Assembly: GCF_900231835.1 (NCBI RefSeq)
Contig: NZ_OCTN01000002.1
Span: 186,001 to 250,000 of the forward strand
Reading direction: 5' to 3'
DNA length: 64,000 bases
From: Pontivivens marinum
GTDB taxonomy: Bacteria > Pseudomonadota > Alphaproteobacteria > Rhodobacterales > Rhodobacteraceae
In this document: piece after piece, positions 1 through 64,000 of the stretch
Layout: the number at the start of each line of letters is the position of its first letter
Position numbering within the stretch: position 1 is the first letter of the stretch
The notes under the pieces: model-generated
Told to the model about the DNA's origin: nothing
Databases searched by the model: none
What the model saw: the letters and a program-made list of their open reading frames with translations, nothing else
Translations under genes and position numbers: made by a program

Positions 1-920
1 AAGATCGGCTTCTTGGAGAAGGTCGCAACAACGTGAGAGATGATGCCAAAGGCAGGCACGATCACGATGTACACTTCAGGGTGACCAAAGAACCACAGCA
101 GGTGCTGATACAGGATCGGATCGCCGCCATATTCCGCTTGGAAGAAGGCAGTGCCGAAGTTCCGGTCGGTCAGCAGCATGGTGATTGCTCCAGCCAGAAC
201 CGGCAGCGCCAGCAGGATCAGAACACCGGTGATCAGGATCGACCATGCGAACAGGGGCACCTTGAACAAGGTCATGCCCGGGGCACGCATGTTCAGGAAG
301 GTTGTAATGATGTTGATCGCACCCAGAATGGACGAAGCACCCGACACGTGAACCGCAAAAATTGCGAGATCGGTCGAATAGCCACCCTCGGACGTGGATA
401 GCGGCGCGTACAGCACCCAGCCAATGCCGGAGCCGTTCTGACCGTTACCACCTGGCGACACAACGGATGCCAGTGCAAGTGCGCCACCGATAACGAACAT
501 CCAGTAGGACAGGTTGTTCAATCGTGGGAACGCCATATCCGGCGCGCCGATCATCAGCGGCATGAAGTAGTTGCCGAACCCGCCGAACAGTGCAGGGATA
601 ACAACGAAGAACATCATCAGGATGCCGTGGCCCGTGATCATCACGTTCCAGAGGTGTCCGTTGGGTGAGGAGCAATCCTCAGCGCCCATACCGGAGAAGA
701 AGCGCGCGCCCTCAACCAGTGGATCGCACATGAACTGTACGCCCGGCTGCATCAGCTCCATGCGCATGTAAACCGTGAAGGCAACAGAGATAAGCCCCAG
801 CAGACCAGCGGTCAGCAGGTAGAGTATCCCGATATCCTTGTGATTGGTGGACATGAACCAGCGGGTGAAAAAGCCCCGCTCGTCATGCTCGCCGGCCGCA
901 TGCGTAGATGCATCTGCCAT
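1..920 (-). CDS. ctaD: Cytochrome c oxidase subunit I (aa3 type), 3' part missing
   Basis: Catalytic subunit of the terminal respiratory oxidase in the inner membrane, passing electrons from cytochrome c to O2 at the haem a3-CuB site. Reading leftwards from the ATG at 920, the visible 306 residues contain the hallmarks of the family: [13 protein letters not shown] near the N-terminus, the haem-ligand helix with [12 protein letters not shown], and [10 protein letters not shown] with the CuB histidine. The gene runs off the window before the C-terminal haem ligands. Length and motifs fit an aa3-type CtaD rather than a cbb3 CcoN. The neighbouring ctaC/ctaB genes are not in view. Confidence 0.97.
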
Positions 921-1362
921 TGTCGTCTCCTGTCGTCATATTCGGCGGGAGAACCGACTCGGCACTCTCCCGACATTTAGCTGCTGATTTGGTGCTATAG
1001 AAAGCTTGCGCTGTGCTCAACCATTTCCAGCCTAGCACACCTGCGACCCATCGCCCTGTTATTAGGTACTTTCGGGGGGATGACCATCGCGTTTTAGGCC
1101 GGATGCGATCCACCTTCTACGATCCACAGCGGCTGATCGGGTTGCTGTTTCATCTGCTTCAGAATTGTCGTGGTGTGGTGTGGGGTATTTCAAGTATCTG
1201 AAATTGATCGTAAAAAATTGATGTCCCTGTTGCTCGACCCCCACCTCACAGCTTGGTGAACACAGTGGGGCGAAACAAATTCGCACCTGCTCCAGTTACT
1301 CCACCACGACCGAGAGAACAGGATGTCTGTCGGAGCATAGTTAGAAAATTTGGAGATTCAAA
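921..1362. other. Intergenic region between ctaD and the small secreted genes
   Basis: A 442-base stretch between divergent genes that must hold the ctaD promoter (minus) and the promoter of the gene at 1363 (plus). Short open frames here have no ribosome-binding site or recognisable protein. An 8-base direct repeat AAATTGAT occurs at 1201-1208 and 1215-1222, about 150 bases before the plus-strand gene; it could be a regulator site but nothing more supports this. Confidence 0.5.
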
Positions 1363-1623
1363 ATGAAGCTTACTTTTATCGCACTCGCCGCTGCTGCAAC
1401 CATTTCCGCAACCGGTTCCTTCGCTCAGGGCCACGCTGCTGCACCTATGGGTCATGGCGCGACCATGCTGGAGCAGTTGGTGTCCAATGAGTTGCGGGCC
1501 CTGAACATCGACGCCGATGTGTCAATGCTGACACGTGGCGAGTTGGCTGCCGTTAAGGGTCACGCTGAATCCGGTGACAGCACCGCAGAGATCCGTCGCA
1601 ACATCGAGCAGATCATCCACTGA
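1363..1623 (+). CDS. Small secreted protein, first of a tandem paralogous pair
   Basis: An 86-residue protein I do not recognise. Residues 1-22 form a Sec signal peptide (MKLTFIALAAAATISA then SFA-Q), leaving a mature domain of about 64 residues without cysteine. The core reads LVSNELRALNIDADVSMLT followed by a helix ending RRNIEQIIH, so it looks small and mainly helical. It aligns without gaps to the next gene (1751-2011), about 47 of 86 residues identical by my count, so the two arose by duplication. Each start is preceded by the same TTGGAGATT ribosome-binding block. Export to periplasm or medium is likely; function unknown. Confidence 0.85.
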   Translation: MKLTFIALAAAATISATGSFAQGHAAAPMGHGATMLEQLVSNELRALNIDADVSMLTRGELAAVKGHAESGDSTAEIRRNIEQIIH

Positions 1624-1750
1624 TTAGGCGGGCCGGTGAAAATGATTTCAAAAAAATATGAAACCAATTTGGACCTCGGCCCGTTAATACACCAGAAGCG
1701 ATGATCGAATATAGATTGTAACTTCTAAAATTAATTATTGGAGATTAGTT

Positions 1751-2011
1751 ATGAAAAATACTATTATTGCACTGACTACCGCCGCTACGCTTGCTTCTAC
1801 TGCTGCTTTTGCTGATGCGCACTCCGAAATGACTATGGGCGAAGGCCTGACAATGTTTGAAACATTGGTTTCGAACGAGCTGTCAGCACTGGGTGTTGAG
1901 GTAGACGTGTCCACACTGACCATGGGCCAGCTGGCGCAGATCAAGGACGTCGTTGAAAGCGATGAATCCACTAGCGAGCAGACTCGCAATATTGAAGCGA
2001 TCATCAACTGA
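1751..2011 (+). CDS. Small secreted protein, second of a tandem paralogous pair
   Basis: Also 86 residues, with a Sec signal peptide (cleavage near AFA-D, residue 21) and a mature acidic domain carrying LVSNELSALGVEVDVSTLT and ending TRNIEAIIN. It is the gap-free paralogue of the gene at 1363. The mature part is more acidic than its partner (ESDESTSE). The TTGGAGATT block lies just before the ATG at 1751. The 127-base gap between the two genes may carry its own promoter. A palindrome and a terminator follow directly. No family recognised. Confidence 0.85.
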   Translation: MKNTIIALTTAATLASTAAFADAHSEMTMGEGLTMFETLVSNELSALGVEVDVSTLTMGQLAQIKDVVESDESTSEQTRNIEAIIN

Positions 2012-2018
2012 TCCACAG

Positions 2019-2035
2019 GCTAGATATTATCTAGC
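2019..2035. repeat. 17-bp perfect palindrome after the small secreted gene
   Basis: GCTAGATA at 2019-2026, one central T, then TATCTAGC at 2028-2035. It starts 8 bases after the stop codon at 2011 and precedes a strong terminator. It could be an RNA stem protecting the 3' end or a protein-binding site. Confidence 0.5.
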
Positions 2036-2043
2036 TCCGAATT

Positions 2044-2076
2044 GGCGCGGTCCCTATGGGCCGCGCCTTTTCGTTT
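2044..2076 (+). terminator. Rho-independent terminator of the small secreted gene pair
   Basis: GGCGCGG (2044-2050) pairs with CCGCGCC (2061-2067) around a 10-base loop and is followed by TTTTCGTTT. The T-rich tail lies on the plus strand, so it serves the 1363-2011 genes; it touches the 3' end of the convergent lipB. Confidence 0.85.
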
Positions 2077-2728
2077 AGGCATCGCCAAAGACGTCGCCAA
2101 AGGTACGTTGCAGGACGGTATCCACATCCTCCATCGTGACAGGATGGCCCAGATCGACCAGCGACGTGACGCCATGTTCACTGATGCCGCACGGAACGAT
2201 GCCGTCAAAATGAGACAGGTCCGGCTCCACATTGATGGAAATACCGTGAAAGCTGACCCATTTGCGCACGCGCAGGCCAATCGCCGCGACTTTATCCTCA
2301 CGCAGACCACCGGTAATCAGGGCAGGGCGGTCGGGGCGCTGTACCCAAACACCAACACGACCGTCCCGAATTTCGCCCCGCACATTGAATTCAGCCAAGG
2401 TCTCAATCACCCAGCGTTCCAGTTGCGCAACAAAGGCGCGAATGTCGCGCCCCCGTTTGCCGAGGTCCAGCATGACATAGGCCACACGCTGCCCCGGTCC
2501 GTGATAGGTGTATTGCCCACCGCGCTGCGCCGTATAGACCGGAAAACGGTCTGGGCTTAGCAGGTCATTCGCATTTGCGCTGGTGCCGGCGGTATATAGC
2601 GGTGGGTGCTCAACCAGCCAAACCTGCTCTGGCAATGTACCGGCGTGGATGCCGGCCACCTGTCGGTCCATATGCGCGACCGCATCCGGATAGTTGACCA
2701 GCCCGTCTGCCCACTTCCATTCCACCAT
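2075..2728 (-). CDS. lipB: Octanoyl-[acyl carrier protein]:protein octanoyltransferase
   Basis: Cytoplasmic transferase moving octanoyl from ACP to lipoyl domains, the first step of lipoate assembly on PDH, OGDH and GcvH. Conserved pieces are [15 protein letters not shown] (the RGGxxTYHGPGQ signature), [35 protein letters not shown] and GIVPCGI, with the catalytic Lys of the KVAAIG segment and the Cys of VPCGI. A longer frame to 2839 exists, but GGGGAG sits 6 bases before the ATG at 2728, giving 217 residues, the usual LipB length. Convergent with the secreted genes. Confidence 0.95.
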
Positions 2729-2875
2729 GACCATCTCCCCGAATTTGCGCACCATATATAGAGTGCGCAGCGCGACGGCCAGAACCCCGCATTTGATCCT
2801 TTTTTCAATATGACGTTTTTTCCGCTTCACTTCCCCCAAACGGTTCGCTATTCACCCGACACCAAGCTGGGATAT

Positions 2876-2962
2876 GCGGTCGTGGCGGAATTGGTAGACG
2901 CGCAGCGTTGAGGTCGCTGTGGGGTAACACCCGTGGAAGTTCGAGTCTTCTCGACCGCACCA
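2876..2962 (+). tRNA. tRNA-Leu (anticodon GAG)
   Basis: The acceptor arm GCGGTCG pairs with CGACCGC, followed by discriminator A and an encoded CCA (2960-2962). The anticodon stem CAGCG/CGCTG (2903-2907, 2915-2919) encloses loop TTGAGGT with anticodon GAG at 2910-2912. A long variable arm, TGGGGTAACACCCG, is typical of class II leucine tRNAs. The T arm contains GTTCGAGTC. It reads CUC and CUU codons. Confidence 0.96.
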
Positions 2963-3098
2963 TATCCAGCTTGGTCATTCTTCCTTAGATGTGTTTCAGG
3001 TTTCGCCTCGGCAAAACTGCGCGGTTTCGCCGCTTGGCACTAGGTTTCCGCACGTCTATCAGCTAGCTATAGAAAAACAGGCGAAACTAGGCGGATAA

Positions 3099-4271
3099 AT
3101 GCTCGAAATCACGACGACTGAGGCCCTTGCGACGTTTTGCGCCGAGGCAGCAAAACACCCCTATGTTACCGTTGATACCGAGTTTCTGCGTGAACGAACC
3201 TATTACGCACAGCTTTGCTTGGTTCAGATCGCGTATCCCGGCACCGGCCCGGAAACAGCAGCGATTGTTGATGTGCTGGTCGATGGCCTTGATCTGACGC
3301 CGATGTTCGAGCTGATGCAGGATCAATCCGTGGTGAAGGTGTTTCACGCCGCACGGCAGGATCTTGAGATTTTCTGGCAAAAATCCGGCGCTTTGCCCGT
3401 TCCGCTATTCGATACGCAGGTTGCAGCCATGGTTTGCGGCTTTGGTGAGCAGGTGGGCTATGAAACGCTCGTCCGGTCGATCTGCAAGGCGGGCTTGGAC
3501 AAATCCTCGCGCTTTACCGATTGGTCGCGTCGGCCGTTGAGCGGTAAGCAAAAAACCTATGCCGTGGGGGATGTCACCTATCTGCGCGATATCTACGAGC
3601 ATCTAGCCGAAAAAATCGCCAAATCCGGTCGCGAGCGTTGGGTGACGGAGGAACTGGGCGTTCTGACCAACCCTGACACCTATCGCGCCGACCCCAAGGA
3701 CGCATGGAAGCGCCTGAAAACTCGGTCTTCCGCACCGCGTTTCCTTGCCGTTGCCCGTGGCCTTGCCGAATGGCGCGAGGCCGAGGCGCAGGATCGTGAC
3801 ATTCCGCGCAGTCGCCTGATGAAGGATGACGCCCTGCTTGAGGTTGCATCGAATCGCCCGACCAATGTCGAGGATCTGGGCAAATCCCGCCTGTTGCTGC
3901 GTGAGGCGCGTAAGGGACGCACCGCCGATGCGATTCTTGAGGTTGTGCGCGTTGCGATGGCCATCCCCGATGCGGATCTGCCACGCGCGGATGAGCGCGC
4001 CAACAGCAACGCACAGGCCAGCCCCGCGTTGATGGACCTGCTCAAGGTGCTGCTAAAGGCGCAGTCCGAACGCACAGGTGTTGCGCAAAAGCTGATCGCG
4101 ACCATGCCGGAGCTGGAGGCATATGTCCTGAAGCAGCCAGAAGGCAACCGTATCCGCACCGGTTGGCGGCATGAGATTTTTGGATCGCAAGCGGCCGACC
4201 TGATCGAGGGCCGCATCGCCCTAGGCGTGCGGGGCAAGACCATCGACATCGTCGAGATCGAGCAACCCTAA
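3099..4271 (+). CDS. rnd: Ribonuclease D (3'-5' exoribonuclease)
   Basis: 390 residues. DEDDy exonuclease trimming tRNA and other structured RNA 3' ends. The exonuclease domain (about 1-190) shows VDTEFLRE (Asp26, Glu28), VFHAARQDLEIF and the final YAVGDVTYLRDIY with its catalytic Tyr and Asp. The C-terminal half holds the HRDC region (about 200-290). Length matches alphaproteobacterial RNase D. It follows tRNA-Leu by about 136 bases, a position that fits its role but shows no shared transcript. The start ATG at 3099 lacks a strong Shine-Dalgarno, though upstream in-frame options are absent. Confidence 0.95.
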   Translation: MLEITTTEALATFCAEAAKHPYVTVDTEFLRERTYYAQLCLVQIAYPGTGPETAAIVDVLVDGLDLTPMFELMQDQSVVKVFHAARQDLEIFWQKSGALPVPLFDTQVAAMVCGFGEQVGYETLVRSICKAGLDKSSRFTDWSRRPLSGKQKTYAVGDVTYLRDIYEHLAEKIAKSGRERWVTEELGVLTNPDTYRADPKDAWKRLKTRSSAPRFLAVARGLAEWREAEAQDRDIPRSRLMKDDALLEVASNRPTNVEDLGKSRLLLREARKGRTADAILEVVRVAMAIPDADLPRADERANSNAQASPALMDLLKVLLKAQSERTGVAQKLIATMPELEAYVLKQPEGNRIRTGWRHEIFGSQAADLIEGRIALGVRGKTIDIVEIEQP

Positions 4272-4292
4272 CGCACCCAAAGGGCAGGGGCG

Positions 4293-4751
4293 CTATTGCG
4301 CCTCTACCTCTACCGGCGCCTGCACACGCTGCGGAACGGTGATACGCTGGCTGCCATTCAGGGCATTGACCTCAATCACCATCACACCGTCCAGTTCCGC
4401 ATCCGGGATGAACTCAGCCGCCAAACCGGCCTGCGGCATCAGGCGGCCCAAACCCTGCGCCGGAATTTCGGTGATCGCGCTTTCCAGATCATAGGACAGC
4501 ACGTCATCCGTGCGCTCACCCTCACTGAAATGCATCCGCTCGATCACGCCGCGTTCATCGCGGGCATGGGCGGTGACGATCCAGCCGCCGGGCGAACGCC
4601 CGATATCAAGCCGGTCAATTTGTGCAACGCGCATATCCGGCTCAACAACAACTTCCGGTTCGGCCTCTACTTCTTCACGATTACAGGCGGCCAAAGTTAG
4701 TGTTGCCATAATGGCAAGTCCACTCATCGTGATTAGGCGGCGTTCGAACAT
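4293..4751 (-). CDS. Small lipoprotein of unknown function
   Basis: 152 residues beginning MFERRLITMSGLAIMATLTLAAC, a type II signal peptide with lipobox LAAC at residue 22; the mature protein should be lipid-anchored. The following stretch NREEVEAEPEVVVEPD is strongly acidic, and the rest has predicted beta strands (GGWIVTAHARDERG, VMVIEVNALNG). No domain recognised. GAGGGAG lies before the ATG. It ends 22 bases from the convergent rnd stop. Aspartate is at +2 only after an Asn, so outer-membrane sorting is plausible but not decided. Confidence 0.8.
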   Translation of the reverse strand: MFERRLITMSGLAIMATLTLAACNREEVEAEPEVVVEPDMRVAQIDRLDIGRSPGGWIVTAHARDERGVIERMHFSEGERTDDVLSYDLESAITEIPAQGLGRLMPQAGLAAEFIPDAELDGVMVIEVNALNGSQRITVPQRVQAPVEVEAQ

Positions 4752-4980
4752 GAAATTCTCCCTCTAACGCTTATGCGTATTTTCTGGGCGGACATTATGC
4801 TGCGACTTGCTGTAGGTCTAGCATCAGTACGCGATGACCTGCGGCAAATGGAATATAGCTGGCCCATGGGTCTAGACGCCTCGACCCTCAGGGCGTACAT
4901 CGCACGACAACCTGTGCACGTACCCTATGGTGCCCTGAAACGTCGCGCCCCTGAATGGGGGCCTGAAACGGAGCAATTAC

Positions 4981-5391
4981 ATGGCTGTCGCCGCCTTTGA
5001 AGAGATCGTTGAAACCTTTGAGTTTCTGGACGATTGGGAGGATCGCTACGCCCATGTCATCGACTTGGGCCGCGCAATGCCACCGCTTGACGAAAATCTG
5101 CGCACCCCCGCGACCAAGGTGGACGGCTGCGCATCGCAGGTCTGGCTGGTTCCGCAGGTCAAGGGTGACGTGATTACCTTTGACGGGGAAAGCGACGCGA
5201 TGATCGTGCGCGGCCTGATCGCCATTTTGCGCACGCTATATTCGGGGCGTACTGCGACTGAAATTCTTGCCATTGATGCCCCTGCGGAATTTGCCCGCCT
5301 TGGCCTTGATTCCCATCTTAGCGCACAGCGCTCCAACGGCCTGCGCGCGATGATTGAACGTGTGCGCCTGTTCGCCGCCTCTGCCGCCTGA
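4981..5391 (+). CDS. SufE-family cysteine desulfuration protein
   Basis: 136 residues. SufE accepts persulfide sulfur from a SufS-type cysteine desulfurase for Fe-S cluster building. The active-site segment TKVDGCASQVWL places the acceptor Cys at residue 50, and GLIAILRTLYSGRT and RLGLDSHLSAQRSNGL are typical of the family. No sufS or other suf genes adjoin. GGAG precedes the ATG, and a small stem (GCCCC 4947-4951 with GGGGC 4958-4962) lies just upstream of it. It is followed 20 bases later by bmt, so the two may share a transcript. Confidence 0.92.
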   Translation: MAVAAFEEIVETFEFLDDWEDRYAHVIDLGRAMPPLDENLRTPATKVDGCASQVWLVPQVKGDVITFDGESDAMIVRGLIAILRTLYSGRTATEILAIDAPAEFARLGLDSHLSAQRSNGLRAMIERVRLFAASAA

Positions 5392-5411
5392 TCCTCCGAA
5401 AGGACTACGAC

Positions 5412-6428
5412 ATGACCGATCGTCTTTCCCGCCTACTCTCCGAACGCGACTGGCTGCTTGCAGATGGTGCGACGGGGACGAACCTGTTCAATATGGGCCT
5501 GATGTCCGGTGACGCGCCAGAGATGTGGAACGTCGAGGAAACAGCCAAGATCCGCGCGCTATATGATGGCGCTGTGAATTCCGGCTCAGACATCTTTCTG
5601 ACCAATTCGTTCGGCGGTAATGCATCGCGGCTGAAGCTGCACAATGCGCAAAACCGCGTGGCAGAGCTGAACAAAGCCTCCGCCGAAATCGCACGTGAGG
5701 CTGCCGATGCCTCGGGCCGTGATATCGTCGTTGCAGGGTCCATGGGCCCAACCGGTGAGCTGTTGGTTCCGGTCGGTCCGCTGACCCATGCCGCTGCCGT
5801 TGAGATGTTCGAGGAAGCAGGCGCAGCGCTCCTGGCCGGTGGCGCGGATGTTTTGTGGGTTGAAACGATCAGCTCCGAGGAGGAAATGCTCGCCGCGGCC
5901 GAGGCATGCGCAAACCTGAACGCGCCATGGTGCGGCACGATGAGCTTTGACACCGCTGGCCGCACAATGATGGGCGTGACCTCGACCGGTCTGTCCACCT
6001 TTATGAACGGCTTGCCCCACGCGCCGCTGGCCTTTGGTGCGAATTGCGGTGTTGGCGCGTCTGACCTTCTGCGCACGATGACAGGCATGGTCGATGCGGC
6101 GGGTGGGTCGAACCTGATCGCTAAGGGCAATGCGGGCATCCCGAAATATGTCGAGGGTCACATCCACTATGACGGCACGCCGGAACTGATGGGCCAATAT
6201 GCCTGCCTCGCGCGTGATCTGGGTGCGAAAATCATTGGCGGTTGCTGTGGTACAATGCCCGAGCATTTGGTGGCGATGCGCCGCGCGCTGGAGGAAACCC
6301 CCGTTGGCCCCAAGCCGAGCCTTGAGCTGATTGCCGAAACGCTGGGCGGGTTCTCTTCCGCCAGCGATGGCACCGGCGAAGCAGCGGAGGCCGCGCCCAA
6401 GCGAGAACGCCGCCGCCGTCGCAGCTAA
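5412..6428 (+). CDS. bmt: Homocysteine S-methyltransferase (Bmt type), catalytic part of split methionine synthase
   Basis: 338 residues; Pfam S-methyl_trans fold. It transfers a methyl group to homocysteine. Zinc ligands are visible: Cys212 in FGANCGVG and Cys278-Cys279 in IGGCCGTMPEHL. The start DGATGTNLFNMGL is typical. The last 30 residues are Ala/Glu- then Arg-rich (KRERRRRRRS), a tail common to Rhodobacterales homologues. Annotated in databases as betaine-homocysteine methyltransferase, but the corrinoid protein just downstream suggests the methyl donor is methyl-cobalamin, as in a split MetH. AAAGGAC ribosome site upstream. Confidence 0.88.
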   Translation: MTDRLSRLLSERDWLLADGATGTNLFNMGLMSGDAPEMWNVEETAKIRALYDGAVNSGSDIFLTNSFGGNASRLKLHNAQNRVAELNKASAEIAREAADASGRDIVVAGSMGPTGELLVPVGPLTHAAAVEMFEEAGAALLAGGADVLWVETISSEEEMLAAAEACANLNAPWCGTMSFDTAGRTMMGVTSTGLSTFMNGLPHAPLAFGANCGVGASDLLRTMTGMVDAAGGSNLIAKGNAGIPKYVEGHIHYDGTPELMGQYACLARDLGAKIIGGCCGTMPEHLVAMRRALEETPVGPKPSLELIAETLGGFSSASDGTGEAAEAAPKRERRRRRS

Positions 6429-6446
6429 TACTGCTGACAGCCGTCT

Positions 6447-6489
6447 ATGGCGCAAGTGTTCGGCATAACCGGATTTATGCTTGCGCCAT
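6447..6489 (+). other. Intergenic hairpin between bmt and the corrinoid gene
   Basis: ATGGCGCAAG (6447-6456) pairs perfectly with CTTGCGCCAT (6480-6489); the 23-base loop itself contains CGG-CATAA-CCG, which could form an inner stem. There is no T-run, so it is not a clear terminator; it may be a processing or stability element separating bmt from the corrinoid gene. Confidence 0.55.
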
Positions 6490-6604
6490 GGGCGAATGTC
6501 GCCCGATGATTGAACATTGTCGTGATTGGGCCGCTTCCCTATGGAAACGCGGTCTTATATGCGATGTACAGCAAGCGATTTACGCACAATAGGATGGACG
6601 ACCC

Positions 6605-7309
6605 ATGGCCGACGACGAACAGGACATCATCCTCTCCGAACTTGATGACGAGGAGCTGACGCTCCAGATGCATGACGATCTCTATGACGGTCTCAAGGAT
6701 GAGATCATGGAGGCCGTGCACATCCTACTCGGACGGGGGTGGACCCCATATGACATTCTGACCAAAGCCTTGGTTGAAGGCATGCGCATCGTCGGCATCG
6801 ACTTCCGCGACGGTATCCTGTTCGTGCCAGAGGTTCTGCTGGCCGCCAATGCGATGAAGTCCGGCATGGGTATCCTGAAGCCACTGCTGATCGAAACCGG
6901 CGCGCCACGTCTGGGTCGCATGGTGATCGGCACGGTAAAGGGTGACATCCATGATATCGGCAAAAACCTCGTCTCCATGATGATGGAGGGCGCAGGCTTT
7001 GAGGTTACCGACCTGGGCATTAACAACGCTGTCGAGAGCTATATCGAAGCGATCGAGCGTGAGGAGCCCGACATCCTCGGCATGTCCGCATTGCTTACAA
7101 CAACAATGCCTTACATGAAGGTGGTCATCGACACCCTGGTCGAAAAGGGCATGCGCGACGATTATATCGTGCTGGTCGGCGGCGCCCCGTTGAACGAGGA
7201 ATTCGGGAAGGCAATCGGCGCCGACGCCTATTGCCGCGATGCTGCCGTTGCTGTGGAAACCGCCAAGGAATTGATGGCGCGCAAGCACAACCAGCAGGGC
7301 ACCGTTTAA
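6605..7309 (+). CDS. Corrinoid (B12-binding) methyl carrier protein
   Basis: 234 residues. Two-part architecture as in MtbC/MtaC and the middle of MetH: an N-terminal four-helix cap (about 15-100; FVPEVLLAANAMKSGM) and a Rossmann B12-binding domain with GDIHDIGKN, where His116 should coordinate cobalt. Later signatures are GMSALLTTTMPYM and VLVGGAPLNEEF. It carries methyl groups to Bmt (5412) from a methyl-H4folate methyltransferase that is not in this window. GGACGACCC precedes the ATG weakly. The following gene on the other strand begins a three-gene interruption before the DUF1638 partner. Confidence 0.93.
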   Translation: MADDEQDIILSELDDEELTLQMHDDLYDGLKDEIMEAVHILLGRGWTPYDILTKALVEGMRIVGIDFRDGILFVPEVLLAANAMKSGMGILKPLLIETGAPRLGRMVIGTVKGDIHDIGKNLVSMMMEGAGFEVTDLGINNAVESYIEAIEREEPDILGMSALLTTTMPYMKVVIDTLVEKGMRDDYIVLVGGAPLNEEFGKAIGADAYCRDAAVAVETAKELMARKHNQQGTV

Positions 7310-7315
7310 GCAGCT

Positions 7316-7810
7316 TCACTGTCGGGGTTTGGGGGACCACATAATCACCCAAATCCCGACGGATACCGCCGCGATACCCAGTGCAGTCAGTGCCCTGAGC
7401 AGAGCGGCGCGCCTGACATGCTCGATACGGGTAAAGGCCTGCGCCGGATGATCCGCATTATAGTGAATGGTGTATGTGTCTAGCGTTCGTAGATACGTGA
7501 CAACACTGGGACTGACCGGAAACACGTTGCTGTAGCTGAGCCCGTCAATGGTCCATTCCAGCTCCATCTCGGCCTCGATATCAGTATCCGTTCTGCTGAC
7601 AAAGCTGCCCCGCGTGATGCGCGTATGCTGGGTGCGATAGCTGCCAACACGCAGGATGTGTGCGCGATGCTCCAGCAAAGGCTGCGCGGTTGTCGCCAGT
7701 TTTTGTTGCGCGGTGTACAGTGTGATGACGGCCACGAGCATAACGAGGGCAGGTATTATCCAGTGCCACGGCAGGCGCACGGTTTTCTCATATCTATCGT
7801 AATAATCCAT
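7316..7810 (-). CDS. DUF3592-like membrane protein
   Basis: 164 residues from ATG 7810 (the frame extends to 7927 but that part would overlap the divergent gene and lacks support). It has an N-terminal TM helix (about 16-35, WHWIIPALVMLVAVITL), a beta-rich extracytoplasmic domain (ELEWTIDGLSYSNVFPVSP, YTIHYNADHPAQA) and a C-terminal TM helix (about 136-157). The HYNADHPA segment resembles the YNPxNPxxA motif of DUF3592 proteins. Function unknown. No clear ribosome-binding site, so the start is uncertain. It ends 6 bases from the convergent corrinoid gene. Confidence 0.7.
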   Translation of the reverse strand: MDYYDRYEKTVRLPWHWIIPALVMLVAVITLYTAQQKLATTAQPLLEHRAHILRVGSYRTQHTRITRGSFVSRTDTDIEAEMELEWTIDGLSYSNVFPVSPSVVTYLRTLDTYTIHYNADHPAQAFTRIEHVRRAALLRALTALGIAAVSVGIWVIMWSPKPRQ

Positions 7811-7898
7811 CGTGCGAAGTAGTTCAGCGAAAAACACGTTGGTCAAGCTTGCGCGCGATCCAATGCACGACAATATATAGCAAAAGGAGCGTTCAACC

Positions 7899-8117
7899 GT
7901 GCCATTAGATCGTCTGGTTCTCATCATTATTGCCGTGTTGGCTGCTGCCGCATTGACCGTCTATGTCGGATTTTTGTTGATGGCGGCGGCGACTGTACCG
8001 CCGTTGCTGTTCGCTATTGTCCCGATCATAACAATCGCAGCTTATATATTCGTGCGCGTCATTCGGGATCGCACCAACAATGCAGAGGATGATCACTATG
8101 ACCAAATCGAACGCTGA
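7899..8117 (+). CDS. Small two-helix membrane protein
   Basis: 72 residues from a GTG start with AAAAGGAG 11 bases upstream. Two hydrophobic helices fill most of it (about 6-28 and 32-52), followed by a charged cytoplasmic tail DRTNNAEDDHYDQIER. No family recognised. Its last 20 bases overlap the start of the YbjQ-family gene, implying translational coupling, and it is divergent from the DUF3592-like gene. Confidence 0.7.
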   Translation: MPLDRLVLIIIAVLAAAALTVYVGFLLMAAATVPPLLFAIVPIITIAAYIFVRVIRDRTNNAEDDHYDQIER

Positions 8118-8433
8118 GTTTCCAGTTTTGACCATCGATGCAGTGCCCGGTCGTGAAATAGCCTCTGCGCTGGGTTTGGTGCGCGGCTCGACTGTGCGGG
8201 CAAAACATGTTGGCTCGGATATCGTCGCGTCGCTGCGCAATCTGGTTGGTGGGGAAATCCGCGAATATCAGCAATTGCTCGCCGCCAGTCGTGAGCAAGC
8301 TTTGGACCGGATGATTGCCGATGCGAAAGAGCTTGGTGCGGATGCTGTAGTCGGCGTGCGGATGCAAACCTCGACCATCACGCAAAGCGCGTCAGAGGTT
8401 GTGTTCTACGGCACGGCGGTCCGTCTGGTATGA
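8098..8433 (+). CDS. YbjQ/UPF0145 family protein
   Basis: 111 residues. The family forms small oligomers (pentameric ring in solved members) and is often labelled heavy-metal-binding domain, with no proven role. Signatures visible are LTIDAVPGREIASALGLVRG, GGEIREYQQLLAASREQAL and the family's GADAVVGVRM. Start taken at ATG 8098 because GAGG (8085-8088) lies 9 bases upstream; a frame to 8080 would lack that. It overlaps the small membrane gene before it, and its stop overlaps the DUF1638 start (ATGA). Confidence 0.9.
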   Translation: MTKSNAEFPVLTIDAVPGREIASALGLVRGSTVRAKHVGSDIVASLRNLVGGEIREYQQLLAASREQALDRMIADAKELGADAVVGVRMQTSTITQSASEVVFYGTAVRLV

Positions 8434-9116
8434 GGCGTCAGGGCCGCGCGGCGCGCCTTGCTGCGCGACCAGCCGCACCAATCGCCCGTTCGCCCCTAGA
8501 CGTGGAGGCGCTGACCCATGACGGCCTGCAAGCCGGACAGGGGCGCACCGCGCTGATCGTGTGCGGTGCATTGGCGCGCGAAATCCTCGCCGTGAACCGT
8601 GCCAACGGGGCAGATCATTTTACCCTGCGCTGCTTGCCTGCGATCCTGCACAATCATCCTGACAGGATAGCACCTGCGGTGGAGCATGAAATCCTGCGCG
8701 CAAAATCAGAGGGTTATGCGGATATCTTCGTGCTCTATGCCGATTGTGGAACCGGCGGCGCGCTGGACATAGTCTGCGAACGGCACGACGTGACCCGCAT
8801 TCGTGGACCGCACTGCTACGCCTTTTTCGAAGGGGTTGAAATGCAGGCCGCGCGTGAGGAAGTCACGGCCTTCTACCTAACCGATTTCCTCGCACGGCAA
8901 TTCGATACCTTCGTCACACGGCCACTCGGGTTACAGCAACACCCTGAATTGCGAGAGATGTATTTCGGCAATTACGAAACCCTCGTCTATCTGGCGCAAA
9001 CCGATGATGACGCTCTGACGCAGAAGGCAAAAAGCGCCGCCGAAACGCTGGGATTGCGGTTCGAGCGGCGCTTTACCGGCTATGGCGAATTGGCCACGGC
9101 CCTAGCAGGGTTTTAA
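8430..9116 (+). CDS. DUF1638 protein, likely accessory to the corrinoid methyl-transfer group
   Basis: 228 residues with the DUF1638 features LIVCGALAREILAVNR, LHNHPDRIAPAVEHEI, DIFVLYADCGTGGALD and GPHCYAFFEG. DUF1638 proteins recur beside corrinoid methyltransferases in methanogens, clostridia and Rhodobacterales; a role in corrinoid or pterin methyl transfer is suspected but unproven. The first 25 residues (RRQGRAARLAARPAAP) are basic and low complexity. Here it is separated from bmt and the corrinoid gene by three unrelated small genes. ATGA overlap with the YbjQ gene. Confidence 0.88.
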   Translation: MRRQGRAARLAARPAAPIARSPLDVEALTHDGLQAGQGRTALIVCGALAREILAVNRANGADHFTLRCLPAILHNHPDRIAPAVEHEILRAKSEGYADIFVLYADCGTGGALDIVCERHDVTRIRGPHCYAFFEGVEMQAAREEVTAFYLTDFLARQFDTFVTRPLGLQQHPELREMYFGNYETLVYLAQTDDDALTQKAKSAAETLGLRFERRFTGYGELATALAGF

Positions 9117-10076
9117 TCAGCGCCAGAAACGTTGACCCACGGTATCGGGCAGATCGCCATACATGTCCGCAACTTGCTCACCATAACCATTATAGAGCTG
9201 GGTGGGGATGCGCTCATCTGTGCCCAGAACCCGCTCGGTCGCTTGGCTCCAACGGGGGTGCGGCACCTCGGGGTTTACGTTGGCCCAGAAGCCATATTCG
9301 TTATCGGCCAGTTCCTCCCAGAAGCTTACAGGCTGTTCATTCGTGAACTCGATCCGGTCGATGGATTTGATGGATTTAAAGCCGAATTTCCACGGCGTGT
9401 GCAGGCGCATTGGCGCACCGAACTGCTTGTGCAGCTCCTTGCCATAGGCACCCACCACCATGAAGGACAGGTCGTTCATGGCCTCATCCATGGTCAGCCC
9501 CTCGGTATAGGGCCACGGCCACCATGTTGCGCGCTGTTCGGTCGCGACATCCGGGTCGAGGAAGGTCTGGAACTTTACATGGGTCGCGCTGCTCAGCGGC
9601 TTTGCCATTTCGATCAAGCGGGCGAGGGGGAAGCCCGTCCACGGCGCAACCATCGACCATGCCTCAACGCAGCGATGACGATAGATGCGATCCTCCAGCG
9701 CGACACGGCCCAACAGGTCGTCCATGTCGATCTGGAATTCCTCCTCGACCAAACCGGCAATGGTGATTTTCCAGCCGCTAACATCCAGTTGCTGCGCCTC
9801 CTCGGAAATCCGTTTCGAGGAGCCAAATTCGTAATAATTGTTGTAGGTGGAGTTCGTCACCTCACCCGTTACTGGCCGACCGGCATCCGCATAGGCAGGA
9901 TTCTGTGCGCCGGACAGTTCCGAAACACCCGGTTCCGCACGTCCGCGACCGGGCATGGCCAACAGGCCTGCACCCATGCCCATTCCCGCTAACAGGCTGC
10001 GACGGTTGAGAAAAACATGCTCAGGCGTGACCATGGATTCTGAAATTGCCCATGATGGGCGACGATGGTAGTGCAT
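9117..10076 (-). CDS. msrP: Periplasmic methionine sulfoxide reductase, molybdenum catalytic subunit
   Basis: 319 residues; YedY/MsrP family. It reduces oxidised methionine in envelope proteins using a molybdopterin cofactor. A Tat signal, NRRSLLAGMGMGAGLLA (about 24-40), leads to the sulfite-oxidase-type fold; Cys136 in IYRHRCVEAWSMVAPW is the Mo ligand. GAPMRLHTPWKFGFKSIKSI is also typical. MsrP normally works with the haem protein MsrQ, usually encoded next to it; no msrQ is adjacent, but an MsrQ-like gene lies at 54209. Divergent from dctB. Confidence 0.95.
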   Translation of the reverse strand: MHYHRRPSWAISESMVTPEHVFLNRRSLLAGMGMGAGLLAMPGRGRAEPGVSELSGAQNPAYADAGRPVTGEVTNSTYNNYYEFGSSKRISEEAQQLDVSGWKITIAGLVEEEFQIDMDDLLGRVALEDRIYRHRCVEAWSMVAPWTGFPLARLIEMAKPLSSATHVKFQTFLDPDVATEQRATWWPWPYTEGLTMDEAMNDLSFMVVGAYGKELHKQFGAPMRLHTPWKFGFKSIKSIDRIEFTNEQPVSFWEELADNEYGFWANVNPEVPHPRWSQATERVLGTDERIPTQLYNGYGEQVADMYGDLPDTVGQRFWR

Positions 10077-10134
10077 GATATGTTCCTCTCGCGGGCTATG
10101 CTTTGCTCAATAGCTATCAATTACCTCTGATCCA

Positions 10135-10160
10135 CCCCAATCAAAGTTGCTTGATCGGGG
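10135..10160. promoter_or_regulatory. Inverted repeat in the msrP-dctB divergent promoter region
   Basis: CCCCAATCAA (10135-10144) faces TTGATCGGGG (10151-10160), ten positions with one mismatch and a 6-base spacer. It sits between the two divergent genes, 24 bases before the dctB ATG, so it could be an operator or a leader stem. Confidence 0.35.
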
Positions 10161-10183
10161 GGCGATAACTAGGTTTCGTACCA

Positions 10184-11974
10184 ATGAACCAGCGCATTAC
10201 AGACCCGCTATCGGCACGGCTACGTCGTGTTCCACGCACCCAATATGTGTTGGGGGGCATGGCCTTGCTGTTATCCGCGCTGTTGCTATGGGCCAGCTGG
10301 ATCGTGCTGAGCGACCGGTATATGGGCGCGCTGGCCAACCGTGCCTCGGTCCGATCGACGCTATACGCAAACGCTATCGAGTCCGTGCTGAAAACCTATA
10401 CCGTCGCCTCTGCGCTGTTGGCGCAGGATATGCTGCTGCTATCGGCGCTAACGGGCGCGCCATCGCAGCAAACGCGGCTGACCTTGGGCGGGGTGCAGTC
10501 CACAATCGGCGCGCTCAGCCTGTCGCTGTACACGGCCAGCGGCACCTTGGTGGCGGACACGCAGCAGGGCGACGATAAGATCAATCACGGCATTGCCCCC
10601 TATTTCCAACTGGCGCTTGATCAGGATATCTCGGTTTTTGCCACCGTTGCCATTTCGGAGTCGGAGCAGCGGTTTTACTTCGCCCGCCGCATTCAGCAAA
10701 GCGGCACAATTCTGGGCGTCGCCGTGATCGAGGTCGATCTGGCCGGATTGCAGGGCGAATGGGTGGCCAGCGAGGATCAGGTCTTTGTGACCAATGCCGA
10801 GGATTTGATTCTGCTGTCGTCACGGGCCGAATGGCGTTACCGCTCGCTGTCGCCGTTCCTTGATCCACTTTCGGCGCAGGGCTCGGGCCGGTTTGCATTA
10901 CTGCCGATGCTGTCACTTGATCCCAGCCGCGCAGGCCCGCAGGTCGCGATTGATGACGAGGTTTTCCTGCGCATCGACCGTGAGGTTGATTTCCGCGGCT
11001 GGACCGTCACCTATCTGGCCCCAACCTCCGAGGTGAACGAGCGTGTAACCGGCGCCATCGCGATTGAGGTTATGGCAATGGCGCTGCTGGTCGCCTTTGG
11101 CCTGTACATTATATCCCGCCGCATCGCGCGCCGGTCGCTACAACTACAACGCGAGTCCGAAGAACTGCGCGCGCTCAACGTCCGCCTAGGGTCCGAGATT
11201 GAGGAGCGCCTGCGTGTCGAGCAAAGCTTGCAGGAGGCGGAGCAATCGCTGGAACAATCCTCACGCCTTGCCGCCTTGGGCCAAATGTCAGCGGCGGTCA
11301 GCCATGAGCTGAACCAACCGCTGGCCGCGATGCGCACCTATCTGGCGGGCGCGCAATTGCTGATGAAACGGAACCGACCGGAGGAGGCGATGACCTCCTT
11401 CCAACGGATCGATGATCTGATTACGCGGATGGCAACCATCACCAATCAGCTTAAAACCTTCGCGCGCAAGGGGGGCACAGAACTGGCCGCCGTGGATGTG
11501 CGTCGCTCTGTTATGGCCGCTCTGGCGATCATGGCGCCGCAAATCGGGCAGAACCGGATCGAGATCGTCCGCCATATGCCCGACAGCCCCGTCATGGTGC
11601 GCGCCGATACAATGCGGCTGGAACAGGTGTTGATTAACCTGATGCGCAATGCCGCCGATGCGATGCGTGGGCAGCCGGACCCTCGGATCACGATCGAGGT
11701 ATTTTCCGGCCCGAACCTCGCCCGAATACAGGTTCACGACAGCGGCCCCGGCTTCAAAGTCCCCGCCGCTGAATTGTTCGAGCCGTTTTTCACGACCAAA
11801 GCCCCCGGTGAGGGGGTCGGCCTGGGCCTAGCCATTTCCGCAGGCATCGCGCGCGATCTAGGCGGCAGCCTGAACGCCCGAAATGCCAGCGACGGCGGCG
11901 CTGTTTTCGAAATCAGCCTGCCATTGTTGAGAACACCGGAACAGGGGGAACCGGACCATGAGCGAGCAAGATAA
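10184..11974 (+). CDS. Sensor histidine kinase, DctB type
   Basis: 596 residues. Inner-membrane sensor with TM1 near 24-47, a large periplasmic sensing region (about 48-285, double-Cache-like), TM2 near 290-308 (MALLVAFGLYIISRR), a coiled-coil linker, HisKA with SHELNQPLAAMRTYL (His374) and HATPase with GLGLAISAGIARDLGG. This matches DctB, which senses C4-dicarboxylates with DctD. It overlaps the response regulator gene by 17 bases. No dctPQM transporter genes are nearby, so the ligand is not settled by context. Confidence 0.9.
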   Translation: MNQRITDPLSARLRRVPRTQYVLGGMALLLSALLLWASWIVLSDRYMGALANRASVRSTLYANAIESVLKTYTVASALLAQDMLLLSALTGAPSQQTRLTLGGVQSTIGALSLSLYTASGTLVADTQQGDDKINHGIAPYFQLALDQDISVFATVAISESEQRFYFARRIQQSGTILGVAVIEVDLAGLQGEWVASEDQVFVTNAEDLILLSSRAEWRYRSLSPFLDPLSAQGSGRFALLPMLSLDPSRAGPQVAIDDEVFLRIDREVDFRGWTVTYLAPTSEVNERVTGAIAIEVMAMALLVAFGLYIISRRIARRSLQLQRESEELRALNVRLGSEIEERLRVEQSLQEAEQSLEQSSRLAALGQMSAAVSHELNQPLAAMRTYLAGAQLLMKRNRPEEAMTSFQRIDDLITRMATITNQLKTFARKGGTELAAVDVRRSVMAALAIMAPQIGQNRIEIVRHMPDSPVMVRADTMRLEQVLINLMRNAADAMRGQPDPRITIEVFSGPNLARIQVHDSGPGFKVPAAELFEPFFTTKAPGEGVGLGLAISAGIARDLGGSLNARNASDGGAVFEISLPLLRTPEQGEPDHERAR

Positions 11975-13307
11975 ACTGCCCGTCACGATCATCGATGATG
12001 AGGAGGACATGCGCGCCTCGGTCAGCCAATGGCTGGACCTATCGGGCTTTGCCCCGCGCACATTTGACAGCGCGACCGCCGCGCTGGATCAGATCGATCC
12101 TGATTATCCGGGGGTGGTGATTTCCGATGTGCGGATGCCGGGCCTTGATGGGCTGGAGCTGCTGGCGCTGCTTCAAAAAAAGGATCGGACCCTGCCGGTC
12201 ATCATGATTACAGGCCATGGCGACGTGACCATGGCGGTAGAGGCGATGCGCGCCGGTGCATATGATTTCGTGGAAAAACCCTTCGATCCTGAGCGGTTGA
12301 GCGATCTGGTCAACCGCGCCGGTGCCGCCCGCCGCCTGACTATTGATAACCGGCTGCTGCGGCGTGAGCTTGCCGACGGCACTGTTCTATTGCGGCAAAT
12401 CATGGGCGACAGTGCGCCGGTTACACGTCTGCGCGATACGATTCTGGATTATGCCCATGCGGACGCCCCCATCCTGATAACGGGTGAGCGTGGGGCAGGG
12501 CGCAGCCTCGTCGCGCGGGCATTACATGCCGCTGGCCCCCATGCCGGCCATCCTTTTCTGACGCTGAATTGCGCGGCAGAGGCACCGGGCCATATTGAGG
12601 AACGTGTCTTTTCCCCTGACCGGTCGGGTAATCCGCCGCTATTGATCGCTGCGGGGCAGGGCATGGTTGTGCTTGAAAATATCTCCGCTTTACCCGCCCG
12701 CCTACAGGCGCGTTTGGGGCAAACCCTGACCGATGGGAAGATGTCTGACGGCACGCCGATCCGCGCCCGCATCGCGACCATCGCCGATGAGAAGGTCGCG
12801 GATGAAGTCGCCGGCGGCCAATTCTCACCGGGGCTGTATTACGTGCTCAGCGCGTTGGAGATCACAACCCCACCCCTGCGCAGCGTCGGGCAGGATGTGT
12901 TGATGTTGTTCGAACATTACGTGGATCGTTTCGCGCAGGATTACGACACGGCCCGTCCTGATATCGGGGCGGAGGACGCAGCGGCTCTGCTAGAACATGA
13001 CTGGCCGGGCAATCACCGACAGCTCATCAACATTGCGGAACGGTTTGTCCTACGCTCTCGCCAAGGGGCCAGCGCCGTGCGCGAGGTTCTGGGCGAGGAT
13101 ATTCCCGAACCGACCGAGGCCGCGTCAGAGGCCAAACTGCGCCCGCTCAAGGATCATGTGGAGGCCTTCGAGCGCCTACAGATCGAGGCCGCCCTGCGTC
13201 GCCACCACGGTGCCATTGCGCCGGTAATGGACGAACTGGCCCTGCCGCGACGCACCTTGAACGAGAAGATGGCGAAATACGGTATCAGCCGCACAGATTT
13301 CGTCTGA
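11958..13307 (+). CDS. DctD-type response regulator with degenerate AAA+ domain
   Basis: 449 residues. The receiver domain (1-120) has phosphoacceptor Asp57 in VVISDVRMPGLDG and Lys in DFVEKPFD. An AAA+ region follows, but the P-loop is GERGAGRS rather than GExGTGKE, the GAFTGA loop that contacts sigma-54 is absent (ERVFSPDRSGNPP lies where it should be), and the Walker B reads GMVVLENISALP instead of a DEI motif. DWPGNHRQLINIAERF and a Fis-type HTH (RRHHGAIAPVMDELALPRRT) remain. It probably acts without sigma-54, as known for Rhodobacter NtrC. AAAA+ loss is inferred from motifs only. Confidence 0.88.
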   Translation: MSEQDKLPVTIIDDEEDMRASVSQWLDLSGFAPRTFDSATAALDQIDPDYPGVVISDVRMPGLDGLELLALLQKKDRTLPVIMITGHGDVTMAVEAMRAGAYDFVEKPFDPERLSDLVNRAGAARRLTIDNRLLRRELADGTVLLRQIMGDSAPVTRLRDTILDYAHADAPILITGERGAGRSLVARALHAAGPHAGHPFLTLNCAAEAPGHIEERVFSPDRSGNPPLLIAAGQGMVVLENISALPARLQARLGQTLTDGKMSDGTPIRARIATIADEKVADEVAGGQFSPGLYYVLSALEITTPPLRSVGQDVLMLFEHYVDRFAQDYDTARPDIGAEDAAALLEHDWPGNHRQLINIAERFVLRSRQGASAVREVLGEDIPEPTEAASEAKLRPLKDHVEAFERLQIEAALRRHHGAIAPVMDELALPRRTLNEKMAKYGISRTDFV

Positions 13308-13441
13308 GTGATCCCATGTCGGTAGGGGGCAATGGTCCCCTTACCGGCAGTCGGAACCTTGCAACTGCACGGGATATTGGCGACCTTCGCCGCGATTGTG
13401 GTGCCGCGCCGTGTTGGCCCCAAAACAAAAAGGTCACTCAC

Positions 13442-13912
13442 ATGTCATTGCCCCATCAGCGTACTCTACCTCTGCCGCAGTTGCGTGGCATGATCGGGCA
13501 ACATGTTGGCACCTCCAAATGGTTCGACATTACACAGCCGCTGATCGATGAATTTGCCCGCACCACGCAGGATGAGCAGTTCATTCACACCGATCCTGAG
13601 CGCGCCGCAAACACTCCGTTCGGATCGACAATAGCACACGGTTTCCTAACATTATCTTACCTCGCCGCGATGTCCTATGACGCCGTGCCCGTGGCGCAGG
13701 ATACAGCCATGGGGGTGAATTACGGGTTCGACCGCGTTCGCTTTCTCAGCCCTGTTCCGGCGGGTGCCCGAATCCGCGGACAGTTCACGTTAGATCGGAT
13801 GCAGGAGACGCCGCAGCAGGTCACCTCCCACCATTCCGTCACGGTCGAGATTGAAAATTCAGACAAACCCGCACTGGCCGCAATCTGGATTACACGGGGC
13901 TATTTTGCCTAA
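13442..13912 (+). CDS. MaoC-family (R)-hydratase
   Basis: 156 residues, single hot-dog domain. MaoC hydratases add water to enoyl-CoA. The catalytic Asp and His lie in DEQFIHTDPERA, with FGSTIAHGFLTLSYL after it and YGFDRVRFLSPVPAG near the middle. The start is ATG 13442, preceded by AAAAAGGTC; an upstream frame to 13316 has no support. It begins a plus-strand set of acyl-CoA genes (to 19112), 141 bases before the acyl-CoA dehydrogenase. Confidence 0.92.
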   Translation: MSLPHQRTLPLPQLRGMIGQHVGTSKWFDITQPLIDEFARTTQDEQFIHTDPERAANTPFGSTIAHGFLTLSYLAAMSYDAVPVAQDTAMGVNYGFDRVRFLSPVPAGARIRGQFTLDRMQETPQQVTSHHSVTVEIENSDKPALAAIWITRGYFA

Positions 13913-14053
13913 TTGTTGAGTGTTTTAGTGCGCAGTCACAGGGCAGCCATATAGCAGCCACACCGCAGCCCGCCCCGTACTGCCGCCACGATCCCTCTTG
14001 CCCCTGACCGCACGTCCGGTCAGTCTGCACCAAAATAAAAAGGGGAGAGCGTC

Positions 14054-15286
14054 ATGGATTTGGGCATTACACCACGGGTCAGACCGCTGATCGAACAGGT
14101 GCGCCAGATGGTGCAAACAGATATCAGACCGCTATCGGACGAGTTTCTGTCGCTGGTCGGGTCAACAGGAAACCGCTTCGAATATTCCGAGCGTCAGACC
14201 GAAATTCTGGAAAGCCTGAAGGCACTGGCAAAGTCCAGAAACCTGTGGAATTTCTGGCTGACGGATAGCGAAAAGGGCTACGGTCTCAGCACCGTTGAAT
14301 ATGCCTATCTGGCCGAGGAAATGGGCAAGGTTCACCTCGCGGCGGAGGTCTTTAACTGCGCCGCTCCCGATACCGGCAATATGGAGGTGTTCGAGCGTTA
14401 CGGCACGCCCGAGATGAAGGAGCGTTGGCTTAAACCTCTGCTCGACGGTCAGATCCGGTCCGCCTATGCGATGACCGAACCCGACGTTGCCTCCTCGGAT
14501 GCGACCAACATGTCGATGACCTGTGTTCGTGACGGCGAAGACTATGTTTTGAATGGTGAAAAATGGTGGATCAGCGGCGCGGGCGACCCCCGTTGTGCGG
14601 TCTATATCGTCATGGTTTCGACCCCTTCGGATGACCGGCCAAAGCATAGCCAGCACTCGATGGTCGTGGTTCCAGCCGACGCACCGGGCATCGAAATCCT
14701 GCGCGCGATGGAGGTGTACGGCCACGACGACGCCCCCCATGGCCACATGCACATGCGCTTCACCAATGTCCGCATTCCTGCGGATTCCTTGCTGCTGGGC
14801 GAGGGGCGCGGCTTCGAGATTTCGCAGGGGCGCCTGGGACCGGGCCGCATTCACCACTGCATGCGTGCGATTGGCCAGGCCGAGGCTGCGCTGGAACTGA
14901 TGTGTCGCCGCTCCACGCAGCGTGAGGCTTTTGGCAAGCCGCTGGCCCAGCTTGGCGCGAATTTCGACATCATTGCCGAGGCACGGATGAAGATCGAACA
15001 GGCGCGTCTGCTGTGTCTCAAGGCCGCATGGATGATGGATCAGGGTGACCGCCGCGCGGCGGCCCCGTGGATCAGCCAGATCAAGGTTGTGGCACCTCGT
15101 GTCGCCCTGGAAGTCATTGATGAAGCAGTGCAAATGCATGGTGCTGCCGGTATCAGTCAGGACACGCCATTGGCCACAGCATGGACCCATGTGCGGACAC
15201 TACGCCTCGCTGACGGCCCTGATGCTGTGCATCGTCGTCAGGTCGCGCGGGCGGAGCTGAAACCGTATACCAATCAGGCGACCTGA
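14054..15286 (+). CDS. ACAD11-like acyl-CoA dehydrogenase
   Basis: 410 residues; flavoprotein fold. Segments APDTGNMEVFERYG, MTEPDVASSDATNMSM, GEKWWISGAGDPRCA, RGFEISQGRLGPGRIHHCMR and LRLADGPDAVH match the ACAD domain of human ACAD11 closely, closer than ordinary chain-length acyl-CoA dehydrogenases. In ACAD10/11 and the bacterial LvaC this enzyme type acts on a 4-phosphoacyl-CoA, eliminating phosphate after a kinase step. The kinase-like partner is encoded two genes downstream (15930), supporting that role. AAAGGGGAGAG precedes the ATG. Substrate unknown. Confidence 0.92.
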   Translation: MDLGITPRVRPLIEQVRQMVQTDIRPLSDEFLSLVGSTGNRFEYSERQTEILESLKALAKSRNLWNFWLTDSEKGYGLSTVEYAYLAEEMGKVHLAAEVFNCAAPDTGNMEVFERYGTPEMKERWLKPLLDGQIRSAYAMTEPDVASSDATNMSMTCVRDGEDYVLNGEKWWISGAGDPRCAVYIVMVSTPSDDRPKHSQHSMVVVPADAPGIEILRAMEVYGHDDAPHGHMHMRFTNVRIPADSLLLGEGRGFEISQGRLGPGRIHHCMRAIGQAEAALELMCRRSTQREAFGKPLAQLGANFDIIAEARMKIEQARLLCLKAAWMMDQGDRRAAAPWISQIKVVAPRVALEVIDEAVQMHGAAGISQDTPLATAWTHVRTLRLADGPDAVHRRQVARAELKPYTNQAT

Positions 15287-15289
15287 CCC

Positions 15290-15949
15290 TTGCCCGACAG
15301 TGAAATCGTTCTGGTTCGGCACGGGCAGGCCTCGTTCGGATCAGACGATTATGACCGGTTAAGCCCCCTGGGGCATGAGCAATCGCGTTGGCTGGGTGGC
15401 TATATGCACACCCATGCCATGCAGTTTGATCGCGTGTTTCGCGGCTCACTGCGGCGTCATCGTGAAACGGCGCAGGGCATTGCGCAAACATGCGATTTAC
15501 CAGCCGTGGGTGAGGATCCCCGGCTGGACGAATTGCATTTTGAAAGCCTCGCCACGCAGTACATGCGCGCTACCGGCACCGCTGAGCCGCAATCGCGCGC
15601 AGATTTCACCACGATGTTCCCGCGCCTGTTCGAACATTGGGCGCGGGGCGAAATCTCAAATTCTGGAGAGAGTTACGAGGCGTTCTCAACCCGTACACAG
15701 GCCGTAATTGATGCCGCTATTGCGCAGGGTGGTACAACATTGCTGGTTACGTCTGGCGGTGTGATCGGCGTCACCTTGGCGCGCGTGCTGGGGCTGACCC
15801 CCGCAACAACTGCCGACCTGCTCGTCAACATTCATAATGCCAGTCTGCACCGCCTGATTGTTGAGGATGGCCGCTTGCGGTTGTCCCTGTTCAACGCCAG
15901 CCCGCATCTGGACGCAAAGGATCGCCGCCATGCCCGCACCTATATCTGA
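15290..15949 (+). CDS. Histidine phosphatase family protein
   Basis: 219 residues from a TTG start three bases after the dehydrogenase stop. The RHG motif LVRHGQASFG near residue 8 gives the phosphohistidine; Arg and second His appear in FRGSLRRHRETAQG and LLVTSGGVIG. The fold is that of phosphoglycerate-mutase-like phosphatases. It is wedged between the ACAD11-like and the phosphotransferase gene, so its substrate may be one of their phosphorylated intermediates (inference). Its last 20 bases overlap the phosphotransferase start. Confidence 0.85.
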   Translation: MPDSEIVLVRHGQASFGSDDYDRLSPLGHEQSRWLGGYMHTHAMQFDRVFRGSLRRHRETAQGIAQTCDLPAVGEDPRLDELHFESLATQYMRATGTAEPQSRADFTTMFPRLFEHWARGEISNSGESYEAFSTRTQAVIDAAIAQGGTTLLVTSGGVIGVTLARVLGLTPATTADLLVNIHNASLHRLIVEDGRLRLSLFNASPHLDAKDRRHARTYI

Positions 15950-16937
15950 GATTGCACCTTATCTTGAGGCAAATGTCGCTGGTTTTCGCGGCCCGATAAC
16001 CGAGGTTCAGAAAACCGCACAGGGGCAGTCAAACCCGACATTTATTCTAACGGCCAGCAGCGGGAAATACGTGATCCGACGCAAGCCGGATGGCGAGTTG
16101 TTGAAATCCGCCCATGCGGTTGATCGTGAGTTTCGCGTGCTATCCGCGCTGCGCGATACGGACGTGCCAGTGCCTAATGCCCTACATCTATGTGAGGATG
16201 AAAGCGTATTGGGAACAATGTTCTACGTCATGTCCTTCATTCAGGGGCAGAACTGGGTTGACCCCCGCTTAAAGGGGGAAAGCAACGAGATCCGCGCTGC
16301 TGTCTATGACAGTATGAATGCCACCTTGGCCGCGCTGCATTCGGTTGATCCGGCTGCCGTTGGCTTGGAAAATTACGGCCCGCCCGGCAACTATTTTGAG
16401 CGTCAGGTCGGCCGCTGGACCAAGCAATATCGGGCCTCGGAAACGGAAACCCTGAAACCGATGGAGGAGCTGATCGCGTGGCTAGACGCACAAACCCCGC
16501 CAGAGGGCGCGGCCCGTTTGGCACATGGTGATTGGCGTATCGACAACCTGCTATTTGACGGTAGCGGGCAGTGCAATGCGGTGCTGGATTGGGAGCTGTC
16601 AACGCTGGGCCATCCGCTGGCCGATCTTGGCTCGCAGATCATGCAATGGCAATTGCCGCCGGGGGCTGAGGGACGTGGTCTGATGGGGGTTGATCGTGCC
16701 GAATTAGGCATTCCCAGCGACGCCGAATATGCAGAACTTTACGCGAAGCGGGCGGGTTTGAGCGAGGTTCCTGACCTTAACTACCCCGTCGCTTTTGCCT
16801 TTTTTCGAATGGCCGCGATCATTCAGGGCGTGAAAAAACGCGCCTTGGATGGCAACGCCTCTAACCCGGAAGCCGGTTTAAAAATGGGCGCATATGTACC
16901 GATGTTTGCCCAAGCCGCATTGATGAGGATCAAATGA
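15930..16937 (+). CDS. Phosphotransferase, ACAD10/11-type APH domain
   Basis: 335 residues; aminoglycoside-phosphotransferase/choline-kinase fold. Conserved: GQSNPTFIL and KYVIRRKPDGELLKSAHAVDREFRVL in the N-lobe, HGDWRIDNLLFD (Brenner motif with catalytic Asp) and VLDWELSTLGHPLADLG (metal-binding). This is the same subfamily as the N-terminal domain of human ACAD10/11 and bacterial LvaA, which phosphorylate 4-hydroxyacyl-CoA. ATG 15930 chosen because upstream residues are out of family. ATGA overlap with the next gene. Confidence 0.92.
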   Translation: MPAPISEIAPYLEANVAGFRGPITEVQKTAQGQSNPTFILTASSGKYVIRRKPDGELLKSAHAVDREFRVLSALRDTDVPVPNALHLCEDESVLGTMFYVMSFIQGQNWVDPRLKGESNEIRAAVYDSMNATLAALHSVDPAAVGLENYGPPGNYFERQVGRWTKQYRASETETLKPMEELIAWLDAQTPPEGAARLAHGDWRIDNLLFDGSGQCNAVLDWELSTLGHPLADLGSQIMQWQLPPGAEGRGLMGVDRAELGIPSDAEYAELYAKRAGLSEVPDLNYPVAFAFFRMAAIIQGVKKRALDGNASNPEAGLKMGAYVPMFAQAALMRIK

Positions 16938-17875
16938 TTAACAACCTACGTATTCCAGCAGTCGCATCCCCGATGTTCATTATTTCGAACCCTGCTCTGG
17001 TAATTGCCCAGTGTAAGGCCGGTATTGTCGGCAGTTTTCCAGCCCTTAACGCACGTCCGCAAAGCCAGCTTGATGAATGGCTGGCTGAGATTACTGAGGC
17101 CCTTGCTGCCCATGACCGCGACAATCCGGATCAGCCCGCAGCACCCTATGCTGTGAACCAGATCGTTCACCGCTCGAATTCGCGGCTGGAGGAGGATCTG
17201 GAGACCTGTGCGAAATATGCACCGCCGATCACGATCACGTCGCTAGGCGCACGGCCCGAGGTGAACGAGGCTGTGCATGCATGGGGCGGAATTTCGCTGC
17301 ATGATGTCATCAACAACCGTTTTGCGCATAAGGCGATCGAGAAGGGCGCCGATGGCCTGATCGCGGTTGCATGGGGTGCGGGTGGTCACGCGGGGCGGCT
17401 TAATCCACTTGCCCTGATCCGTGAAATTCGGAGTTGGTTTGACGGGCCGTTGTTGCTGTCCGGTGCGATTTCCAGCGGTGATGCGATCCTGGCGGCGCAG
17501 GCCATGGGCGCGGATTATGCCTATATCGGCTCGCCCTTTATCGCGACGGAGGAAGCCCATGCCGCCGATGCCTATAAGCAGGGGATCGTGGATGGCCGTG
17601 CCGAGGATATCATCTATTCCAACCTTTTCAGCGGTGTTCACGGCAACTACCTGCGCGCGTCGATTGAGGCGGCAGGCATGGACCCCGACAACCTGCCTGA
17701 TGGCAGTGCCGATACGATGAGCTTCGGCGCGGATCGGGAAAAGCCAAAGGCGTGGAAGGAAATCTGGGGCGCGGGTCAGGGGATCGGGTCTGTTGACGCG
17801 ATTGTGCCTGCGGCCGATCTTGTGGCAAAGCTGGCTGAGGAATACGCAAGGGCACGGGCGCGACTGGCGCTGTAA
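16934..17875 (+). CDS. Nitronate monooxygenase family flavoprotein
   Basis: 313 residues; 2-nitropropane dioxygenase/NMO TIM barrel with FMN. Family pieces are RIPAVASPMFIISNPALV, AVAWGAGGHAGRLNPLAL and GAISSGDAILAAQAMGADYAYIG. The enzyme class oxidises alkyl nitronates, but many members act on other flavin-linked substrates, so the substrate is open. It overlaps the upstream phosphotransferase by four bases (ATGA), so it belongs to the same operon. A perfect hairpin follows its stop. Confidence 0.88.
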   Translation: MINNLRIPAVASPMFIISNPALVIAQCKAGIVGSFPALNARPQSQLDEWLAEITEALAAHDRDNPDQPAAPYAVNQIVHRSNSRLEEDLETCAKYAPPITITSLGARPEVNEAVHAWGGISLHDVINNRFAHKAIEKGADGLIAVAWGAGGHAGRLNPLALIREIRSWFDGPLLLSGAISSGDAILAAQAMGADYAYIGSPFIATEEAHAADAYKQGIVDGRAEDIIYSNLFSGVHGNYLRASIEAAGMDPDNLPDGSADTMSFGADREKPKAWKEIWGAGQGIGSVDAIVPAADLVAKLAEEYARARARLAL

Positions 17876-17883
17876 ACTAATTT

Positions 17884-17912
17884 CGTCAAAGCATCCTGAG
17901 GGTGCTTTGACG
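17884..17912 (+). other. Intra-operon hairpin
   Basis: CGTCAAAGCA (17884-17893) and TGCTTTGACG (17903-17912) are exact reverse complements; with TCC/GGG inside, the stem reaches 13 pairs over a TGA loop. There is no T-tract after it; GCCAAGGAGG, the CoA transferase ribosome site, follows directly. It may be an attenuator or processing stem. Confidence 0.6.
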
Positions 17913-17930
17913 GCCAAGGAGGATAGGCTG

Positions 17931-19112
17931 ATGGGTGCGCTCGACGGGGTGAAAGTTGTTGATCTGACGCGCGTGCTGGGCGGACCCTTTGCCACGCAAT
18001 GGCTGGGCGATCATGGTGCGGATGTTATCAAAATTGAGCCGCCGCAGGGCGATGAAACCCGCTTCTGGGGCCCTCCATTCGAGGAAGACTCCGGTGCTGC
18101 CTCCTATTTCCTGGGCGTTAACCGGAACAAGCGCGGCATGGCGCTGGACCTGCGACAGCCAGAGGCGCGGGAGGTTTTGCGACGCCTTTTGGCCGAGGCA
18201 GACATTCTGGTTGAGAATTTCAAACCGGGTGGCATGGAAAAATGGGGCTTGGGGTATGACACGCTCAAGCATGAATTTCCGCGCCTGATCCATTGCCGGA
18301 TTTCCGGTTTTGGCGGCGATGGCCCTCTGGGGGGCTTGCCCGGCTATGATGCGGTTGTGCAGGCGCAATCGGGCCTGATGAGCGTTAACGGTGATGTTGG
18401 TGGAGAGGGGCTGCGCCTTGGCATTCCACTGGTTGATATCGGCACCGGCCTCAGCGCGATGATCGGCATAACGATGGCACTGTATGAGCGTGAGAAATCC
18501 GGCCTTGGCCAATTCATTGATATGACGCTGTATGATGTGGCGGTCAGTTTACTGCACCCCCATGCGGCAAACTGGTTTCTGGGGGGCAAGACCCCTGCGC
18601 CGACAGGCAATGCCCATCCAAATATCACGCCCTATGACGTGTTTCCGACCAAGGGTGCGAAAATCTATATCGCGGCCGGCAATGACGGGCAGTTCGCGCG
18701 AATGTGCGCTGTCATCGGGGCGGAAGATTTGTTGCAGGATCCACGTTTCTCGGATCATCCTGCGCGCAACGGGCATCGCGCGGAACTGCGCGCCGCCCTG
18801 ATCCCGTATTTCGCGGAGTGGGATGGCAAGGAGCTGGCCGAGGCGCTGATGGCCAAGGCTGTGCCCGCCGGTCCCGTTCTAGACGTTCCCGCCGTGATGA
18901 ACGACCCGCATACCGTACACCGCGAAATGGCGATTGAGGTGGATGGGCTGCGCATGCTGGGCAATCCGGTCAAGATGGGGCGGACTCCGTCGGACCCCAA
19001 ACGCCTGCGGCCGCCATCCTTTGGTCAGGACACCCGCGCCGTCCTGGCCGAGGCAGGGTATAGTCAGGCGGAGATCGACGCCCTGATCCAGAGCGGGGCC
19101 GCGATTGGCTAA
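17931..19112 (+). CDS. CaiB/BaiF family CoA transferase
   Basis: 393 residues; class III CoA transferase, transferring CoA between acyl-CoA and a carboxylic acid. Typical: LDGVKVVDLTRVLGGPFATQ, LGDHGADVIKIEPPQGDETR, YFLGVNRNKRGMALDLR, GYDAVVQAQSGLMSVNG and the conserved catalytic Asp in GQFIDMTLYDV. Start ATG 17931 with AAGGAGG 8 bases upstream. As the last gene of the acyl-CoA set, it could activate the acid that feeds the ACAD11-like route (inference). Confidence 0.92.
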   Translation: MGALDGVKVVDLTRVLGGPFATQWLGDHGADVIKIEPPQGDETRFWGPPFEEDSGAASYFLGVNRNKRGMALDLRQPEAREVLRRLLAEADILVENFKPGGMEKWGLGYDTLKHEFPRLIHCRISGFGGDGPLGGLPGYDAVVQAQSGLMSVNGDVGGEGLRLGIPLVDIGTGLSAMIGITMALYEREKSGLGQFIDMTLYDVAVSLLHPHAANWFLGGKTPAPTGNAHPNITPYDVFPTKGAKIYIAAGNDGQFARMCAVIGAEDLLQDPRFSDHPARNGHRAELRAALIPYFAEWDGKELAEALMAKAVPAGPVLDVPAVMNDPHTVHREMAIEVDGLRMLGNPVKMGRTPSDPKRLRPPSFGQDTRAVLAEAGYSQAEIDALIQSGAAIG

Positions 19113-19177
19113 TTGCGTGTATTGATACAATCGGCGGGTCAAACAGGGGTTTTCTTTTGCAGCGCGGCATGGAATAG

Positions 19178-20683
<1,506 letters not shown>

Positions 20684-20737
20684 AAATATTTGACTGCTGG
20701 GCGCTGCGGCGTCCAGCCATTCGTTTTGGGGGAAATG

Positions 20738-21163
20738 ATGTCGCCACAGCTAACTCTGGCCGTGATTGCTGTCTTTGGGCAGGTTGCGTTGACGTTTTGG
20801 GCCATCGCCACCATGGGGCGGGCGCGGTTAAGCTCGCTGAAAAAACGAGATACGGAATTTGGTGATATCGCGCTGAATCCCATGAATTTTTCGGCTGATG
20901 TGCGGGCGTGGCAAAACAACGCCCAGAACCAGTTTGAAACGCCGATACTGCTATATGCCGGTGTTGGGCTGGCTGCTGCGCTAGGGGCGGTGAACTGGGG
21001 TGTTGCGGTCGGAGCTGCGCTGTATGTCATCACGCGTGTGCTGCATCGTGCGGTTCATATCGGCAACAATCACCTGCCGACTCGGTTCAAGGTTTTCCTT
21101 GCTGGTTTGGCGGCGCTGGCGCTGATGTGGCTGTCGCTCGGCTGGGCATTGGTGGCTGGCTAA
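20738..21163 (+). CDS. MAPEG-family membrane protein
   Basis: 141 residues with four hydrophobic helices. The family includes microsomal glutathione S-transferases; bacterial members are mostly uncharacterised. The conserved segment ADVRAWQNNAQNQFETPILLY and the RVLHRAVHIGNNHLPTRF stretch fit. Of two adjacent ATGs (20735, 20738) the second is better spaced from GGGGGA. The stop TAA abuts the next ATG, so it is co-transcribed with the rRNA methylase gene. Confidence 0.82.
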   Translation: MSPQLTLAVIAVFGQVALTFWAIATMGRARLSSLKKRDTEFGDIALNPMNFSADVRAWQNNAQNQFETPILLYAGVGLAAALGAVNWGVAVGAALYVITRVLHRAVHIGNNHLPTRFKVFLAGLAALALMWLSLGWALVAG

Positions 21164-22312
21164 ATGGTTCCTGCTGCTCGCTACGCTGCCGCTATTGAGG
21201 TTCTGGATCGTATCACCGCTGGCGCACGTGCACCGATTGCGTTGCGCGATTGGGGCCGGTCGAACCGCTTCGCGGGGTCAGGTGATCGCCGCGCTATTGG
21301 CGATATCGTTCATGATGTTTTGCGCCACTGGTGGTCCAGTGCGCAGGCGGGCGGGGCGGAAACAGGGCGTGGTCGCGTGCTGGGCCTGTTGCGTCTAACT
21401 GACGTGGATCCGGAGACGGTTTTCACAGGCGTGGGGCATGCTCCGGCAGTGTTGGATGAGGCCGAGCGTGATTTTCCTGTCGCGGATGCGTCTGATGTTC
21501 CTGACTTTGTTGAACCTATGTTGCGTGCGCGATTTTCTGAGGATTTTTCGAACCTTATCGATGCGATGCGCAGCCGTGCGCCGCTGGACCTGCGCGCGAA
21601 TCTGCTAAAGGCGGATCGTGATCAGGCGCGGGCCGCTTTGGCCGCTGATGGGATTGATGTTGAGGATGTTGCACTCAGCACCACGGCCCTACGTGCCCCC
21701 ACGGGCGACCGTAGAATTGTGCGGTCGGCTGCCTATCTGGACGGTTTGGTTGAGTTGCAGGATGCCTCTAGTCAGGCGGTCGTGGATTTTGCTCAACCGA
21801 AAAGGGGTGAGCGGATTTTGGATTATTGCACCGGTGCGGGGGGCAAGGCGCTGCCGCTTGCTGCGCGTGCTGCTGGACCGGTTGATGTGCATGACATTGC
21901 ACCGGCGCGGATGCGTGATTTGCCAGAGCGCGCGGCCCGTGCAGGGGTCACTTTGCGTGCGTTAAGCACGGATGCGCTGGCTGGAAAGCACTGGGATTTG
22001 GTCTTTGCCGATGCGCCCTGTTCGGGCAGTGGATCGTGGCGCCGTGATCCTGAGGGGAAAATCCGCTTAACACCGCAGAGTTTGGCTGATGTTCAATCCG
22101 CACAGACTGATGTTCTGGATGCTTGTGCGCCGCTGGTGGCGCCGGGTGGGCGGTTGATTTACGCGACGTGCTCGCTGTTGCCTGCCGAAAATGAAGAGGC
22201 CGTTGCTGCCTTCCTTTTGCGGACCTCTGGTTGGAAATTGTTAAGAAATGTATCGTTAACTCCATTGGATGGTGGCGATGGTTTTTTTGCCGCATGGCTT
22301 GAGCACGCCTGA
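21164..22312 (+). CDS. RsmB/NOP2-family RNA (cytosine-5) methyltransferase
   Basis: 382 residues. SAM-dependent enzyme likely methylating 16S rRNA C967 or a tRNA cytosine. A short NusB-like N-terminal region (about 1-80, AIGDIVHDVLRHWW) precedes the catalytic domain with LDYCTGAGGKALPLAARA, the nucleophile segment ADAPCSGSGSWRRDPEG and RLIYATCSLLPAENEEAV. Two active-site cysteines (PCSG and TCS) identify the m5C Sun/Fmu family. N-terminal part is shorter than E. coli RsmB, so the exact target is uncertain. Confidence 0.88.
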   Translation: MVPAARYAAAIEVLDRITAGARAPIALRDWGRSNRFAGSGDRRAIGDIVHDVLRHWWSSAQAGGAETGRGRVLGLLRLTDVDPETVFTGVGHAPAVLDEAERDFPVADASDVPDFVEPMLRARFSEDFSNLIDAMRSRAPLDLRANLLKADRDQARAALAADGIDVEDVALSTTALRAPTGDRRIVRSAAYLDGLVELQDASSQAVVDFAQPKRGERILDYCTGAGGKALPLAARAAGPVDVHDIAPARMRDLPERAARAGVTLRALSTDALAGKHWDLVFADAPCSGSGSWRRDPEGKIRLTPQSLADVQSAQTDVLDACAPLVAPGGRLIYATCSLLPAENEEAVAAFLLRTSGWKLLRNVSLTPLDGGDGFFAAWLEHA

Positions 22313-22373
22313 TCCTTTTGCAAGGGTGTGCAACCTAGGGTTCGCGCGCTGACCTGTAAAAGTGGAGGTAAAT

Positions 22374-24617
22374 GTGTTCGATAACCTAATTGACCGAACA
22401 ATGCTGACGCCTAAATCGGATCGGGGGATTCCCGTTCTGGGCGCCTTGGCTGCATCGGCGGTTACGGTTGCGGCATATGAAGTTGTCCTGGGCAACACGG
22501 TTGGTGTGGCGCTGGCATCTATGGTTGGTTTGGGCGCGGCTGCGCTGTTGGCCTCGGGCTCGCCATCTGGCAGTTCCAAGGCGGGTTTATCCGCCGATCT
22601 TGATGGGAACTTTCTTTACAAGAGTGGCACAGTTTCGCGAACTCTGCTGGCGGCGGAGGCCGAGCCCGAAATTTTATTTTATAAGATGATGAAAGCTGTA
22701 GCGCACGATGGTGCCGTGACACGTCGCGTTGTGCAGGCAGACGGCAGCCATCGGCTTGTCCATGCCATGCAAAATGCCCACACCATTCTGTGGCAAGTGT
22801 TGCCGGATGTTGAAGTCGAGAGCATAGTCGAACCGCAGCAATTATCAGAAAACACACCCTTTGGACACGTACGGCTGGCGGCGGATCGCAACACGATACT
22901 TGGTGTAAATGACTGGCTGGACCAGCGTTGTGGCGTGGTGACCCGCATAGATGAATTGCTGATGGATTTGCCGTTGCGTGATGGTGGTACATATCGGTTG
23001 CAGGCCGATCCGTCGTTGATACTGCGCGCGATGTTTTCTAGCGATGGCGCGTTGAACCTTATACCCTTGGGGCAGGGTGAGACGGCGGCCTCGAACCCTG
23101 ATCAATTCCTGATGCAGTTGCCTATTTCCCTTGCTCGTCTGGATATTGACGGAACGGTTATCATTGCAAATCCGGCTGCGCGTGGATTGGTTGGCGGTTC
23201 ACTTGCCACGGGGACCAATGTTTCGGATTTGATGGAAGGGTTAGCCCAGCCAGTCTCCGCCCGCATTCGTGACGTGGCTGCAACCCGTCGCTTTGGCCGT
23301 CCAGAGGTTGCGCGCCTGCGCAGTGGCGATATCGAGCGGTTTTTGCAGGTTTCTCTGTCTCCGATGATGATCGATGGCGAGTTTTCCATTCTGATGGTGA
23401 TGAGCGATGCGACGGAGCTAAAAACGCTTGAAGCGCAATTCGTGCAGAGCCAGAAAATGCAGGCTGTCGGTCAATTGGCCGGTGGTGTGGCCCATGATTT
23501 CAACAACTTGCTGACTGCGTTGTCTGGTCACTGTGACTTGCTGTTACTGCGAAATGGACCAGGGGATCGTGATTACCTTGATCTGATCCAAATTCAGCAA
23601 AACGCCAATCGGGCCGCCGCACTGGTCAGTCAACTCTTGGCGTTCTCTCGTAAGCAAACACTGCAACCCAAAGTGTTGAATCTGCCGGATGTGCTGGGCG
23701 ATCTATCGCATTTGTTAAACCGTTTGATCGGAGAGAAAGTCAGCCTGAAAATCGACCTATCTGAAGATTTACCACCGATCCGCGCTGATTTGCGTCAGAT
23801 GGAACAGGTGGTCATGAACCTGGTCGTAAATGCGCGTGACGCTATGAAGGCTGGAGGCAAGGTTGAGGTGCGCGCGCGGCTTGAAACCTTAACCGAGGAA
23901 TTACGGCGTGACCGCGCCCTCGTCGCACCGGGTGACTGGGTGGTCGTAGATGTAAGCGATACGGGTACTGGCATACCCGAACGTGAAATCAGTAAAATTT
24001 TCGACCCGTTTTTTACAACGAAGCGTGTGGGTGAGGGGACCGGATTGGGCCTGTCCACTGCCTATGGCATCGTGAAACAAACCGGCGGCTTTTTGTTCGT
24101 GGATTCAGCAGTGGGCGAGGGGACCACCTTCTCAATCTACATTCCGCGTTATGTTCCCCGCGCCAATGATTTTCCTGAGCCGTTAAGTGTGGTTAGCCCG
24201 CGTGAGCCTGAGGTTAATCTGCTGGGCAGCGGCACCGTGTTGTTGGTGGAGGACGAAGCACCGGTTCGCGCCTTTGCTGCGCGCGCCCTGCAATTGCGTG
24301 GCTACACGGTGATTGAGGCTGCATCGGGTGAGGAGGCATTGGAGTTACTGACCGACCAGCCGAAGGTGGATGTTTTTATTTCCGATGTCATTATGCCGGG
24401 ATTGGATGGCCCGTCATGGGTTCGTCAGGCTCAGCGTATGTATAAGGATGTCGAAGTTATTTTCGTATCCGGTTACGCTGAGGATGCATTTATTGATGCA
24501 CATCAACGTCCTGTAAATAGTACGTTTTTAGCCAAGCCATTTTCGTTGAACGAGCTATCCTTACAGGTGAAACGATCGATGGATGCATCGCGTCAGCGGC
24601 AAAGTGCATCCTCATAA
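22374..24617 (+). CDS. cckA: Hybrid histidine kinase CckA
   Basis: 747 residues from GTG 22374 (GGAGG 5 bases upstream; an earlier GTG at 22362 overlaps that site). Inner-membrane kinase of the CckA-ChpT-CtrA relay controlling motility, cell cycle and, in Rhodobacterales, gene transfer agent. Two TM helices (about 20-60), a PAS-like region, HisKA with GQLAGGVAHDFNNLLTALSG (His374), HATPase (DTGTGIPEREISKIFDPFF, GLGLSTAYGIVKQTGG) and a C-terminal receiver with Asp671 in VFISDVIMPGLDG. It overlaps the convergent sulfotransferase-like gene by 25 bases. Confidence 0.95.
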   Translation: MFDNLIDRTMLTPKSDRGIPVLGALAASAVTVAAYEVVLGNTVGVALASMVGLGAAALLASGSPSGSSKAGLSADLDGNFLYKSGTVSRTLLAAEAEPEILFYKMMKAVAHDGAVTRRVVQADGSHRLVHAMQNAHTILWQVLPDVEVESIVEPQQLSENTPFGHVRLAADRNTILGVNDWLDQRCGVVTRIDELLMDLPLRDGGTYRLQADPSLILRAMFSSDGALNLIPLGQGETAASNPDQFLMQLPISLARLDIDGTVIIANPAARGLVGGSLATGTNVSDLMEGLAQPVSARIRDVAATRRFGRPEVARLRSGDIERFLQVSLSPMMIDGEFSILMVMSDATELKTLEAQFVQSQKMQAVGQLAGGVAHDFNNLLTALSGHCDLLLLRNGPGDRDYLDLIQIQQNANRAAALVSQLLAFSRKQTLQPKVLNLPDVLGDLSHLLNRLIGEKVSLKIDLSEDLPPIRADLRQMEQVVMNLVVNARDAMKAGGKVEVRARLETLTEELRRDRALVAPGDWVVVDVSDTGTGIPEREISKIFDPFFTTKRVGEGTGLGLSTAYGIVKQTGGFLFVDSAVGEGTTFSIYIPRYVPRANDFPEPLSVVSPREPEVNLLGSGTVLLVEDEAPVRAFAARALQLRGYTVIEAASGEEALELLTDQPKVDVFISDVIMPGLDGPSWVRQAQRMYKDVEVIFVSGYAEDAFIDAHQRPVNSTFLAKPFSLNELSLQVKRSMDASRQRQSASS

Positions 24618-25183
24618 AGCTCATAATCTGCGGATAGGTTTTCGCATAGCTGTGCGCGCAATGCTGGTGACAGATCAACATCGATTGCTGGAGAGACATT
24701 CATATGTGGGACCGCCAACGAGCGATCGAAGCGATCGCTCAGAAACTCAACAAACATATCGAAGGCATCATATCGAAATAGATGGCTAATTTCGGGACCA
24801 TCTTGTGGTGGTGCTAGAAATTCAGCGGGCTTACCGACGCGTGCATAGGCCGGTGGATCGTCCTGCAACCATGCCTCTACAAATTCATTGAATGATATTT
24901 GCGCAGTAGAGTTGGGGCGCCCGTCCAGTTGTGGGCGCGATCTATAGCGATACCAGCTGCTAAGCCATTCAATCGGCTCACGAATAACAGCAACTGTTTC
25001 AACATCACTGGCGGGTAAAAGTGGCCGGACATATCGCTCAAACCGTCGCAACCGCATATGTTTTAGGTTTGGATGACCGGACATCAGGATGTCGCTATCG
25101 GGTGCCAGCGCGGCCTCAATCGCAGTTGATCCTGTTTTGGGCATCGCGAGATACGCAATACCAGCCTTTAGTGAAACGAGCAT
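24593..25183 (-). CDS. Sulfotransferase-like protein
   Basis: 196 residues. The N-terminal LAMPKTGSTAIEAAL is a PAPS-binding P-loop-like motif (5'-PSB), and VAVIREPIEWLSSWYRYRSR matches the 3'-PB region of sulfotransferases. Such enzymes move sulfate to carbohydrate or lipid. Start chosen at ATG 25183, preceded by GGGGG four bases away; longer frames begin at 25207 (ATG) and 25210 (TTG). It overlaps the end of cckA on the opposite strand. Target unknown. Confidence 0.78.
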   Translation of the reverse strand: MLVSLKAGIAYLAMPKTGSTAIEAALAPDSDILMSGHPNLKHMRLRRFERYVRPLLPASDVETVAVIREPIEWLSSWYRYRSRPQLDGRPNSTAQISFNEFVEAWLQDDPPAYARVGKPAEFLAPPQDGPEISHLFRYDAFDMFVEFLSDRFDRSLAVPHMNVSPAIDVDLSPALRAQLCENLSADYELYEDALCR

Positions 25184-25267
25184 CGGACCCCCGTTGATGA
25201 TGCCCATCAATCTTTACGAAATCTTCACGCTTTTGCCAACAGATTAAGTCAAATGCGGCTTAGCCTT

Positions 25268-25311
25268 GTTCGCCCTTCGTTCCAGTGCTAGCTTGTGAAC
25301 AAGAGGTGAAC
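25268..25311. promoter_or_regulatory. Two inverted LexA (SOS) boxes upstream of recA
   Basis: GTTC-N7-GTTC at 25268-25282 and GAAC-N7-GAAC at 25297-25311, the alphaproteobacterial LexA site in both orientations, 14 bases apart. They end 50 bases before the recA start, so LexA would repress recA and release it after DNA damage. Confidence 0.9.
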
Positions 25312-25361
25312 GCCACTTGCATTGCCGCGTGCCGGCAAACGTGACATGAAGAGGATGAAGC

Positions 25362-26432
25362 ATGGCTGATGCTGTTCTTAAACTGGACGAGAGACGCGAA
25401 ATGGATAAGCAGAAAGCGCTAGAATCGGCGCTCGCACAGATTGAGCGGAGCTTTGGTAAGGGCTCCATCATGAAGCTGGGCGCGCGCGAGGCAGTGATGG
25501 ATATTGAGGCGATCCCAACAGGATCGCTCGGTCTGGACATTGCCCTAGGCATTGGCGGCCTGCCTAAGGGCCGCATTATTGAGATTTACGGCCCTGAATC
25601 CTCGGGCAAAACGACGCTGGCGCTGCATGTGCTTGCCGAACAACAAAAACGCGGCGGTGTTTGCGCCTTTGTTGATGCGGAGCATGCGCTTGATCCGTCC
25701 TATGCGCGCAAACTGGGCGTGGATGTGGATGAGTTGCTGATTTCGCAGCCTGATGCGGGTGAGCAAGCGCTCGAAATCACGGATACTCTGGTGCGGTCCG
25801 GCGCGGTTTCTGTCGTGGTTGTCGATTCGGTCGCTGCGCTGACACCAAAATCTGAGCTTGAGGGCGATATGGGCGACAGCTCGGTCGGTGTTCAGGCGCG
25901 ATTGATGAGTCAGGCGATGCGTAAGCTGACCGGCTCGATTTCTCGATCCAAGTGTATGGTTATCTTTATTAACCAGATCCGCATGAAAATTGGCGTTATG
26001 TTCGGCTCGCCCGAAACGACGACCGGCGGTAACGCGCTGAAGTTCTACTCCTCCGTCCGCCTCGATATTCGCCGCATTGGCGCGATCAAGGATCGGGATG
26101 AGGTCGTGGGCAACCAGACGCGCGTTAAAGTCGTTAAAAACAAGGTTGCTCCGCCGTTCAAGCAGGTCGAATTCGACATCATGTATGGTGAAGGCATCTC
26201 CAAAAACGGTGAGCTGCTTGATCTGGGCGTAAAGGCCGGTGTGGTCGATAAGTCCGGCTCTTGGTACAGCTACGGGGATGAGCGGATCGGGCAGGGGCGT
26301 GAAAACGCGAAAAACTTCCTGCGTGAAAATGCGGCTACAGCGCTGTCGATCGAGGATAAAATTCGTGCGGCCCACGGATTGGAGTTCGATATGGCTCCGG
26401 GTGATCCGGACGGTGCAGTCGTAGACGACTGA
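25362..26432 (+). CDS. recA: Recombinase RecA
   Basis: 356 residues. DNA-strand exchange ATPase and co-protease for LexA cleavage. Walker [13 protein letters not shown], the MAW region [21 protein letters not shown]1/L2 loops ([33 protein letters not shown]) and the RecA C-terminal acidic tail are all present. ATG 25362 has GAGGATGAAGC just upstream. Under LexA control by the two boxes at 25268-25311. A terminator follows, so it is monocistronic. Confidence 0.99.
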
Positions 26433-26450
26433 TACATCAGTAATTTTGCT

Positions 26451-26487
26451 CAACGGCTGCTCTGAAAGGAGTGGCCGTTTTGCTTTT
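26451..26487 (+). terminator. Terminator of recA
   Basis: AACGGC (26452-26457) pairs with GCCGTT (26474-26479), extended inside by CTC/GAG, and is followed by TTTTGCTTTTCC. Confidence 0.8.
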
Positions 26488-26558
26488 CCACGTCAGATTG
26501 CGCGATTTATGCTGCAAAGTGCAGTGCGGATGCGGGCATCGGTGGACAGGCGGCTGAG

Positions 26559-26593
26559 GCGGATATATTGCTATCGGGCACCGCAATATCCGC
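26559..26593 (+). promoter_or_regulatory. Leader hairpin before alaS
   Basis: GCGGATAT (26559-26566) pairs with ATATCCGC (26586-26593), extended past a two-base bulge by TGC/GCA. It ends 15 bases before the alaS ATG with the ribosome site GAGAGAG between. It may act as an operator or an RNA control stem. Confidence 0.45.
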
Positions 26594-26608
26594 GAGAGAG
26601 ACCATCGA

Positions 26609-29263
26609 ATGTCCAGTCTGAATGATATCCGCTCCACCTTCATCGATTATTTCGCGAAGGAAGGCCATCAGGCGGTCGACAGTTCTCCGCTTGTACCGCG
26701 CAATGATCCGACCTTGCTGTTCACAAATGCCGGCATGGTTCAGTTTAAAAACGTCTTTACCGGCGTTGAGAAGCGCGACTATTCTCGCGCCGTGACATCG
26801 CAGAAATGCGTTCGTGCAGGTGGTAAGCATAACGACCTTGATAATGTCGGCTACACCGCACGCCACCACACGTTCTTTGAAATGCTGGGCAACTTCTCGT
26901 TCGGTGACTATTTCAAGGAGCAGGCGATCTCCTTTGCTTGGGAATTGGTCACAAAGGAGTTCGGCCTTAACGCCTCGCGCCTATTGGTGACGGTTCACAA
27001 ATCCGATGAGGAAGCAGCGACGCTATGGCGTAAAGTTGCTGGCCTGACCGATGATCGCATCATCCGTATCGATAATGACGATAACTGGTGGCGCATGGGT
27101 GACACGGGCCCGAACGGTCCGTGTACCGAAATTTTCTATGATCATGGCGATCACATCTGGGGAGGCCCTCCCGGCAGTGCTGAGGAGGATGGCGACCGGT
27201 TTATCGAGATCTGGAACCTCGTCTTTATGCAGTTTGAGGCGATGGCCAGTGGTGAAACGAAGCCATTGCCCAAGCCATCTGTCGATACCGGCATGGGGCT
27301 GGAGCGTATCGGCGCACTGTTGCAGGGCAAACACGATAACTATGATACGGATCTGATGCGCGACTTGATCGAGGCATCAGCCCATGCGTCTAATGTTGAC
27401 GCCGATGGTCCGCAGAATATTCATCACCGCGTGATTGCGGATCACCTGCGGTCTACTTCGTTCCTGATTGCCGATGGTGTGCTGCCGTCGAACGAGGGGC
27501 GCGGCTATGTTTTGCGCCGGATTATGCGCCGTGCGATGCGTCATGCACATCTGCTGGGAACGCAGGATCCGATGATGCATAAATTGGTGCCAGCATTGGT
27601 TCGCCAGATGGGCGGCCATTTCCCCGAATTGGGTCAGGCGCAGGCGCTGATTACAGAGACATTGGAAAATGAGGAAACCAAGTTCCGCTCCACGCTGGAT
27701 CGCGGCCTTCGTTTGCTCGACGATGAACTGACACGCTTACCAGATGGTGCGACTCTGCCGGGTGAGACTGCATTTAAGCTGTACGACACCTACGGTTTCC
27801 CGCTGGACCTGACGCAGGACGCATTGCGTGAAAAGGGCCGTGCCGTTGATACGACCGGTTTCGATACCGCAATGGCCGAGCAAAAGGCAAAGGCGCGTGC
27901 CGCATGGTCCGGGTCGGGCGAGGCTGCTGACGATAGCGTTTGGTTTGATTTGGCGGATAAACATGGTTCCACCGAATTCTTGGGCTACGATACCGAGCAG
28001 GCTGAGGGCGAAATCCTGTCGATCCTGCGCGATGGCGTCGAGGTGGCATCCGCGACCGCCGGGGATGCTGTGCAAGCCGTTGTAAACCAGACACCTTTCT
28101 ACGCTGAGAGCGGTGGTCAAGTCGGTGATTGTGGCGTGTTGCGTACCGATGGTGCTGTCGTTCAGATCACGGATACCAAGAAAAAGAATGGCATCTTTGT
28201 CCATATCGGCACGATTACGGGGGGGGCAATTGCTGCTGGTGACGCCGCTGAACTGGTTGTGGATCACGCGCGCCGGTCGGACATTCGCGCAAACCACTCC
28301 GCCACGCATCTATTGCATGAGGCGCTACGAAATCACTTGGGTGAGCATGTGGCACAGCGTGGTTCGCTGAATGCTGCTGACCGGATGCGCTTCGATTTTA
28401 GCCATTCCAAGGCGATGGATTCGTCTGAGATTGCATTGGTGGAGCGTGAGGTTAACGACTTCATTCGTCAGAATACGCCAGTCACGACCCGCATCATGGC
28501 GCCGGATGATGCTCGTGATTTGGGTGCGCAGGCATTGTTCGGTGAAAAATATGGCGACGAGGTTCGCGTTGTTTCCATGGGGCGCGCGGATACCGGTAAG
28601 GGTGCTGACAAACAGACCTATTCGATCGAGCTGTGTGGCGGTACGCATGTGCGGCAAACCGGCGATATCGGCCTGTTCGTAATGTTGGGTGAGAGCGCAT
28701 CTTCGTCCGGTGTGCGCCGGATTGAGGCCCTGGCTGGCGAGGCTGCACGAACCTATCTGGCAGAGCAGGATCGCACCGTTGCTGAGATCGCGGGCCGGAT
28801 GAAGGCCCCGCGGGCAGAGGTTCTGGATCGTGTTCAGGCCCTGATGGATGAACGGCGTGATCTACAGCGTGAGCTTGCCGATTTGCGTCGTCAGGTTGCA
28901 ATGGGCGGTGGCGACTCCGGCGGGGCCGAGGTTCAAGAAATTGGCGGCGTGAAATTCCTGGGGCAGGCGCTGACTGGCGTTTCGGCCAAGGATTTACGCG
29001 GACTGATTGATGAGCAGAAGTCAAAACTGGGATCAGGCGTTGTTCTGTTGATTGCAGATACCGGTGGTAAGGCTGCCGTTGCAGCTGGCGTGACTGCTGA
29101 TCTGACGGACCGTATCAGTGCTGTTGATGTGGTGAAGGCCGCAGCAGAGGCGCTTGGCGGTAAGGGGGGCGGTGGCCGTCCCGACATGGCGCAGGCAGGC
29201 GGTGCAGATGCATCCAAGGCGGATGAGGCGATTGCAGCTGCTGCTAAGGTATTGGGAGCGTGA
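26609..29263 (+). CDS. alaS: Alanyl-tRNA synthetase
   Basis: 884 residues. Class II synthetase charging tRNA-Ala. The catalytic core shows [33 protein letters not shown] and [14 protein letters not shown]; the editing domain has [16 protein letters not shown] and [14 protein letters not shown] with zinc-type residues; the DHHA1/C-Ala region closes the protein ([16 protein letters not shown]). Full length for the family. It is preceded by a leader hairpin and overlaps the DUF1330 gene at its stop. Confidence 0.98.
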
Positions 29264-29544
29264 GCGCCTATATCATCGCCCGGATTGACGTGACAGATGC
29301 GCAGGAATACTCGAAATATGCCTCGCAAACCGTTGCTTTGGCTGAGAAGTTTGGCGGGGAATTCCTCGTCAAAGCTGGTACGATGACGCAATTGGAGGGG
29401 ACAGGTCCCCAGCGCCATGTGGTCATTCAGTTTTCTGATCGTGCTGCGGCTGAGCGGTTCTATCACTCCGCTGAGTATGCTGAGATTTTGCCAATTGCAG
29501 TGGCATCATCGCAGCGTGACCTGGTGATTGTTGACGGCGTTTAG
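29260..29544 (+). CDS. DUF1330 family protein
   Basis: 94 residues; a small ferredoxin-like alpha/beta dimer family with no known reaction. [34 protein letters not shown] and [17 protein letters not shown] match the family. GTG start overlapping the alaS stop (GTGA), so it is translated with alaS. A GC-rich stem follows its stop codon. Confidence 0.9.
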
Positions 29545-29551
29545 GCCATTG

Positions 29552-29577
29552 GCCGCCGCTGTGATTTGGGGGGCGGC
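29552..29577. terminator. Likely bidirectional terminator between DUF1330 and Lrp genes
   Basis: GCCGCC (29552-29557) and GGCGGC (29572-29577) form a GC stem between two convergent genes; neither side has a long T-run, so efficiency is uncertain. Confidence 0.5.
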
Positions 29578-29581
29578 TTCC

Positions 29582-30037
29582 CTAGACGGGCAATTCCGTG
29601 GTGTCCTTTAGCTCCTCCATTACAAAGCTGGCGGAGCAATCTGCCAGCTCAACCCGCCGTATCAGCTTTTGATACAGCGCGTCATAGGCCGCGACATCAG
29701 CGACGCGGGCTTGCAGCAGATAATCCAGATCACCGCTCATCCGATAGGCCCCCAGGATTTCCGGCATGTCTTGCGTGGCCTTTGCGAACTCCTCCAGCCA
29801 GTCGGGACCGTGGCGGTCGGTCCGGATCATCAGAAAAACCGTTAGCTTTAGACCGATGCGATCCGGGTCAATCAGCACAACACGTTTGCGGATAAAGCCT
29901 GCCTGCTCCAACGCACGCACACGACGCCAGCAAGCATTGCGGCTCAACCCAACCTGAGCGCCAAGGTCGTCATGTGAGATATCTGCGTTGCGTTGCAGAT
30001 TTCTGAGGATTTTGCGGTCGATGAGATCAATTTGCAT
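29582..30037 (-). CDS. Lrp/AsnC-family transcriptional regulator
   Basis: 151 residues. N-terminal winged HTH (LIDRKILRNLQRNADISHDD and GLSRNACWRRVRALEQAG) and a C-terminal RAM/AsnC ligand-binding domain (DMPEILGAYRMSGDLDYLLQ). Lrp-type proteins form octamers and sense amino acids. Divergent from the amidotransferase gene with a 198-base gap holding both promoters. The target genes are not evident from this window. Confidence 0.93.
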   Translation of the reverse strand: MQIDLIDRKILRNLQRNADISHDDLGAQVGLSRNACWRRVRALEQAGFIRKRVVLIDPDRIGLKLTVFLMIRTDRHGPDWLEEFAKATQDMPEILGAYRMSGDLDYLLQARVADVAAYDALYQKLIRRVELADCSASFVMEELKDTTELPV

Positions 30038-30235
30038 AAAGATATCCTATAGCGGGACAATGTTGCACGCCAGTCCCTGAAACATGATCAGAATGGGATG
30101 TCGTTCGCGGCTCGCGCGGTATAGTGTTGCGGAGCAATTTCCTGTCTTTGCATTCCGCTCGACCATCCGCTCAAAACGGATTATTCGACGCTGAATGCAG
30201 ATTGGGTTGCATGAACTATCAAATAGGGGCCGCTT

Positions 30236-31006
30236 ATGTGTCGTTGGGCTGCGTGGACCGGTGAGCCGATCCTACTAGAAGAACTTTTGAGCGCGCCGTC
30301 GAACAGCCTCATCAATCAGTCACGCCATGCGTGTAAGGCAAAGACCGACGTGAATGCCGATGGCTTTGGTGTTGCGTGGTATGGCGATCAGCCGTTTCCG
30401 GGGCAGTATCGCGATATTCTTCCTGCTTGGTCCGACGCAAATCTACGGTCGATGGCACAGCATATCTGCTCACCGCTATTTCTGGCGCATGTTCGTGCGT
30501 CAACCGGTACGGCACTGAGCCGCGAAAATGCACATCCCTTTGTCCACGAAAACTGGTCCTTTATGCATAATGGGCAGGTGCCTGGTTATGCAAAGGTGCG
30601 TCAGCAAATTGAGGGCATGATCGCGCCGGAACATTACGCATCGCGGCAGGGCAGTACCGATAGTGAGGCGCTGTTTCTGTTAGCCTTGGGGCAGGGTATT
30701 GAGCATGATCCGCTGGGCGCCATGGCGCGTGTGGTGCAGATGGTTTCGCCGCTTTGCGGCGCCGGCCTACGGATGACTGCGGCCTTTTCTGATGGAAAGC
30801 GCCTGTTCGCAGTGCGTTATACCAATGATGCAATCGCACCATCGCTTTTTGTTCGCCGCAACCGACAGGGGTGGAGCGTGGTGTCCGAGCCCTTGGATGT
30901 TGAAGGTGAAATCTGGCACGAGGTTCCCGCAGGCCATGCGATTGTTTGTGATGGAACGACGCTGACCCAGCACCCGTTTTGCGCCTCAAGCTTGCGGGCC
31001 GCCTAG
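30236..31006 (+). CDS. Class II glutamine amidotransferase (YafJ/EgtC-like)
   Basis: 256 residues. Ntn-type fold; the nucleophile Cys2 follows the initiator Met (MCRWAAWTG). NADGFGVAWYG, FLAHVRASTGTALSRENAHPF, WSFMHNGQVPGYAKVR and GSTDSEALFLLAL are the glutaminase signatures. Standalone members are related to EgtC and YafJ; the partner and product are unknown, and no ergothioneine genes adjoin. It ends four bases into the convergent DUF2799 gene. Confidence 0.9.
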   Translation: MCRWAAWTGEPILLEELLSAPSNSLINQSRHACKAKTDVNADGFGVAWYGDQPFPGQYRDILPAWSDANLRSMAQHICSPLFLAHVRASTGTALSRENAHPFVHENWSFMHNGQVPGYAKVRQQIEGMIAPEHYASRQGSTDSEALFLLALGQGIEHDPLGAMARVVQMVSPLCGAGLRMTAAFSDGKRLFAVRYTNDAIAPSLFVRRNRQGWSVVSEPLDVEGEIWHEVPAGHAIVCDGTTLTQHPFCASSLRAA

Positions 31007-31536
31007 GTCCAATCCTCATATTGCGCGCGGCGTGCGCGCAATTGCAGGATTTCAAATCGGGCCGAGCTTATTGAGCTGCGCAGTGAGCGGCTTAGCACCG
31101 ATGCACCGTTGGTCTTGCCGCGTATGTCGGACAATTCGTCCTGATAGTCATCGATATCCTGCTCTAACCGCGAAATCTCACGGGTTAGACGGTGATACTC
31201 CTGCCCGTGTGCATTTGCGGCGCTTAGCGTGGCGCGCTGAGCAGCGGGGCATACATTCGCAAGCGTGCGGCCATTGCGGCCCAGAGTATAGGCGCGCTGT
31301 GGTGTGCAATATTCCAGCAGACCCAGTTCACGTCCTGATAGATATAGCTCCAAGTTTGGAGCGATGCCGAATTCGGCGCAGGCCTCGCGGTGGTTGCTTA
31401 GATATTCGGGCAGGCGACCCTGCGCGCCATCCTCATAACCGATAGTGTGCCAATCGCCGGTCTGGCACTCCGCCTCGTTCAGCGTGGCGCAGGAACCTAG
31501 GGCAGTTAATAGGGCGATGTGGATCAAAATACGCAT
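31003..31536 (-). CDS. DUF2799 lipoprotein
   Basis: 177 residues from ATG 31536 (an upstream frame reaches 31596 but runs into the icd terminator). MRILIHIALLTALGSC is a lipobox signal (Cys16). The DUF2799 segment GDWHTIGYEDGAQGRLPEYL, with AYTLGRNGR further on, follows. The C-terminal third forms a coiled coil (REISRLEQDIDDYQDEL). Anchored in the envelope; function unknown. Located downstream of icd but separated from it by a terminator. Confidence 0.85.
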   Translation of the reverse strand: MRILIHIALLTALGSCATLNEAECQTGDWHTIGYEDGAQGRLPEYLSNHREACAEFGIAPNLELYLSGRELGLLEYCTPQRAYTLGRNGRTLANVCPAAQRATLSAANAHGQEYHRLTREISRLEQDIDDYQDELSDIRGKTNGASVLSRSLRSSISSARFEILQLRARRAQYEDWT

Positions 31537-31560
31537 AGCTGCATCATGCGCCTCTGCTGG

Positions 31561-31593
31561 AAAAAGAAAAGGGCCCACATGTGCAGGCCCTTT
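31561..31593 (-). terminator. Terminator of icd
   Basis: Read on the minus strand, AAAGGGCC (31593-31586) pairs with GGCCCTTT (31575-31568) and is followed by TCTTTTT down to 31561. Confidence 0.85.
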
Positions 31594-31619
31594 CACATAT
31601 TCTCGACGATATGAGCAAA

Positions 31620-32831
31620 TTAGGCCAGTGCGGCGTTCAGGTTCGCGTCTACCTTTTCAAGGAAGCCCATCGTGGTCAGCCACTTCTGATCGGGGCCGAC
31701 CAGCAGGGCCAAATCCTTGGTCATGAAGCCGCTTTCTACGGTGTTGACGACAACCTTTTCCAGCGTCTCAGCGAAGTTTGCTAATTCGGGGTTGTTGTCC
31801 AGTTTCGCGCGGTGCTTCAGGCCACCAGTCCATGCGTAGATCGACGCGATGGAGTTGGTCGAGGTTTCCTTGCCCGCCTGATGCTGGCGATAATGGCGCG
31901 TCACGGTGCCGTGCGCGGCCTCAGCCTCAACAATCTTACCATCGGGGGTCATCAACTGCGATGCCATCAGGCCGAGCGATCCGAAGCCCTGTGCAACCGT
32001 GTCGGACTGCACGTCGCCGTCGTAGTTCTTGCACGCCCAGACATAGCCGCCGGACCATTTCATCGCGCAGGCCACCATGTCATCAATCAGGCGGTGCTCG
32101 TAAGTGATGCCGGCTTCCTTGAACTTCTCCGCGAATTCCGCATCGAAGACCTCCTGGAACAGATCCTTGAACTGGCCATCATATGCCTTGAGGATCGTGT
32201 TCTTGGTGGAGAGGTAGACCGGCCAGCCGCGTGCGAGGCCATAGTTCATCGAGGCACGGGCGAAATCGCGGATCGAATCGTCTAGGTTATACATTGCCAT
32301 AGTTACGCCCGAGGAAGGTGCGTCAAAGACCTCGCGCTCGATCTCCTGACCGTCCTCACCCACGAATTTGATTGTCAGCTTGCCCTTGCCAGGGAAGCGG
32401 AAATCGGTAGCGCGGTACTGATCGCCAAAGGCATGACGGCCAACCACGATGGGCTGTGTCCAGCCGGGAACCAGACGGGGCACGTTTTCGCAGATGATCG
32501 GCTCACGGAAAATAACGCCGCCCAGAATGTTGCGGATCGTGCCGTTGGGCGAGCGGTACATACGCTTTAGCCCGAATTCCTCGACCCGTGCCTCATCAGG
32601 TGTGATGGTCGCACATTTTACGCCAACACCGTATTTCTTGATCGCCTCGGCCGCATCAACGGTGATTTGGTCATCGGTGCGGTCGCGCTCCTCAATACCC
32701 AGATCGTAATATTTCAAGTCCACATCCAGATAGGGCAGGATCAGCTTGTCCTTGATGAACTGCCAGATGATGCGTGTCATTTCATCGCCATCTAGCTCGA
32801 CGATCGGGTTTGCGACTTTGATCTTGTTCAT
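31620..32831 (-). CDS. icd: NADP-dependent isocitrate dehydrogenase
   Basis: 403 residues; decarboxylates isocitrate to 2-oxoglutarate, giving NADPH. It belongs to the eukaryote-like homodimeric class: [74 protein letters not shown] and [14 protein letters not shown]. Start ATG 32831 preceded by GGAGAG. It has its own terminator, so it is monocistronic. Confidence 0.97.
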
Positions 32832-32919
32832 GGAAGGCTCTCCGTTACCGGTTGCGTTGGGCGACACTTAGCGGAGTGTCGCACGAATTGAAAGGACGGT
32901 ATGCAAAAGTATGCCGAAA

Positions 32920-33243
32920 CTATTTCGGTGGCAGGTTTCGCACAAAATCGCGGGCAAGGTTAAACAGTGAATCGAGTACTTCATGTGACGTATCGTAGGA
33001 GGTGGCGACAAAGCCGCTCATCGGACGATTGTTCATTTCCATCTGTTCCACATCGGATAGGGCCAACGCGGCTTGCATATTCGGCTTACCCACACGGATC
33101 ATCAGGCCATCCCTGATCACACCGCAGATCATATTGCCATATTGCATAAAACATAGCACACCGAACATCTTACGCTCTGACAAGCCGTCCAGATGGGCGA
33201 TCCGGTCATAGCATTCGCCGGCGAGTTCCGGATCAGTGGCCAT
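32920..33243 (-). CDS. TfoX N-terminal domain protein
   Basis: 107 residues; contains the TfoX_N region (LDGLSERKMFGVLCFMQYGN, ICGVIRDGLMIRVGKPN) but no C-terminal domain. In gamma-proteobacteria TfoX/Sxy regulates competence, but stand-alone N-domain proteins in alphaproteobacteria have no established role. Start ATG 33243; a longer frame to 33330 overlaps the divergent methylase gene. Confidence 0.88.
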   Translation of the reverse strand: MATDPELAGECYDRIAHLDGLSERKMFGVLCFMQYGNMICGVIRDGLMIRVGKPNMQAALALSDVEQMEMNNRPMSGFVATSYDTSHEVLDSLFNLARDFVRNLPPK

Positions 33244-33310
33244 ATTCGCTCCGATTGCGTTGGGAATGATCACAGGATACACCCGCGCGCGACATGTAAA
33301 AGGAATTTCG

Positions 33311-34045
33311 ATGCAAAGCCCTGCGATCATCCTCGTGCGCCCGCAGATGGGTGAAAATATCGGCGCAGCCGCGCGTGCAATGCTGAATTTCGGGTTGGAC
33401 CATATGCGGATCGTGGACCCGCGTGATGGGTGGCCGAATGAGCGGGCCGTGGCGCTTGCCTCGGGCGCGGGGCGCGTTCTGGATGGCGCGATGGTGCGCG
33501 ATACATTGGGCGAGGTTTGCGCCGATCTGAACTATGTGTTCGCCACTACCGCGCGCAGTCGCGATCTGGCCAAGCCTGTGATGACGCCGGAACGCGCAAT
33601 GCAACACGCCCGTGCGCTGTCTGCCAAGGGGCTGAAGGTCGGCGTGATGTTCGGTCCGGAGCGGGCAGGGCTGGAAACCTCGGACGTGATCCGTGCTGAT
33701 GCGCTGATCAGCGTGCCTGTGAACCCTGAGTTTGCGTCCCTCAATCTGGCGCAATGTGTTCTGCTGACGGCTTATGAGTGGCAGCGGCTGGATACAGACA
33801 TGCCGCCCGAAGTTCTAGAGCTTGCCGGCGCACGCTTGGCCGAGGGGATCGAGGTTGAGCGCCTGCTGGACCGGTTGGTTGCTGCGTTGGATGCGCGCCG
33901 CTTTTTCTGGCCGGATCATAAGGCGGAATCGATGCGCGCAAACCTGACCAACCTGTTCCACCGGCTGCCCCTGACGGAGCGGGATACCCGCACATTGCAC
34001 GGCGTTGTGCGGCATCTGGCCGAGCGTGATCGCAGCGATGATTGA
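33311..34045 (+). CDS. tRNA/rRNA 2'-O-methyltransferase, TrmJ-like (SpoU family)
   Basis: 244 residues. SPOUT knotted fold with IILVRPQMGENIGAAARAMLNFGL (motif 1 with Asn), VGVMFGPERAGLET (motif 2) and VPVNPEFASLNLAQCVLLTAYEW (motif 3). A C-terminal helical extension is typical of TrmJ, which methylates position 32 in the tRNA anticodon loop. Start ATG 33311 with AAAAGGAA upstream. It ends 2 bases short of the convergent channel gene. Confidence 0.92.
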   Translation: MQSPAIILVRPQMGENIGAAARAMLNFGLDHMRIVDPRDGWPNERAVALASGAGRVLDGAMVRDTLGEVCADLNYVFATTARSRDLAKPVMTPERAMQHARALSAKGLKVGVMFGPERAGLETSDVIRADALISVPVNPEFASLNLAQCVLLTAYEWQRLDTDMPPEVLELAGARLAEGIEVERLLDRLVAALDARRFFWPDHKAESMRANLTNLFHRLPLTERDTRTLHGVVRHLAERDRSDD

Positions 34046-34047
34046 GC

Positions 34048-35346
34048 CTAATCGCTATCCTTATTCACGATCGTCACATCACGGCGGGGGAACGGAATTT
34101 CGACTCCATTTTCCTTTAGCGTATCCCACAACGCCAGAAACACATTGCCGCGAATATTGGTCAGGCCACCGGACGGATCGTCGATCCAGAAGCGCAGCAC
34201 AAAATCAATCGAGCTGTCCCCAAATCCGGTAATATGACACACGGGTGCGGGCGTAGACTGCACACGCGCAACCGCGATGGTCGAGGTGACCGCGATCTTT
34301 CGGATCAAATGCGGGTCGCTATCATAGGACACTCCGAAATCGATATCCAACCGAACCAGAGTTGAGGAATGGGACCAGTTCACCACCTGACTGGTGATCA
34401 GATCTTCGTTCGGTATCAGATATTCGCGCCCGTCCCGCGTCACCACTGAAACATAGCGCGCGCCCAGTCCGCTGATCCAACCGAACGTATCGCCGAGCGA
34501 GATGACATCCCCCGGCTTGATCGATTTATCCAACAGCAGGATCACACCGGAAATCAGGTTGGACACGACCTTTTGCAAGCCGAAGCCGATACCGATACCG
34601 ATCGCGCCCGACAGCACGGTAAAGGTTGTCAGGTCAAATCCGACGGATTGCAGCCCCACCAGCAACGCAATGCCATAGAGCAGCACGGTGACCAGCTTCT
34701 CGCTGAGCACGCGCATGGAGGGGGACAGATCCTCGTTCCGCATCAGGCGGGTTCGCGCCTCGCCGGAAATCCACGAGGCAACCATGATCGTCGCGCCGAT
34801 GCTCAGGATCGCCTGAATGACCAGCAGTACGGAGATGCGCGAGTCCCCCAGTCGCAGCGCTGCGTGATCGGCAATGGCGACAGCTTCATCAAAGTAGCCG
34901 ATCATGCTCAGGGTGACGGCAATCCATGCCGCCCATCGTGTAGTTTGGCGCAGGGGTCTGCTGCGGATCAGGCGTGAGATGATCGAGATCAAAACCAGCG
35001 CAGTCATCAATCGTGCTGCAAACAGGATCAGATAACTGCGCGATGGCCATGTCACCTCTGCCAGGATCAGGCCCACCATCCACAGCAATGCGACCATCAC
35101 GATCCAGCTCATCCGATCACGAACGAGGATCAGAAACCGCGCCCGGCGGGTGGTCAGTGTCAGCCCGCGCATCCAGCGATTGAAATGCGGGGTGGCCCGT
35201 GCTGCGAACAGCCATCCCATTCCAAGCGTGGCCGCAATCACGGCCAACTGCCCCAACCGCCAAGGCTGCGACATCGTCACCAGCCAGTTGCGGATGATGG
35301 GTGTAAGTTCACTGATAAATTCGGGAATGCCAAACAGGTCCAACAC
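34048..35346 (-). CDS. MscS-family mechanosensitive ion channel
   Basis: 432 residues. Several TM helices in the first 240 residues, then the MscS pore helix and beta domain: SGAIGIGIGFGLQKVVSNLISG, LLDKSIKPGDVISLGDTFG, VVTRDGREYLIPNEDLITSQV. Members open under osmotic downshock. GTG start 35346 with AGGA upstream. Longer N-terminal region than E. coli MscS (286 aa), as in YbdG/YnaI-type channels. Stands alone between convergent genes. Confidence 0.93.
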   Translation of the reverse strand: MLDLFGIPEFISELTPIIRNWLVTMSQPWRLGQLAVIAATLGMGWLFAARATPHFNRWMRGLTLTTRRARFLILVRDRMSWIVMVALLWMVGLILAEVTWPSRSYLILFAARLMTALVLISIISRLIRSRPLRQTTRWAAWIAVTLSMIGYFDEAVAIADHAALRLGDSRISVLLVIQAILSIGATIMVASWISGEARTRLMRNEDLSPSMRVLSEKLVTVLLYGIALLVGLQSVGFDLTTFTVLSGAIGIGIGFGLQKVVSNLISGVILLLDKSIKPGDVISLGDTFGWISGLGARYVSVVTRDGREYLIPNEDLITSQVVNWSHSSTLVRLDIDFGVSYDSDPHLIRKIAVTSTIAVARVQSTPAPVCHITGFGDSSIDFVLRFWIDDPSGGLTNIRGNVFLALWDTLKENGVEIPFPRRDVTIVNKDSD

Positions 35347-35355
35347 TATGTCCTA

Positions 35356-35583
35356 ATGCCTAAGAATGCTGCGATTGCGAATGGTTTTGGGGCGGCGCAA
35401 CATGGATTTCCCCAATGGAATAAGGTGATATCTGCGATGCGGCGTCAGGGCGCGAATTCCTCTCAACTGGCTATCATTATGGGCCGTATGGCCGATGAAG
35501 ATGTACCATTGGATAGGATATTCAACCATTTACTCAGGTGTGGTGGCCGTTGGAATAAGGCAAAAAGGTGGAGAGCCACATAG
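35356..35583 (+). CDS. Possible small protein, unrecognised
   Basis: A 75-codon frame beginning MPKNAAIANGFGAAQHGFPQ and ending with a basic tail (GGRWNKAKRWRAT). It contains MGRMADEDVPLDRIFNHLL. No database family recognised. It starts 10 bases after the divergent channel gene start, and there is no convincing ribosome-binding site, so it may be spurious. Nothing else is annotated here. Confidence 0.3.
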   Translation: MPKNAAIANGFGAAQHGFPQWNKVISAMRRQGANSSQLAIIMGRMADEDVPLDRIFNHLLRCGGRWNKAKRWRAT

Positions 35584-35640
35584 TTTGTGTGTTTGGTGCG
35601 CTTTCGGGGGAAGGTGCAGTTCAACACAGGAACGGCTAGG

Positions 35641-35667
35641 CGGCGGGGGGTAAAATGTACCCCGCCG
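35641..35667. repeat. GC-rich hairpin
   Basis: CGGCGGGG (35641-35648) pairs with CCCCGCCG (35660-35667) around GGTAAAATGTA. It is the first of two hairpins in the 266-base gap between 35584 and the DUF924 gene. Confidence 0.6.
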
Positions 35668-35687
35668 AGCTGGTGGTGATACATAAA

Positions 35688-35727
35688 TGCCCGTTGCACC
35701 AATCCCCCCATCATGGTGCAACGGGCA
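35688..35727. repeat. 14-bp perfect inverted repeat
   Basis: TGCCCGTTGCACCA (35688-35701) is the exact reverse complement of 35714-35727, with a 12-base loop. It is 20 bases from the previous hairpin and about 120 bases before the DUF924 start. Possible operator or leader stem. Confidence 0.65.
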
Positions 35728-35849
35728 ACCCAAGCCCAAAAGTTTTCAGCAAGATCACCGCGCAGGCATTGCAGGTATCTGCGTTGCACGCGCATGATGC
35801 CACTGTATCAGCGCAGCGATCCATTACTGACCTGAAAGGGCGACCAGAC

Positions 35850-36440
35850 ATGACGGACATGATTGCAAATGTACTCAGCTTTTGGATCGAGGAGGTCGGA
35901 GAGAAGGGCTGGTATATTCAGGATGATGATCTGGATGCGACCATCACCGATCGGTTCGGCGGATTGTGGCAGCAGGTAGCCGACGGGGAGTTGTCGGACT
36001 GGCTGATCTCCGCGCGCGGTGTGCTTGCCCTGTTGATCGTGACGGACCAGTTTCCGCGCAACATGTTTCGCGGGCAGGGTAAATCCTTTGCCACGGATGC
36101 TATGGCGATGCGGGTTGCGCGAATGGGCATTCTGCGTCGGGATGATCTGCATTATCGCGGACCTGAACGGCAGTTTTTCTATCTGCCAATGATGCATGCC
36201 GAAAGCATCAGTCATCAGGAACATGCCGTTCGGCAGTTCATGTTGAAAATGCCGAAATCTGCGAGCAACCTGTTCCATGCGCGCGCGCATCGTGATGTTA
36301 TCCGCACCTATGGCCGGTTCCCGTATCGGAATGCCGCGTTGGGACGTAGCTCGACCAAGGCAGAGGAAAGTTACATCCTTGCAGGGGGCTATGGCGCGAC
36401 ACTACGTGCAATGCATCAGGCGGAGCAGGAGCAAACTTAA
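35850..36440 (+). CDS. DUF924 family protein
   Basis: 196 residues; alpha-helical DUF924 (tetratricopeptide-like fold) family without an assigned reaction. LSFWIEEVGEKGWYIQDDDL, LLIVTDQFPRNMFRGQGKSF, FFYLPMMHAESISHQ and YGRFPYRNAALGRSSTKAE are the family signatures. Start ATG 35850 taken over the longer frame from 35655, which would read through the hairpin region. 65 bases upstream of lpdA. Confidence 0.9.
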   Translation: MTDMIANVLSFWIEEVGEKGWYIQDDDLDATITDRFGGLWQQVADGELSDWLISARGVLALLIVTDQFPRNMFRGQGKSFATDAMAMRVARMGILRRDDLHYRGPERQFFYLPMMHAESISHQEHAVRQFMLKMPKSASNLFHARAHRDVIRTYGRFPYRNAALGRSSTKAEESYILAGGYGATLRAMHQAEQEQT

Positions 36441-36505
36441 TTTGCCCTTGCGTCAAATAAGAGATAGTTAGGCTTCAAACCACTTTTTAAAGGCAGGAGA
36501 TCCAG

Positions 36506-37897
36506 ATGGCCACGCAATACGATCTGATCGTCATCGGGGCAGGCCCCGGAGGATATGTCGCAGCGATCCGTGCGGCCCAACTTGGCCTGAAAACGGTCAT
36601 TGTTGAGCGCGAGCACATGGGTGGCATCTGCCTGAACTGGGGATGTATCCCGACCAAGGCGCTGCTGCGTTCGTCCGAGGTTTTCCATCTGATGCACCGC
36701 GCCAAGGAGTTCGGCCTGAAGGCTGAGGGCATCGATTACGATATCGATGCAGTGGTAAAGCGGTCGCGCGGCGTTGCAAAACAGCTTAGCGGTGGCGTTG
36801 CCCATCTGATGAAAAAGAACGAGATTACCACAATCATGGGTGAGGCAAAACTGGCCGGTAAGGGCAAGGTGACCGTCAAAACGGACAAGGGCACCGAGGA
36901 ACTGACCGCCAAGGACATCATCGTCGCCACCGGCGCGCGGGCCCGCGAATTGCCTGGCTTGGAGGCCGACGGCGATCTGGTTTGGACATATAAGCACGCG
37001 CTGTCGCCACCCCGTATGCCCAAGAAACTGCTCGTCATCGGTTCGGGCGCGATCGGGATTGAGTTTGCCAGCTTCTACAACACGCTGGGCGCAGACACGA
37101 CTGTGGTTGAGGTTATGGACCGTGTTCTGCCGGTTGAGGATGCCGAAATCTCGGCCTTTGCCAAGAAGCAGTTCGTCAAACAGGGCATGAAAATCATGGA
37201 GAAATCCATGGTCAAGAAGCTGGACCGCGGCAACGGCAAGGTTACTGCCCACATTGAAACCAATGGCAAGGTTGAGAAGATTGAATTCGACACCGTCATC
37301 TCCGCCGTTGGTATCGTTGGTAATGTTGAGGGGCTGGGGCTGGAGGAGCAGGGCGTAAAAATCGACCGCACCCACGTCGTGACCGATGCGTATTGTGGCA
37401 CTGGGGTCGATGGCGTTCATGCGATTGGCGACATTGCCGGCGCACCATGGTTGGCGCACAAGGCCAGCCACGAGGGCGTGATGGTTTCTGAGAAAATTGC
37501 GGGTAAGAAGGTGCATCCGGTTAAACCGGAAAGCATCGCTGGCTGTACTTACTGCCACCCACAGGTCGCCTCCGTCGGCTATTCCGAGGCGAAGGCCAAG
37601 GAGCTGGGCTATGACGTAAAGGTTGGCCGCTTCCCATTCATTGGCAACGGTAAGGCAATCGCGTTGGGTGAGCCTGAAGGCATGGTCAAAACTGTGTTCG
37701 ACGCAAAAACCGGTGAGTTGCTAGGTGCGCACATGGTTGGTGCGGAAGTAACCGAGCTGATCCAAGGCTATGTTGTTGGTCGTCAGTTGGAAACGACTGA
37801 GGAAGACCTGATGCACACAGTCTTCCCGCACCCGACATTGAGCGAGATGATGCATGAAAGTGTTCTGGATGCCTATGATCGGGCTATTCACTTCTAG
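36506..37897 (+). CDS. lpdA: Dihydrolipoyl dehydrogenase (E3)
   Basis: 463 residues. FAD/NAD oxidoreductase re-oxidising dihydrolipoamide in PDH, OGDH, branched-chain and glycine-cleavage complexes. FAD motif VIGAGPGGYVAAIRAAQLG, redox disulfide in GGICLNWGCIPTKALLRS, NAD motif VIGSGAIGIEFASFYNTLG, and the C-terminal HPTLSEMMHE with the catalytic His. AGGCAGGAG lies before the ATG. Here it is not next to sucAB or pdh genes. A terminator follows. Confidence 0.97.
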   Translation: MATQYDLIVIGAGPGGYVAAIRAAQLGLKTVIVEREHMGGICLNWGCIPTKALLRSSEVFHLMHRAKEFGLKAEGIDYDIDAVVKRSRGVAKQLSGGVAHLMKKNEITTIMGEAKLAGKGKVTVKTDKGTEELTAKDIIVATGARARELPGLEADGDLVWTYKHALSPPRMPKKLLVIGSGAIGIEFASFYNTLGADTTVVEVMDRVLPVEDAEISAFAKKQFVKQGMKIMEKSMVKKLDRGNGKVTAHIETNGKVEKIEFDTVISAVGIVGNVEGLGLEEQGVKIDRTHVVTDAYCGTGVDGVHAIGDIAGAPWLAHKASHEGVMVSEKIAGKKVHPVKPESIAGCTYCHPQVASVGYSEAKAKELGYDVKVGRFPFIGNGKAIALGEPEGMVKTVFDAKTGELLGAHMVGAEVTELIQGYVVGRQLETTEEDLMHTVFPHPTLSEMMHESVLDAYDRAIHF

Positions 37898-37927
37898 TAT
37901 TAGCACTTGTTAATGCTACATGAACTG

Positions 37928-37965
37928 AAAGCGCGCGCTGCCGAGAATGGTAATGGGCGCTTTTT
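37928..37965 (+). terminator. Terminator of lpdA
   Basis: AAAGCGC (37928-37934) pairs with GCGCTTT (37957-37963) and the run continues TTT; the stem closes a 22-base loop. Confidence 0.75.
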
Positions 37966-38073
37966 AATAAAATTTTAGACATCATTGATAAGCGATTTTG
38001 AAACTTTCTGGCGCGCAGGTGCGTTGCTTCAATGCGGATAAAGAACATTTCTCTCAGCATGAGGGGAATTAAT

Positions 38074-38778
38074 ATGACTACGCATACAAATTTCAAGCTG
38101 TTCGCCACATGTGCGGCAGTGCTGATTGCTACGAGTGCTAACGCACAATCCATCGATGAAATTTGCGATCAGATTGCAAACCTCGATCCATTTATAGTGG
38201 ATGATGAGGTGGAGCGGATGTGTCAGCCGATCATCCTTGGCTCAACTGGCAATGTTCGCATGTCGGACGATGGTAGCCTTATTATTGATTTCGATAACGC
38301 ACCTCAGAATCCATCCACAGATCCGGATGACGACTTAATTGATGTCGCTGTTGGAACCACAGATGATGGTGGTGTTGACTTGGCGGCTGATGTTGGTGGC
38401 ATCGCCCTTGATCTTTCAGCATTCTCTGATCAAGGCGTAACGGTTACGTCCGGCCTGTCAGGTAGCGGTTCCTCCGATGTTATTCAGGCTGCTGTAGGTG
38501 CATCAGGCGGGAATTCGTCGGGCAGCTCGCTGATTGATGCTGATGTTCTTGGTGGCTCCGGAACCGATACTGGCTCTGATCTAGTGGATGTGAACGTGTT
38601 CAGCGGTAACGATGACAACGACAGTGATGTTGTCGATATCGACGTTGCTTCGTCCTCCGGTGACAATGCAGGCAGTATTGCCAGCGTTGAGGTTGAAAAC
38701 GTCGCTTCCGTCGATGTTGGTGGTTCCAGTAGAATTTCTGCCAATATCGCTGGAATTAGTGTGAGCATTGGGAACTAA
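38074..38778 (+). CDS. Secreted acidic repeat protein, unrecognised
   Basis: 234 residues. GAGGGG lies 7 bases before the ATG. Sec signal peptide (FATCAAVLIATSANA, cleavage near 24). The first mature part has two cysteines (Cys31, Cys50), perhaps disulfide-bonded. From about 85 on it is rich in Asp, Ser, Gly and Val with almost no basic residues. A short strand motif [LIV][IVA]x[AVID]xV recurs at 136, 153, 170, 186 and 202 (VIQAAV, LIDADV, LVDVNV, VVDIDV, IASVEV), spaced 16-17 residues, suggesting a beta-solenoid. No family recognised; likely an extracellular or cell-surface protein. Confidence 0.85.
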   Translation: MTTHTNFKLFATCAAVLIATSANAQSIDEICDQIANLDPFIVDDEVERMCQPIILGSTGNVRMSDDGSLIIDFDNAPQNPSTDPDDDLIDVAVGTTDDGGVDLAADVGGIALDLSAFSDQGVTVTSGLSGSGSSDVIQAAVGASGGNSSGSSLIDADVLGGSGTDTGSDLVDVNVFSGNDDNDSDVVDIDVASSSGDNAGSIASVEVENVASVDVGGSSRISANIAGISVSIGN

Positions 38779-38887
38779 ATTAGTGTATGCTTGATTTACA
38801 GGTCAGCCTCGACCGTTGGTGTTACGAGGTTTAGAAATGAAATGTTCTGAGTCCGCCCTTGTGGGCCACGGCTTGACTGACCTGCCT

Positions 38888-39649
38888 CTATGCTGCCGGT
38901 TCTTCGCGTAGTGGCGCGATAGACGACAGACCAGTTTGCATTGGGTTCGGCTGATCATTTGAGCCGGTGGCCCGCCTGATTGCTGTTGCTGTATCTTCCG
39001 CCCTGGCTGCGAGGCGGTTCATTTCCTGTGCTACGACGCTAAAGCCACGACCGGCATCACCCGCGCGTGCGGCCTCAATTGATGCGTTGATTGACAGTAC
39101 GCTTAGCGATTGCAATGTTTCCAGGATATCGGCAGTTGCCGCCACGATGCGGACATTGCGTTCCCTTGCCTCCTGCGCGCGGGATTGCCAATTGCTCTTT
39201 TCGGCCATCTGGGCGGTCATATCGATGATGACACCCTCTAGCGCCTGCAATTCGCCATCTGTACTATACAGCCCGCCGCCATAGCCCTTTACCCACACCA
39301 CTTTGCCGACGGGACTGACCATCCGAAATTCGATTTGCCATGGTTCATGGGCATCAAGGGCGTTTTGCAGTTCAGTAAGCATGCGGATACGATCGTCGGG
39401 GTGTAGGATCGTGCTCCACGCGCCGCCAATGCTGTGCATTAGTTCATCGTGAGTATAGCCAATCGTTTCCTGTGATTTGCCCGCAACCCACATCAGTGGA
39501 TACCCCGGTGTTGGGTGGCATCGGAACAGCACGCCGGGGATATGCGAGGTTATCGCATCAAACCGTTGGGTAATATCGCCTTCGGATGTTTGGTCAGTGT
39601 AGGGCATGGGTAACTCCTCATTCACAACGGCATCTGACGCATCATTCAT
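38888..39649 (-). CDS. PAS protein with miniature chemoreceptor-like signalling hairpin
   Basis: 253 residues, no TM helix, so cytoplasmic. PAS/PAC domain (about 30-145: [34 protein letters not shown]-type region, VVWVKGYGG) followed by a helical segment that contains [10 protein letters not shown] at 188-197 and then [14 protein letters not shown], the tip signature of MCP signalling domains. The MCP domain is far shorter (about 80 residues) than the usual 250 or more, so it may bind CheW or CheA only partly. It lies divergent from ccmF; no che genes are nearby. Confidence 0.83.
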
Positions 39650-39757
39650 GAAGGAGTGGTAAACCCCTGTGCGCTCTTGTCGCTTTTGCTCACGCGGTTG
39701 CGCATTGAGGGCCGCCGTGTCGACGGTTATGGTCGCGCCATATTAAGGAGACCGCCC

Positions 39758-41731
39758 GTGACGGCTGAATTCGGACAATACGCCCTGATGCTCGCGCTGA
39801 TGGTTGCGTTTACGCAGATGATTATCCCACTTGTCGGGGCGCAACGTGGCTGGCGCAACTGGATGGCCGTTGGTGGTGTCGCGGCGCAACTGCAATTCGC
39901 GTTGATTGCGGTGGCGTTTGCGGCGCTGATGTGGGGCTTTATCACGTCTGATTTCTCACTCGCGGTGGTTACAGAAAACAGCCATTCGGCCAAGCCGATG
40001 TTGTATAAGGTCACGGGAACATGGGGGAACCATGAGGGGTCATTGCTGTTATGGGTGATGATCCTAGCGCTGTTTGGCGCAATGGTTGCTTGGTTCGGCG
40101 CGGCCTTGCCCGAGGGGCTGCGCGCGCGAACATTGGCGGTGCAGGCGGCGATTGGTGTGGCGTTTTTGGCGTTCCTGTTGTTCACCTCGAACCCGTTTGA
40201 GCGGTTGGATGTGATCCCTGTAGATGGCCGTGATCTGAACCCGCTACTGCAAGATCCCGGTCTCGCATTTCATCCACCGTTTTTGTATATAGGCTATGTT
40301 GGCCTTTCCATGACGTTCAGCTTCGCGATTGCGGCGTTGATCGAGGGGCGGGTAGACGCCGCTTGGGCGCGCTGGGTTCGGCCATGGGCGTTGCTGGCGT
40401 GGATCATGCTGACCATCGGTATCGCGTTAGGGTCGTGGTGGGCCTATTACGAGCTGGGTTGGGGCGGCTGGTGGTTCTGGGATCCGGTCGAGAATGCCAG
40501 CTTTATGCCGTGGCTTTTGTCCGCTGCGGTTCTGCACTCCGCCATTGTGGTTGAGAAGCGGGATGCGCTGAAAAGCTGGACAATCCTGCTGGCGATCCTT
40601 GCGTTTTCATTCTCGCTGATCGGGACTTTTATCGTGCGGTCGGGTGTGCTGACATCGGTTCATGCCTTTGCGACGGACCCAACGCGGGGCATGTTTGTTC
40701 TGGCCATTCTGGTGATCGCGATTGGCGGTTCGCTAACGCTGTACGCAGTGCGGGCGGACCGGATGCGGGCGACCACTGCCTTTGCCTTGGTTAGTCGCGA
40801 GTCAGGGCTGGTGCTGAATAATGTATTGCTTGCAGTATCTTGTGCCGTTGTCTTCATCGGTACGATGTGGCCGCTCATCGCTGAGGGATTAACAGGCGAG
40901 CAGGTTTCCGTTGGGCCTCCATTCTTTAACATCACCTTCACACCGTTTTTGATCGGGCTGGCGATGATCCTGCCTATCGGGGCGATGTTACCATGGAAGC
41001 GCGCGAAGATGGGCCGCACGATGGCAGCGCTATGGGGCATGCTGGCGGCATCTGTCACGTTAGGCGCGCTGGTGTGGATGCTGCAAACCGGTGGCCGGAT
41101 GTTGGCTCCGATCGGGGCGGTCTTGGCGGCATGGGTTATCCTTGGCGTGATTGCCGACCTCGCGCAAAAGGCCGGTGGCTGGCGTGCGAAACCGGCAACG
41201 GCCCGCGCACGTCTGGCGGGGCTGCCGCGTTCCGAATGGGGTAAGGCTGTGTCACATGCGGGACTAGGTATCCTGATCTTTGGTATCTCAGCGCTGACCG
41301 CTTGGGAGCAGCAGGACATTCGGACCTTGGCTGTTGGTGACAGCTTTCAACTGGGTGAATACAACTTCACGCTCGACGCCGTGACCAGTGGGCGCGGGCC
41401 GAACTACACGACCGATATGGGGACCGTAACAGTGCGCAGAGCAGGGGCCGTCGTCGCGACCCTGCATCCTGAAAAGCGGTTCTATCCGGTGCAACGCATG
41501 CCCACGACCGAGGCCGGTATTCAGTCACGCCCATTGCGCGATCTATACGTCTCGTTGGGCGATCAGCAACCTGATGGTCGGTGGGCGATGTGGAGCTGGA
41601 TCAAGCCCTTTGCAAACTGGATCTGGGGGGGCGCAATCCTGATGGCGTTTGGCGGCTGTCTCAGCCTTAGCGATCGACGCTACCGTGTGGGCGTCGCGCG
41701 CCCTCGCGCAGCTGCGGTGCCAGCGGAATGA
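39758..41731 (+). CDS. ccmF: Cytochrome c maturation haem lyase CcmF
   Basis: 657 residues, about 14 TM helices. It attaches haem to apocytochrome c together with CcmH. The WWD haem-binding domain is seen in LGWGGWWFWDPVENASFMPW, with haem-ligand regions FHPPFLYIGYVGLSMTFS and IGTFIVRSGVLTSVHAFA. Start GTG 39758 has AAGGAG 7 bases upstream; the frame extends to 39656 but lacks a ribosome site. The other ccm genes (ccmABCDEG) are not in this window. ATGA overlap with ccmH. Confidence 0.96.
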   Translation: MTAEFGQYALMLALMVAFTQMIIPLVGAQRGWRNWMAVGGVAAQLQFALIAVAFAALMWGFITSDFSLAVVTENSHSAKPMLYKVTGTWGNHEGSLLLWVMILALFGAMVAWFGAALPEGLRARTLAVQAAIGVAFLAFLLFTSNPFERLDVIPVDGRDLNPLLQDPGLAFHPPFLYIGYVGLSMTFSFAIAALIEGRVDAAWARWVRPWALLAWIMLTIGIALGSWWAYYELGWGGWWFWDPVENASFMPWLLSAAVLHSAIVVEKRDALKSWTILLAILAFSFSLIGTFIVRSGVLTSVHAFATDPTRGMFVLAILVIAIGGSLTLYAVRADRMRATTAFALVSRESGLVLNNVLLAVSCAVVFIGTMWPLIAEGLTGEQVSVGPPFFNITFTPFLIGLAMILPIGAMLPWKRAKMGRTMAALWGMLAASVTLGALVWMLQTGGRMLAPIGAVLAAWVILGVIADLAQKAGGWRAKPATARARLAGLPRSEWGKAVSHAGLGILIFGISALTAWEQQDIRTLAVGDSFQLGEYNFTLDAVTSGRGPNYTTDMGTVTVRRAGAVVATLHPEKRFYPVQRMPTTEAGIQSRPLRDLYVSLGDQQPDGRWAMWSWIKPFANWIWGGAILMAFGGCLSLSDRRYRVGVARPRAAAVPAE

Positions 41732-42174
41732 GGGCGCTTCTGATCCTGATCGTGCTGCTATGGCCGCTATCGGTGCAGGCGGTTCAGCCGGATGAGATGC
41801 TGGCCGATCCGGTTTTGGAATCCCGTGCACAGGCGCTGGATCATGAGCTGCGCTGCGTGTTGTGCCGGTCCGAGAGCATCGCCTCCTCCAACGCCGATTG
41901 GGCCGCCGATGCGCGTGTGATTGTGCGTGAGCTGCTGACGGATGGCGCCACGGATGATGAGGTGAAGGCGTTCTTTGTCGCTCGCTACGGTGATTTTGTG
42001 TTGATGCGCCCCACCATTTCCGGGGTTAACATCGCGCTGTGGCTGGCCGCGCCGATCCTGTTTTTAATAGTGCTGTTGGTGCTTGCTATACGATCTCGTC
42101 GGCGCACAGCACCTGTTGTTGCACCGTTAACGGCTGAGGAGCAGACCGCGTTGGACCGCCTTACACGGGACTGA
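41728..42174 (+). CDS. ccmH: Cytochrome c maturation protein CcmH (CcmL)
   Basis: 148 residues. Signal peptide, a periplasmic thioredoxin-like helical domain with LRCVLCRSESI (redox Cys43 and Cys46 of the LRCxxC motif) and a C-terminal TM helix (about 100-120). It reduces the apocytochrome c CXXCH cysteines before haem ligation. It overlaps ccmF by four bases. The CcmI domain is absent here. Confidence 0.96.
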   Translation: MRALLILIVLLWPLSVQAVQPDEMLADPVLESRAQALDHELRCVLCRSESIASSNADWAADARVIVRELLTDGATDDEVKAFFVARYGDFVLMRPTISGVNIALWLAAPILFLIVLLVLAIRSRRRTAPVVAPLTAEEQTALDRLTRD

Positions 42175-42248
42175 TAAACCTGACGCCACGGAATCCTGTT
42201 GCATGGTCCCGTCTGCACGCTACCGTGCGGAAAAAGAGGGAGAACGCC

Positions 42249-43022
42249 ATGAGCTTTGAGACCATCCTATACGATTTGAACGACGGTGTGGCGACGATTA
42301 CCCTCAACCGGCCGGATGTGATGAACGGGTTGAACGCCCAGATGCGGGCGGAAATCCTAGCCGCTATCAAACAGGCGGGCGCCGAGGCGCGCGCGCTGGT
42401 GCTGACGGGTGCAGGGCGCGGTTTTTGCTCAGGTCAGGATCTGGGCGACACCAAGGGCAAGCCGATCAATCTGGAACTGACCCTGCGTGATGAATATGAG
42501 CCGATGTTGCGCGCAATCTATGATTGCCCGATCCCCACATTATCGGCGGTCAACGGTCCGGCGGCGGGCGCTGGTGCGAACCTTGCGCTATCTGCTGATA
42601 TCGTTATCGCCACGCAAAGCGCGTTTTTCCTGCAAGCTTTTGCCCGCATTGGCCTGATACCGGATGCCGGTGGCACCTATTGGATGCCCCGCCAAATGGG
42701 CTTTGCCAAGGCGATGGGCGCGGCAATGTTGGCGGAGAAAATCACCGCCCAACAGGCGGACGATTGGGGCCTGATCTGGGCTGCCATTCCCGATGATGAA
42801 TTCCACGACCACATCGCCGCCCGTGCCAAGCAATTGGCAACCGGCCCGACCCAAGCCTATGCGCGGATCAAGCAAGCGATGCGCGGAACCTTCGACAACA
42901 CGCTTGGGGAGCAGCTCGACCTTGAGGCGAAATTGCAGGGTGAGGCTGGAAGTACCCGCGACTTTGCTGAGGGCGTCACCGCGTTCCTGCAAAAGCGTCC
43001 AGCGCAATACGAGGGGCGGTGA
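42249..43022 (+). CDS. Enoyl-CoA hydratase/isomerase, PaaG-like
   Basis: 257 residues; crotonase fold. VATITLNRPDVMNGLNAQM, VLTGAGRGFCSGQDLGD (oxyanion hole), VNGPAAGAGANLALSADIVI and ARIGLIPDAGGTYWMPRQMG are conserved. Closest by motif to PaaG (epoxyphenylacetyl-CoA isomerase) among crotonases, but no other paa genes are here. Start ATG 42249, with GAGGGAG upstream. GTGA overlap with the GNAT gene. Confidence 0.9.
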   Translation: MSFETILYDLNDGVATITLNRPDVMNGLNAQMRAEILAAIKQAGAEARALVLTGAGRGFCSGQDLGDTKGKPINLELTLRDEYEPMLRAIYDCPIPTLSAVNGPAAGAGANLALSADIVIATQSAFFLQAFARIGLIPDAGGTYWMPRQMGFAKAMGAAMLAEKITAQQADDWGLIWAAIPDDEFHDHIAARAKQLATGPTQAYARIKQAMRGTFDNTLGEQLDLEAKLQGEAGSTRDFAEGVTAFLQKRPAQYEGR

Positions 43023-43498
43023 AGCCCGACCACATACGACCCATGCGCGATGGCGATATTTCCGGCATCGCGCAGGTTTTCTACGAGGCGGTTAGCCATG
43101 GCGCAGCGGCACATTACACCGCTGCGCAACGGCGCGCATGGGGCGGGGATACGCCAAACCCGAACCGTTGGGCTGAACGCCTGATCCCGCTGGATGTGCT
43201 GGTCGCGCAGGATGATTGCGGGCGGATCACCGGCTTTTTCTCTGTGCGACTATCGGATGGCCTGGTCGATCATATGTTCGTGCTACCTTCGCGTCAGGGG
43301 ACTGGGCTGGGGGAGCGGTTGCTTGAGCGGGTTGAGGATATGGCGCGCTTAGAAGGCCTACCCCGACTATGGACCGAGGCAAGCCTGCTGGCTCGTCCCT
43401 TTCTGGAACGTCATGACTGGTATGTTGTCACCACGCAGGACGTTGCCGTGCGCGGTCAGGTTCTGCGCAATTTCGTGATGCATAGGGTACTGTCCTGA
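43019..43498 (+). CDS. GNAT-family N-acetyltransferase
   Basis: 159 residues; GTG start overlapping the hydratase stop. The acetyl-CoA-binding pyrophosphate loop is LPSRQGTGLGERLLERVEDMA (Q-x-x-G-x-G). MRDGDISGIAQVFYEAV opens the fold. The substrate cannot be told from sequence. Probably in one transcript with the hydratase before it. Confidence 0.88.
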   Translation: MKPDHIRPMRDGDISGIAQVFYEAVSHGAAAHYTAAQRRAWGGDTPNPNRWAERLIPLDVLVAQDDCGRITGFFSVRLSDGLVDHMFVLPSRQGTGLGERLLERVEDMARLEGLPRLWTEASLLARPFLERHDWYVVTTQDVAVRGQVLRNFVMHRVLS

Positions 43499-43543
43499 CG
43501 GCTAGATGCTTGACGTCTTGTGCGGGTGATGTCCTGTTACGGT

Positions 43544-46273
43544 ATGAGTTTTGCATCACGTATCACGACCTTTCCCCGCGCTATTGATCCCGCTCGCGGG
43601 CAGGATGTTGCGCAATCTCTCAACGGGCCGTTGGCCGCGCTGGTTGCTGGCGTTGCGGGCAGTTCGAACCACCTCGCACGGCTAGCGCAGATCGAGGGGG
43701 ATTGGCTGACCACATTGGCCGATCAACAGCCAGAGGACGTTCTGGATGCGCTGTGCATGCCGCCACAGGGCGATCCGGCGTTTGCATTGCGTCAGGCCAA
43801 ACGACGGGTCGCGCTGTTAACCGGATTGGCCGATTTGGGTGGCGTGTGGCCGACGATGCAAGTCACGGCGGCGCTGTCCCGCTTTGCTGATATGGCGCTG
43901 GATCACGGCGCGCGTCACATTATCGCGGCTGAGATTGCGCGGGGTAAGTTGCCCTCGCAGGATCAGACCGCCGGTTATGTCATCCTCGCCATGGGAAAAA
44001 TGGGGGCGGGTGAGCTTAATTACTCCTCGGATATCGATCTGATCTGCCTGTTCGATGAGACGCAGCACGCGCCCGAGGATTTCACCGAGGTTCGTGCCGC
44101 CCTGATCCGCGTGACGAAAAAACTGATGCAGATGATCGGCGCGCAAACCGCTGACGGCTATGTCTTCAGAACCGATTTGCGCTTACGGCCTGATCCCTCG
44201 ACAACACCGGTTTGCATCGCGATGGACGCGGCGGAGCGGTATTACGAAAGCCTAGGTCGCACATGGGAACGCTCCGCCTATATCAAGGCCCGCGCCTGTG
44301 CCGGTGATATCCCTGCGGGAGAGGCGTTTTTAAAGCGCATGCGCCCCTTTATCTGGCGTCGTCATCTGGATTTTGCGGCTATCCGCGATGTGCAGGATAT
44401 GATGCATCGCATTCGTGATCATAAGGGGCTGTCCGGTCCAATCGATCCGACTGGCCATGACGTAAAGCTGGGACGTGGCGGCATACGAGAGATCGAGTTC
44501 TTTGCCCAAACCCGCCAGCTGATTGCAGGTGGGCGCGACGGAACTCTGCGCGACAAAACGACCCTGGGCGCGCTGGAGTCACTGGCGCGGGCAGGGCAGA
44601 TACCGGCTAAGATTGCGACAGCCCTGACCGGCCATTACACGGCGCTGCGCGATATCGAGCATCGGATTCAGATGTTGGAGGATGCGCAAACCCACTGTGT
44701 TCCGCGAAATCCTGACTCGCTGGAACGGCTGTCCGCGCTTTGTGGTCACGACACTACAGCGGCGTTTCTGGATGCGTTGGGCAAGCGGTTGGCGGCTGTC
44801 CACGCGATCTGCATGCCGCAGCAGGTCGAGGAAGAGACAGCGCCCAAATCAGAATTTGAAACGGATAGCCAAACCCTACAGATTACCGCAGCGTGGCCAA
44901 ACTTACCGGCGTTCCGGTCGCCACGGGCAGAGGCGCTGTTTCACCAACTTGCCCCCGGTATCCTGTCACGTCTGGCTGGTGCTGCTGATCCCCATGCTGC
45001 CTTGGCGCATTTTGATAGTTTTCTCAGAGGGTTGCCCGCCGGTGTTCAAGTGTTTTCCTTGTTCGAGGCACGTCCCGCCCTACAGGATTTACTGGTAGAG
45101 ATTTGCGCGACCGCGCCCGCCTTGGCCCGTTATCTGGGCCGGAATGCCAGCGTTTTTGATGCCGTATTGGATCGTGAGTTTTTCGCGGAACTACCCGGCC
45201 TGACCCAAATGACCACAGCGCTGGATGCGGTCTTGGCCGAGGCTACGGATTACGAGCAGAAGCTGGACGCAACACGCCGTTGGCAAAAGGAAGTCCGCTT
45301 TCGCATCGGGGTTCACCTGTTGCGCGGTATCGCGGGTGGCCGCACGGTGGAGCGGGCCTATTCCGATCTTGCACAATGTTGCATCGCTGCCCTGCTGCCG
45401 ATTGTGATCAGGGATCAATCCCGCCGCCATGGCGCCCCGCCCGGTGCGGGAGCGGTTGTGCTGGCCATGGGTAAGTTGGGCTCGGCTGAGATGACGGCGA
45501 CCTCTGACCTCGACCTGATAATGCTATATGATGCACCATCAGATGCGATGAGCGACGGGACGCACCCACTGGGTGCCGCGCAATATTATGCCCGTTTGAC
45601 CAAGCGTTTGATCACAGCGCTAAGCGCCCAAATGGCTGAGGGGCAGCTATACGAGGTCGATATGCGCCTGCGCCCCTCGGGCCGTCAGGGACCGGTTGCG
45701 ACCTCGCTCGCGGGATTTCAGCGCTATCAGGCGGAGGAGGCATGGACATGGGAGCATCTGGCCCTAACCCGCGCCCGACCGGTTGCTGGCCCAGATGCCG
45801 TGCAGCAGGCCGTTGAAAGGGCCGTGACCGATATCGTGACTATCCCCGGTGATGCGCAGAAAATCCGCAACGATACAGCCGATATGCGTCGTCGCCTGAT
45901 GCAGGCACATCGCCCCGGTTCCGTTTGGCAGCTAAAGCAGGGCCCTGGCCGCTTGCTCGACATCGATTTGTTTTTGCAGGCGGGCTGTTTGTTGAGCCAC
46001 GCCTCCAGCGTTCAAATTGGCGATCTGACCGGCAATGGTTGGCTAACCCAGCAGGAAGCCACCAGCATCGCTGAGGCGCGCACGCTGATGAGCACATTAC
46101 AGGCCGTCGGGCGGGTTGCATTGGATGACGGATTCGCACCGGATCGTGCAGGGCCTAGCCTGATTGAGCTGGTCCTCGCCCAAACCGGATTTGCCACAAT
46201 AGATGCATTGCGGGACGCGCTGGAACGGCACTTCATCAAAGTCTCGGGAATAATCTCTGACAGATTAGCATGA
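43544..46273 (+). CDS. glnE: Bifunctional glutamine synthetase adenylyltransferase/deadenylase
   Basis: 909 residues from ATG 43544 (weak ribosome site; a frame to GTG 43520 is possible). It switches glutamine synthetase on and off by (de)adenylylation. Two nucleotidyltransferase domains: the N-terminal deadenylase with MGKMGAGELNYSSDIDLICL, and the C-terminal adenylylase with MGKLGSAEMTATSDLDLIML. Linkers and RPSGRQGPVATSLAGFQRYQ fit. Overlaps the next gene by four bases (ATGA). Confidence 0.95.
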   Translation: MSFASRITTFPRAIDPARGQDVAQSLNGPLAALVAGVAGSSNHLARLAQIEGDWLTTLADQQPEDVLDALCMPPQGDPAFALRQAKRRVALLTGLADLGGVWPTMQVTAALSRFADMALDHGARHIIAAEIARGKLPSQDQTAGYVILAMGKMGAGELNYSSDIDLICLFDETQHAPEDFTEVRAALIRVTKKLMQMIGAQTADGYVFRTDLRLRPDPSTTPVCIAMDAAERYYESLGRTWERSAYIKARACAGDIPAGEAFLKRMRPFIWRRHLDFAAIRDVQDMMHRIRDHKGLSGPIDPTGHDVKLGRGGIREIEFFAQTRQLIAGGRDGTLRDKTTLGALESLARAGQIPAKIATALTGHYTALRDIEHRIQMLEDAQTHCVPRNPDSLERLSALCGHDTTAAFLDALGKRLAAVHAICMPQQVEEETAPKSEFETDSQTLQITAAWPNLPAFRSPRAEALFHQLAPGILSRLAGAADPHAALAHFDSFLRGLPAGVQVFSLFEARPALQDLLVEICATAPALARYLGRNASVFDAVLDREFFAELPGLTQMTTALDAVLAEATDYEQKLDATRRWQKEVRFRIGVHLLRGIAGGRTVERAYSDLAQCCIAALLPIVIRDQSRRHGAPPGAGAVVLAMGKLGSAEMTATSDLDLIMLYDAPSDAMSDGTHPLGAAQYYARLTKRLITALSAQMAEGQLYEVDMRLRPSGRQGPVATSLAGFQRYQAEEAWTWEHLALTRARPVAGPDAVQQAVERAVTDIVTIPGDAQKIRNDTADMRRRLMQAHRPGSVWQLKQGPGRLLDIDLFLQAGCLLSHASSVQIGDLTGNGWLTQQEATSIAEARTLMSTLQAVGRVALDDGFAPDRAGPSLIELVLAQTGFATIDALRDALERHFIKVSGIISDRLA

Positions 46274-47181
46274 GCTTACCGGTCGTTTATCATCCAGATT
46301 ATATGGCACCGTTGCGGGCGGGGCACCGGTTTCCAATGTCTAAATACGGGTATCTACGCGACCATCTGGTACGCGATAGCCTGTTGCCCGAAGCCGGTGG
46401 TTATATCGCACCGGCCCCCGCCAGCTTGGCCCAAATTGCTGCTGCTCATGGTTGGGATTATACGGATCGCGCATTCAGGTTATGCCTGACGGAAGGTGAA
46501 GTGCGAGAGATTGGTCTGCCGCAGAACGAGCGTGTGATCCGGCGCGCGCGTCTGTCCAGTGCGGGCACTACGCTGGCTGCGCGGCTGGCGTTGGAGCATG
46601 GGGTAGCGGTCAATCTGGCCGGTGGCTCACATCATGCAGGGCCGCAGCGGGGTGCGGGATTCTGCGTGTTTAACGATGTAGCCGTCGCCGCACGTACTCT
46701 GCTGGATGAGGGGCATGTCCGTCGGATTCTGGTCGTCGATTGTGATGTGCATCAGGGGGACGGGACGGCGGCTATTTTTGCCAACGATCCTGCGGTTTTT
46801 ACACTGTCGCTGCACGCGGAGAAAAACTATCCGGCGCGAAAGCAAACCTCCGACCTAGATTTCGGCCTGCCGGATGGGCTGCGCGATGCGCCATATCTTG
46901 AGGTGTTAAGAGAGGTTCTAACGCCGCTATGGGATCAGGTGCGCCCCGATCTGGTGTTTTATAATGCTGGCGTTGATCCGCATCAAGATGACCGGTTGGG
47001 CCGTCTGTCACTAACCGATGCGGGGCTTGCTGCGCGGGATGACTATGTGCTCCGCTCGGCTGTGGCGCGTGGCATTCCCGTTGTTGGCGTTATTGGTGGT
47101 GGATACGGGCCAGACCCTGCCGAAATTGCAGCGCGCCATGCCCTGATGGTCGCTAGTGCTGCGCGCAATGTCTCGGCCTGA
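46270..47181 (+). CDS. Histone-deacetylase family protein
   Basis: 303 residues; zinc hydrolase fold of the HDAC/acetoin utilisation family. LAGGSHHAGPQRGAGFCVFN holds the tandem His pair; VVDCDVHQGDGTAAIF carries the Asp and His zinc ligands; FYNAGVDPHQDDRLGRLSLT the third. Bacterial members deacetylate small molecules such as acetylpolyamines or acetylated proteins; the substrate here is unknown. It overlaps glnE by four bases. Confidence 0.93.
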   Translation: MSLPVVYHPDYMAPLRAGHRFPMSKYGYLRDHLVRDSLLPEAGGYIAPAPASLAQIAAAHGWDYTDRAFRLCLTEGEVREIGLPQNERVIRRARLSSAGTTLAARLALEHGVAVNLAGGSHHAGPQRGAGFCVFNDVAVAARTLLDEGHVRRILVVDCDVHQGDGTAAIFANDPAVFTLSLHAEKNYPARKQTSDLDFGLPDGLRDAPYLEVLREVLTPLWDQVRPDLVFYNAGVDPHQDDRLGRLSLTDAGLAARDDYVLRSAVARGIPVVGVIGGGYGPDPAEIAARHALMVASAARNVSA

Positions 47182-47235
47182 CTTGTGAAAGGCTCAATCA
47201 GGCTTCATTCTGTCAAAAAACACGAGGGAACAATC

Positions 47236-47943
47236 ATGGATAATCGCTTTGGATGTTGGCTCGACCTGCCCAGCCCGCATGTGGCTGAAATTGTCGCGCA
47301 GACCGGGTTCGACTGGGTCGTCATTGATTTGGAACATGGGCCAATCGGGATAGAAACTGCCAGCACCATGCTGATGGCGATCAAGGCAACGGGCGCGAAG
47401 GGCATCATTCGCATTCCCGAACTGACCGAGGGCTGGATGAAGCGCGCGCTGGATACGGGCGCGCATGGCGTCATGGTTCCCAATATCGCCGACGCCCAGC
47501 AGGCCGAGCAGGCCGCGCAATGGTTCCACTACGGCCCTCGGGGAAAACGGGGTGAGGCGCAGGTCATCATCCGCGCCGCAGATTGGGGCCGTCGTGCCGA
47601 TGAATATACCGGCGGTGCGGAACTGATCATCCAGATCGAGCACCAGACAGCCCTGTCGCAAGCCGAGGAAATTGCGGCAATTGACGGCGTACACATGCTA
47701 TTCTTCGGCCCATCAGATTTCGCCGCTGCCACAGGTCTGCCCAAGGATTCGCCCAAGGTTCTGGACGGCGCACGCGAGGTTGCCCGCGCGGCCGCTGCAC
47801 ATGGCAAGCGGTCCGGCTCGGTTATGTTCCCTGCGGGCACGGTGACCAGTTTGCACGATGTCGGGATCACGGATATCTCCATCGGCAGCGATGTTGCCAG
47901 CCTGACAACGCATCTTGATGCGGCGCTGGCAGCTGTCAAATAG
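47236..47943 (+). CDS. HpcH/HpaI-family aldolase
   Basis: 235 residues; class II aldolase (TIM barrel) cleaving 2-keto-3-deoxy-type acids to pyruvate and an aldehyde. GFDWVVIDLEHGPIGIETA, DTGAHGVMVPNIADAQQAEQ, QVIIRAADWGRR and QIEHQTALSQAEEI (metal Glu) fit HpcH/GarL. Start ATG 47236 with GAGGGA upstream; 54 bases after the deacetylase-family gene. Confidence 0.93.
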   Translation: MDNRFGCWLDLPSPHVAEIVAQTGFDWVVIDLEHGPIGIETASTMLMAIKATGAKGIIRIPELTEGWMKRALDTGAHGVMVPNIADAQQAEQAAQWFHYGPRGKRGEAQVIIRAADWGRRADEYTGGAELIIQIEHQTALSQAEEIAAIDGVHMLFFGPSDFAAATGLPKDSPKVLDGAREVARAAAAHGKRSGSVMFPAGTVTSLHDVGITDISIGSDVASLTTHLDAALAAVK

Positions 47944-47968
47944 CTGCCTACTGATTAAGGAAATCCCA

Positions 47969-48238
47969 ATGCCCCTGCACCATGCGACACCTGACGATCC
48001 GCGCGGCCTGATTGCCGAGGCGTATAATATGGAGATCCAGATCGAGGACTGCCGCTCGATCTTTTTTGACTGGGCATTGGGTGAGGCAGGGCCGGATATG
48101 CAAGCAAAGTTGCAGCGTTTGGCAAATCGGTTTGCCGACGCGCAGCCGGATCACCCGATGACCACGGTTCTGCGTGAGGGTCAGAAATCTGTACCTGAGC
48201 TGCGGCGTCGCGGCGGGCGCGCGGCGCGTTTGCAGTAG
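47969..48238 (+). CDS. Small conserved-looking hypothetical protein
   Basis: 89 residues from ATG 47969 (AAGGA 7 bases upstream). IAEAYNMEIQIEDCRSIFFD and the basic C-terminus ELRRRGGRAARLQ are its main features; it looks helical and soluble. I do not recognise the family. It lies between the aldolase and ackA on the same strand, with short gaps, so co-transcription is likely. Confidence 0.75.
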   Translation: MPLHHATPDDPRGLIAEAYNMEIQIEDCRSIFFDWALGEAGPDMQAKLQRLANRFADAQPDHPMTTVLREGQKSVPELRRRGGRAARLQ

Positions 48239-48272
48239 GCGCTTATTGCGTATTTAATGATCGGAGAGCCCA

Positions 48273-49454
48273 ATGAGCGCACAATTCCTAATCCTCAACG
48301 TAGGCTCCTCCAGCATCAAATTTGCGCTATACGATGCGGTCAATCCTGAACAAAGACCCCAACTTAGCGGGCAAATATCTGATAGCAGGTCAGCGCCAAA
48401 AATTAAGGTTTCCGGAATGTTATCCGGCGATGTTAACACAGATCCGTTGGCTGAAGCCATCCTGACGGCAAGTCATGAGGAAATGGCCGCGCTGCTGCTG
48501 GACTGGCTGATGGCGCAGGATGCACTGGGTGAAATCACCGCGGTCGGGCATCGTGTTGTGCATGGTGGCAGCGTGTTTAGCATACCAGTTATCATCACGG
48601 CTGAGGTGCTGAGCCAGTTGCAGGATTTGATCCCGCTGGCCCCTTTGCACCAACCCTTTAGCATTGCCGCGATGCGAGCGGTTTCAACGTGCAACCCCGA
48701 CATACCGCAAGTCGCGTGCTTTGATACGGCCTATCACCGCAGCCAACCACGCCTGAACCAGCTGTACCCGATCCCGCGCGCATTGATGGATGAAGGGCTG
48801 GTCAGCTACGGATTTCACGGCCTGTCCTATGACTATATTTCCAGCGTGCTGCCCGACTATCTGGGCGCAGGTGCAGATGGGCGGGTTGTTGTTGCGCATC
48901 TGGGCAATGGTGCCAGCATGTGCGGCATCCATCACGGGCGCAGCGTTGCGACGACCATGGGCTTCACCGCATTACATGGCCTGATGATGGGGCAGCGCAG
49001 CGGCACAATCGATGCCGGCATCATCCTGCATCTGATGCAGCAGAAGGGATACAGCGCGGACGATATCCAGCAGTTGTTATATCAGGAATCCGGCCTGCTG
49101 GGCGTGTCCGGCATTAGCAGTAATATGCAGGATCTGGATGGAAATACCCACCCCCATGCTGTTGAGGCGGTTGATCTGTTTTGCTATCGCGCGGCCAGCG
49201 AATGCGCCTCTCTGGCTGTGGCGCTGGGTGGATTGGATGCCATCGTTTTCACAGGTGGTATTGGCGAGAATGCAGCGGATATCCGACGCGGCATTTGTAC
49301 ACGTCTGGAGTGGCTGGGCGTTACGCTGGATGAACAAGCGAACGCAGCGGGGGCAACTCAAATCTCGCTACCGGACGCCAAGGTCACTGCGCTAACCATC
49401 CCGACCAATGAGGATCTGGTGATAGCGCGCGCAACCTATGATCTACTTCAATGA
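48273..49454 (+). CDS. ackA: Acetate kinase
   Basis: 393 residues; transfers phosphate between acetyl phosphate and ADP. ASKHA fold: LILNVGSSSIKFALYD, GHRVVHGGSVF, PLAPLHQPFSIAAMRAV, CFDTAYHRSQPRL, HLGNGASMCGIHHGRS and FTGGIGENAADIR. Full length for the family. No pta gene follows, unlike the usual ackA-pta pair. GGAGAG precedes the ATG. Its role here may be acetyl phosphate turnover, or propionate/xylulose-phosphate routes. Confidence 0.97.
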   Translation: MSAQFLILNVGSSSIKFALYDAVNPEQRPQLSGQISDSRSAPKIKVSGMLSGDVNTDPLAEAILTASHEEMAALLLDWLMAQDALGEITAVGHRVVHGGSVFSIPVIITAEVLSQLQDLIPLAPLHQPFSIAAMRAVSTCNPDIPQVACFDTAYHRSQPRLNQLYPIPRALMDEGLVSYGFHGLSYDYISSVLPDYLGAGADGRVVVAHLGNGASMCGIHHGRSVATTMGFTALHGLMMGQRSGTIDAGIILHLMQQKGYSADDIQQLLYQESGLLGVSGISSNMQDLDGNTHPHAVEAVDLFCYRAASECASLAVALGGLDAIVFTGGIGENAADIRRGICTRLEWLGVTLDEQANAAGATQISLPDAKVTALTIPTNEDLVIARATYDLLQ

Positions 49455-49662
49455 TGACGTCATAAACGGGAAATTGGAGCCACTTATACGCAAGGGCTGA
49501 ATTTACACCGTCGATAGGTGTCAGCGTCCACATTTTGCGTTCGGCATTTGATGAGAGTGACGGTTATATTCCCGAACCCTATGTAATCCCAGCGTTTGTG
49601 ACTTACCTTCCAAAAGATACGATGCCGGTAAGCGACGCTGGGCTATTTAGGGTCTGGAGGTG

Positions 49663-49694
49663 TAGATGGGGTGATCCACAGGCCACCCCATCTA
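49663..49694. terminator. Hairpin at the 3' end of the PfpI-family gene
   Basis: TAGATGGGGTG (49663-49673) pairs perfectly with CACCCCATCTA (49684-49694) over a 10-base loop. It lies 4 bases past the minus-strand stop at 49699, so it probably ends that transcript; there is no long T-run. Confidence 0.6.
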
Positions 49695-49698
49695 TTAT

Positions 49699-50373
49699 TC
49701 AAAGCAAGGCGAGTAGCTTGGCAGCCGCCTCTTCGGACGAGGCGGGATTCTGACCTGTAACCAGCTTGCCGTCTGTCACGACAAAAGATGCCCAGTCATC
49801 GCTCTTTTGGTAGTTGCCGCCATTGGCTTGCAGCATATCCTCAACCAGGAATGGAACGATGTTGGTTAGACCAACGGCCTCTTCCTCGGAATTGGTGAAG
49901 CCGGTTACGGTGCGACCGGATACAAGTGGTTTGCCGTCCGCTCCCTTAGGGTGTTTGAACACGGCAGGGGCGTGACACACCGCGCCGACAGGGCGGTTAT
50001 TCGCGGAAAATGCCTCAATCAACGCGATGCTGTTTGTATCCTCGGCCAAATCCCATAGGGGGCCATGACCGCCCGGATAGAAGATCGCATCAAATCCATC
50101 AGCATCCACCGTGGACAGAATCTTGGTGTCGGCAAGGTGGGCCTGCGCGGCATCGTCGGATTTGAACCGCTTGGTTGCCTCGGTCTGTGCATCATCTGCA
50201 TCGCTGGACGGGTCGATTGGCGGCTGGCCGCCCTTGGGTGAGGCAAGCGTGATCTCAGCTCCGGCATCAAGGAAGACGTAATAGGGAGCCGCAAATTCCT
50301 CTAACCAAAAGCCGGTCTTATTGCCGGTGTTGCCAAGTTGGTCATGCGATGTGAGTACCATAAGAATTTTCAT
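49699..50373 (-). CDS. DJ-1/PfpI-family glutamine amidotransferase-like protein (HchA-like)
   Basis: 224 residues. KILMVLTSHDQLGNTGNKTG and FLDAGAEITLASPKGGQPPI open the fold; the nucleophile elbow is RPVGAVCHAPAVF (Cys) and GGHGPLWDLAED follows. Members such as HchA and YhbO act as glyoxalase-III or deglycase enzymes on reactive aldehydes. Start ATG 50373. It lies 25 bases after the reductase gene on the same strand, so they share a transcript. Confidence 0.92.
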   Translation of the reverse strand: MKILMVLTSHDQLGNTGNKTGFWLEEFAAPYYVFLDAGAEITLASPKGGQPPIDPSSDADDAQTEATKRFKSDDAAQAHLADTKILSTVDADGFDAIFYPGGHGPLWDLAEDTNSIALIEAFSANNRPVGAVCHAPAVFKHPKGADGKPLVSGRTVTGFTNSEEEAVGLTNIVPFLVEDMLQANGGNYQKSDDWASFVVTDGKLVTGQNPASSEEAAAKLLALL

Positions 50374-50398
50374 AGTGATTTCCAATCTAAATTTAAAA

Positions 50399-51430
50399 TC
50401 AATCGTTTAGCTTAATAACGCGCTTGCCGAATGCTTCGCCTTGCAGCAGGCCAACAAATGCGGACGGGGCTTGTTCCAATCCGACAATCACTTCCTCGCG
50501 ATATTGGATCAGGCCTTGCGCGACCCAGTCACCCATTTGCGCCGAAAATTCAGGATAGTACTGGCCGAAATCATCAAAGACGATAAAGCCACGCACTGTC
50601 AGACGCTTGCGCAAGATTGCACCCAGCAGCAGGTTCATCCGGTCGGGGCCATCGGGAAGGGAGGTCGCGTTATATTGCGAGATCAGCCCACACACCGGAA
50701 TTCGCGCGGATGGGTTCAGCAAGGGGAGCACCGCATCGAATACAGCGCCGCCGACATTCTCGAAGTAGATATCGATGCCGTCGGGGGCTGCGTTGGATAA
50801 TGCCTCGGGGAAGCCGTCTGCCTTGTAATCGATGCAGTCATCAAAGCCTAAAGTCTCGACGACATGACGGCATTTTTCCGGTCCGCCGGCAATGCCCACA
50901 ACGCGCAAACCGAGGATTTTACCGATCTGTCCGACAGTCGCGCCAACAGGCCCGCTTGCACCTGCTACAACAAGTGTTTCACCTGCCTTTGGTTGACCGA
51001 TTTTGGTCAAACCGGCCCAAGCTGTCAGGCCCGGCATGCCAAATACACCCAGCGCCCATGACGGGTTTTCAGGGGACTTCCCCATATTTATCACGCCCGT
51101 GCCGTCAGATAGCGCATAATCCTGCCAGCCACCGAATGCGACGACCCAATCACCTTCCTCAAATCCCGCCACATCCGAACTGATAACCTGCGCCACGGTG
51201 CCGCCGATCATCACCTCGCCAACCTCAACCGGTGCGGCATAGGATGGTGCGTCGCTCATCCTACCGCGCATATAGGGGTCGAGGGATAGGAATTCGTTTC
51301 GCAACAACATCTGGCCCGCAGCGGGGACTGGCACGCCCTCCGTTTCCAGACGCAATGTGCTGTCTGTTGGCACGCCGACAGGTCGCTCAGCCAGAACAAA
51401 TTTGCGATTTTCGCTGTTGGATTGGGTCAT
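50399..51430 (-). CDS. NADP-dependent oxidoreductase, CurA-type MDR
   Basis: 343 residues; zinc-free medium-chain reductase of the CurA/leukotriene B4 12-hydroxydehydrogenase family, reducing activated double bonds of enones. LRNEFLSLDPYMRGRMSD, GMPGLTAWAGLTKIGQPKAG, VVAGASGPVGATVGQIGKILG (Rossmann) and GGPEKCRHVVETLGFDDCID are typical. GAGGA precedes the ATG. Co-directional with the PfpI-family gene downstream, and probably linked to the LysR regulator at 52930. Confidence 0.93.
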   Translation of the reverse strand: MTQSNSENRKFVLAERPVGVPTDSTLRLETEGVPVPAAGQMLLRNEFLSLDPYMRGRMSDAPSYAAPVEVGEVMIGGTVAQVISSDVAGFEEGDWVVAFGGWQDYALSDGTGVINMGKSPENPSWALGVFGMPGLTAWAGLTKIGQPKAGETLVVAGASGPVGATVGQIGKILGLRVVGIAGGPEKCRHVVETLGFDDCIDYKADGFPEALSNAAPDGIDIYFENVGGAVFDAVLPLLNPSARIPVCGLISQYNATSLPDGPDRMNLLLGAILRKRLTVRGFIVFDDFGQYYPEFSAQMGDWVAQGLIQYREEVIVGLEQAPSAFVGLLQGEAFGKRVIKLND

Positions 51431-51458
51431 GAAAATGGTCCTCTAAAATATGGTATCG

Positions 51459-51719
51459 CTAGAGGTGTGGGTTCAGACCGCAGTGCGCAAGCCTGTACGA
51501 CGTTGCGTCAGGGCAATTGGCCGAAAGCAGGGTCCGCATGGCAAGCACCTGTGCAGCTGCGTCGATTCCTTGCAGTTGTATTGATGTGTTAGCTCGCAAC
51601 CTATCCATCTGGATAGCGGCATACTCCAACAGTTCCGAAAACTGTCCACACGTGCTGCCGACAGATGTTGTGACGCGGCGTAAAAATATATTTGCAGCGA
51701 CGTAATTTCGATTCGCCAA
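51459..51719 (-). CDS. Possible small protein upstream of the reductase
   Basis: 86 codons from ATG 51719, preceded by GAAAGG. It has MANRNYVAANIFLRRVTTS and a helical-looking middle (LLEYAAIQMDRLRANTSIQL). No family recognised; the reading frame may be chance. Confidence 0.25.
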   Translation of the reverse strand: MANRNYVAANIFLRRVTTSVGSTCGQFSELLEYAAIQMDRLRANTSIQLQGIDAAAQVLAMRTLLSANCPDATSYRLAHCGLNPHL

Positions 51720-51772
51720 ATTGGGCCTTTCGCCCGATTTTCCGAAAAGTCTGTTGTTGCATTTTGTAGGCT

Positions 51773-51973
51773 TTAAGTGAGGTGATAATAATGTTGCAGC
51801 CCGTGTATCAGGTTCTTAAGTCCCTCTCTTATATAGTGATTTGCTTCATTATATGTCTCAACATTGTACCCGCCGCTGCCGATGCAGATGGGATTGTAGT
51901 GGGTAGCAGCGCCGTAGTGATTGAGCGAATTTAACTCTAATTGTGCAATCCGGTTTTGAGGCGGCACCCTCAT
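51773..51973 (-). CDS. Possible small aromatic-rich protein
   Basis: 66 codons, unusually rich in Tyr, Asn and His, with a plausible helix at the end (YIREGLKNLIHGLQHYYHLT). No ribosome-binding site is evident. It overlaps no annotated gene and lies beyond the 3' end of the same-strand lysR gene. It may be chance or a decayed gene. Confidence 0.2.
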   Translation of the reverse strand: MRVPPQNRIAQLELNSLNHYGAATHYNPICIGSGGYNVETYNEANHYIREGLKNLIHGLQHYYHLT

Positions 51974-52036
51974 CGCAGGACGCCAGGATCAGCCTGCCGC
52001 CATCACGGTTTTCAACTGAGCAAAGTGAGCGCCGTG

Positions 52037-52930
52037 TCACAGCATCAAATCGCTGCGGCACTCCAAAAAATGCTCAATCAACCGTCGGGTTAGCGCCTTT
52101 TGCGGCCCGACATCGGGCCAGACTGCATAGATGCCCATCGAGGGCAGGCTCCACTCGGGCAGGACTTGAACCAAGCGGCCCTGAGCCAATTCGCGCTGCA
52201 CTTCGCCAAGAGGTGGGTGCCAAATCCCAAGGCCGGCAACAACCGCGGCCATAGCCGCGTTGATCGCAGTTACCTCGACCCGTGTATTTGTTGGCTCAAA
52301 GGTAAACGTTTCGCCGTCGCGCTGTAACGTGATGCTAGAGGGAATTTGCGTCACGGCGATGAAATCATTTTCCACCAGATCTGCGACTGTTTTGACTGGC
52401 GCACGGTCGTTCAGATAATCTGGAGAGGCAACGAGAACCTTGTTGAAGTCAGCGATACGACGGCTTTTCAGGGTGCTGCTGCGCAATGCGCCTAAGCGTA
52501 TGGCGAGGTCAATTCCCTCCTTCACCAGATCAACCTGCGCGTCGCTGCTGTGCACCGTGATTGCTACCATCGGGTGCTTTTTCACGAACTTCCACAGGGA
52601 TGAGTGCAAATTACTCTGCTCACCAAAGGCCGGCATCGTGATGTGCAGGGCGCCAACCGGCTGACCGCTGCCAACATTGATTGCGTCCAGCGCCTCCTCG
52701 GCAGCGGTAACCATCCGGCGTGCGGGCTCTAATGCGTGGCGCCCCTCGGGGGTTAAGGACATTGATCGGGTTGAACGAAAAAATAGGGTCACGCCCTGAC
52801 GTTCCTCGAGCCGGGACAGGTGGTGGCTGATGACGGATGTCGACAGCTTCAACTTACGGCCTGCCGCGCTCAAGCTACCGGTATCAGCTATTGCCACAAA
52901 GACGGCGAGGCTGCGGTAGTCATCAACCAT
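52037..52930 (-). CDS. LysR-family transcriptional regulator
   Basis: 297 residues. N-terminal winged HTH (SLSAAGRKLKLSTSVISHHL, RLEERQGVTLFFRSTRSM) and a LysR substrate-binding domain. By motif it is nearest the AaeR/DhcR-type group. The gene is divergent from DUF2218 (53025) with a 94-base gap containing both promoters, so it probably controls the DUF2218/NmrA/MsrQ-like genes and perhaps the reductase/PfpI pair beyond it. Confidence 0.93.
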   Translation of the reverse strand: MVDDYRSLAVFVAIADTGSLSAAGRKLKLSTSVISHHLSRLEERQGVTLFFRSTRSMSLTPEGRHALEPARRMVTAAEEALDAINVGSGQPVGALHITMPAFGEQSNLHSSLWKFVKKHPMVAITVHSSDAQVDLVKEGIDLAIRLGALRSSTLKSRRIADFNKVLVASPDYLNDRAPVKTVADLVENDFIAVTQIPSSITLQRDGETFTFEPTNTRVEVTAINAAMAAVVAGLGIWHPPLGEVQRELAQGRLVQVLPEWSLPSMGIYAVWPDVGPQKALTRRLIEHFLECRSDLML

Positions 52931-53024
52931 CTTTCTAATCCTTGTAACTATGATTTCGCGAAAATCAGGGTAATCCAGAAAAATATAACTGTCTATTTAT
53001 GGGGTTAGTAAAAAGGTGACAGCT

Positions 53025-53303
53025 ATGATTATGCGTACCACAAGAGTTAATAGCACCCGTGCCAATACCTACCTCATGCAGCTTTGTAAGCATTTTGAGC
53101 AAAGGGTTCAGGTGCAATTCGATGGCGACAGGGGGCAGATCACATTCCCCTTTTGCCAATGTAAATTAACGGCAAGTGATGCGGTGTTGGATGTCGTTCT
53201 AACCGCAGAATACGATGCAGAGATGTGCCTAGGGCAACGGGTGATGAGCAATCACATTGACCGCTTTGCCTTTCGCGAAAGGCCACATGTCAGTTGGCAA
53301 TAG
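53025..53303 (+). CDS. DUF2218 protein
   Basis: 92 residues; small cytosolic family without known role. RANTYLMQLCKHFEQRVQVQ, GQITFPFCQCKLTA and VMSNHIDRFAFRERPHVSW match DUF2218. Start ATG 53025, with AAAGGTG upstream. First of three plus-strand genes beside the LysR gene. Confidence 0.9.
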   Translation: MIMRTTRVNSTRANTYLMQLCKHFEQRVQVQFDGDRGQITFPFCQCKLTASDAVLDVVLTAEYDAEMCLGQRVMSNHIDRFAFRERPHVSWQ

Positions 53304-53348
53304 GCAATTACAGACGGCTTGCTGACTTCTAACACGAGGAGATTTGGC

Positions 53349-54194
53349 ATGACGATTGCCGTAACCGCAGCATCCGGTCAGTTGGGTGCCGAAATCGTGC
53401 GCAAACTAACTGCCATGCCAAATGGTGGGACAGTTATCGGCCTAGCGCGAACGCCACAAAACGCACCGGAACTCGGCATCGAAATACGTGGTGGCGATTA
53501 CAATCAGCCGCAGCAATTGCGTGCGTCACTTGCCGGTACCGATACGGTTCTACTTGTTTCGGGGATGGACACACCAGATGCGCGCATTCAGCAGCATCGT
53601 AATGTAATCGACGCCGCTAAGTCCGTTGGCGTGCGCAAGATTGTCTATACGAGCATTCACGGCGTCGAGAAGGGCACTGCCTTTTCCGCGGTTGTGCAAA
53701 GCAATCGGCAGACTGAGCAAGATGTGCGTGACTCAGGCCTCGACTACGTGATTGGTCGCAACGGGATCTATATTGAGCCTGATATCGAATATCTTGAGGG
53801 TTACAAAGCTCGGGGTGAGATTGCGAATAGCGCCGGTTCGGGAAAATGCGGGTACACGACCCGCTCGGAATTGGCCGAGGCATATGCTCGGCTATTAACC
53901 ACGGATCAGTATGATGGCCGCACAGTTAACCTGTACGGCACACCCATAACGCAGGCACAGTTGGCGCAATATCTGAATGCAACTTTCGGCACCTCCCTTA
54001 CCTATCGTGAAATGACATCCGATGCGTTCATTGCAGATCGTTCGGCTGATCTAGGTGATTTCATCGGACCAATCATCGGTGGAATTTACGAGGGCATCCG
54101 CCTTGGAATTTATGAGAAGGAAAGTGATTTCGAGGCAGTTATGGGGCGTCCACATCAAAGCTGGGATGCCTATTTTTCCACGTTAAAAAACTAG
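53349..54194 (+). CDS. NmrA-like NAD(P)H reductase (QorB-type)
   Basis: 281 residues; atypical short-chain dehydrogenase with Rossmann TAASGQLGAEIVRKL and GLDYVIGRNGIYIEPDIEYL. The family includes QorB quinone oxidoreductase and azoreductase-like enzymes. GGDYNQPQQLRASLAGTDTV and KIVYTSIHGVEKGTAFSAVV fit. GAGGAG precedes ATG 53349. It lies between DUF2218 and the MsrQ-like gene with a 14-base gap to the latter; likely a quinone or electrophile reductase. Confidence 0.88.
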   Translation: MTIAVTAASGQLGAEIVRKLTAMPNGGTVIGLARTPQNAPELGIEIRGGDYNQPQQLRASLAGTDTVLLVSGMDTPDARIQQHRNVIDAAKSVGVRKIVYTSIHGVEKGTAFSAVVQSNRQTEQDVRDSGLDYVIGRNGIYIEPDIEYLEGYKARGEIANSAGSGKCGYTTRSELAEAYARLLTTDQYDGRTVNLYGTPITQAQLAQYLNATFGTSLTYREMTSDAFIADRSADLGDFIGPIIGGIYEGIRLGIYEKESDFEAVMGRPHQSWDAYFSTLKN

Positions 54195-54208
54195 GCAGGG
54201 CCAAAAAG

Positions 54209-54823
54209 ATGAATTTCTTAAAAGCTGTTTTGAACCATCCCTACACCTTTTGGGCCATCCTTTGCTTGCCTGCGGTTCCGATGGCGATTGGGCTGTCCTC
54301 CGGTGATCCAAATGCGATCCATAGCTTGCTGCATCCAACGGGGGAGTTTGCGGCACGGTTTATGATTATCGCGATGATGGTAACGCCGCTGGTGGTAATG
54401 CTCAAACAGTGGCGTGGTCCACGTTGGTTGATGAAGCGTCGTCGATATCTGGGTGTTGCCGCGTTTGGCTATGCCGCGCTGCATACGGCTCTATATCTGA
54501 TCGATATGGGTAGCGTTGCAGTCACCGGTGGCGAGCTTTCTAAACTCTATATCTGGACAGGCTGGCTCGCATTTCTGATCTTCGTACCGTTGGCCATAAC
54601 GTCGACCGACAATTGGGTGCGAAGGCTGGGCCGCCGATGGAAGGCTTTGCAGCAGTTCATATACGCCGCTGCTGTGTTAACCCTAGTCCACTGGGCGGCA
54701 TTGCACGACTGGGGTGGGATTGCACCTGCATTGGTGCATTTCGGCCCGTTGGTAGTGTTGCAGGTGTTGCGCATACAGGCATTTCGACGTCGCCGGGATA
54801 TACGGCAGTCGACAGCGTTTTGA
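54209..54823 (+). CDS. MsrQ-like haem-binding membrane protein
   Basis: 204 residues, six TM helices; ferric-reductase-like superfamily. RRYLGVAAFGYAALHTALYL and STDNWVRRLGRRWKALQQF followed by YAAAVLTLVHWAA align with E. coli MsrQ (RRLLGLWCFAWATLHLTSY; STQAMQRKLGKRWQQLHNF), with conserved histidines for two haems. MsrQ passes quinol electrons to MsrP. It lies 44 kb from msrP (9117-10076) in the LysR-linked group. It may serve that MsrP or another acceptor. Confidence 0.85.
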   Translation: MNFLKAVLNHPYTFWAILCLPAVPMAIGLSSGDPNAIHSLLHPTGEFAARFMIIAMMVTPLVVMLKQWRGPRWLMKRRRYLGVAAFGYAALHTALYLIDMGSVAVTGGELSKLYIWTGWLAFLIFVPLAITSTDNWVRRLGRRWKALQQFIYAAAVLTLVHWAALHDWGGIAPALVHFGPLVVLQVLRIQAFRRRRDIRQSTAF

Positions 54824-54905
54824 GCAATGAGTGTACATGTTGGATTGCTCAATTTTCGTGGTGAACGATGCATAAACTCCAATTATTTTGTTTAGCTAAA
54901 GTGGC

Positions 54906-54925
54906 TTGCCTAAAATGCTAGGCAA
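54906..54925. promoter_or_regulatory. Inverted repeat in the kinase promoter region
   Basis: TTGCCTA (54906-54912) and TAGGCAA (54919-54925) with a 6-base spacer, 60 bases before the HWE-kinase start. Possible operator or a terminator stem for the MsrQ-like gene; no T-run follows. Confidence 0.35.
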
Positions 54926-54984
54926 CTTCCCATTGTCGTGCCAATCTTTGGAGGCGTATCCTTAATCACCTGAGGAGAATGGTA

Positions 54985-56100
54985 ATGAGCAGCTCGACCC
55001 TCGATGCGAATAAATCGCGCGCACCCTATGCGCAGGTTGATAGCGCAACGGCGGAGCGTGCTGCCGATTCAGAGCGGGCTGAGCTGGCCCTAATGGCCGG
55101 TGATATGGCCTGTGTCGAATGGGACATTCCTGAGGGTGTCGTCCATTGTGGCGCACATCTGGAGAAGGTCTTCGGCCTGCCACTCGGTCGGTCCGTTCAC
55201 AGTATTGATGCCTTCCTTTCCGTAATTCACCCTGATGATGTCAGCCGGATTGACGCAGCCATCAACCGCACGATTACCGATGATGTCGATTACCAGATGG
55301 AATGGCGGATTATTCTGCCGGACGGTCAGCTGCGTTGGGTCGGTGGCCGCGGGCGTATAACGGAGCGGGATGCGCAGGGCAATGCGATCAGAATGCTTGG
55401 CGTAAACTGGGATATTTCCGAGCAAAAGGAACAACAGCAGGCGCTCAAAACGATGGCTTCCGAAATGGAACATCGGCTTAAAAATACCTTTGCCACGATT
55501 GGTGCATTGACCGGAATGGCCGCGCGGCGCTGCGAAACTCCGACTGAGATGATGAACCTGTTGCGCGGGCAATTGTTTGCTCTGGGAAAGGCGCATTCGC
55601 TCAGCATGCCAAGTGGCCAAGGTTCGTCCGGCGGTATCGTGCGAGTGGCCGATCTTGTTCGCACAGCGCTGGAGCCGTGGCAGGGGCAAAGGCCGCAATT
55701 GGACCTAGATACCGATGCGTCAATCAGCGCGCAAAAGGCGGCCAGTCTTGCAATGATGATGTACGAGCTGACAACCAACGCCACGAAATATGGCGGGCTG
55801 AGTGATGACAGCGCGCATTTACAGATCACGCTATTGCATCAGAATGGGGGCGATTTGGTGATGGATTGGCGCGAAACTGTTCCCGAATACGCGCAGCGGC
55901 TGCATCCGAAAACAGGGTTAGACGGGTTCGGAACTGTGTTGCTGGCTCAGGCTGCGCGGATGCTGGATGCCGCGTTTGAGCAGGATATGCGGCCAGAGGG
56001 GCTGCGCCTGACACTTACCATTCCGGCGGTTTCGCTAATCGTCACGTCTCAGGATACCGCAGTTGAAACGTCACCGAGGAATGCGAAGAACGGCGCGTAA
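54985..56100 (+). CDS. PAS-containing HWE-type histidine kinase
   Basis: 371 residues, soluble. PAS/PAC domain (about 37-150: GDMACVEWDIPEGVV; WRIILPDGQLRWVGGRGR) then the HWE/HisKA_2 dimerisation helix EMEHRLKNTFATIGALTGM with His163, and a HATPase with MMYELTTNATKYGGLS. The family often feeds the general stress response (PhyR/EcfG) or acts as a blue-light sensor (no LOV Cys motif seen here). ATG 54985 with GAGGAG 7 bases upstream. No response regulator adjoins. Confidence 0.9.
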   Translation: MSSSTLDANKSRAPYAQVDSATAERAADSERAELALMAGDMACVEWDIPEGVVHCGAHLEKVFGLPLGRSVHSIDAFLSVIHPDDVSRIDAAINRTITDDVDYQMEWRIILPDGQLRWVGGRGRITERDAQGNAIRMLGVNWDISEQKEQQQALKTMASEMEHRLKNTFATIGALTGMAARRCETPTEMMNLLRGQLFALGKAHSLSMPSGQGSSGGIVRVADLVRTALEPWQGQRPQLDLDTDASISAQKAASLAMMMYELTTNATKYGGLSDDSAHLQITLLHQNGGDLVMDWRETVPEYAQRLHPKTGLDGFGTVLLAQAARMLDAAFEQDMRPEGLRLTLTIPAVSLIVTSQDTAVETSPRNAKNGA

Positions 56101-57405
56101 ACCACCAAGGTCATTTGATTTTTCAAGGCGCAAGGCACCGCCATGCGTACGTGCAACATCAGCCGCGATGGACAGGCCCAACCCGACCGAGCCACCAGCG
56201 TTTTGGTTGCGGGCCTCATCCAGTCGTGAAAACGGGCGCAGGGCCAGTTCCCGCTGATCCTCAGGAATGCCGGGTCCGTCATCCTCAACCACATATTCCA
56301 GACTAACGCGGGTCATGCGCATCGATAGGCGAACGCGATCGCCGTATCGCGTTGCGTTGGTCAGCAGGTTTTGCAGCGCGCGTGATACGGCGACGGGGCG
56401 CAGATCAACGGTAGGGTCATCTGGCGTTTCGGATTCCATCAACAGGGTCACGCGGGCACCATCACGGCGCAGATTGGTGACCATAGTGCGCGCGATTTTT
56501 GCGGGATCGGTGGCTTTGGTTTCCTCCATTCCTTCGCCCCGCGCAAAGGCGAGGAAGCCGTCCAGCATCCGTTCCATCTCCGTGACGTCCTCAACCATCG
56601 CATCTGTATCAGGCCCCGGTTCGGCAAGGCTGAGCCCAAGGCGCAGTCGGGTCAGGGGGGTGCGTAAATCATGACTAACGCCGGATAGCATCGATGTGCG
56701 CTGCTCAATCTGGCGCTCCAACCGTGTGCGCATGGCTAGAAAGGCGCTACCGGCGCGGCGCACTTCCTCAGCACCGCGGGGACGAAAGATCTCGGAGCGA
56801 CCTTTGCCAAATGCTTCGGAAACGAGGGCAAGATCACGGATTGGCCGAATTTGGTTGCGCAAAAACAGCGAGGAAATCGTGGCTAAAACAGCTGATGCGA
56901 GCACCGTCCACGTCAGCAGCAAATGCGGGTTCGAGGCGACTATCCTGCGACTGGGGAGGAACGCGGTTAACGTTCCGACATCCGAGCGGACCTGAACAAT
57001 CATAATTTTATCCAGCGATGTTGTGTCTAGGTGGATTGGTCGCTCAATGCTCATGCTCAACACATCATATGCAGCACGGCCGGAGATATCGAAAAGGCCC
57101 AGTTGCGCGCCGGTGCTAAACTGTGTCTCGTCCAGAAAGAGCGTGAGGTCCAACAGGCCGCTAACTGTTTCAAGCTGTTGTTCCCGCGCAGATCTATCGT
57201 CCAACTGCTCCAACAATGATACGGCGTAATTAAGCTCCGCCCCAACGGAGCGCGCCATTTGCTGCGTCACGCCGTCAACATGTCGGGATAAAAATACCGA
57301 CGCAGAAACCACCTGAATGCCCACAACGGGAACGAACAGGATCAGCAAAGCCCGCGAAAACAGGTTGCGCGGCATCCAGCGTTTGAGCCATTTGAAACTA
57401 ATCAT
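56071..57405 (-). CDS. EnvZ-type sensor histidine kinase
   Basis: 444 residues from ATG 57405. TM1 (about 13-33), a small periplasmic region, TM2 (about 165-185), HAMP, HisKA with LSGVSHDLRTPLTRLRLGL, and HATPase with DDGPGIPEDQRELALRPFSR and VGLGLSIAADVARTHGG. Closest in style to EnvZ/OmpR-type kinases. No response regulator gene is next to it. Its last 30 bases overlap the end of the convergent HWE kinase gene. Confidence 0.9.
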   Translation of the reverse strand: MISFKWLKRWMPRNLFSRALLILFVPVVGIQVVSASVFLSRHVDGVTQQMARSVGAELNYAVSLLEQLDDRSAREQQLETVSGLLDLTLFLDETQFSTGAQLGLFDISGRAAYDVLSMSIERPIHLDTTSLDKIMIVQVRSDVGTLTAFLPSRRIVASNPHLLLTWTVLASAVLATISSLFLRNQIRPIRDLALVSEAFGKGRSEIFRPRGAEEVRRAGSAFLAMRTRLERQIEQRTSMLSGVSHDLRTPLTRLRLGLSLAEPGPDTDAMVEDVTEMERMLDGFLAFARGEGMEETKATDPAKIARTMVTNLRRDGARVTLLMESETPDDPTVDLRPVAVSRALQNLLTNATRYGDRVRLSMRMTRVSLEYVVEDDGPGIPEDQRELALRPFSRLDEARNQNAGGSVGLGLSIAADVARTHGGALRLEKSNDLGGLRAVLRIPR

Positions 57406-57453
57406 ATAACAGGGGTAGGGTTTCCCTGTGGCGCGTGCAAGCGGGGAGGCACC

Positions 57454-58335
57454 ATGCAGCAAGTTCAGGATAATGTGCGGCGGATCACGGCCCCGAATGG
57501 CGGACCAATGACTTATATGGGAACGCAAACCTATCTGCTGGGAACTGGCGATGTTGCTCTGATCGATCCGGGTCCGGATTTGGCGGTGCACCGTGCTGCG
57601 ATTATGGCTGCTTTGGATGCAGGTGAGCGGATTTCGCATATCCTCGTGACGCATTCTCATTTGGACCACACCCCACTGGCGCGCACGATGGCGGATGATC
57701 TGGGCGTGCCGCTATATGGCTTCGGCGGGGCGACGGCAGGGCGCAGTGACGCGATGATTGCACTGGCCGAGGCTGGCGCACATCTGGGCGGAGGTGAGGG
57801 CGTTGATGCCAGCTTTATGCCCGATGAAACCCTGAGCGATGGTGAGGTGCTGAATGGCGCCGACTGGGCGGTTGAGGCATGGCACACCCCCGGTCATATG
57901 GCGAACCACTTGTGCTTTATGTGGCATGAGGGACGCGCGGGGTTTTCTGGTGATCACATCATGCAATGGGCGACCACGCTGGTATCACCGCCGGATGGGG
58001 ATCTGACATCCTTTATGGCGTCGCTGCGAGCTATGCAGGGGCGGTGTGAGGGCTATGTCCTGCACCCCGGACACGGCGAACCTGTGTTGGATGCAGAGGC
58101 ACGAGTTGCGGAAATGATTGCCCATCGTGAGGGGCGCGAGGCGCAAATCCTAGCTGCGCTGGCCGCTGGCCCGAACCGTATCGATGCTCTAACCGCAGCA
58201 ATCTACACTGAGGTTAACCCAGCCCTGTTGCCAGCCGCAGCTCGAAATGTGTTTGCGCATTTGATTGATCTGCATGGACGCGGTTTGGTCCGTTGCGACG
58301 GCTTGCCAGCTGCGGATGTGGAGTGGTCGCGTTAG
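57454..58335 (+). CDS. MBL-fold metallo-hydrolase (LACTB2-like)
   Basis: 293 residues. Zinc-binding [26 protein letters not shown] and [10 protein letters not shown] mark the metallo-beta-lactamase fold, with a C-terminal winged-helix tail (about 215-290) as in the LACTB2 endoribonuclease-like group. Many Rhodobacterales members stay unassigned. The start ATG lies 48 bases from the divergent kinase gene. The stop overlaps the convergent miaA by four bases. Confidence 0.9.
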
Positions 58336-59225
58336 GCGCGTTCCGCTATTGAGCCTGCGATTTCATCGATATTCGTGTTCTGATCGAACGGTATATTCGT
58401 CCAATCCTTCATACGGTTACGGAACCAGGTTCGTTGCCGTTTCGCATATTGCCGACTGGCGATAATGGCGCTGGAGCGGGCATCCTCAAGCGACATCTCA
58501 CCGCGCAGGTGGGCGATCAATTCGGGTGCGCCAATCGCCTTGGACGAGGGCCGTTGCGGTTGCCAATCGGGCAGTGCTGACCGTGCCTCATCCAGCGCGC
58601 CGAGTGATAGCATCTGATCAAACCGGCGTTCGATCCGGTCGTTCAGCCACGGGATATCCGGCTTCAACACAATTGCGGCCGCAGTATCACGGGGCACCAA
58701 AGGGGGGGGCGTCAGCGCGTGCCACGCCGTTAGCCCGCGGCCGGTGGTCCTCAGCACTTCCCATGCCCGTTGGATGCGCATGGGGTTGGCCGTGTCGATC
58801 TTGGCAAAGGTTTCAGGGTCTGCCGTGGACAGCTCGGCATGTAAAGCGGCGGGGCCTAGGGCATCCGCCTCGGCACGGATTTCTGGTGGGGTGGGCGGGA
58901 TATCTGCCAACCCTTGCGTTAACGCTGTGAAATTCAGCCCAGTACCGCCAACGATTATCGCGCGGGGTGTCACGGCCAGTAGGTCACGAATTTCGCGGAG
59001 CCACTGGCCTGTGGAATAATCCGTATTGGTTGCAACGTGGCCATATAGCAGGTGCGGCGCGTGCGTCTCTTCCTCGGCATCAGGGCGAGCGGTTAAAACG
59101 CGCCAGTTTGCGTAAACTTGCAGGGCATCGGCGTTGATAATGCTGGCACCGGTTCGCGCAGCGAGTGCAAGCGCAAGGGCGGATTTGCCCGAGGCTGTTG
59201 GGCCCGCGATCAAGATCGGTTTCAT
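58332..59225 (-). CDS. miaA: tRNA dimethylallyltransferase
   Basis: 297 residues; adds dimethylallyl to A37 of tRNAs reading UNN codons. P-loop [36 protein letters not shown] (DSxQxY-type) and [16 protein letters not shown] are conserved; the C-terminal [15 protein letters not shown] matches. It overlaps modC by four bases (ATGA), which places it in the modB-modC transcript, an unusual partner for this gene. Confidence 0.97.
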
Positions 59226-59815
59226 CGCGCAACCCCATTGGAAACATGTACGATTTTGGCGTTGAGACGGATAGCATCATCCGGATCGTGGCTTACCAAC
59301 ACAACGCGCCGATTACTGTTTGCCAGCAGTGAAATCACCGCGTCACGCCGTGCAATATCGAGGCCGGTAAATGGCTCATCCAGCAGGGTTAACGCACTGT
59401 CAGCCAGCAATGCCCGTGCCAGCGAAACCCGCTGCGCCTGACCGCCGGACAGATCAGCGGGGCGACGGTCCAGCAACTCAGTGATGTCGAGTGCTTGGGC
59501 CAATGCGGGCAGGGCGCCCTTGTTCCGCCGCGCATATAGGATGTTGCGCCGAACGCTGAGATGCGGAAACAGCCGTGGCTCCTGAAACGCCATGGAGAAG
59601 CCTCGATCCTGCGCAGGCACAGCGGATAGATCGCAACCATCCAGAATGACCTGCGCATTTGGAGCGCTAAGAAGCCCTGCGATCAGGTGCAATGTCAGCG
59701 TCTTTCCTGCACCGGATGGGCCCTGTAGCATCGTAATCTGCGCATCAGATGCGAAATCGAGGGCGAGGGTGTATCCATTGCGCTCGATCTGCGCCTTGAC
59801 CTGTAGCATGCTCAT
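59222..59815 (-). CDS. modC: Molybdate ABC transporter ATP-binding protein, short form
   Basis: 197 residues from ATG 59815 (a second ATG is at 59809). ABC ATPase with Walker [21 protein letters not shown], signature [17 protein letters not shown] and Walker [13 protein letters not shown]. Typical ModC is about 350 residues with a C-terminal Mop/TOBE domain that binds molybdate; that domain is absent. Identity rests mainly on the adjoining ModB. ATGA overlaps on both sides. Confidence 0.85.
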
Positions 59816-60510
59816 TTGGAACGCCCTGACAGACGTGAACGTGTGCGCCGCTCCAGCCATTCGCTCAGCAAAAAGGCGGAGAGTGCAGCGATAACTGATA
59901 CCGTCACCATGCGCGCCGCAGCTGCGTCACCGCTGGGCGATTGCAGTGCTGAATAGATCGCGATGGGCAGCGTGCGGGTTTCCCCCGGAATGTTGGCGGC
60001 GAACACGATGGTCGCCCCGAACTCTCCAAATCCGCGAGCGAACCCCAGTGTTGCGCCGGCCAGTAGGCCCGGCATGGAGAGCGGCAGGGACAGGGTAAGA
60101 AACCGCCGCACCGGCCCTGCGCCATGAATGCGGGCGGCATCCTCTAGCTTCGGGTCCAGCGCCTCAATTGACAGGCGGCAGGCGCGGACCATCAGCGGAA
60201 AGGCCATAACGCCTGCGGCAATGCCGGCGGCCAATGTGGTGAACGGAATGCTAATGCCCAATGTCGCCAGCGGGCCCCCAACGGCCCCGTTTCGGCCAAA
60301 GATTTGCAGCAGCAGATAGCCCACAACCACGGGGGGCAGTACCAGAGGTAGTTGGATGATGGCTTTGACCAGCCCCTTGCCCCAAAACTGCCTACGCGAC
60401 AGGGTCCACGCCGCGAAATAGGCAAGCGGCAGCCCGAACAAGGTCGCAAAGGCCGCGACCTGTAGCGATAGGCCAAATGCCTGCCATTCTGCTGGAGATA
60501 AAGTCATCAT
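59812..60510 (-). CDS. modB: Molybdate ABC transporter permease
   Basis: 232 residues, five to six TM helices. PLVLPPVVVGYLLLQIFGRNG and MAFPLMVRACRLSIEALDPKLEDAARIHGAG, then GEFGATIVFAANIPGETRTLP, match ModB closely (EAA loop included). No modA binding-protein gene lies next to it; the preceding gene is psuG, 82 bases upstream. Molybdenum uptake would supply MsrP (9117) among others. Confidence 0.93.
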   Translation of the reverse strand: MMTLSPAEWQAFGLSLQVAAFATLFGLPLAYFAAWTLSRRQFWGKGLVKAIIQLPLVLPPVVVGYLLLQIFGRNGAVGGPLATLGISIPFTTLAAGIAAGVMAFPLMVRACRLSIEALDPKLEDAARIHGAGPVRRFLTLSLPLSMPGLLAGATLGFARGFGEFGATIVFAANIPGETRTLPIAIYSALQSPSGDAAAARMVTVSVIAALSAFLLSEWLERRTRSRLSGRSK

Positions 60511-60592
60511 TCCGGCCTAGCGCGACGCGGCGCTGCGGTCCAGCGATCAGATGTTAACCCCCACCACAGGTGATCCGCGGCAGGGGTGTCGA

Positions 60593-61498
60593 TTAGGAAA
60601 GCTCGCACGCGATGGCTGCGGCGAGACGCGCATTATTGTGGACCAGCGCAATGTTGGCGGTCAGCGAAGTGCCGTCGGTCAGCTCAAAGATACGTTGCAA
60701 CAGGAAAGGCGTGACAGCCTTTGCCGCGATGCCTTGTTCCTCCGCCTCGGCCAATGCTTGCTCGATGATCGGGTTGATCACGGCCTGCGGGATTTCGGCG
60801 TCGGCGGGGATCGGGTTGGCGATCAACTGGCCACCGGGCAGGCCGAGTTCCGTGCGCAGACGCTGCGCCGCTGCGATCTGTGAGGCATCCTCCATCCGCA
60901 ATGGAATCGGATGCGCGGATTGCGAGGACCAGAACGCCGGCAATGTATCCGTGCGATAGCCGATAACCGGAACGCCAAGGGTTTCGAGGACTTCCAGCGT
61001 CTTGGGAACGTCCAGAATGGCCTTCGCGCCTGCCGCAACGACGGTCACGGGGGTTTCGGACAGTTCGCGCAGGTCAGCGGAAATATCGAAGGTGCTTTCC
61101 GCCCCACGATGCACGCCGCCAATGCCGCCGGTCGCAAAGACGTGGATGCCCGCCAGATGCGCGCAGATCATCGTCGCGGCAACTGTCGTCGCACCTGTGG
61201 CACCAATGGCCAGCGCGGCGGCGAGGTCGGCACGGGACAGTTTCATCACGTCCTTGGCCTGGGCCAATTCGTCCAGCGTCTCAGGCTCCAGTCCGATGCA
61301 GATTTTATGGTCGATGATCGCGATGGTGGCGGGGGTTGCGCCGCCCTCACGCACGGTTGCCTCAACAGCCAATGCCGTGTCGCGGTTTTGCGGCCATGGC
61401 ATGCCGTGGGTGATGATCGTGGATTCAAGCGCCACAATTGGTTTGCCAGCCGCAAGGGCAGCAGAAACTTCGGCGGAGTAAATCAGGGGCAGGGTCAT
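60593..61498 (-). CDS. psuG: Pseudouridine-5'-phosphate glycosidase
   Basis: 301 residues; splits pseudouridine 5'-phosphate into uracil and ribose 5-phosphate. ALESTIITHGMPWPQNRDTA, VFATGGIGGVHRGAESTFDI, VVAAGAKAILDVPKTLEVLE and GYRTDTLPAFWSSQS match the PsuG/indigoidine A family. Starts inside the psuK stop (ATGA), so the two are coupled, and together they break down pseudouridine from RNA turnover. Confidence 0.95.
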   Translation of the reverse strand: MTLPLIYSAEVSAALAAGKPIVALESTIITHGMPWPQNRDTALAVEATVREGGATPATIAIIDHKICIGLEPETLDELAQAKDVMKLSRADLAAALAIGATGATTVAATMICAHLAGIHVFATGGIGGVHRGAESTFDISADLRELSETPVTVVAAGAKAILDVPKTLEVLETLGVPVIGYRTDTLPAFWSSQSAHPIPLRMEDASQIAAAQRLRTELGLPGGQLIANPIPADAEIPQAVINPIIEQALAEAEEQGIAAKAVTPFLLQRIFELTDGTSLTANIALVHNNARLAAAIACELS

Positions 61499-62316
61499 GT
61501 GGTTGGTCCTTGCAAATGAGTCGCCGCGGCGGCGAGCGCGGCTTCTAACGCGTCAGATGGCGAAGCGCCAGCCAGATGCGCATGTAAAAAGCCCGCAACC
61601 GTCGCGTCACCAGCACCAGTAACACTGGCGACACGCACCCGCGCTGGCGTTAAGGTCACGACCTCATCCACCGTGGCAAGGGTCGCAGGCCGCGCCCCAT
61701 CCGTGACAAGCGCGAGGCGCGCGCCCTTTGCGATCAACCGCTTGGCCAAATCGGCGCTATCCGCATCATGTCCGGTCAGCGCCGCTGCCTCAGCGCGGTT
61801 CACCAATGGGGCTGCACCCTGCGCTAATAAGGGGCCAATGCCGATTGCGCGGGCAGGGCTGGCGGGAACTAGAAACAGGTTTGGGTTGGTTAGCGTGACC
61901 AGCGCCCCGGGCGGTAGGTTTCCATCCACCACAGCGGGGCCATTGAATGCGTTTACTGTTGCGACGACCTCTGCCGCGCCCTTGGTCAACGCGACCGTAT
62001 CGGCGATGGCGGCGACCAGATCACCGTCATTCTGCTCAATGGCGATATACAGATCGGTCTTGGCACAGCGATGCAGCATGGAGATGTCGATTCCCCGCTC
62101 AGCAAGCAATTCGCGCAACAGGATGCCGTCCTCGTCCTCTCCGATACAGGCGGTTAGGGCGACGGGATGCCCCAATCGGGCGAGCTGCCGTGCGATATTG
62201 CCCGCAACGCCACCGGGGCGACGCTCAACAAGGCCGGGCACGTCATCGCCCAAGCGCACACACGTATCGGCACGGGCGATAATATCCCAATGGGCAGAAC
62301 CAGCGCAGAGCAACAT
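61495..62316 (-). CDS. psuK: PfkB-family kinase, likely pseudouridine kinase
   Basis: 273 residues; ribokinase fold. RPGGVAGNIARQLARLGHPV is the N-terminal substrate pocket, and VASVTGAGDATVAGFLHAHL the PfkB signature with catalytic Asp. Overlap with psuG (ATGA) and position in the operon identify it as PsuK, which phosphorylates pseudouridine. The ATG at 62316 shares its A with the TGA of the AEC gene (TGATG). Confidence 0.9.
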   Translation of the reverse strand: MLLCAGSAHWDIIARADTCVRLGDDVPGLVERRPGGVAGNIARQLARLGHPVALTACIGEDEDGILLRELLAERGIDISMLHRCAKTDLYIAIEQNDGDLVAAIADTVALTKGAAEVVATVNAFNGPAVVDGNLPPGALVTLTNPNLFLVPASPARAIGIGPLLAQGAAPLVNRAEAAALTGHDADSADLAKRLIAKGARLALVTDGARPATLATVDEVVTLTPARVRVASVTGAGDATVAGFLHAHLAGASPSDALEAALAAAATHLQGPTT

Positions 62317-63236
62317 CAGCCGACCCACCCTAGAACTGCGGTGAGAGTGATGACGGATATAACAGTGGAAAACAAAATGGCGGTCGATGCTCGTTGGGGC
62401 GCAACCTCGTAATGCTGCGCGATGATGTAGATGTTGCCGGCAACCGGCATAGCGGCGGCTGCAATCATCATAGAGGCAAGGAATGGATCCAGATCGTAGA
62501 TGTACAACGCAAAGATCGCCACCAGCAACGGGTGCAGGGCAAGTTTCAGCGAGGATAACCACAGCGCAACGCTGGGTCGTTCCGCTGATTTTCCGGCAAG
62601 GCTGGCCCCGATGGCAAACAGCGCAGCGGGCGTGGCTGCGGCGCCGAGGATCGACATGAACTCCCCCATTGGCAGCGGCACTGGCAGGTCTGCCAGTGAC
62701 CACAACAGGCCGGCGGTGATCGACATCACCATTGGATTGGTCAGCAACCCCTTGCCGATGGTCAGCACGATTGCGGGCTCCAACTTGCCCCGACTGCCGG
62801 TAATCACAGCCACAACCAGACTGCCAAAGATCAACAGATCAACGCTCAGCACCATCAGAACCGGCGCTGCGGCCCGTTCGCCGAACAGACCAACCAGCAT
62901 GGGGATACCTAGAAAGCCGACATTGCCGATAACCGCGCATTGCGCCTCGATCGCGGCGACGGATGCCGTATTGCCCCGCATTAGCGATACAGCCGTCGCA
63001 ATCACGTAAACGATTATAGATGCGGACAGATAGCAAAGCAGAAATGGCACATTCGCGATGTCGCTGAATTCTAGTGTGGCTGTGAAATTGAACAGCATCG
63101 CGCTAAGCGCAAACCAGAACACAAATTTCGTTAACGCAACCGCCGCCTCGCGTGAGAAGAACTTCGTCGCAGCGGAGGCAAAGCCCAGCCCGATCAACAA
63201 AAAGAAGGGTAAGGTCTTGAGGAAAATGGGGAGCAT
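62316..63236 (-). CDS. AEC-family membrane transporter
   Basis: 306 residues, ten TM helices; auxin-efflux-carrier superfamily. Positions such as VIGNVGFLGIPMLVGLFGER (conserved N-V-x-F-x-G-x-P) and MTVIS-type C-terminal helix MPVAGNIYIIAQHYEVAPQR fit. In bacteria the family moves dicarboxylates or other anions. It is the first gene of the psuK-psuG unit, so uptake or export of pseudouridine or a product is possible (inference). Start ATG 63236 (an earlier GTG is at 63242). Confidence 0.87.
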   Translation of the reverse strand: MLPIFLKTLPFFLLIGLGFASAATKFFSREAAVALTKFVFWFALSAMLFNFTATLEFSDIANVPFLLCYLSASIIVYVIATAVSLMRGNTASVAAIEAQCAVIGNVGFLGIPMLVGLFGERAAAPVLMVLSVDLLIFGSLVVAVITGSRGKLEPAIVLTIGKGLLTNPMVMSITAGLLWSLADLPVPLPMGEFMSILGAAATPAALFAIGASLAGKSAERPSVALWLSSLKLALHPLLVAIFALYIYDLDPFLASMMIAAAAMPVAGNIYIIAQHYEVAPQRASTAILFSTVISVITLTAVLGWVG

Positions 63237-63580
63237 TGGCACCTGCGGTGAAAACGGGACGGCTCAGGTTTAGCATGTTTGGGCCGCTTGACCAGCGTGC
63301 AGCAGGCAACGCGAAACCTACCCACCATACCGATTTATTATACGGTTGAAATTAATGGATTGAAACAGGGCGCACTATCGACGTTTCGCGAGTTTTCATC
63401 CTGATGTGCCCTCAGCTCTGGTTGGATGATAGCCCGTGCTAATCACTGCAATAGCTAAAACCGTGAGGTGGTCGATCAGATTTTGAATATATTATCCTTA
63501 CAAAAATATATATGCGAGAAGAATGAATCAGGTGCTCTCGGCTTAAAATGAAGAGCGCGATTATGTGTGGGAGAAATTTT
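63237..63580. other. Intergenic region between AEC and xylF-like genes
   Basis: A 344-base divergent gap. It includes an AT-rich stretch (about 63483-63520, TTTTGAATATATTATCC then AAAAATATATATG) that could hold the xylF promoter. In-frame ATGs at 63548 and 63563 precede the chosen GTG start. No regulator gene or RNA recognised. Confidence 0.5.
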
Positions 63581-64000
63581 GTGAATATACTCAAGCCTCT
63601 TTTGGTTGCGGTGACCGCTGTATCAGCCACCGCAGCGACTGCTGATGACCTGATTGTCGGTGTCAGTTGGTCCAATTTTCAGGAGGAGCGCTGGAAAACC
63701 GATGAGGCGGCAATCATCCGTGGGCTTGAGTCCAACGGCGCACAGTATATTTCCGCAGATGCGCAATCCTCTGCGTCAAAGCAGCTCGCAGATATTGAGG
63801 CATTGATCGCACAGGGTGCGGATGCGTTGATTATTCTGGCGCAGGATGCTTCGGCAATCGGGTCCGCGGTTCAGTTGGCTGCGGATGAGGGCATTCCGGT
63901 GATTGCCTATGATCGTCTGATTGAAAACCCCGACGTGTTTTATCTGACATTCGACAATGTTGAGGTTGGCCGGATGCAGGCCCGTGCCATTTTGCAGGCG
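63581..64000 (+). CDS. xylF: Xylose-type ABC transporter substrate-binding protein, 3' part missing
   Basis: 140 residues visible. GTG 63581 has GGGAG 7 bases upstream and gives a Sec signal peptide ([19 protein letters not shown], cleavage near residue 21); in-frame ATGs at 63548 and 63563 are alternatives. [58 protein letters not shown] and [14 protein letters not shown] match XylF, the periplasmic D-xylose binding protein. Permease and ATPase genes would lie beyond the window. Confidence 0.92.

Follow-up and report, generated by a model that had tools for sequence, protein, structure and literature searches.

Several described systems resemble, in part, the locus reported here. Orphan exported bacterial proteins have few relatives, diverge fast, are encoded at lower GC, and are matched by an empty site in sister species; unplaced families restricted to two known species are common. 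RTX beta-roll proteins are acidic and rich in Gly and Asp, and their repeat is near 18 residues long. Exported amyloids with repeats, among them curlin (CsgA), are small proteins composed of tandem repeats of strand length; the curlin repeat spans about 23 residues (23 +/- 5; PMC10192328). At the RNA level, the nearest case of pairing between 5' and 3' untranslated regions (UTRs) that we met is the icaR mRNA of Staphylococcus aureus, in which the 3' UTR is proposed to pair with the same molecule around its ribosome-binding site, the Shine-Dalgarno sequence itself being the pairing partner (PMC3868564). At the DNA level, invertible segments are bounded by repeats of 10 to 20 nt that are often mismatched (PMC5903667). 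Here, we compare these systems with a gene of Pontivivens marinum that encodes a repeat protein and is enclosed by an inverted repeat; the UTR arms formed by this repeat are the less ordinary part of the locus.

The gene lies in a 64,000-nt stretch of DNA (here, the window, to which all positions refer) from the 3.73-Mb genome of P. marinum (assembly completeness, 99.81%). Its coding sequence occupies positions 38074 to 38778 on the forward strand (234 codons plus stop), exactly where the sequence-only reading had placed it. The features discussed below are as follows.

38034..38051, forward strand: 5' arm of the inverted repeat, ending 22 nt upstream of the ATG (known from two sequences only)
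38061..38067, forward strand: Shine-Dalgarno-like GAGGGGA preceding the ATG at 38074 (read from the sequence)
38074..38778, forward strand: coding sequence, 234 amino acids plus stop (ortholog with the same start; third codon positions most divergent)
38074..38145, forward strand: putative Sec-type signal peptide, residues 1 to 24, ending in ANA (AQA in the ortholog; read from the sequence)
38146..38292, forward strand: two-cysteine head, residues 25 to 73, with C31 and C50 (conserved in the ortholog)
38479..38496, forward strand: repeat motif 1, VIQAAV, residues 136 to 141 (motif scan)
38530..38547, forward strand: repeat motif 2, LIDADV, residues 153 to 158 (motif scan)
38581..38598, forward strand: repeat motif 3, LVDVNV, residues 170 to 175 (motif scan)
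38629..38646, forward strand: repeat motif 4, VVDIDV, residues 186 to 191 (motif scan)
38677..38694, forward strand: repeat motif 5, IASVEV, residues 202 to 207 (motif scan; not kept in the ortholog)
38734..38775, forward strand: conserved C terminus ISAxxxGxSVSIGN, residues 221 to 234 (ortholog comparison)
38839..38856, forward strand: 3' arm of the inverted repeat, beginning 60 nt downstream of the stop codon (known from two sequences only)

On one side, the gene is flanked by a gene at 36506-37897 (+), which we take to be lpdA from its sequence and Pfam domains, and on the other by a gene for a PAS/MCP-signal protein at 38888-39649 (-); the gap between these two neighbors, calculated from the ORF coordinates, is 990 bp. 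The GC content of the gene is 0.50, compared with 0.565 for lpdA. Both orthologs are preceded by AT-rich DNA (GC content of 0.41 at 37898-38073 and of 0.36 at 2236-2535 of the ortholog locus, L002). The neighboring PAS/MCP protein has a PAS domain and a partial MCP signaling domain (profile positions 35 to 94 of 172), and its gene adjoins lpdA in all four genus genomes, yet the identity of the proteins is only 36 to 64%. Between the repeat protein gene and this convergent neighbor, the segment 38779-38887 folds strongly on both strands (z of -4.0 and -4.2), with an outer stem formed by CAGGTCAG/CTGACCTG, and may be a shared terminator of the two convergent genes; its equivalent at the ortholog locus folds less (z of -1.6 and -1.3).

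Our sample of the genus comprised four genomes, namely, that of P. marinum (G000), that of Pontivivens nitratireducens (G002), and two others (G001 and G003), and the gene is present in two of them (G000 and G002). The ortholog of P. nitratireducens (P0002; 245 amino acids; 35% identity over the BLASTP alignment) is found at the same locus and keeps the start ATG, the signal peptide, C31, C50, an IVDD segment, and the ISAxxxGxSVSIGN end; the STGNV...IDF segment of the head is largely kept as well. Because the ortholog has a conserved signal peptide, cysteines, and C terminus, we regard the gene as genuine and established rather than as a fresh frame, and the same conservation sets it apart from the orphan exported proteins that it otherwise resembles. 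Between the aligned codons of the orthologs, 46% of first, 40% of second, and 70% of third positions differ, a pattern consistent with purifying selection on a fast-changing protein; dN/dS is unusable for this pair because synonymous sites are saturated. Among the flanking proteins of the same two genomes, LpdA is 94% identical and the PAS protein 64% identical. In G001 and G003, the same neighbors lie 10 and 45 bp apart, respectively, with no gene between them. Because the neighbors are most alike in G000 and G002, a single gain on the stem shared by these two species would be the simplest history.

Searches for further members returned none that we consider credible in samples of 394 family, 390 order, 385 class, and 398 phylum genomes, which overlap and are not exhaustive. 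With the tail as query and E values up to 10, the four genus genomes yielded the two orthologs only; viral contigs, plasmids, and phages yielded no relatives, and a scan of the genome collection, reliant on a pair of short peptide patterns, retrieved P. nitratireducens only. In the 394 family genomes, tblastn gave 17 matches at E values up to 0.01 besides the gene itself, 10 of which were read in the matching frame (L007, L010 to L014, and L019 were left out). Eight of these 10 are presumably ATP-binding proteins of molybdate-type ABC transporters, and the other two are presumably other proteins. In the eight, GLSGSGSSDVIQAAVG aligns with the Walker A loop (residues about 100 to 164; window positions 38374 to 38565); we take this resemblance, which is not kept in the ortholog, as chance. 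Matches to the repeat part alone in the class genomes (nine others at E values up to 0.1; best, 0.0057) showed nothing similar in the four that were read, nor did the four read in the matching frame, and a fifth (L057) read in an incorrect frame, from among the matches to the head alone in the family genomes (14 others at E values up to 0.1; best, 0.004) combine both head and repeats. A two-row profile of the orthologs found no others in the order genomes at E values up to 0.001 and five others in the phylum genomes at E values up to 0.1 (best, 0.0024), of which two were read and neither was similar. One head match in the same family (L053, genome G123; E value, 0.022) lies in another small protein, which has a signal peptide, cysteine in its head (LCDDVANADP), and a tail rich in Gly and Thr and is perhaps another orphan of similar style.

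The view that the protein cannot be placed in any family is borne out for Pfam, NCBIfam, PDB, and PHROG. Pfam gave no family at E values up to 1, RTX and curlin included; NCBIfam gave no match that places the protein and no RTX model; and the PDB gave no such match with phmmer or, subsequently, with the two-row profile. A plant proteinase inhibitor (1fyb), matched by phmmer at residues 43 to 86 (E value, 0.00037), did not recur with the profile and was therefore rejected, and PHROG matches at E values of 0.0088 and 0.31 were absent for the ortholog. Rfam showed no credible match at the gene, and literature listings for related orphan or solenoid proteins yielded nothing specific.

The protein is acidic, as first proposed: its mature part (residues 25 to 234) has 39 Asp plus Glu residues versus 3 Lys plus Arg residues, with 34 Asp, 32 Ser, and 27 Gly. 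Judging from the signal peptide and its retention in the ortholog, it is predicted to be exported by Sec, in agreement with the proposed secretion, and neither protein has a lipobox. The two cysteines reported for the head (C31 and C50) are both kept in the ortholog. The motif [LIV][IVA]x[AVID]xV was reported at five in-register positions, and these positions are exact: residues 136, 153, 170, 186, and 202, spaced by 17, 17, 16, and 16. Further matches occur at residues 41, 88, 210, and 225. In 20,000 shuffles of residues 75 to 234, the longest chain with spacings of 15 to 18 reached a maximum of 3, once (observed, 5), and the motif count reached a maximum of 6, once (observed, 8). Because this pattern had been picked after the sequence was viewed, a pattern-free self-alignment was added. 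The gapped score for residues 75 to 234 is 127, versus at most 87 in 150 shuffles, and that of the ortholog is also 127, versus at most 111 in 150 shuffles. Without gaps, a lag of 16 scores best in each protein, in a test (residues 75 to end) that is weaker (P values of 0.0235 for the window protein and 0.1035 for the ortholog), and hydrophobic autocorrelation is not significant (maximum of 0.16 versus a 95% shuffle value of 0.225). At the DNA level, the copies have just short, imperfect stretches in common. Thus, repeats of about 16 residues are real yet degenerate. Their copy number is not conserved between the orthologs: the P. nitratireducens protein has two exact copies of the motif and four of a looser form.

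We favor, with a probability of about 40%, the reading of a lineage-restricted gene that combines a Sec-exported, acidic protein with a flexible tail and, as one reading of the inverted repeat, end-to-end pairing of its mRNA. The gene common to the two Pontivivens species encodes a protein of about 21 kDa that is strongly acidic and whose head may be closed by a C31-C50 disulfide outside the cytoplasm. The repeats would be short segments prone to form strands (xVxVxV), with flexible loops of Ser, Gly, and Asp between them, and the tail, extended and mostly flexible when alone, could make the protein a spacer or matrix protein of the periplasm or surface. The 5' and 3' untranslated parts of the mRNA would pair through the inverted repeat close upstream of the ribosome-binding site, and this pairing may lower translation or alter the life of the mRNA.

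The evidence for the pairing comes from the two arms, which enclose the coding region, are 18 nt each, and are 83% complementary. Allowing up to three mismatches, a search with the 3' arm found no site in the window other than the two arms themselves (0.04 matches expected). Arms lie at equivalent places in P. nitratireducens, 19 nt before the ATG and 56 nt after the stop codon, and a flank alignment blind to pairing sets the 3' arms opposite each other, along with the outer half of the 5' arms. Between the species, one G-C pair is replaced by A-T and one T-A pair by C-G. Cognate arms pair at -23.2 (G000) and -25.2 (G002) kcal/mol, whereas crossed combinations reach -15.5 and -14.4 kcal/mol. 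When the G000 arms were changed randomly and independently by similar numbers of substitutions, the G002 value was reached in 0.01 to 0.03% of 20,000 trials per setting, and in 0.005% of 20,000 trials when one of the G002 arms was kept constant. In models of the whole transcript, 14 of 18 bases of the 5' arm pair with the 3' arm with probabilities of 0.58 to 0.69 in G000, and the corresponding probabilities in G002 are 0.78 to 0.99; the minimum-energy fold of G000 lacks the stem, which costs 3.5 kcal/mol to force. These compensating changes, seen in two sequences and accompanied by weak gapped measures, suggest pairing of the 5' and 3' UTRs of the mRNA. The arrangement differs from that of icaR in that the candidate arm, known here from sequence alone, ends about 10 nt upstream of the Shine-Dalgarno-like element.

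It is also quite possible, if somewhat doubtful in our view, that the inverted repeat arose by chance, was retained through common descent, and has no function. It was noticed in the course of exploration rather than predicted, and the limits of the arms in G002 were chosen once the pairing had been viewed. Whole flanks treated with duplexfold did not separate from shuffles (P values of 0.18 and 0.21); the solutions held very long internal loops, and local tests were therefore used instead. Strict complementarity of the flanks was reached by 9 and 7 of 500 shuffles; when flanks of window ORFs were paired at random 2,500 times, the strict score was reached in 1.0% (G000) and 0.2% (G002) of cases. 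The gapped score, itself weak as a measure, was reached by 1.4% (G000) and 17.8% (G002) of 500 shuffles and by 6.3% and 41%, respectively, of random ORF-flank pairings. Against a chance origin, independent drift should weaken the pairing, but its strength is unchanged despite changes on both sides. We put the arm pairing being functional, as RNA or as DNA, at about an even chance.

For the protein, structure prediction gave models of low confidence. From the two-row alignment, AlphaFold modeled the whole protein with a mean pLDDT of 36.5 and no residue at or above 50, and the repeat region alone with a mean of 53.0 and two short strands (about residues 172 to 176 and 186 to 190). Because proteins represented by one or two sequences are often poorly modeled, these values prove neither a solenoid nor disorder. 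One reading, which we consider rather unlikely, is that of a wholly disordered, acidic, Ser/Gly-rich exported protein in which the repeats are traces of duplication or slippage with no structural role. The throughout-low confidence, the amino acid composition, and a Ser/Gly-rich replacement at the position of motif 5 in the ortholog would all agree with it, but the hydrophobic motif positions are kept in three adjacent repeats of both proteins, and the C-terminal ISAxxxGxSVSIGN is conserved. Since the composition is acidic and the Ser/Gly/Asp stretches are long, a tail that is largely flexible but has short strand-prone segments, as in the reading that we favor, is suggested.

The inverted repeat might instead act as DNA, with the arms marking the borders of a gene-bearing segment that is invertible or was once mobile rather than forming an RNA stem; we regard this as unlikely. 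Consistent with it, the coding region lies between the arms, which are concerted in each of the genomes and resemble the short mismatched repeats that bound invertible segments (PMC5903667), and two species lack the insert. On the other hand, no recombinase adjoins the gene among the window ORFs next to it, the orientation is the same in both genomes, and the empty sites also lack extra DNA beyond the arms. Inversions are reported in none of four alphaproteobacterial samples in that source (PMC5903667).

The sequence-only reading had proposed a small beta-solenoid, possibly calcium binding or adhesive. An ordered solenoid with 16 to 17 residues per turn, perhaps stabilized by calcium in acidic loops, would account for the regular spacing, the alternating hydrophobic residues, the lag of 16 favored in both orthologs, and the two weakly predicted strands in adjacent repeats. 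It fits less well with there being one strand motif only per 16 to 17 residues and with the loss of motif 5 in the ortholog, and the pLDDT values above lend it no support. Calcium binding fared no better: neither ortholog has a DxDxDG-type (EF-hand/dockerin-like) loop. We judge an ordered solenoid to be improbable. A match to an RTX or hemolysin family, named beforehand as a possible refutation of the solenoid, was looked for in Pfam and NCBIfam and not found.

Still less probable is a functional amyloid or curli-like fiber subunit. The protein shares with curlin its small size, its export, and its strand-length repeats, but its repeats are shorter (16 to 17 residues), it is very acidic, it has no QxGxxN or other Gln/Asn ladder motif, and it has no curlin repeat (PF07012). 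Curlin repeats and CsgG (PF03783) are also absent from the genomes of P. marinum (assembly 99.81% complete) and P. nitratireducens; CsgG is present in G003. In that genome, a curlin-repeat protein is encoded close to the CsgG protein (G003:C1:3855083-3857775, L046 to L050), and searches of the three remaining genomes of the genus found neither. Finally, the idea that the frame is spurious as a gene, or that its product is an RTX protein, can be virtually dismissed: the lack of a family match and a single GGxGxD string at residue 160 (with no loose form elsewhere) stand against an ortholog with a coding pattern of change, no RTX model match at E values up to 1, no GGxGxD in that ortholog, no tandem GGxGxDxUx nonapeptides in either protein, and an N-terminal signal peptide that distinguishes both from RTX proteins.

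A broader formulation, in which a new family of exported proteins with strand repeats of 16 to 17 residues was born in one marine genus and its expression is switched by an end-to-end mRNA fold or an invertible segment, goes further than the reading that we favor and is, taken as a whole, a long shot. Should neither reading of the arms be true, this would be an ordinary orphan gene. Were the arms to act at the DNA level, the gene would be a candidate for on-off switching, and if they truly pair in the mRNA, the locus would be an uncommon case of control by pairing of 5' and 3' UTRs with some evolutionary support. Young exported repeat proteins, most of which are unplaceable, supply marine bacteria with raw material for varying their surface.
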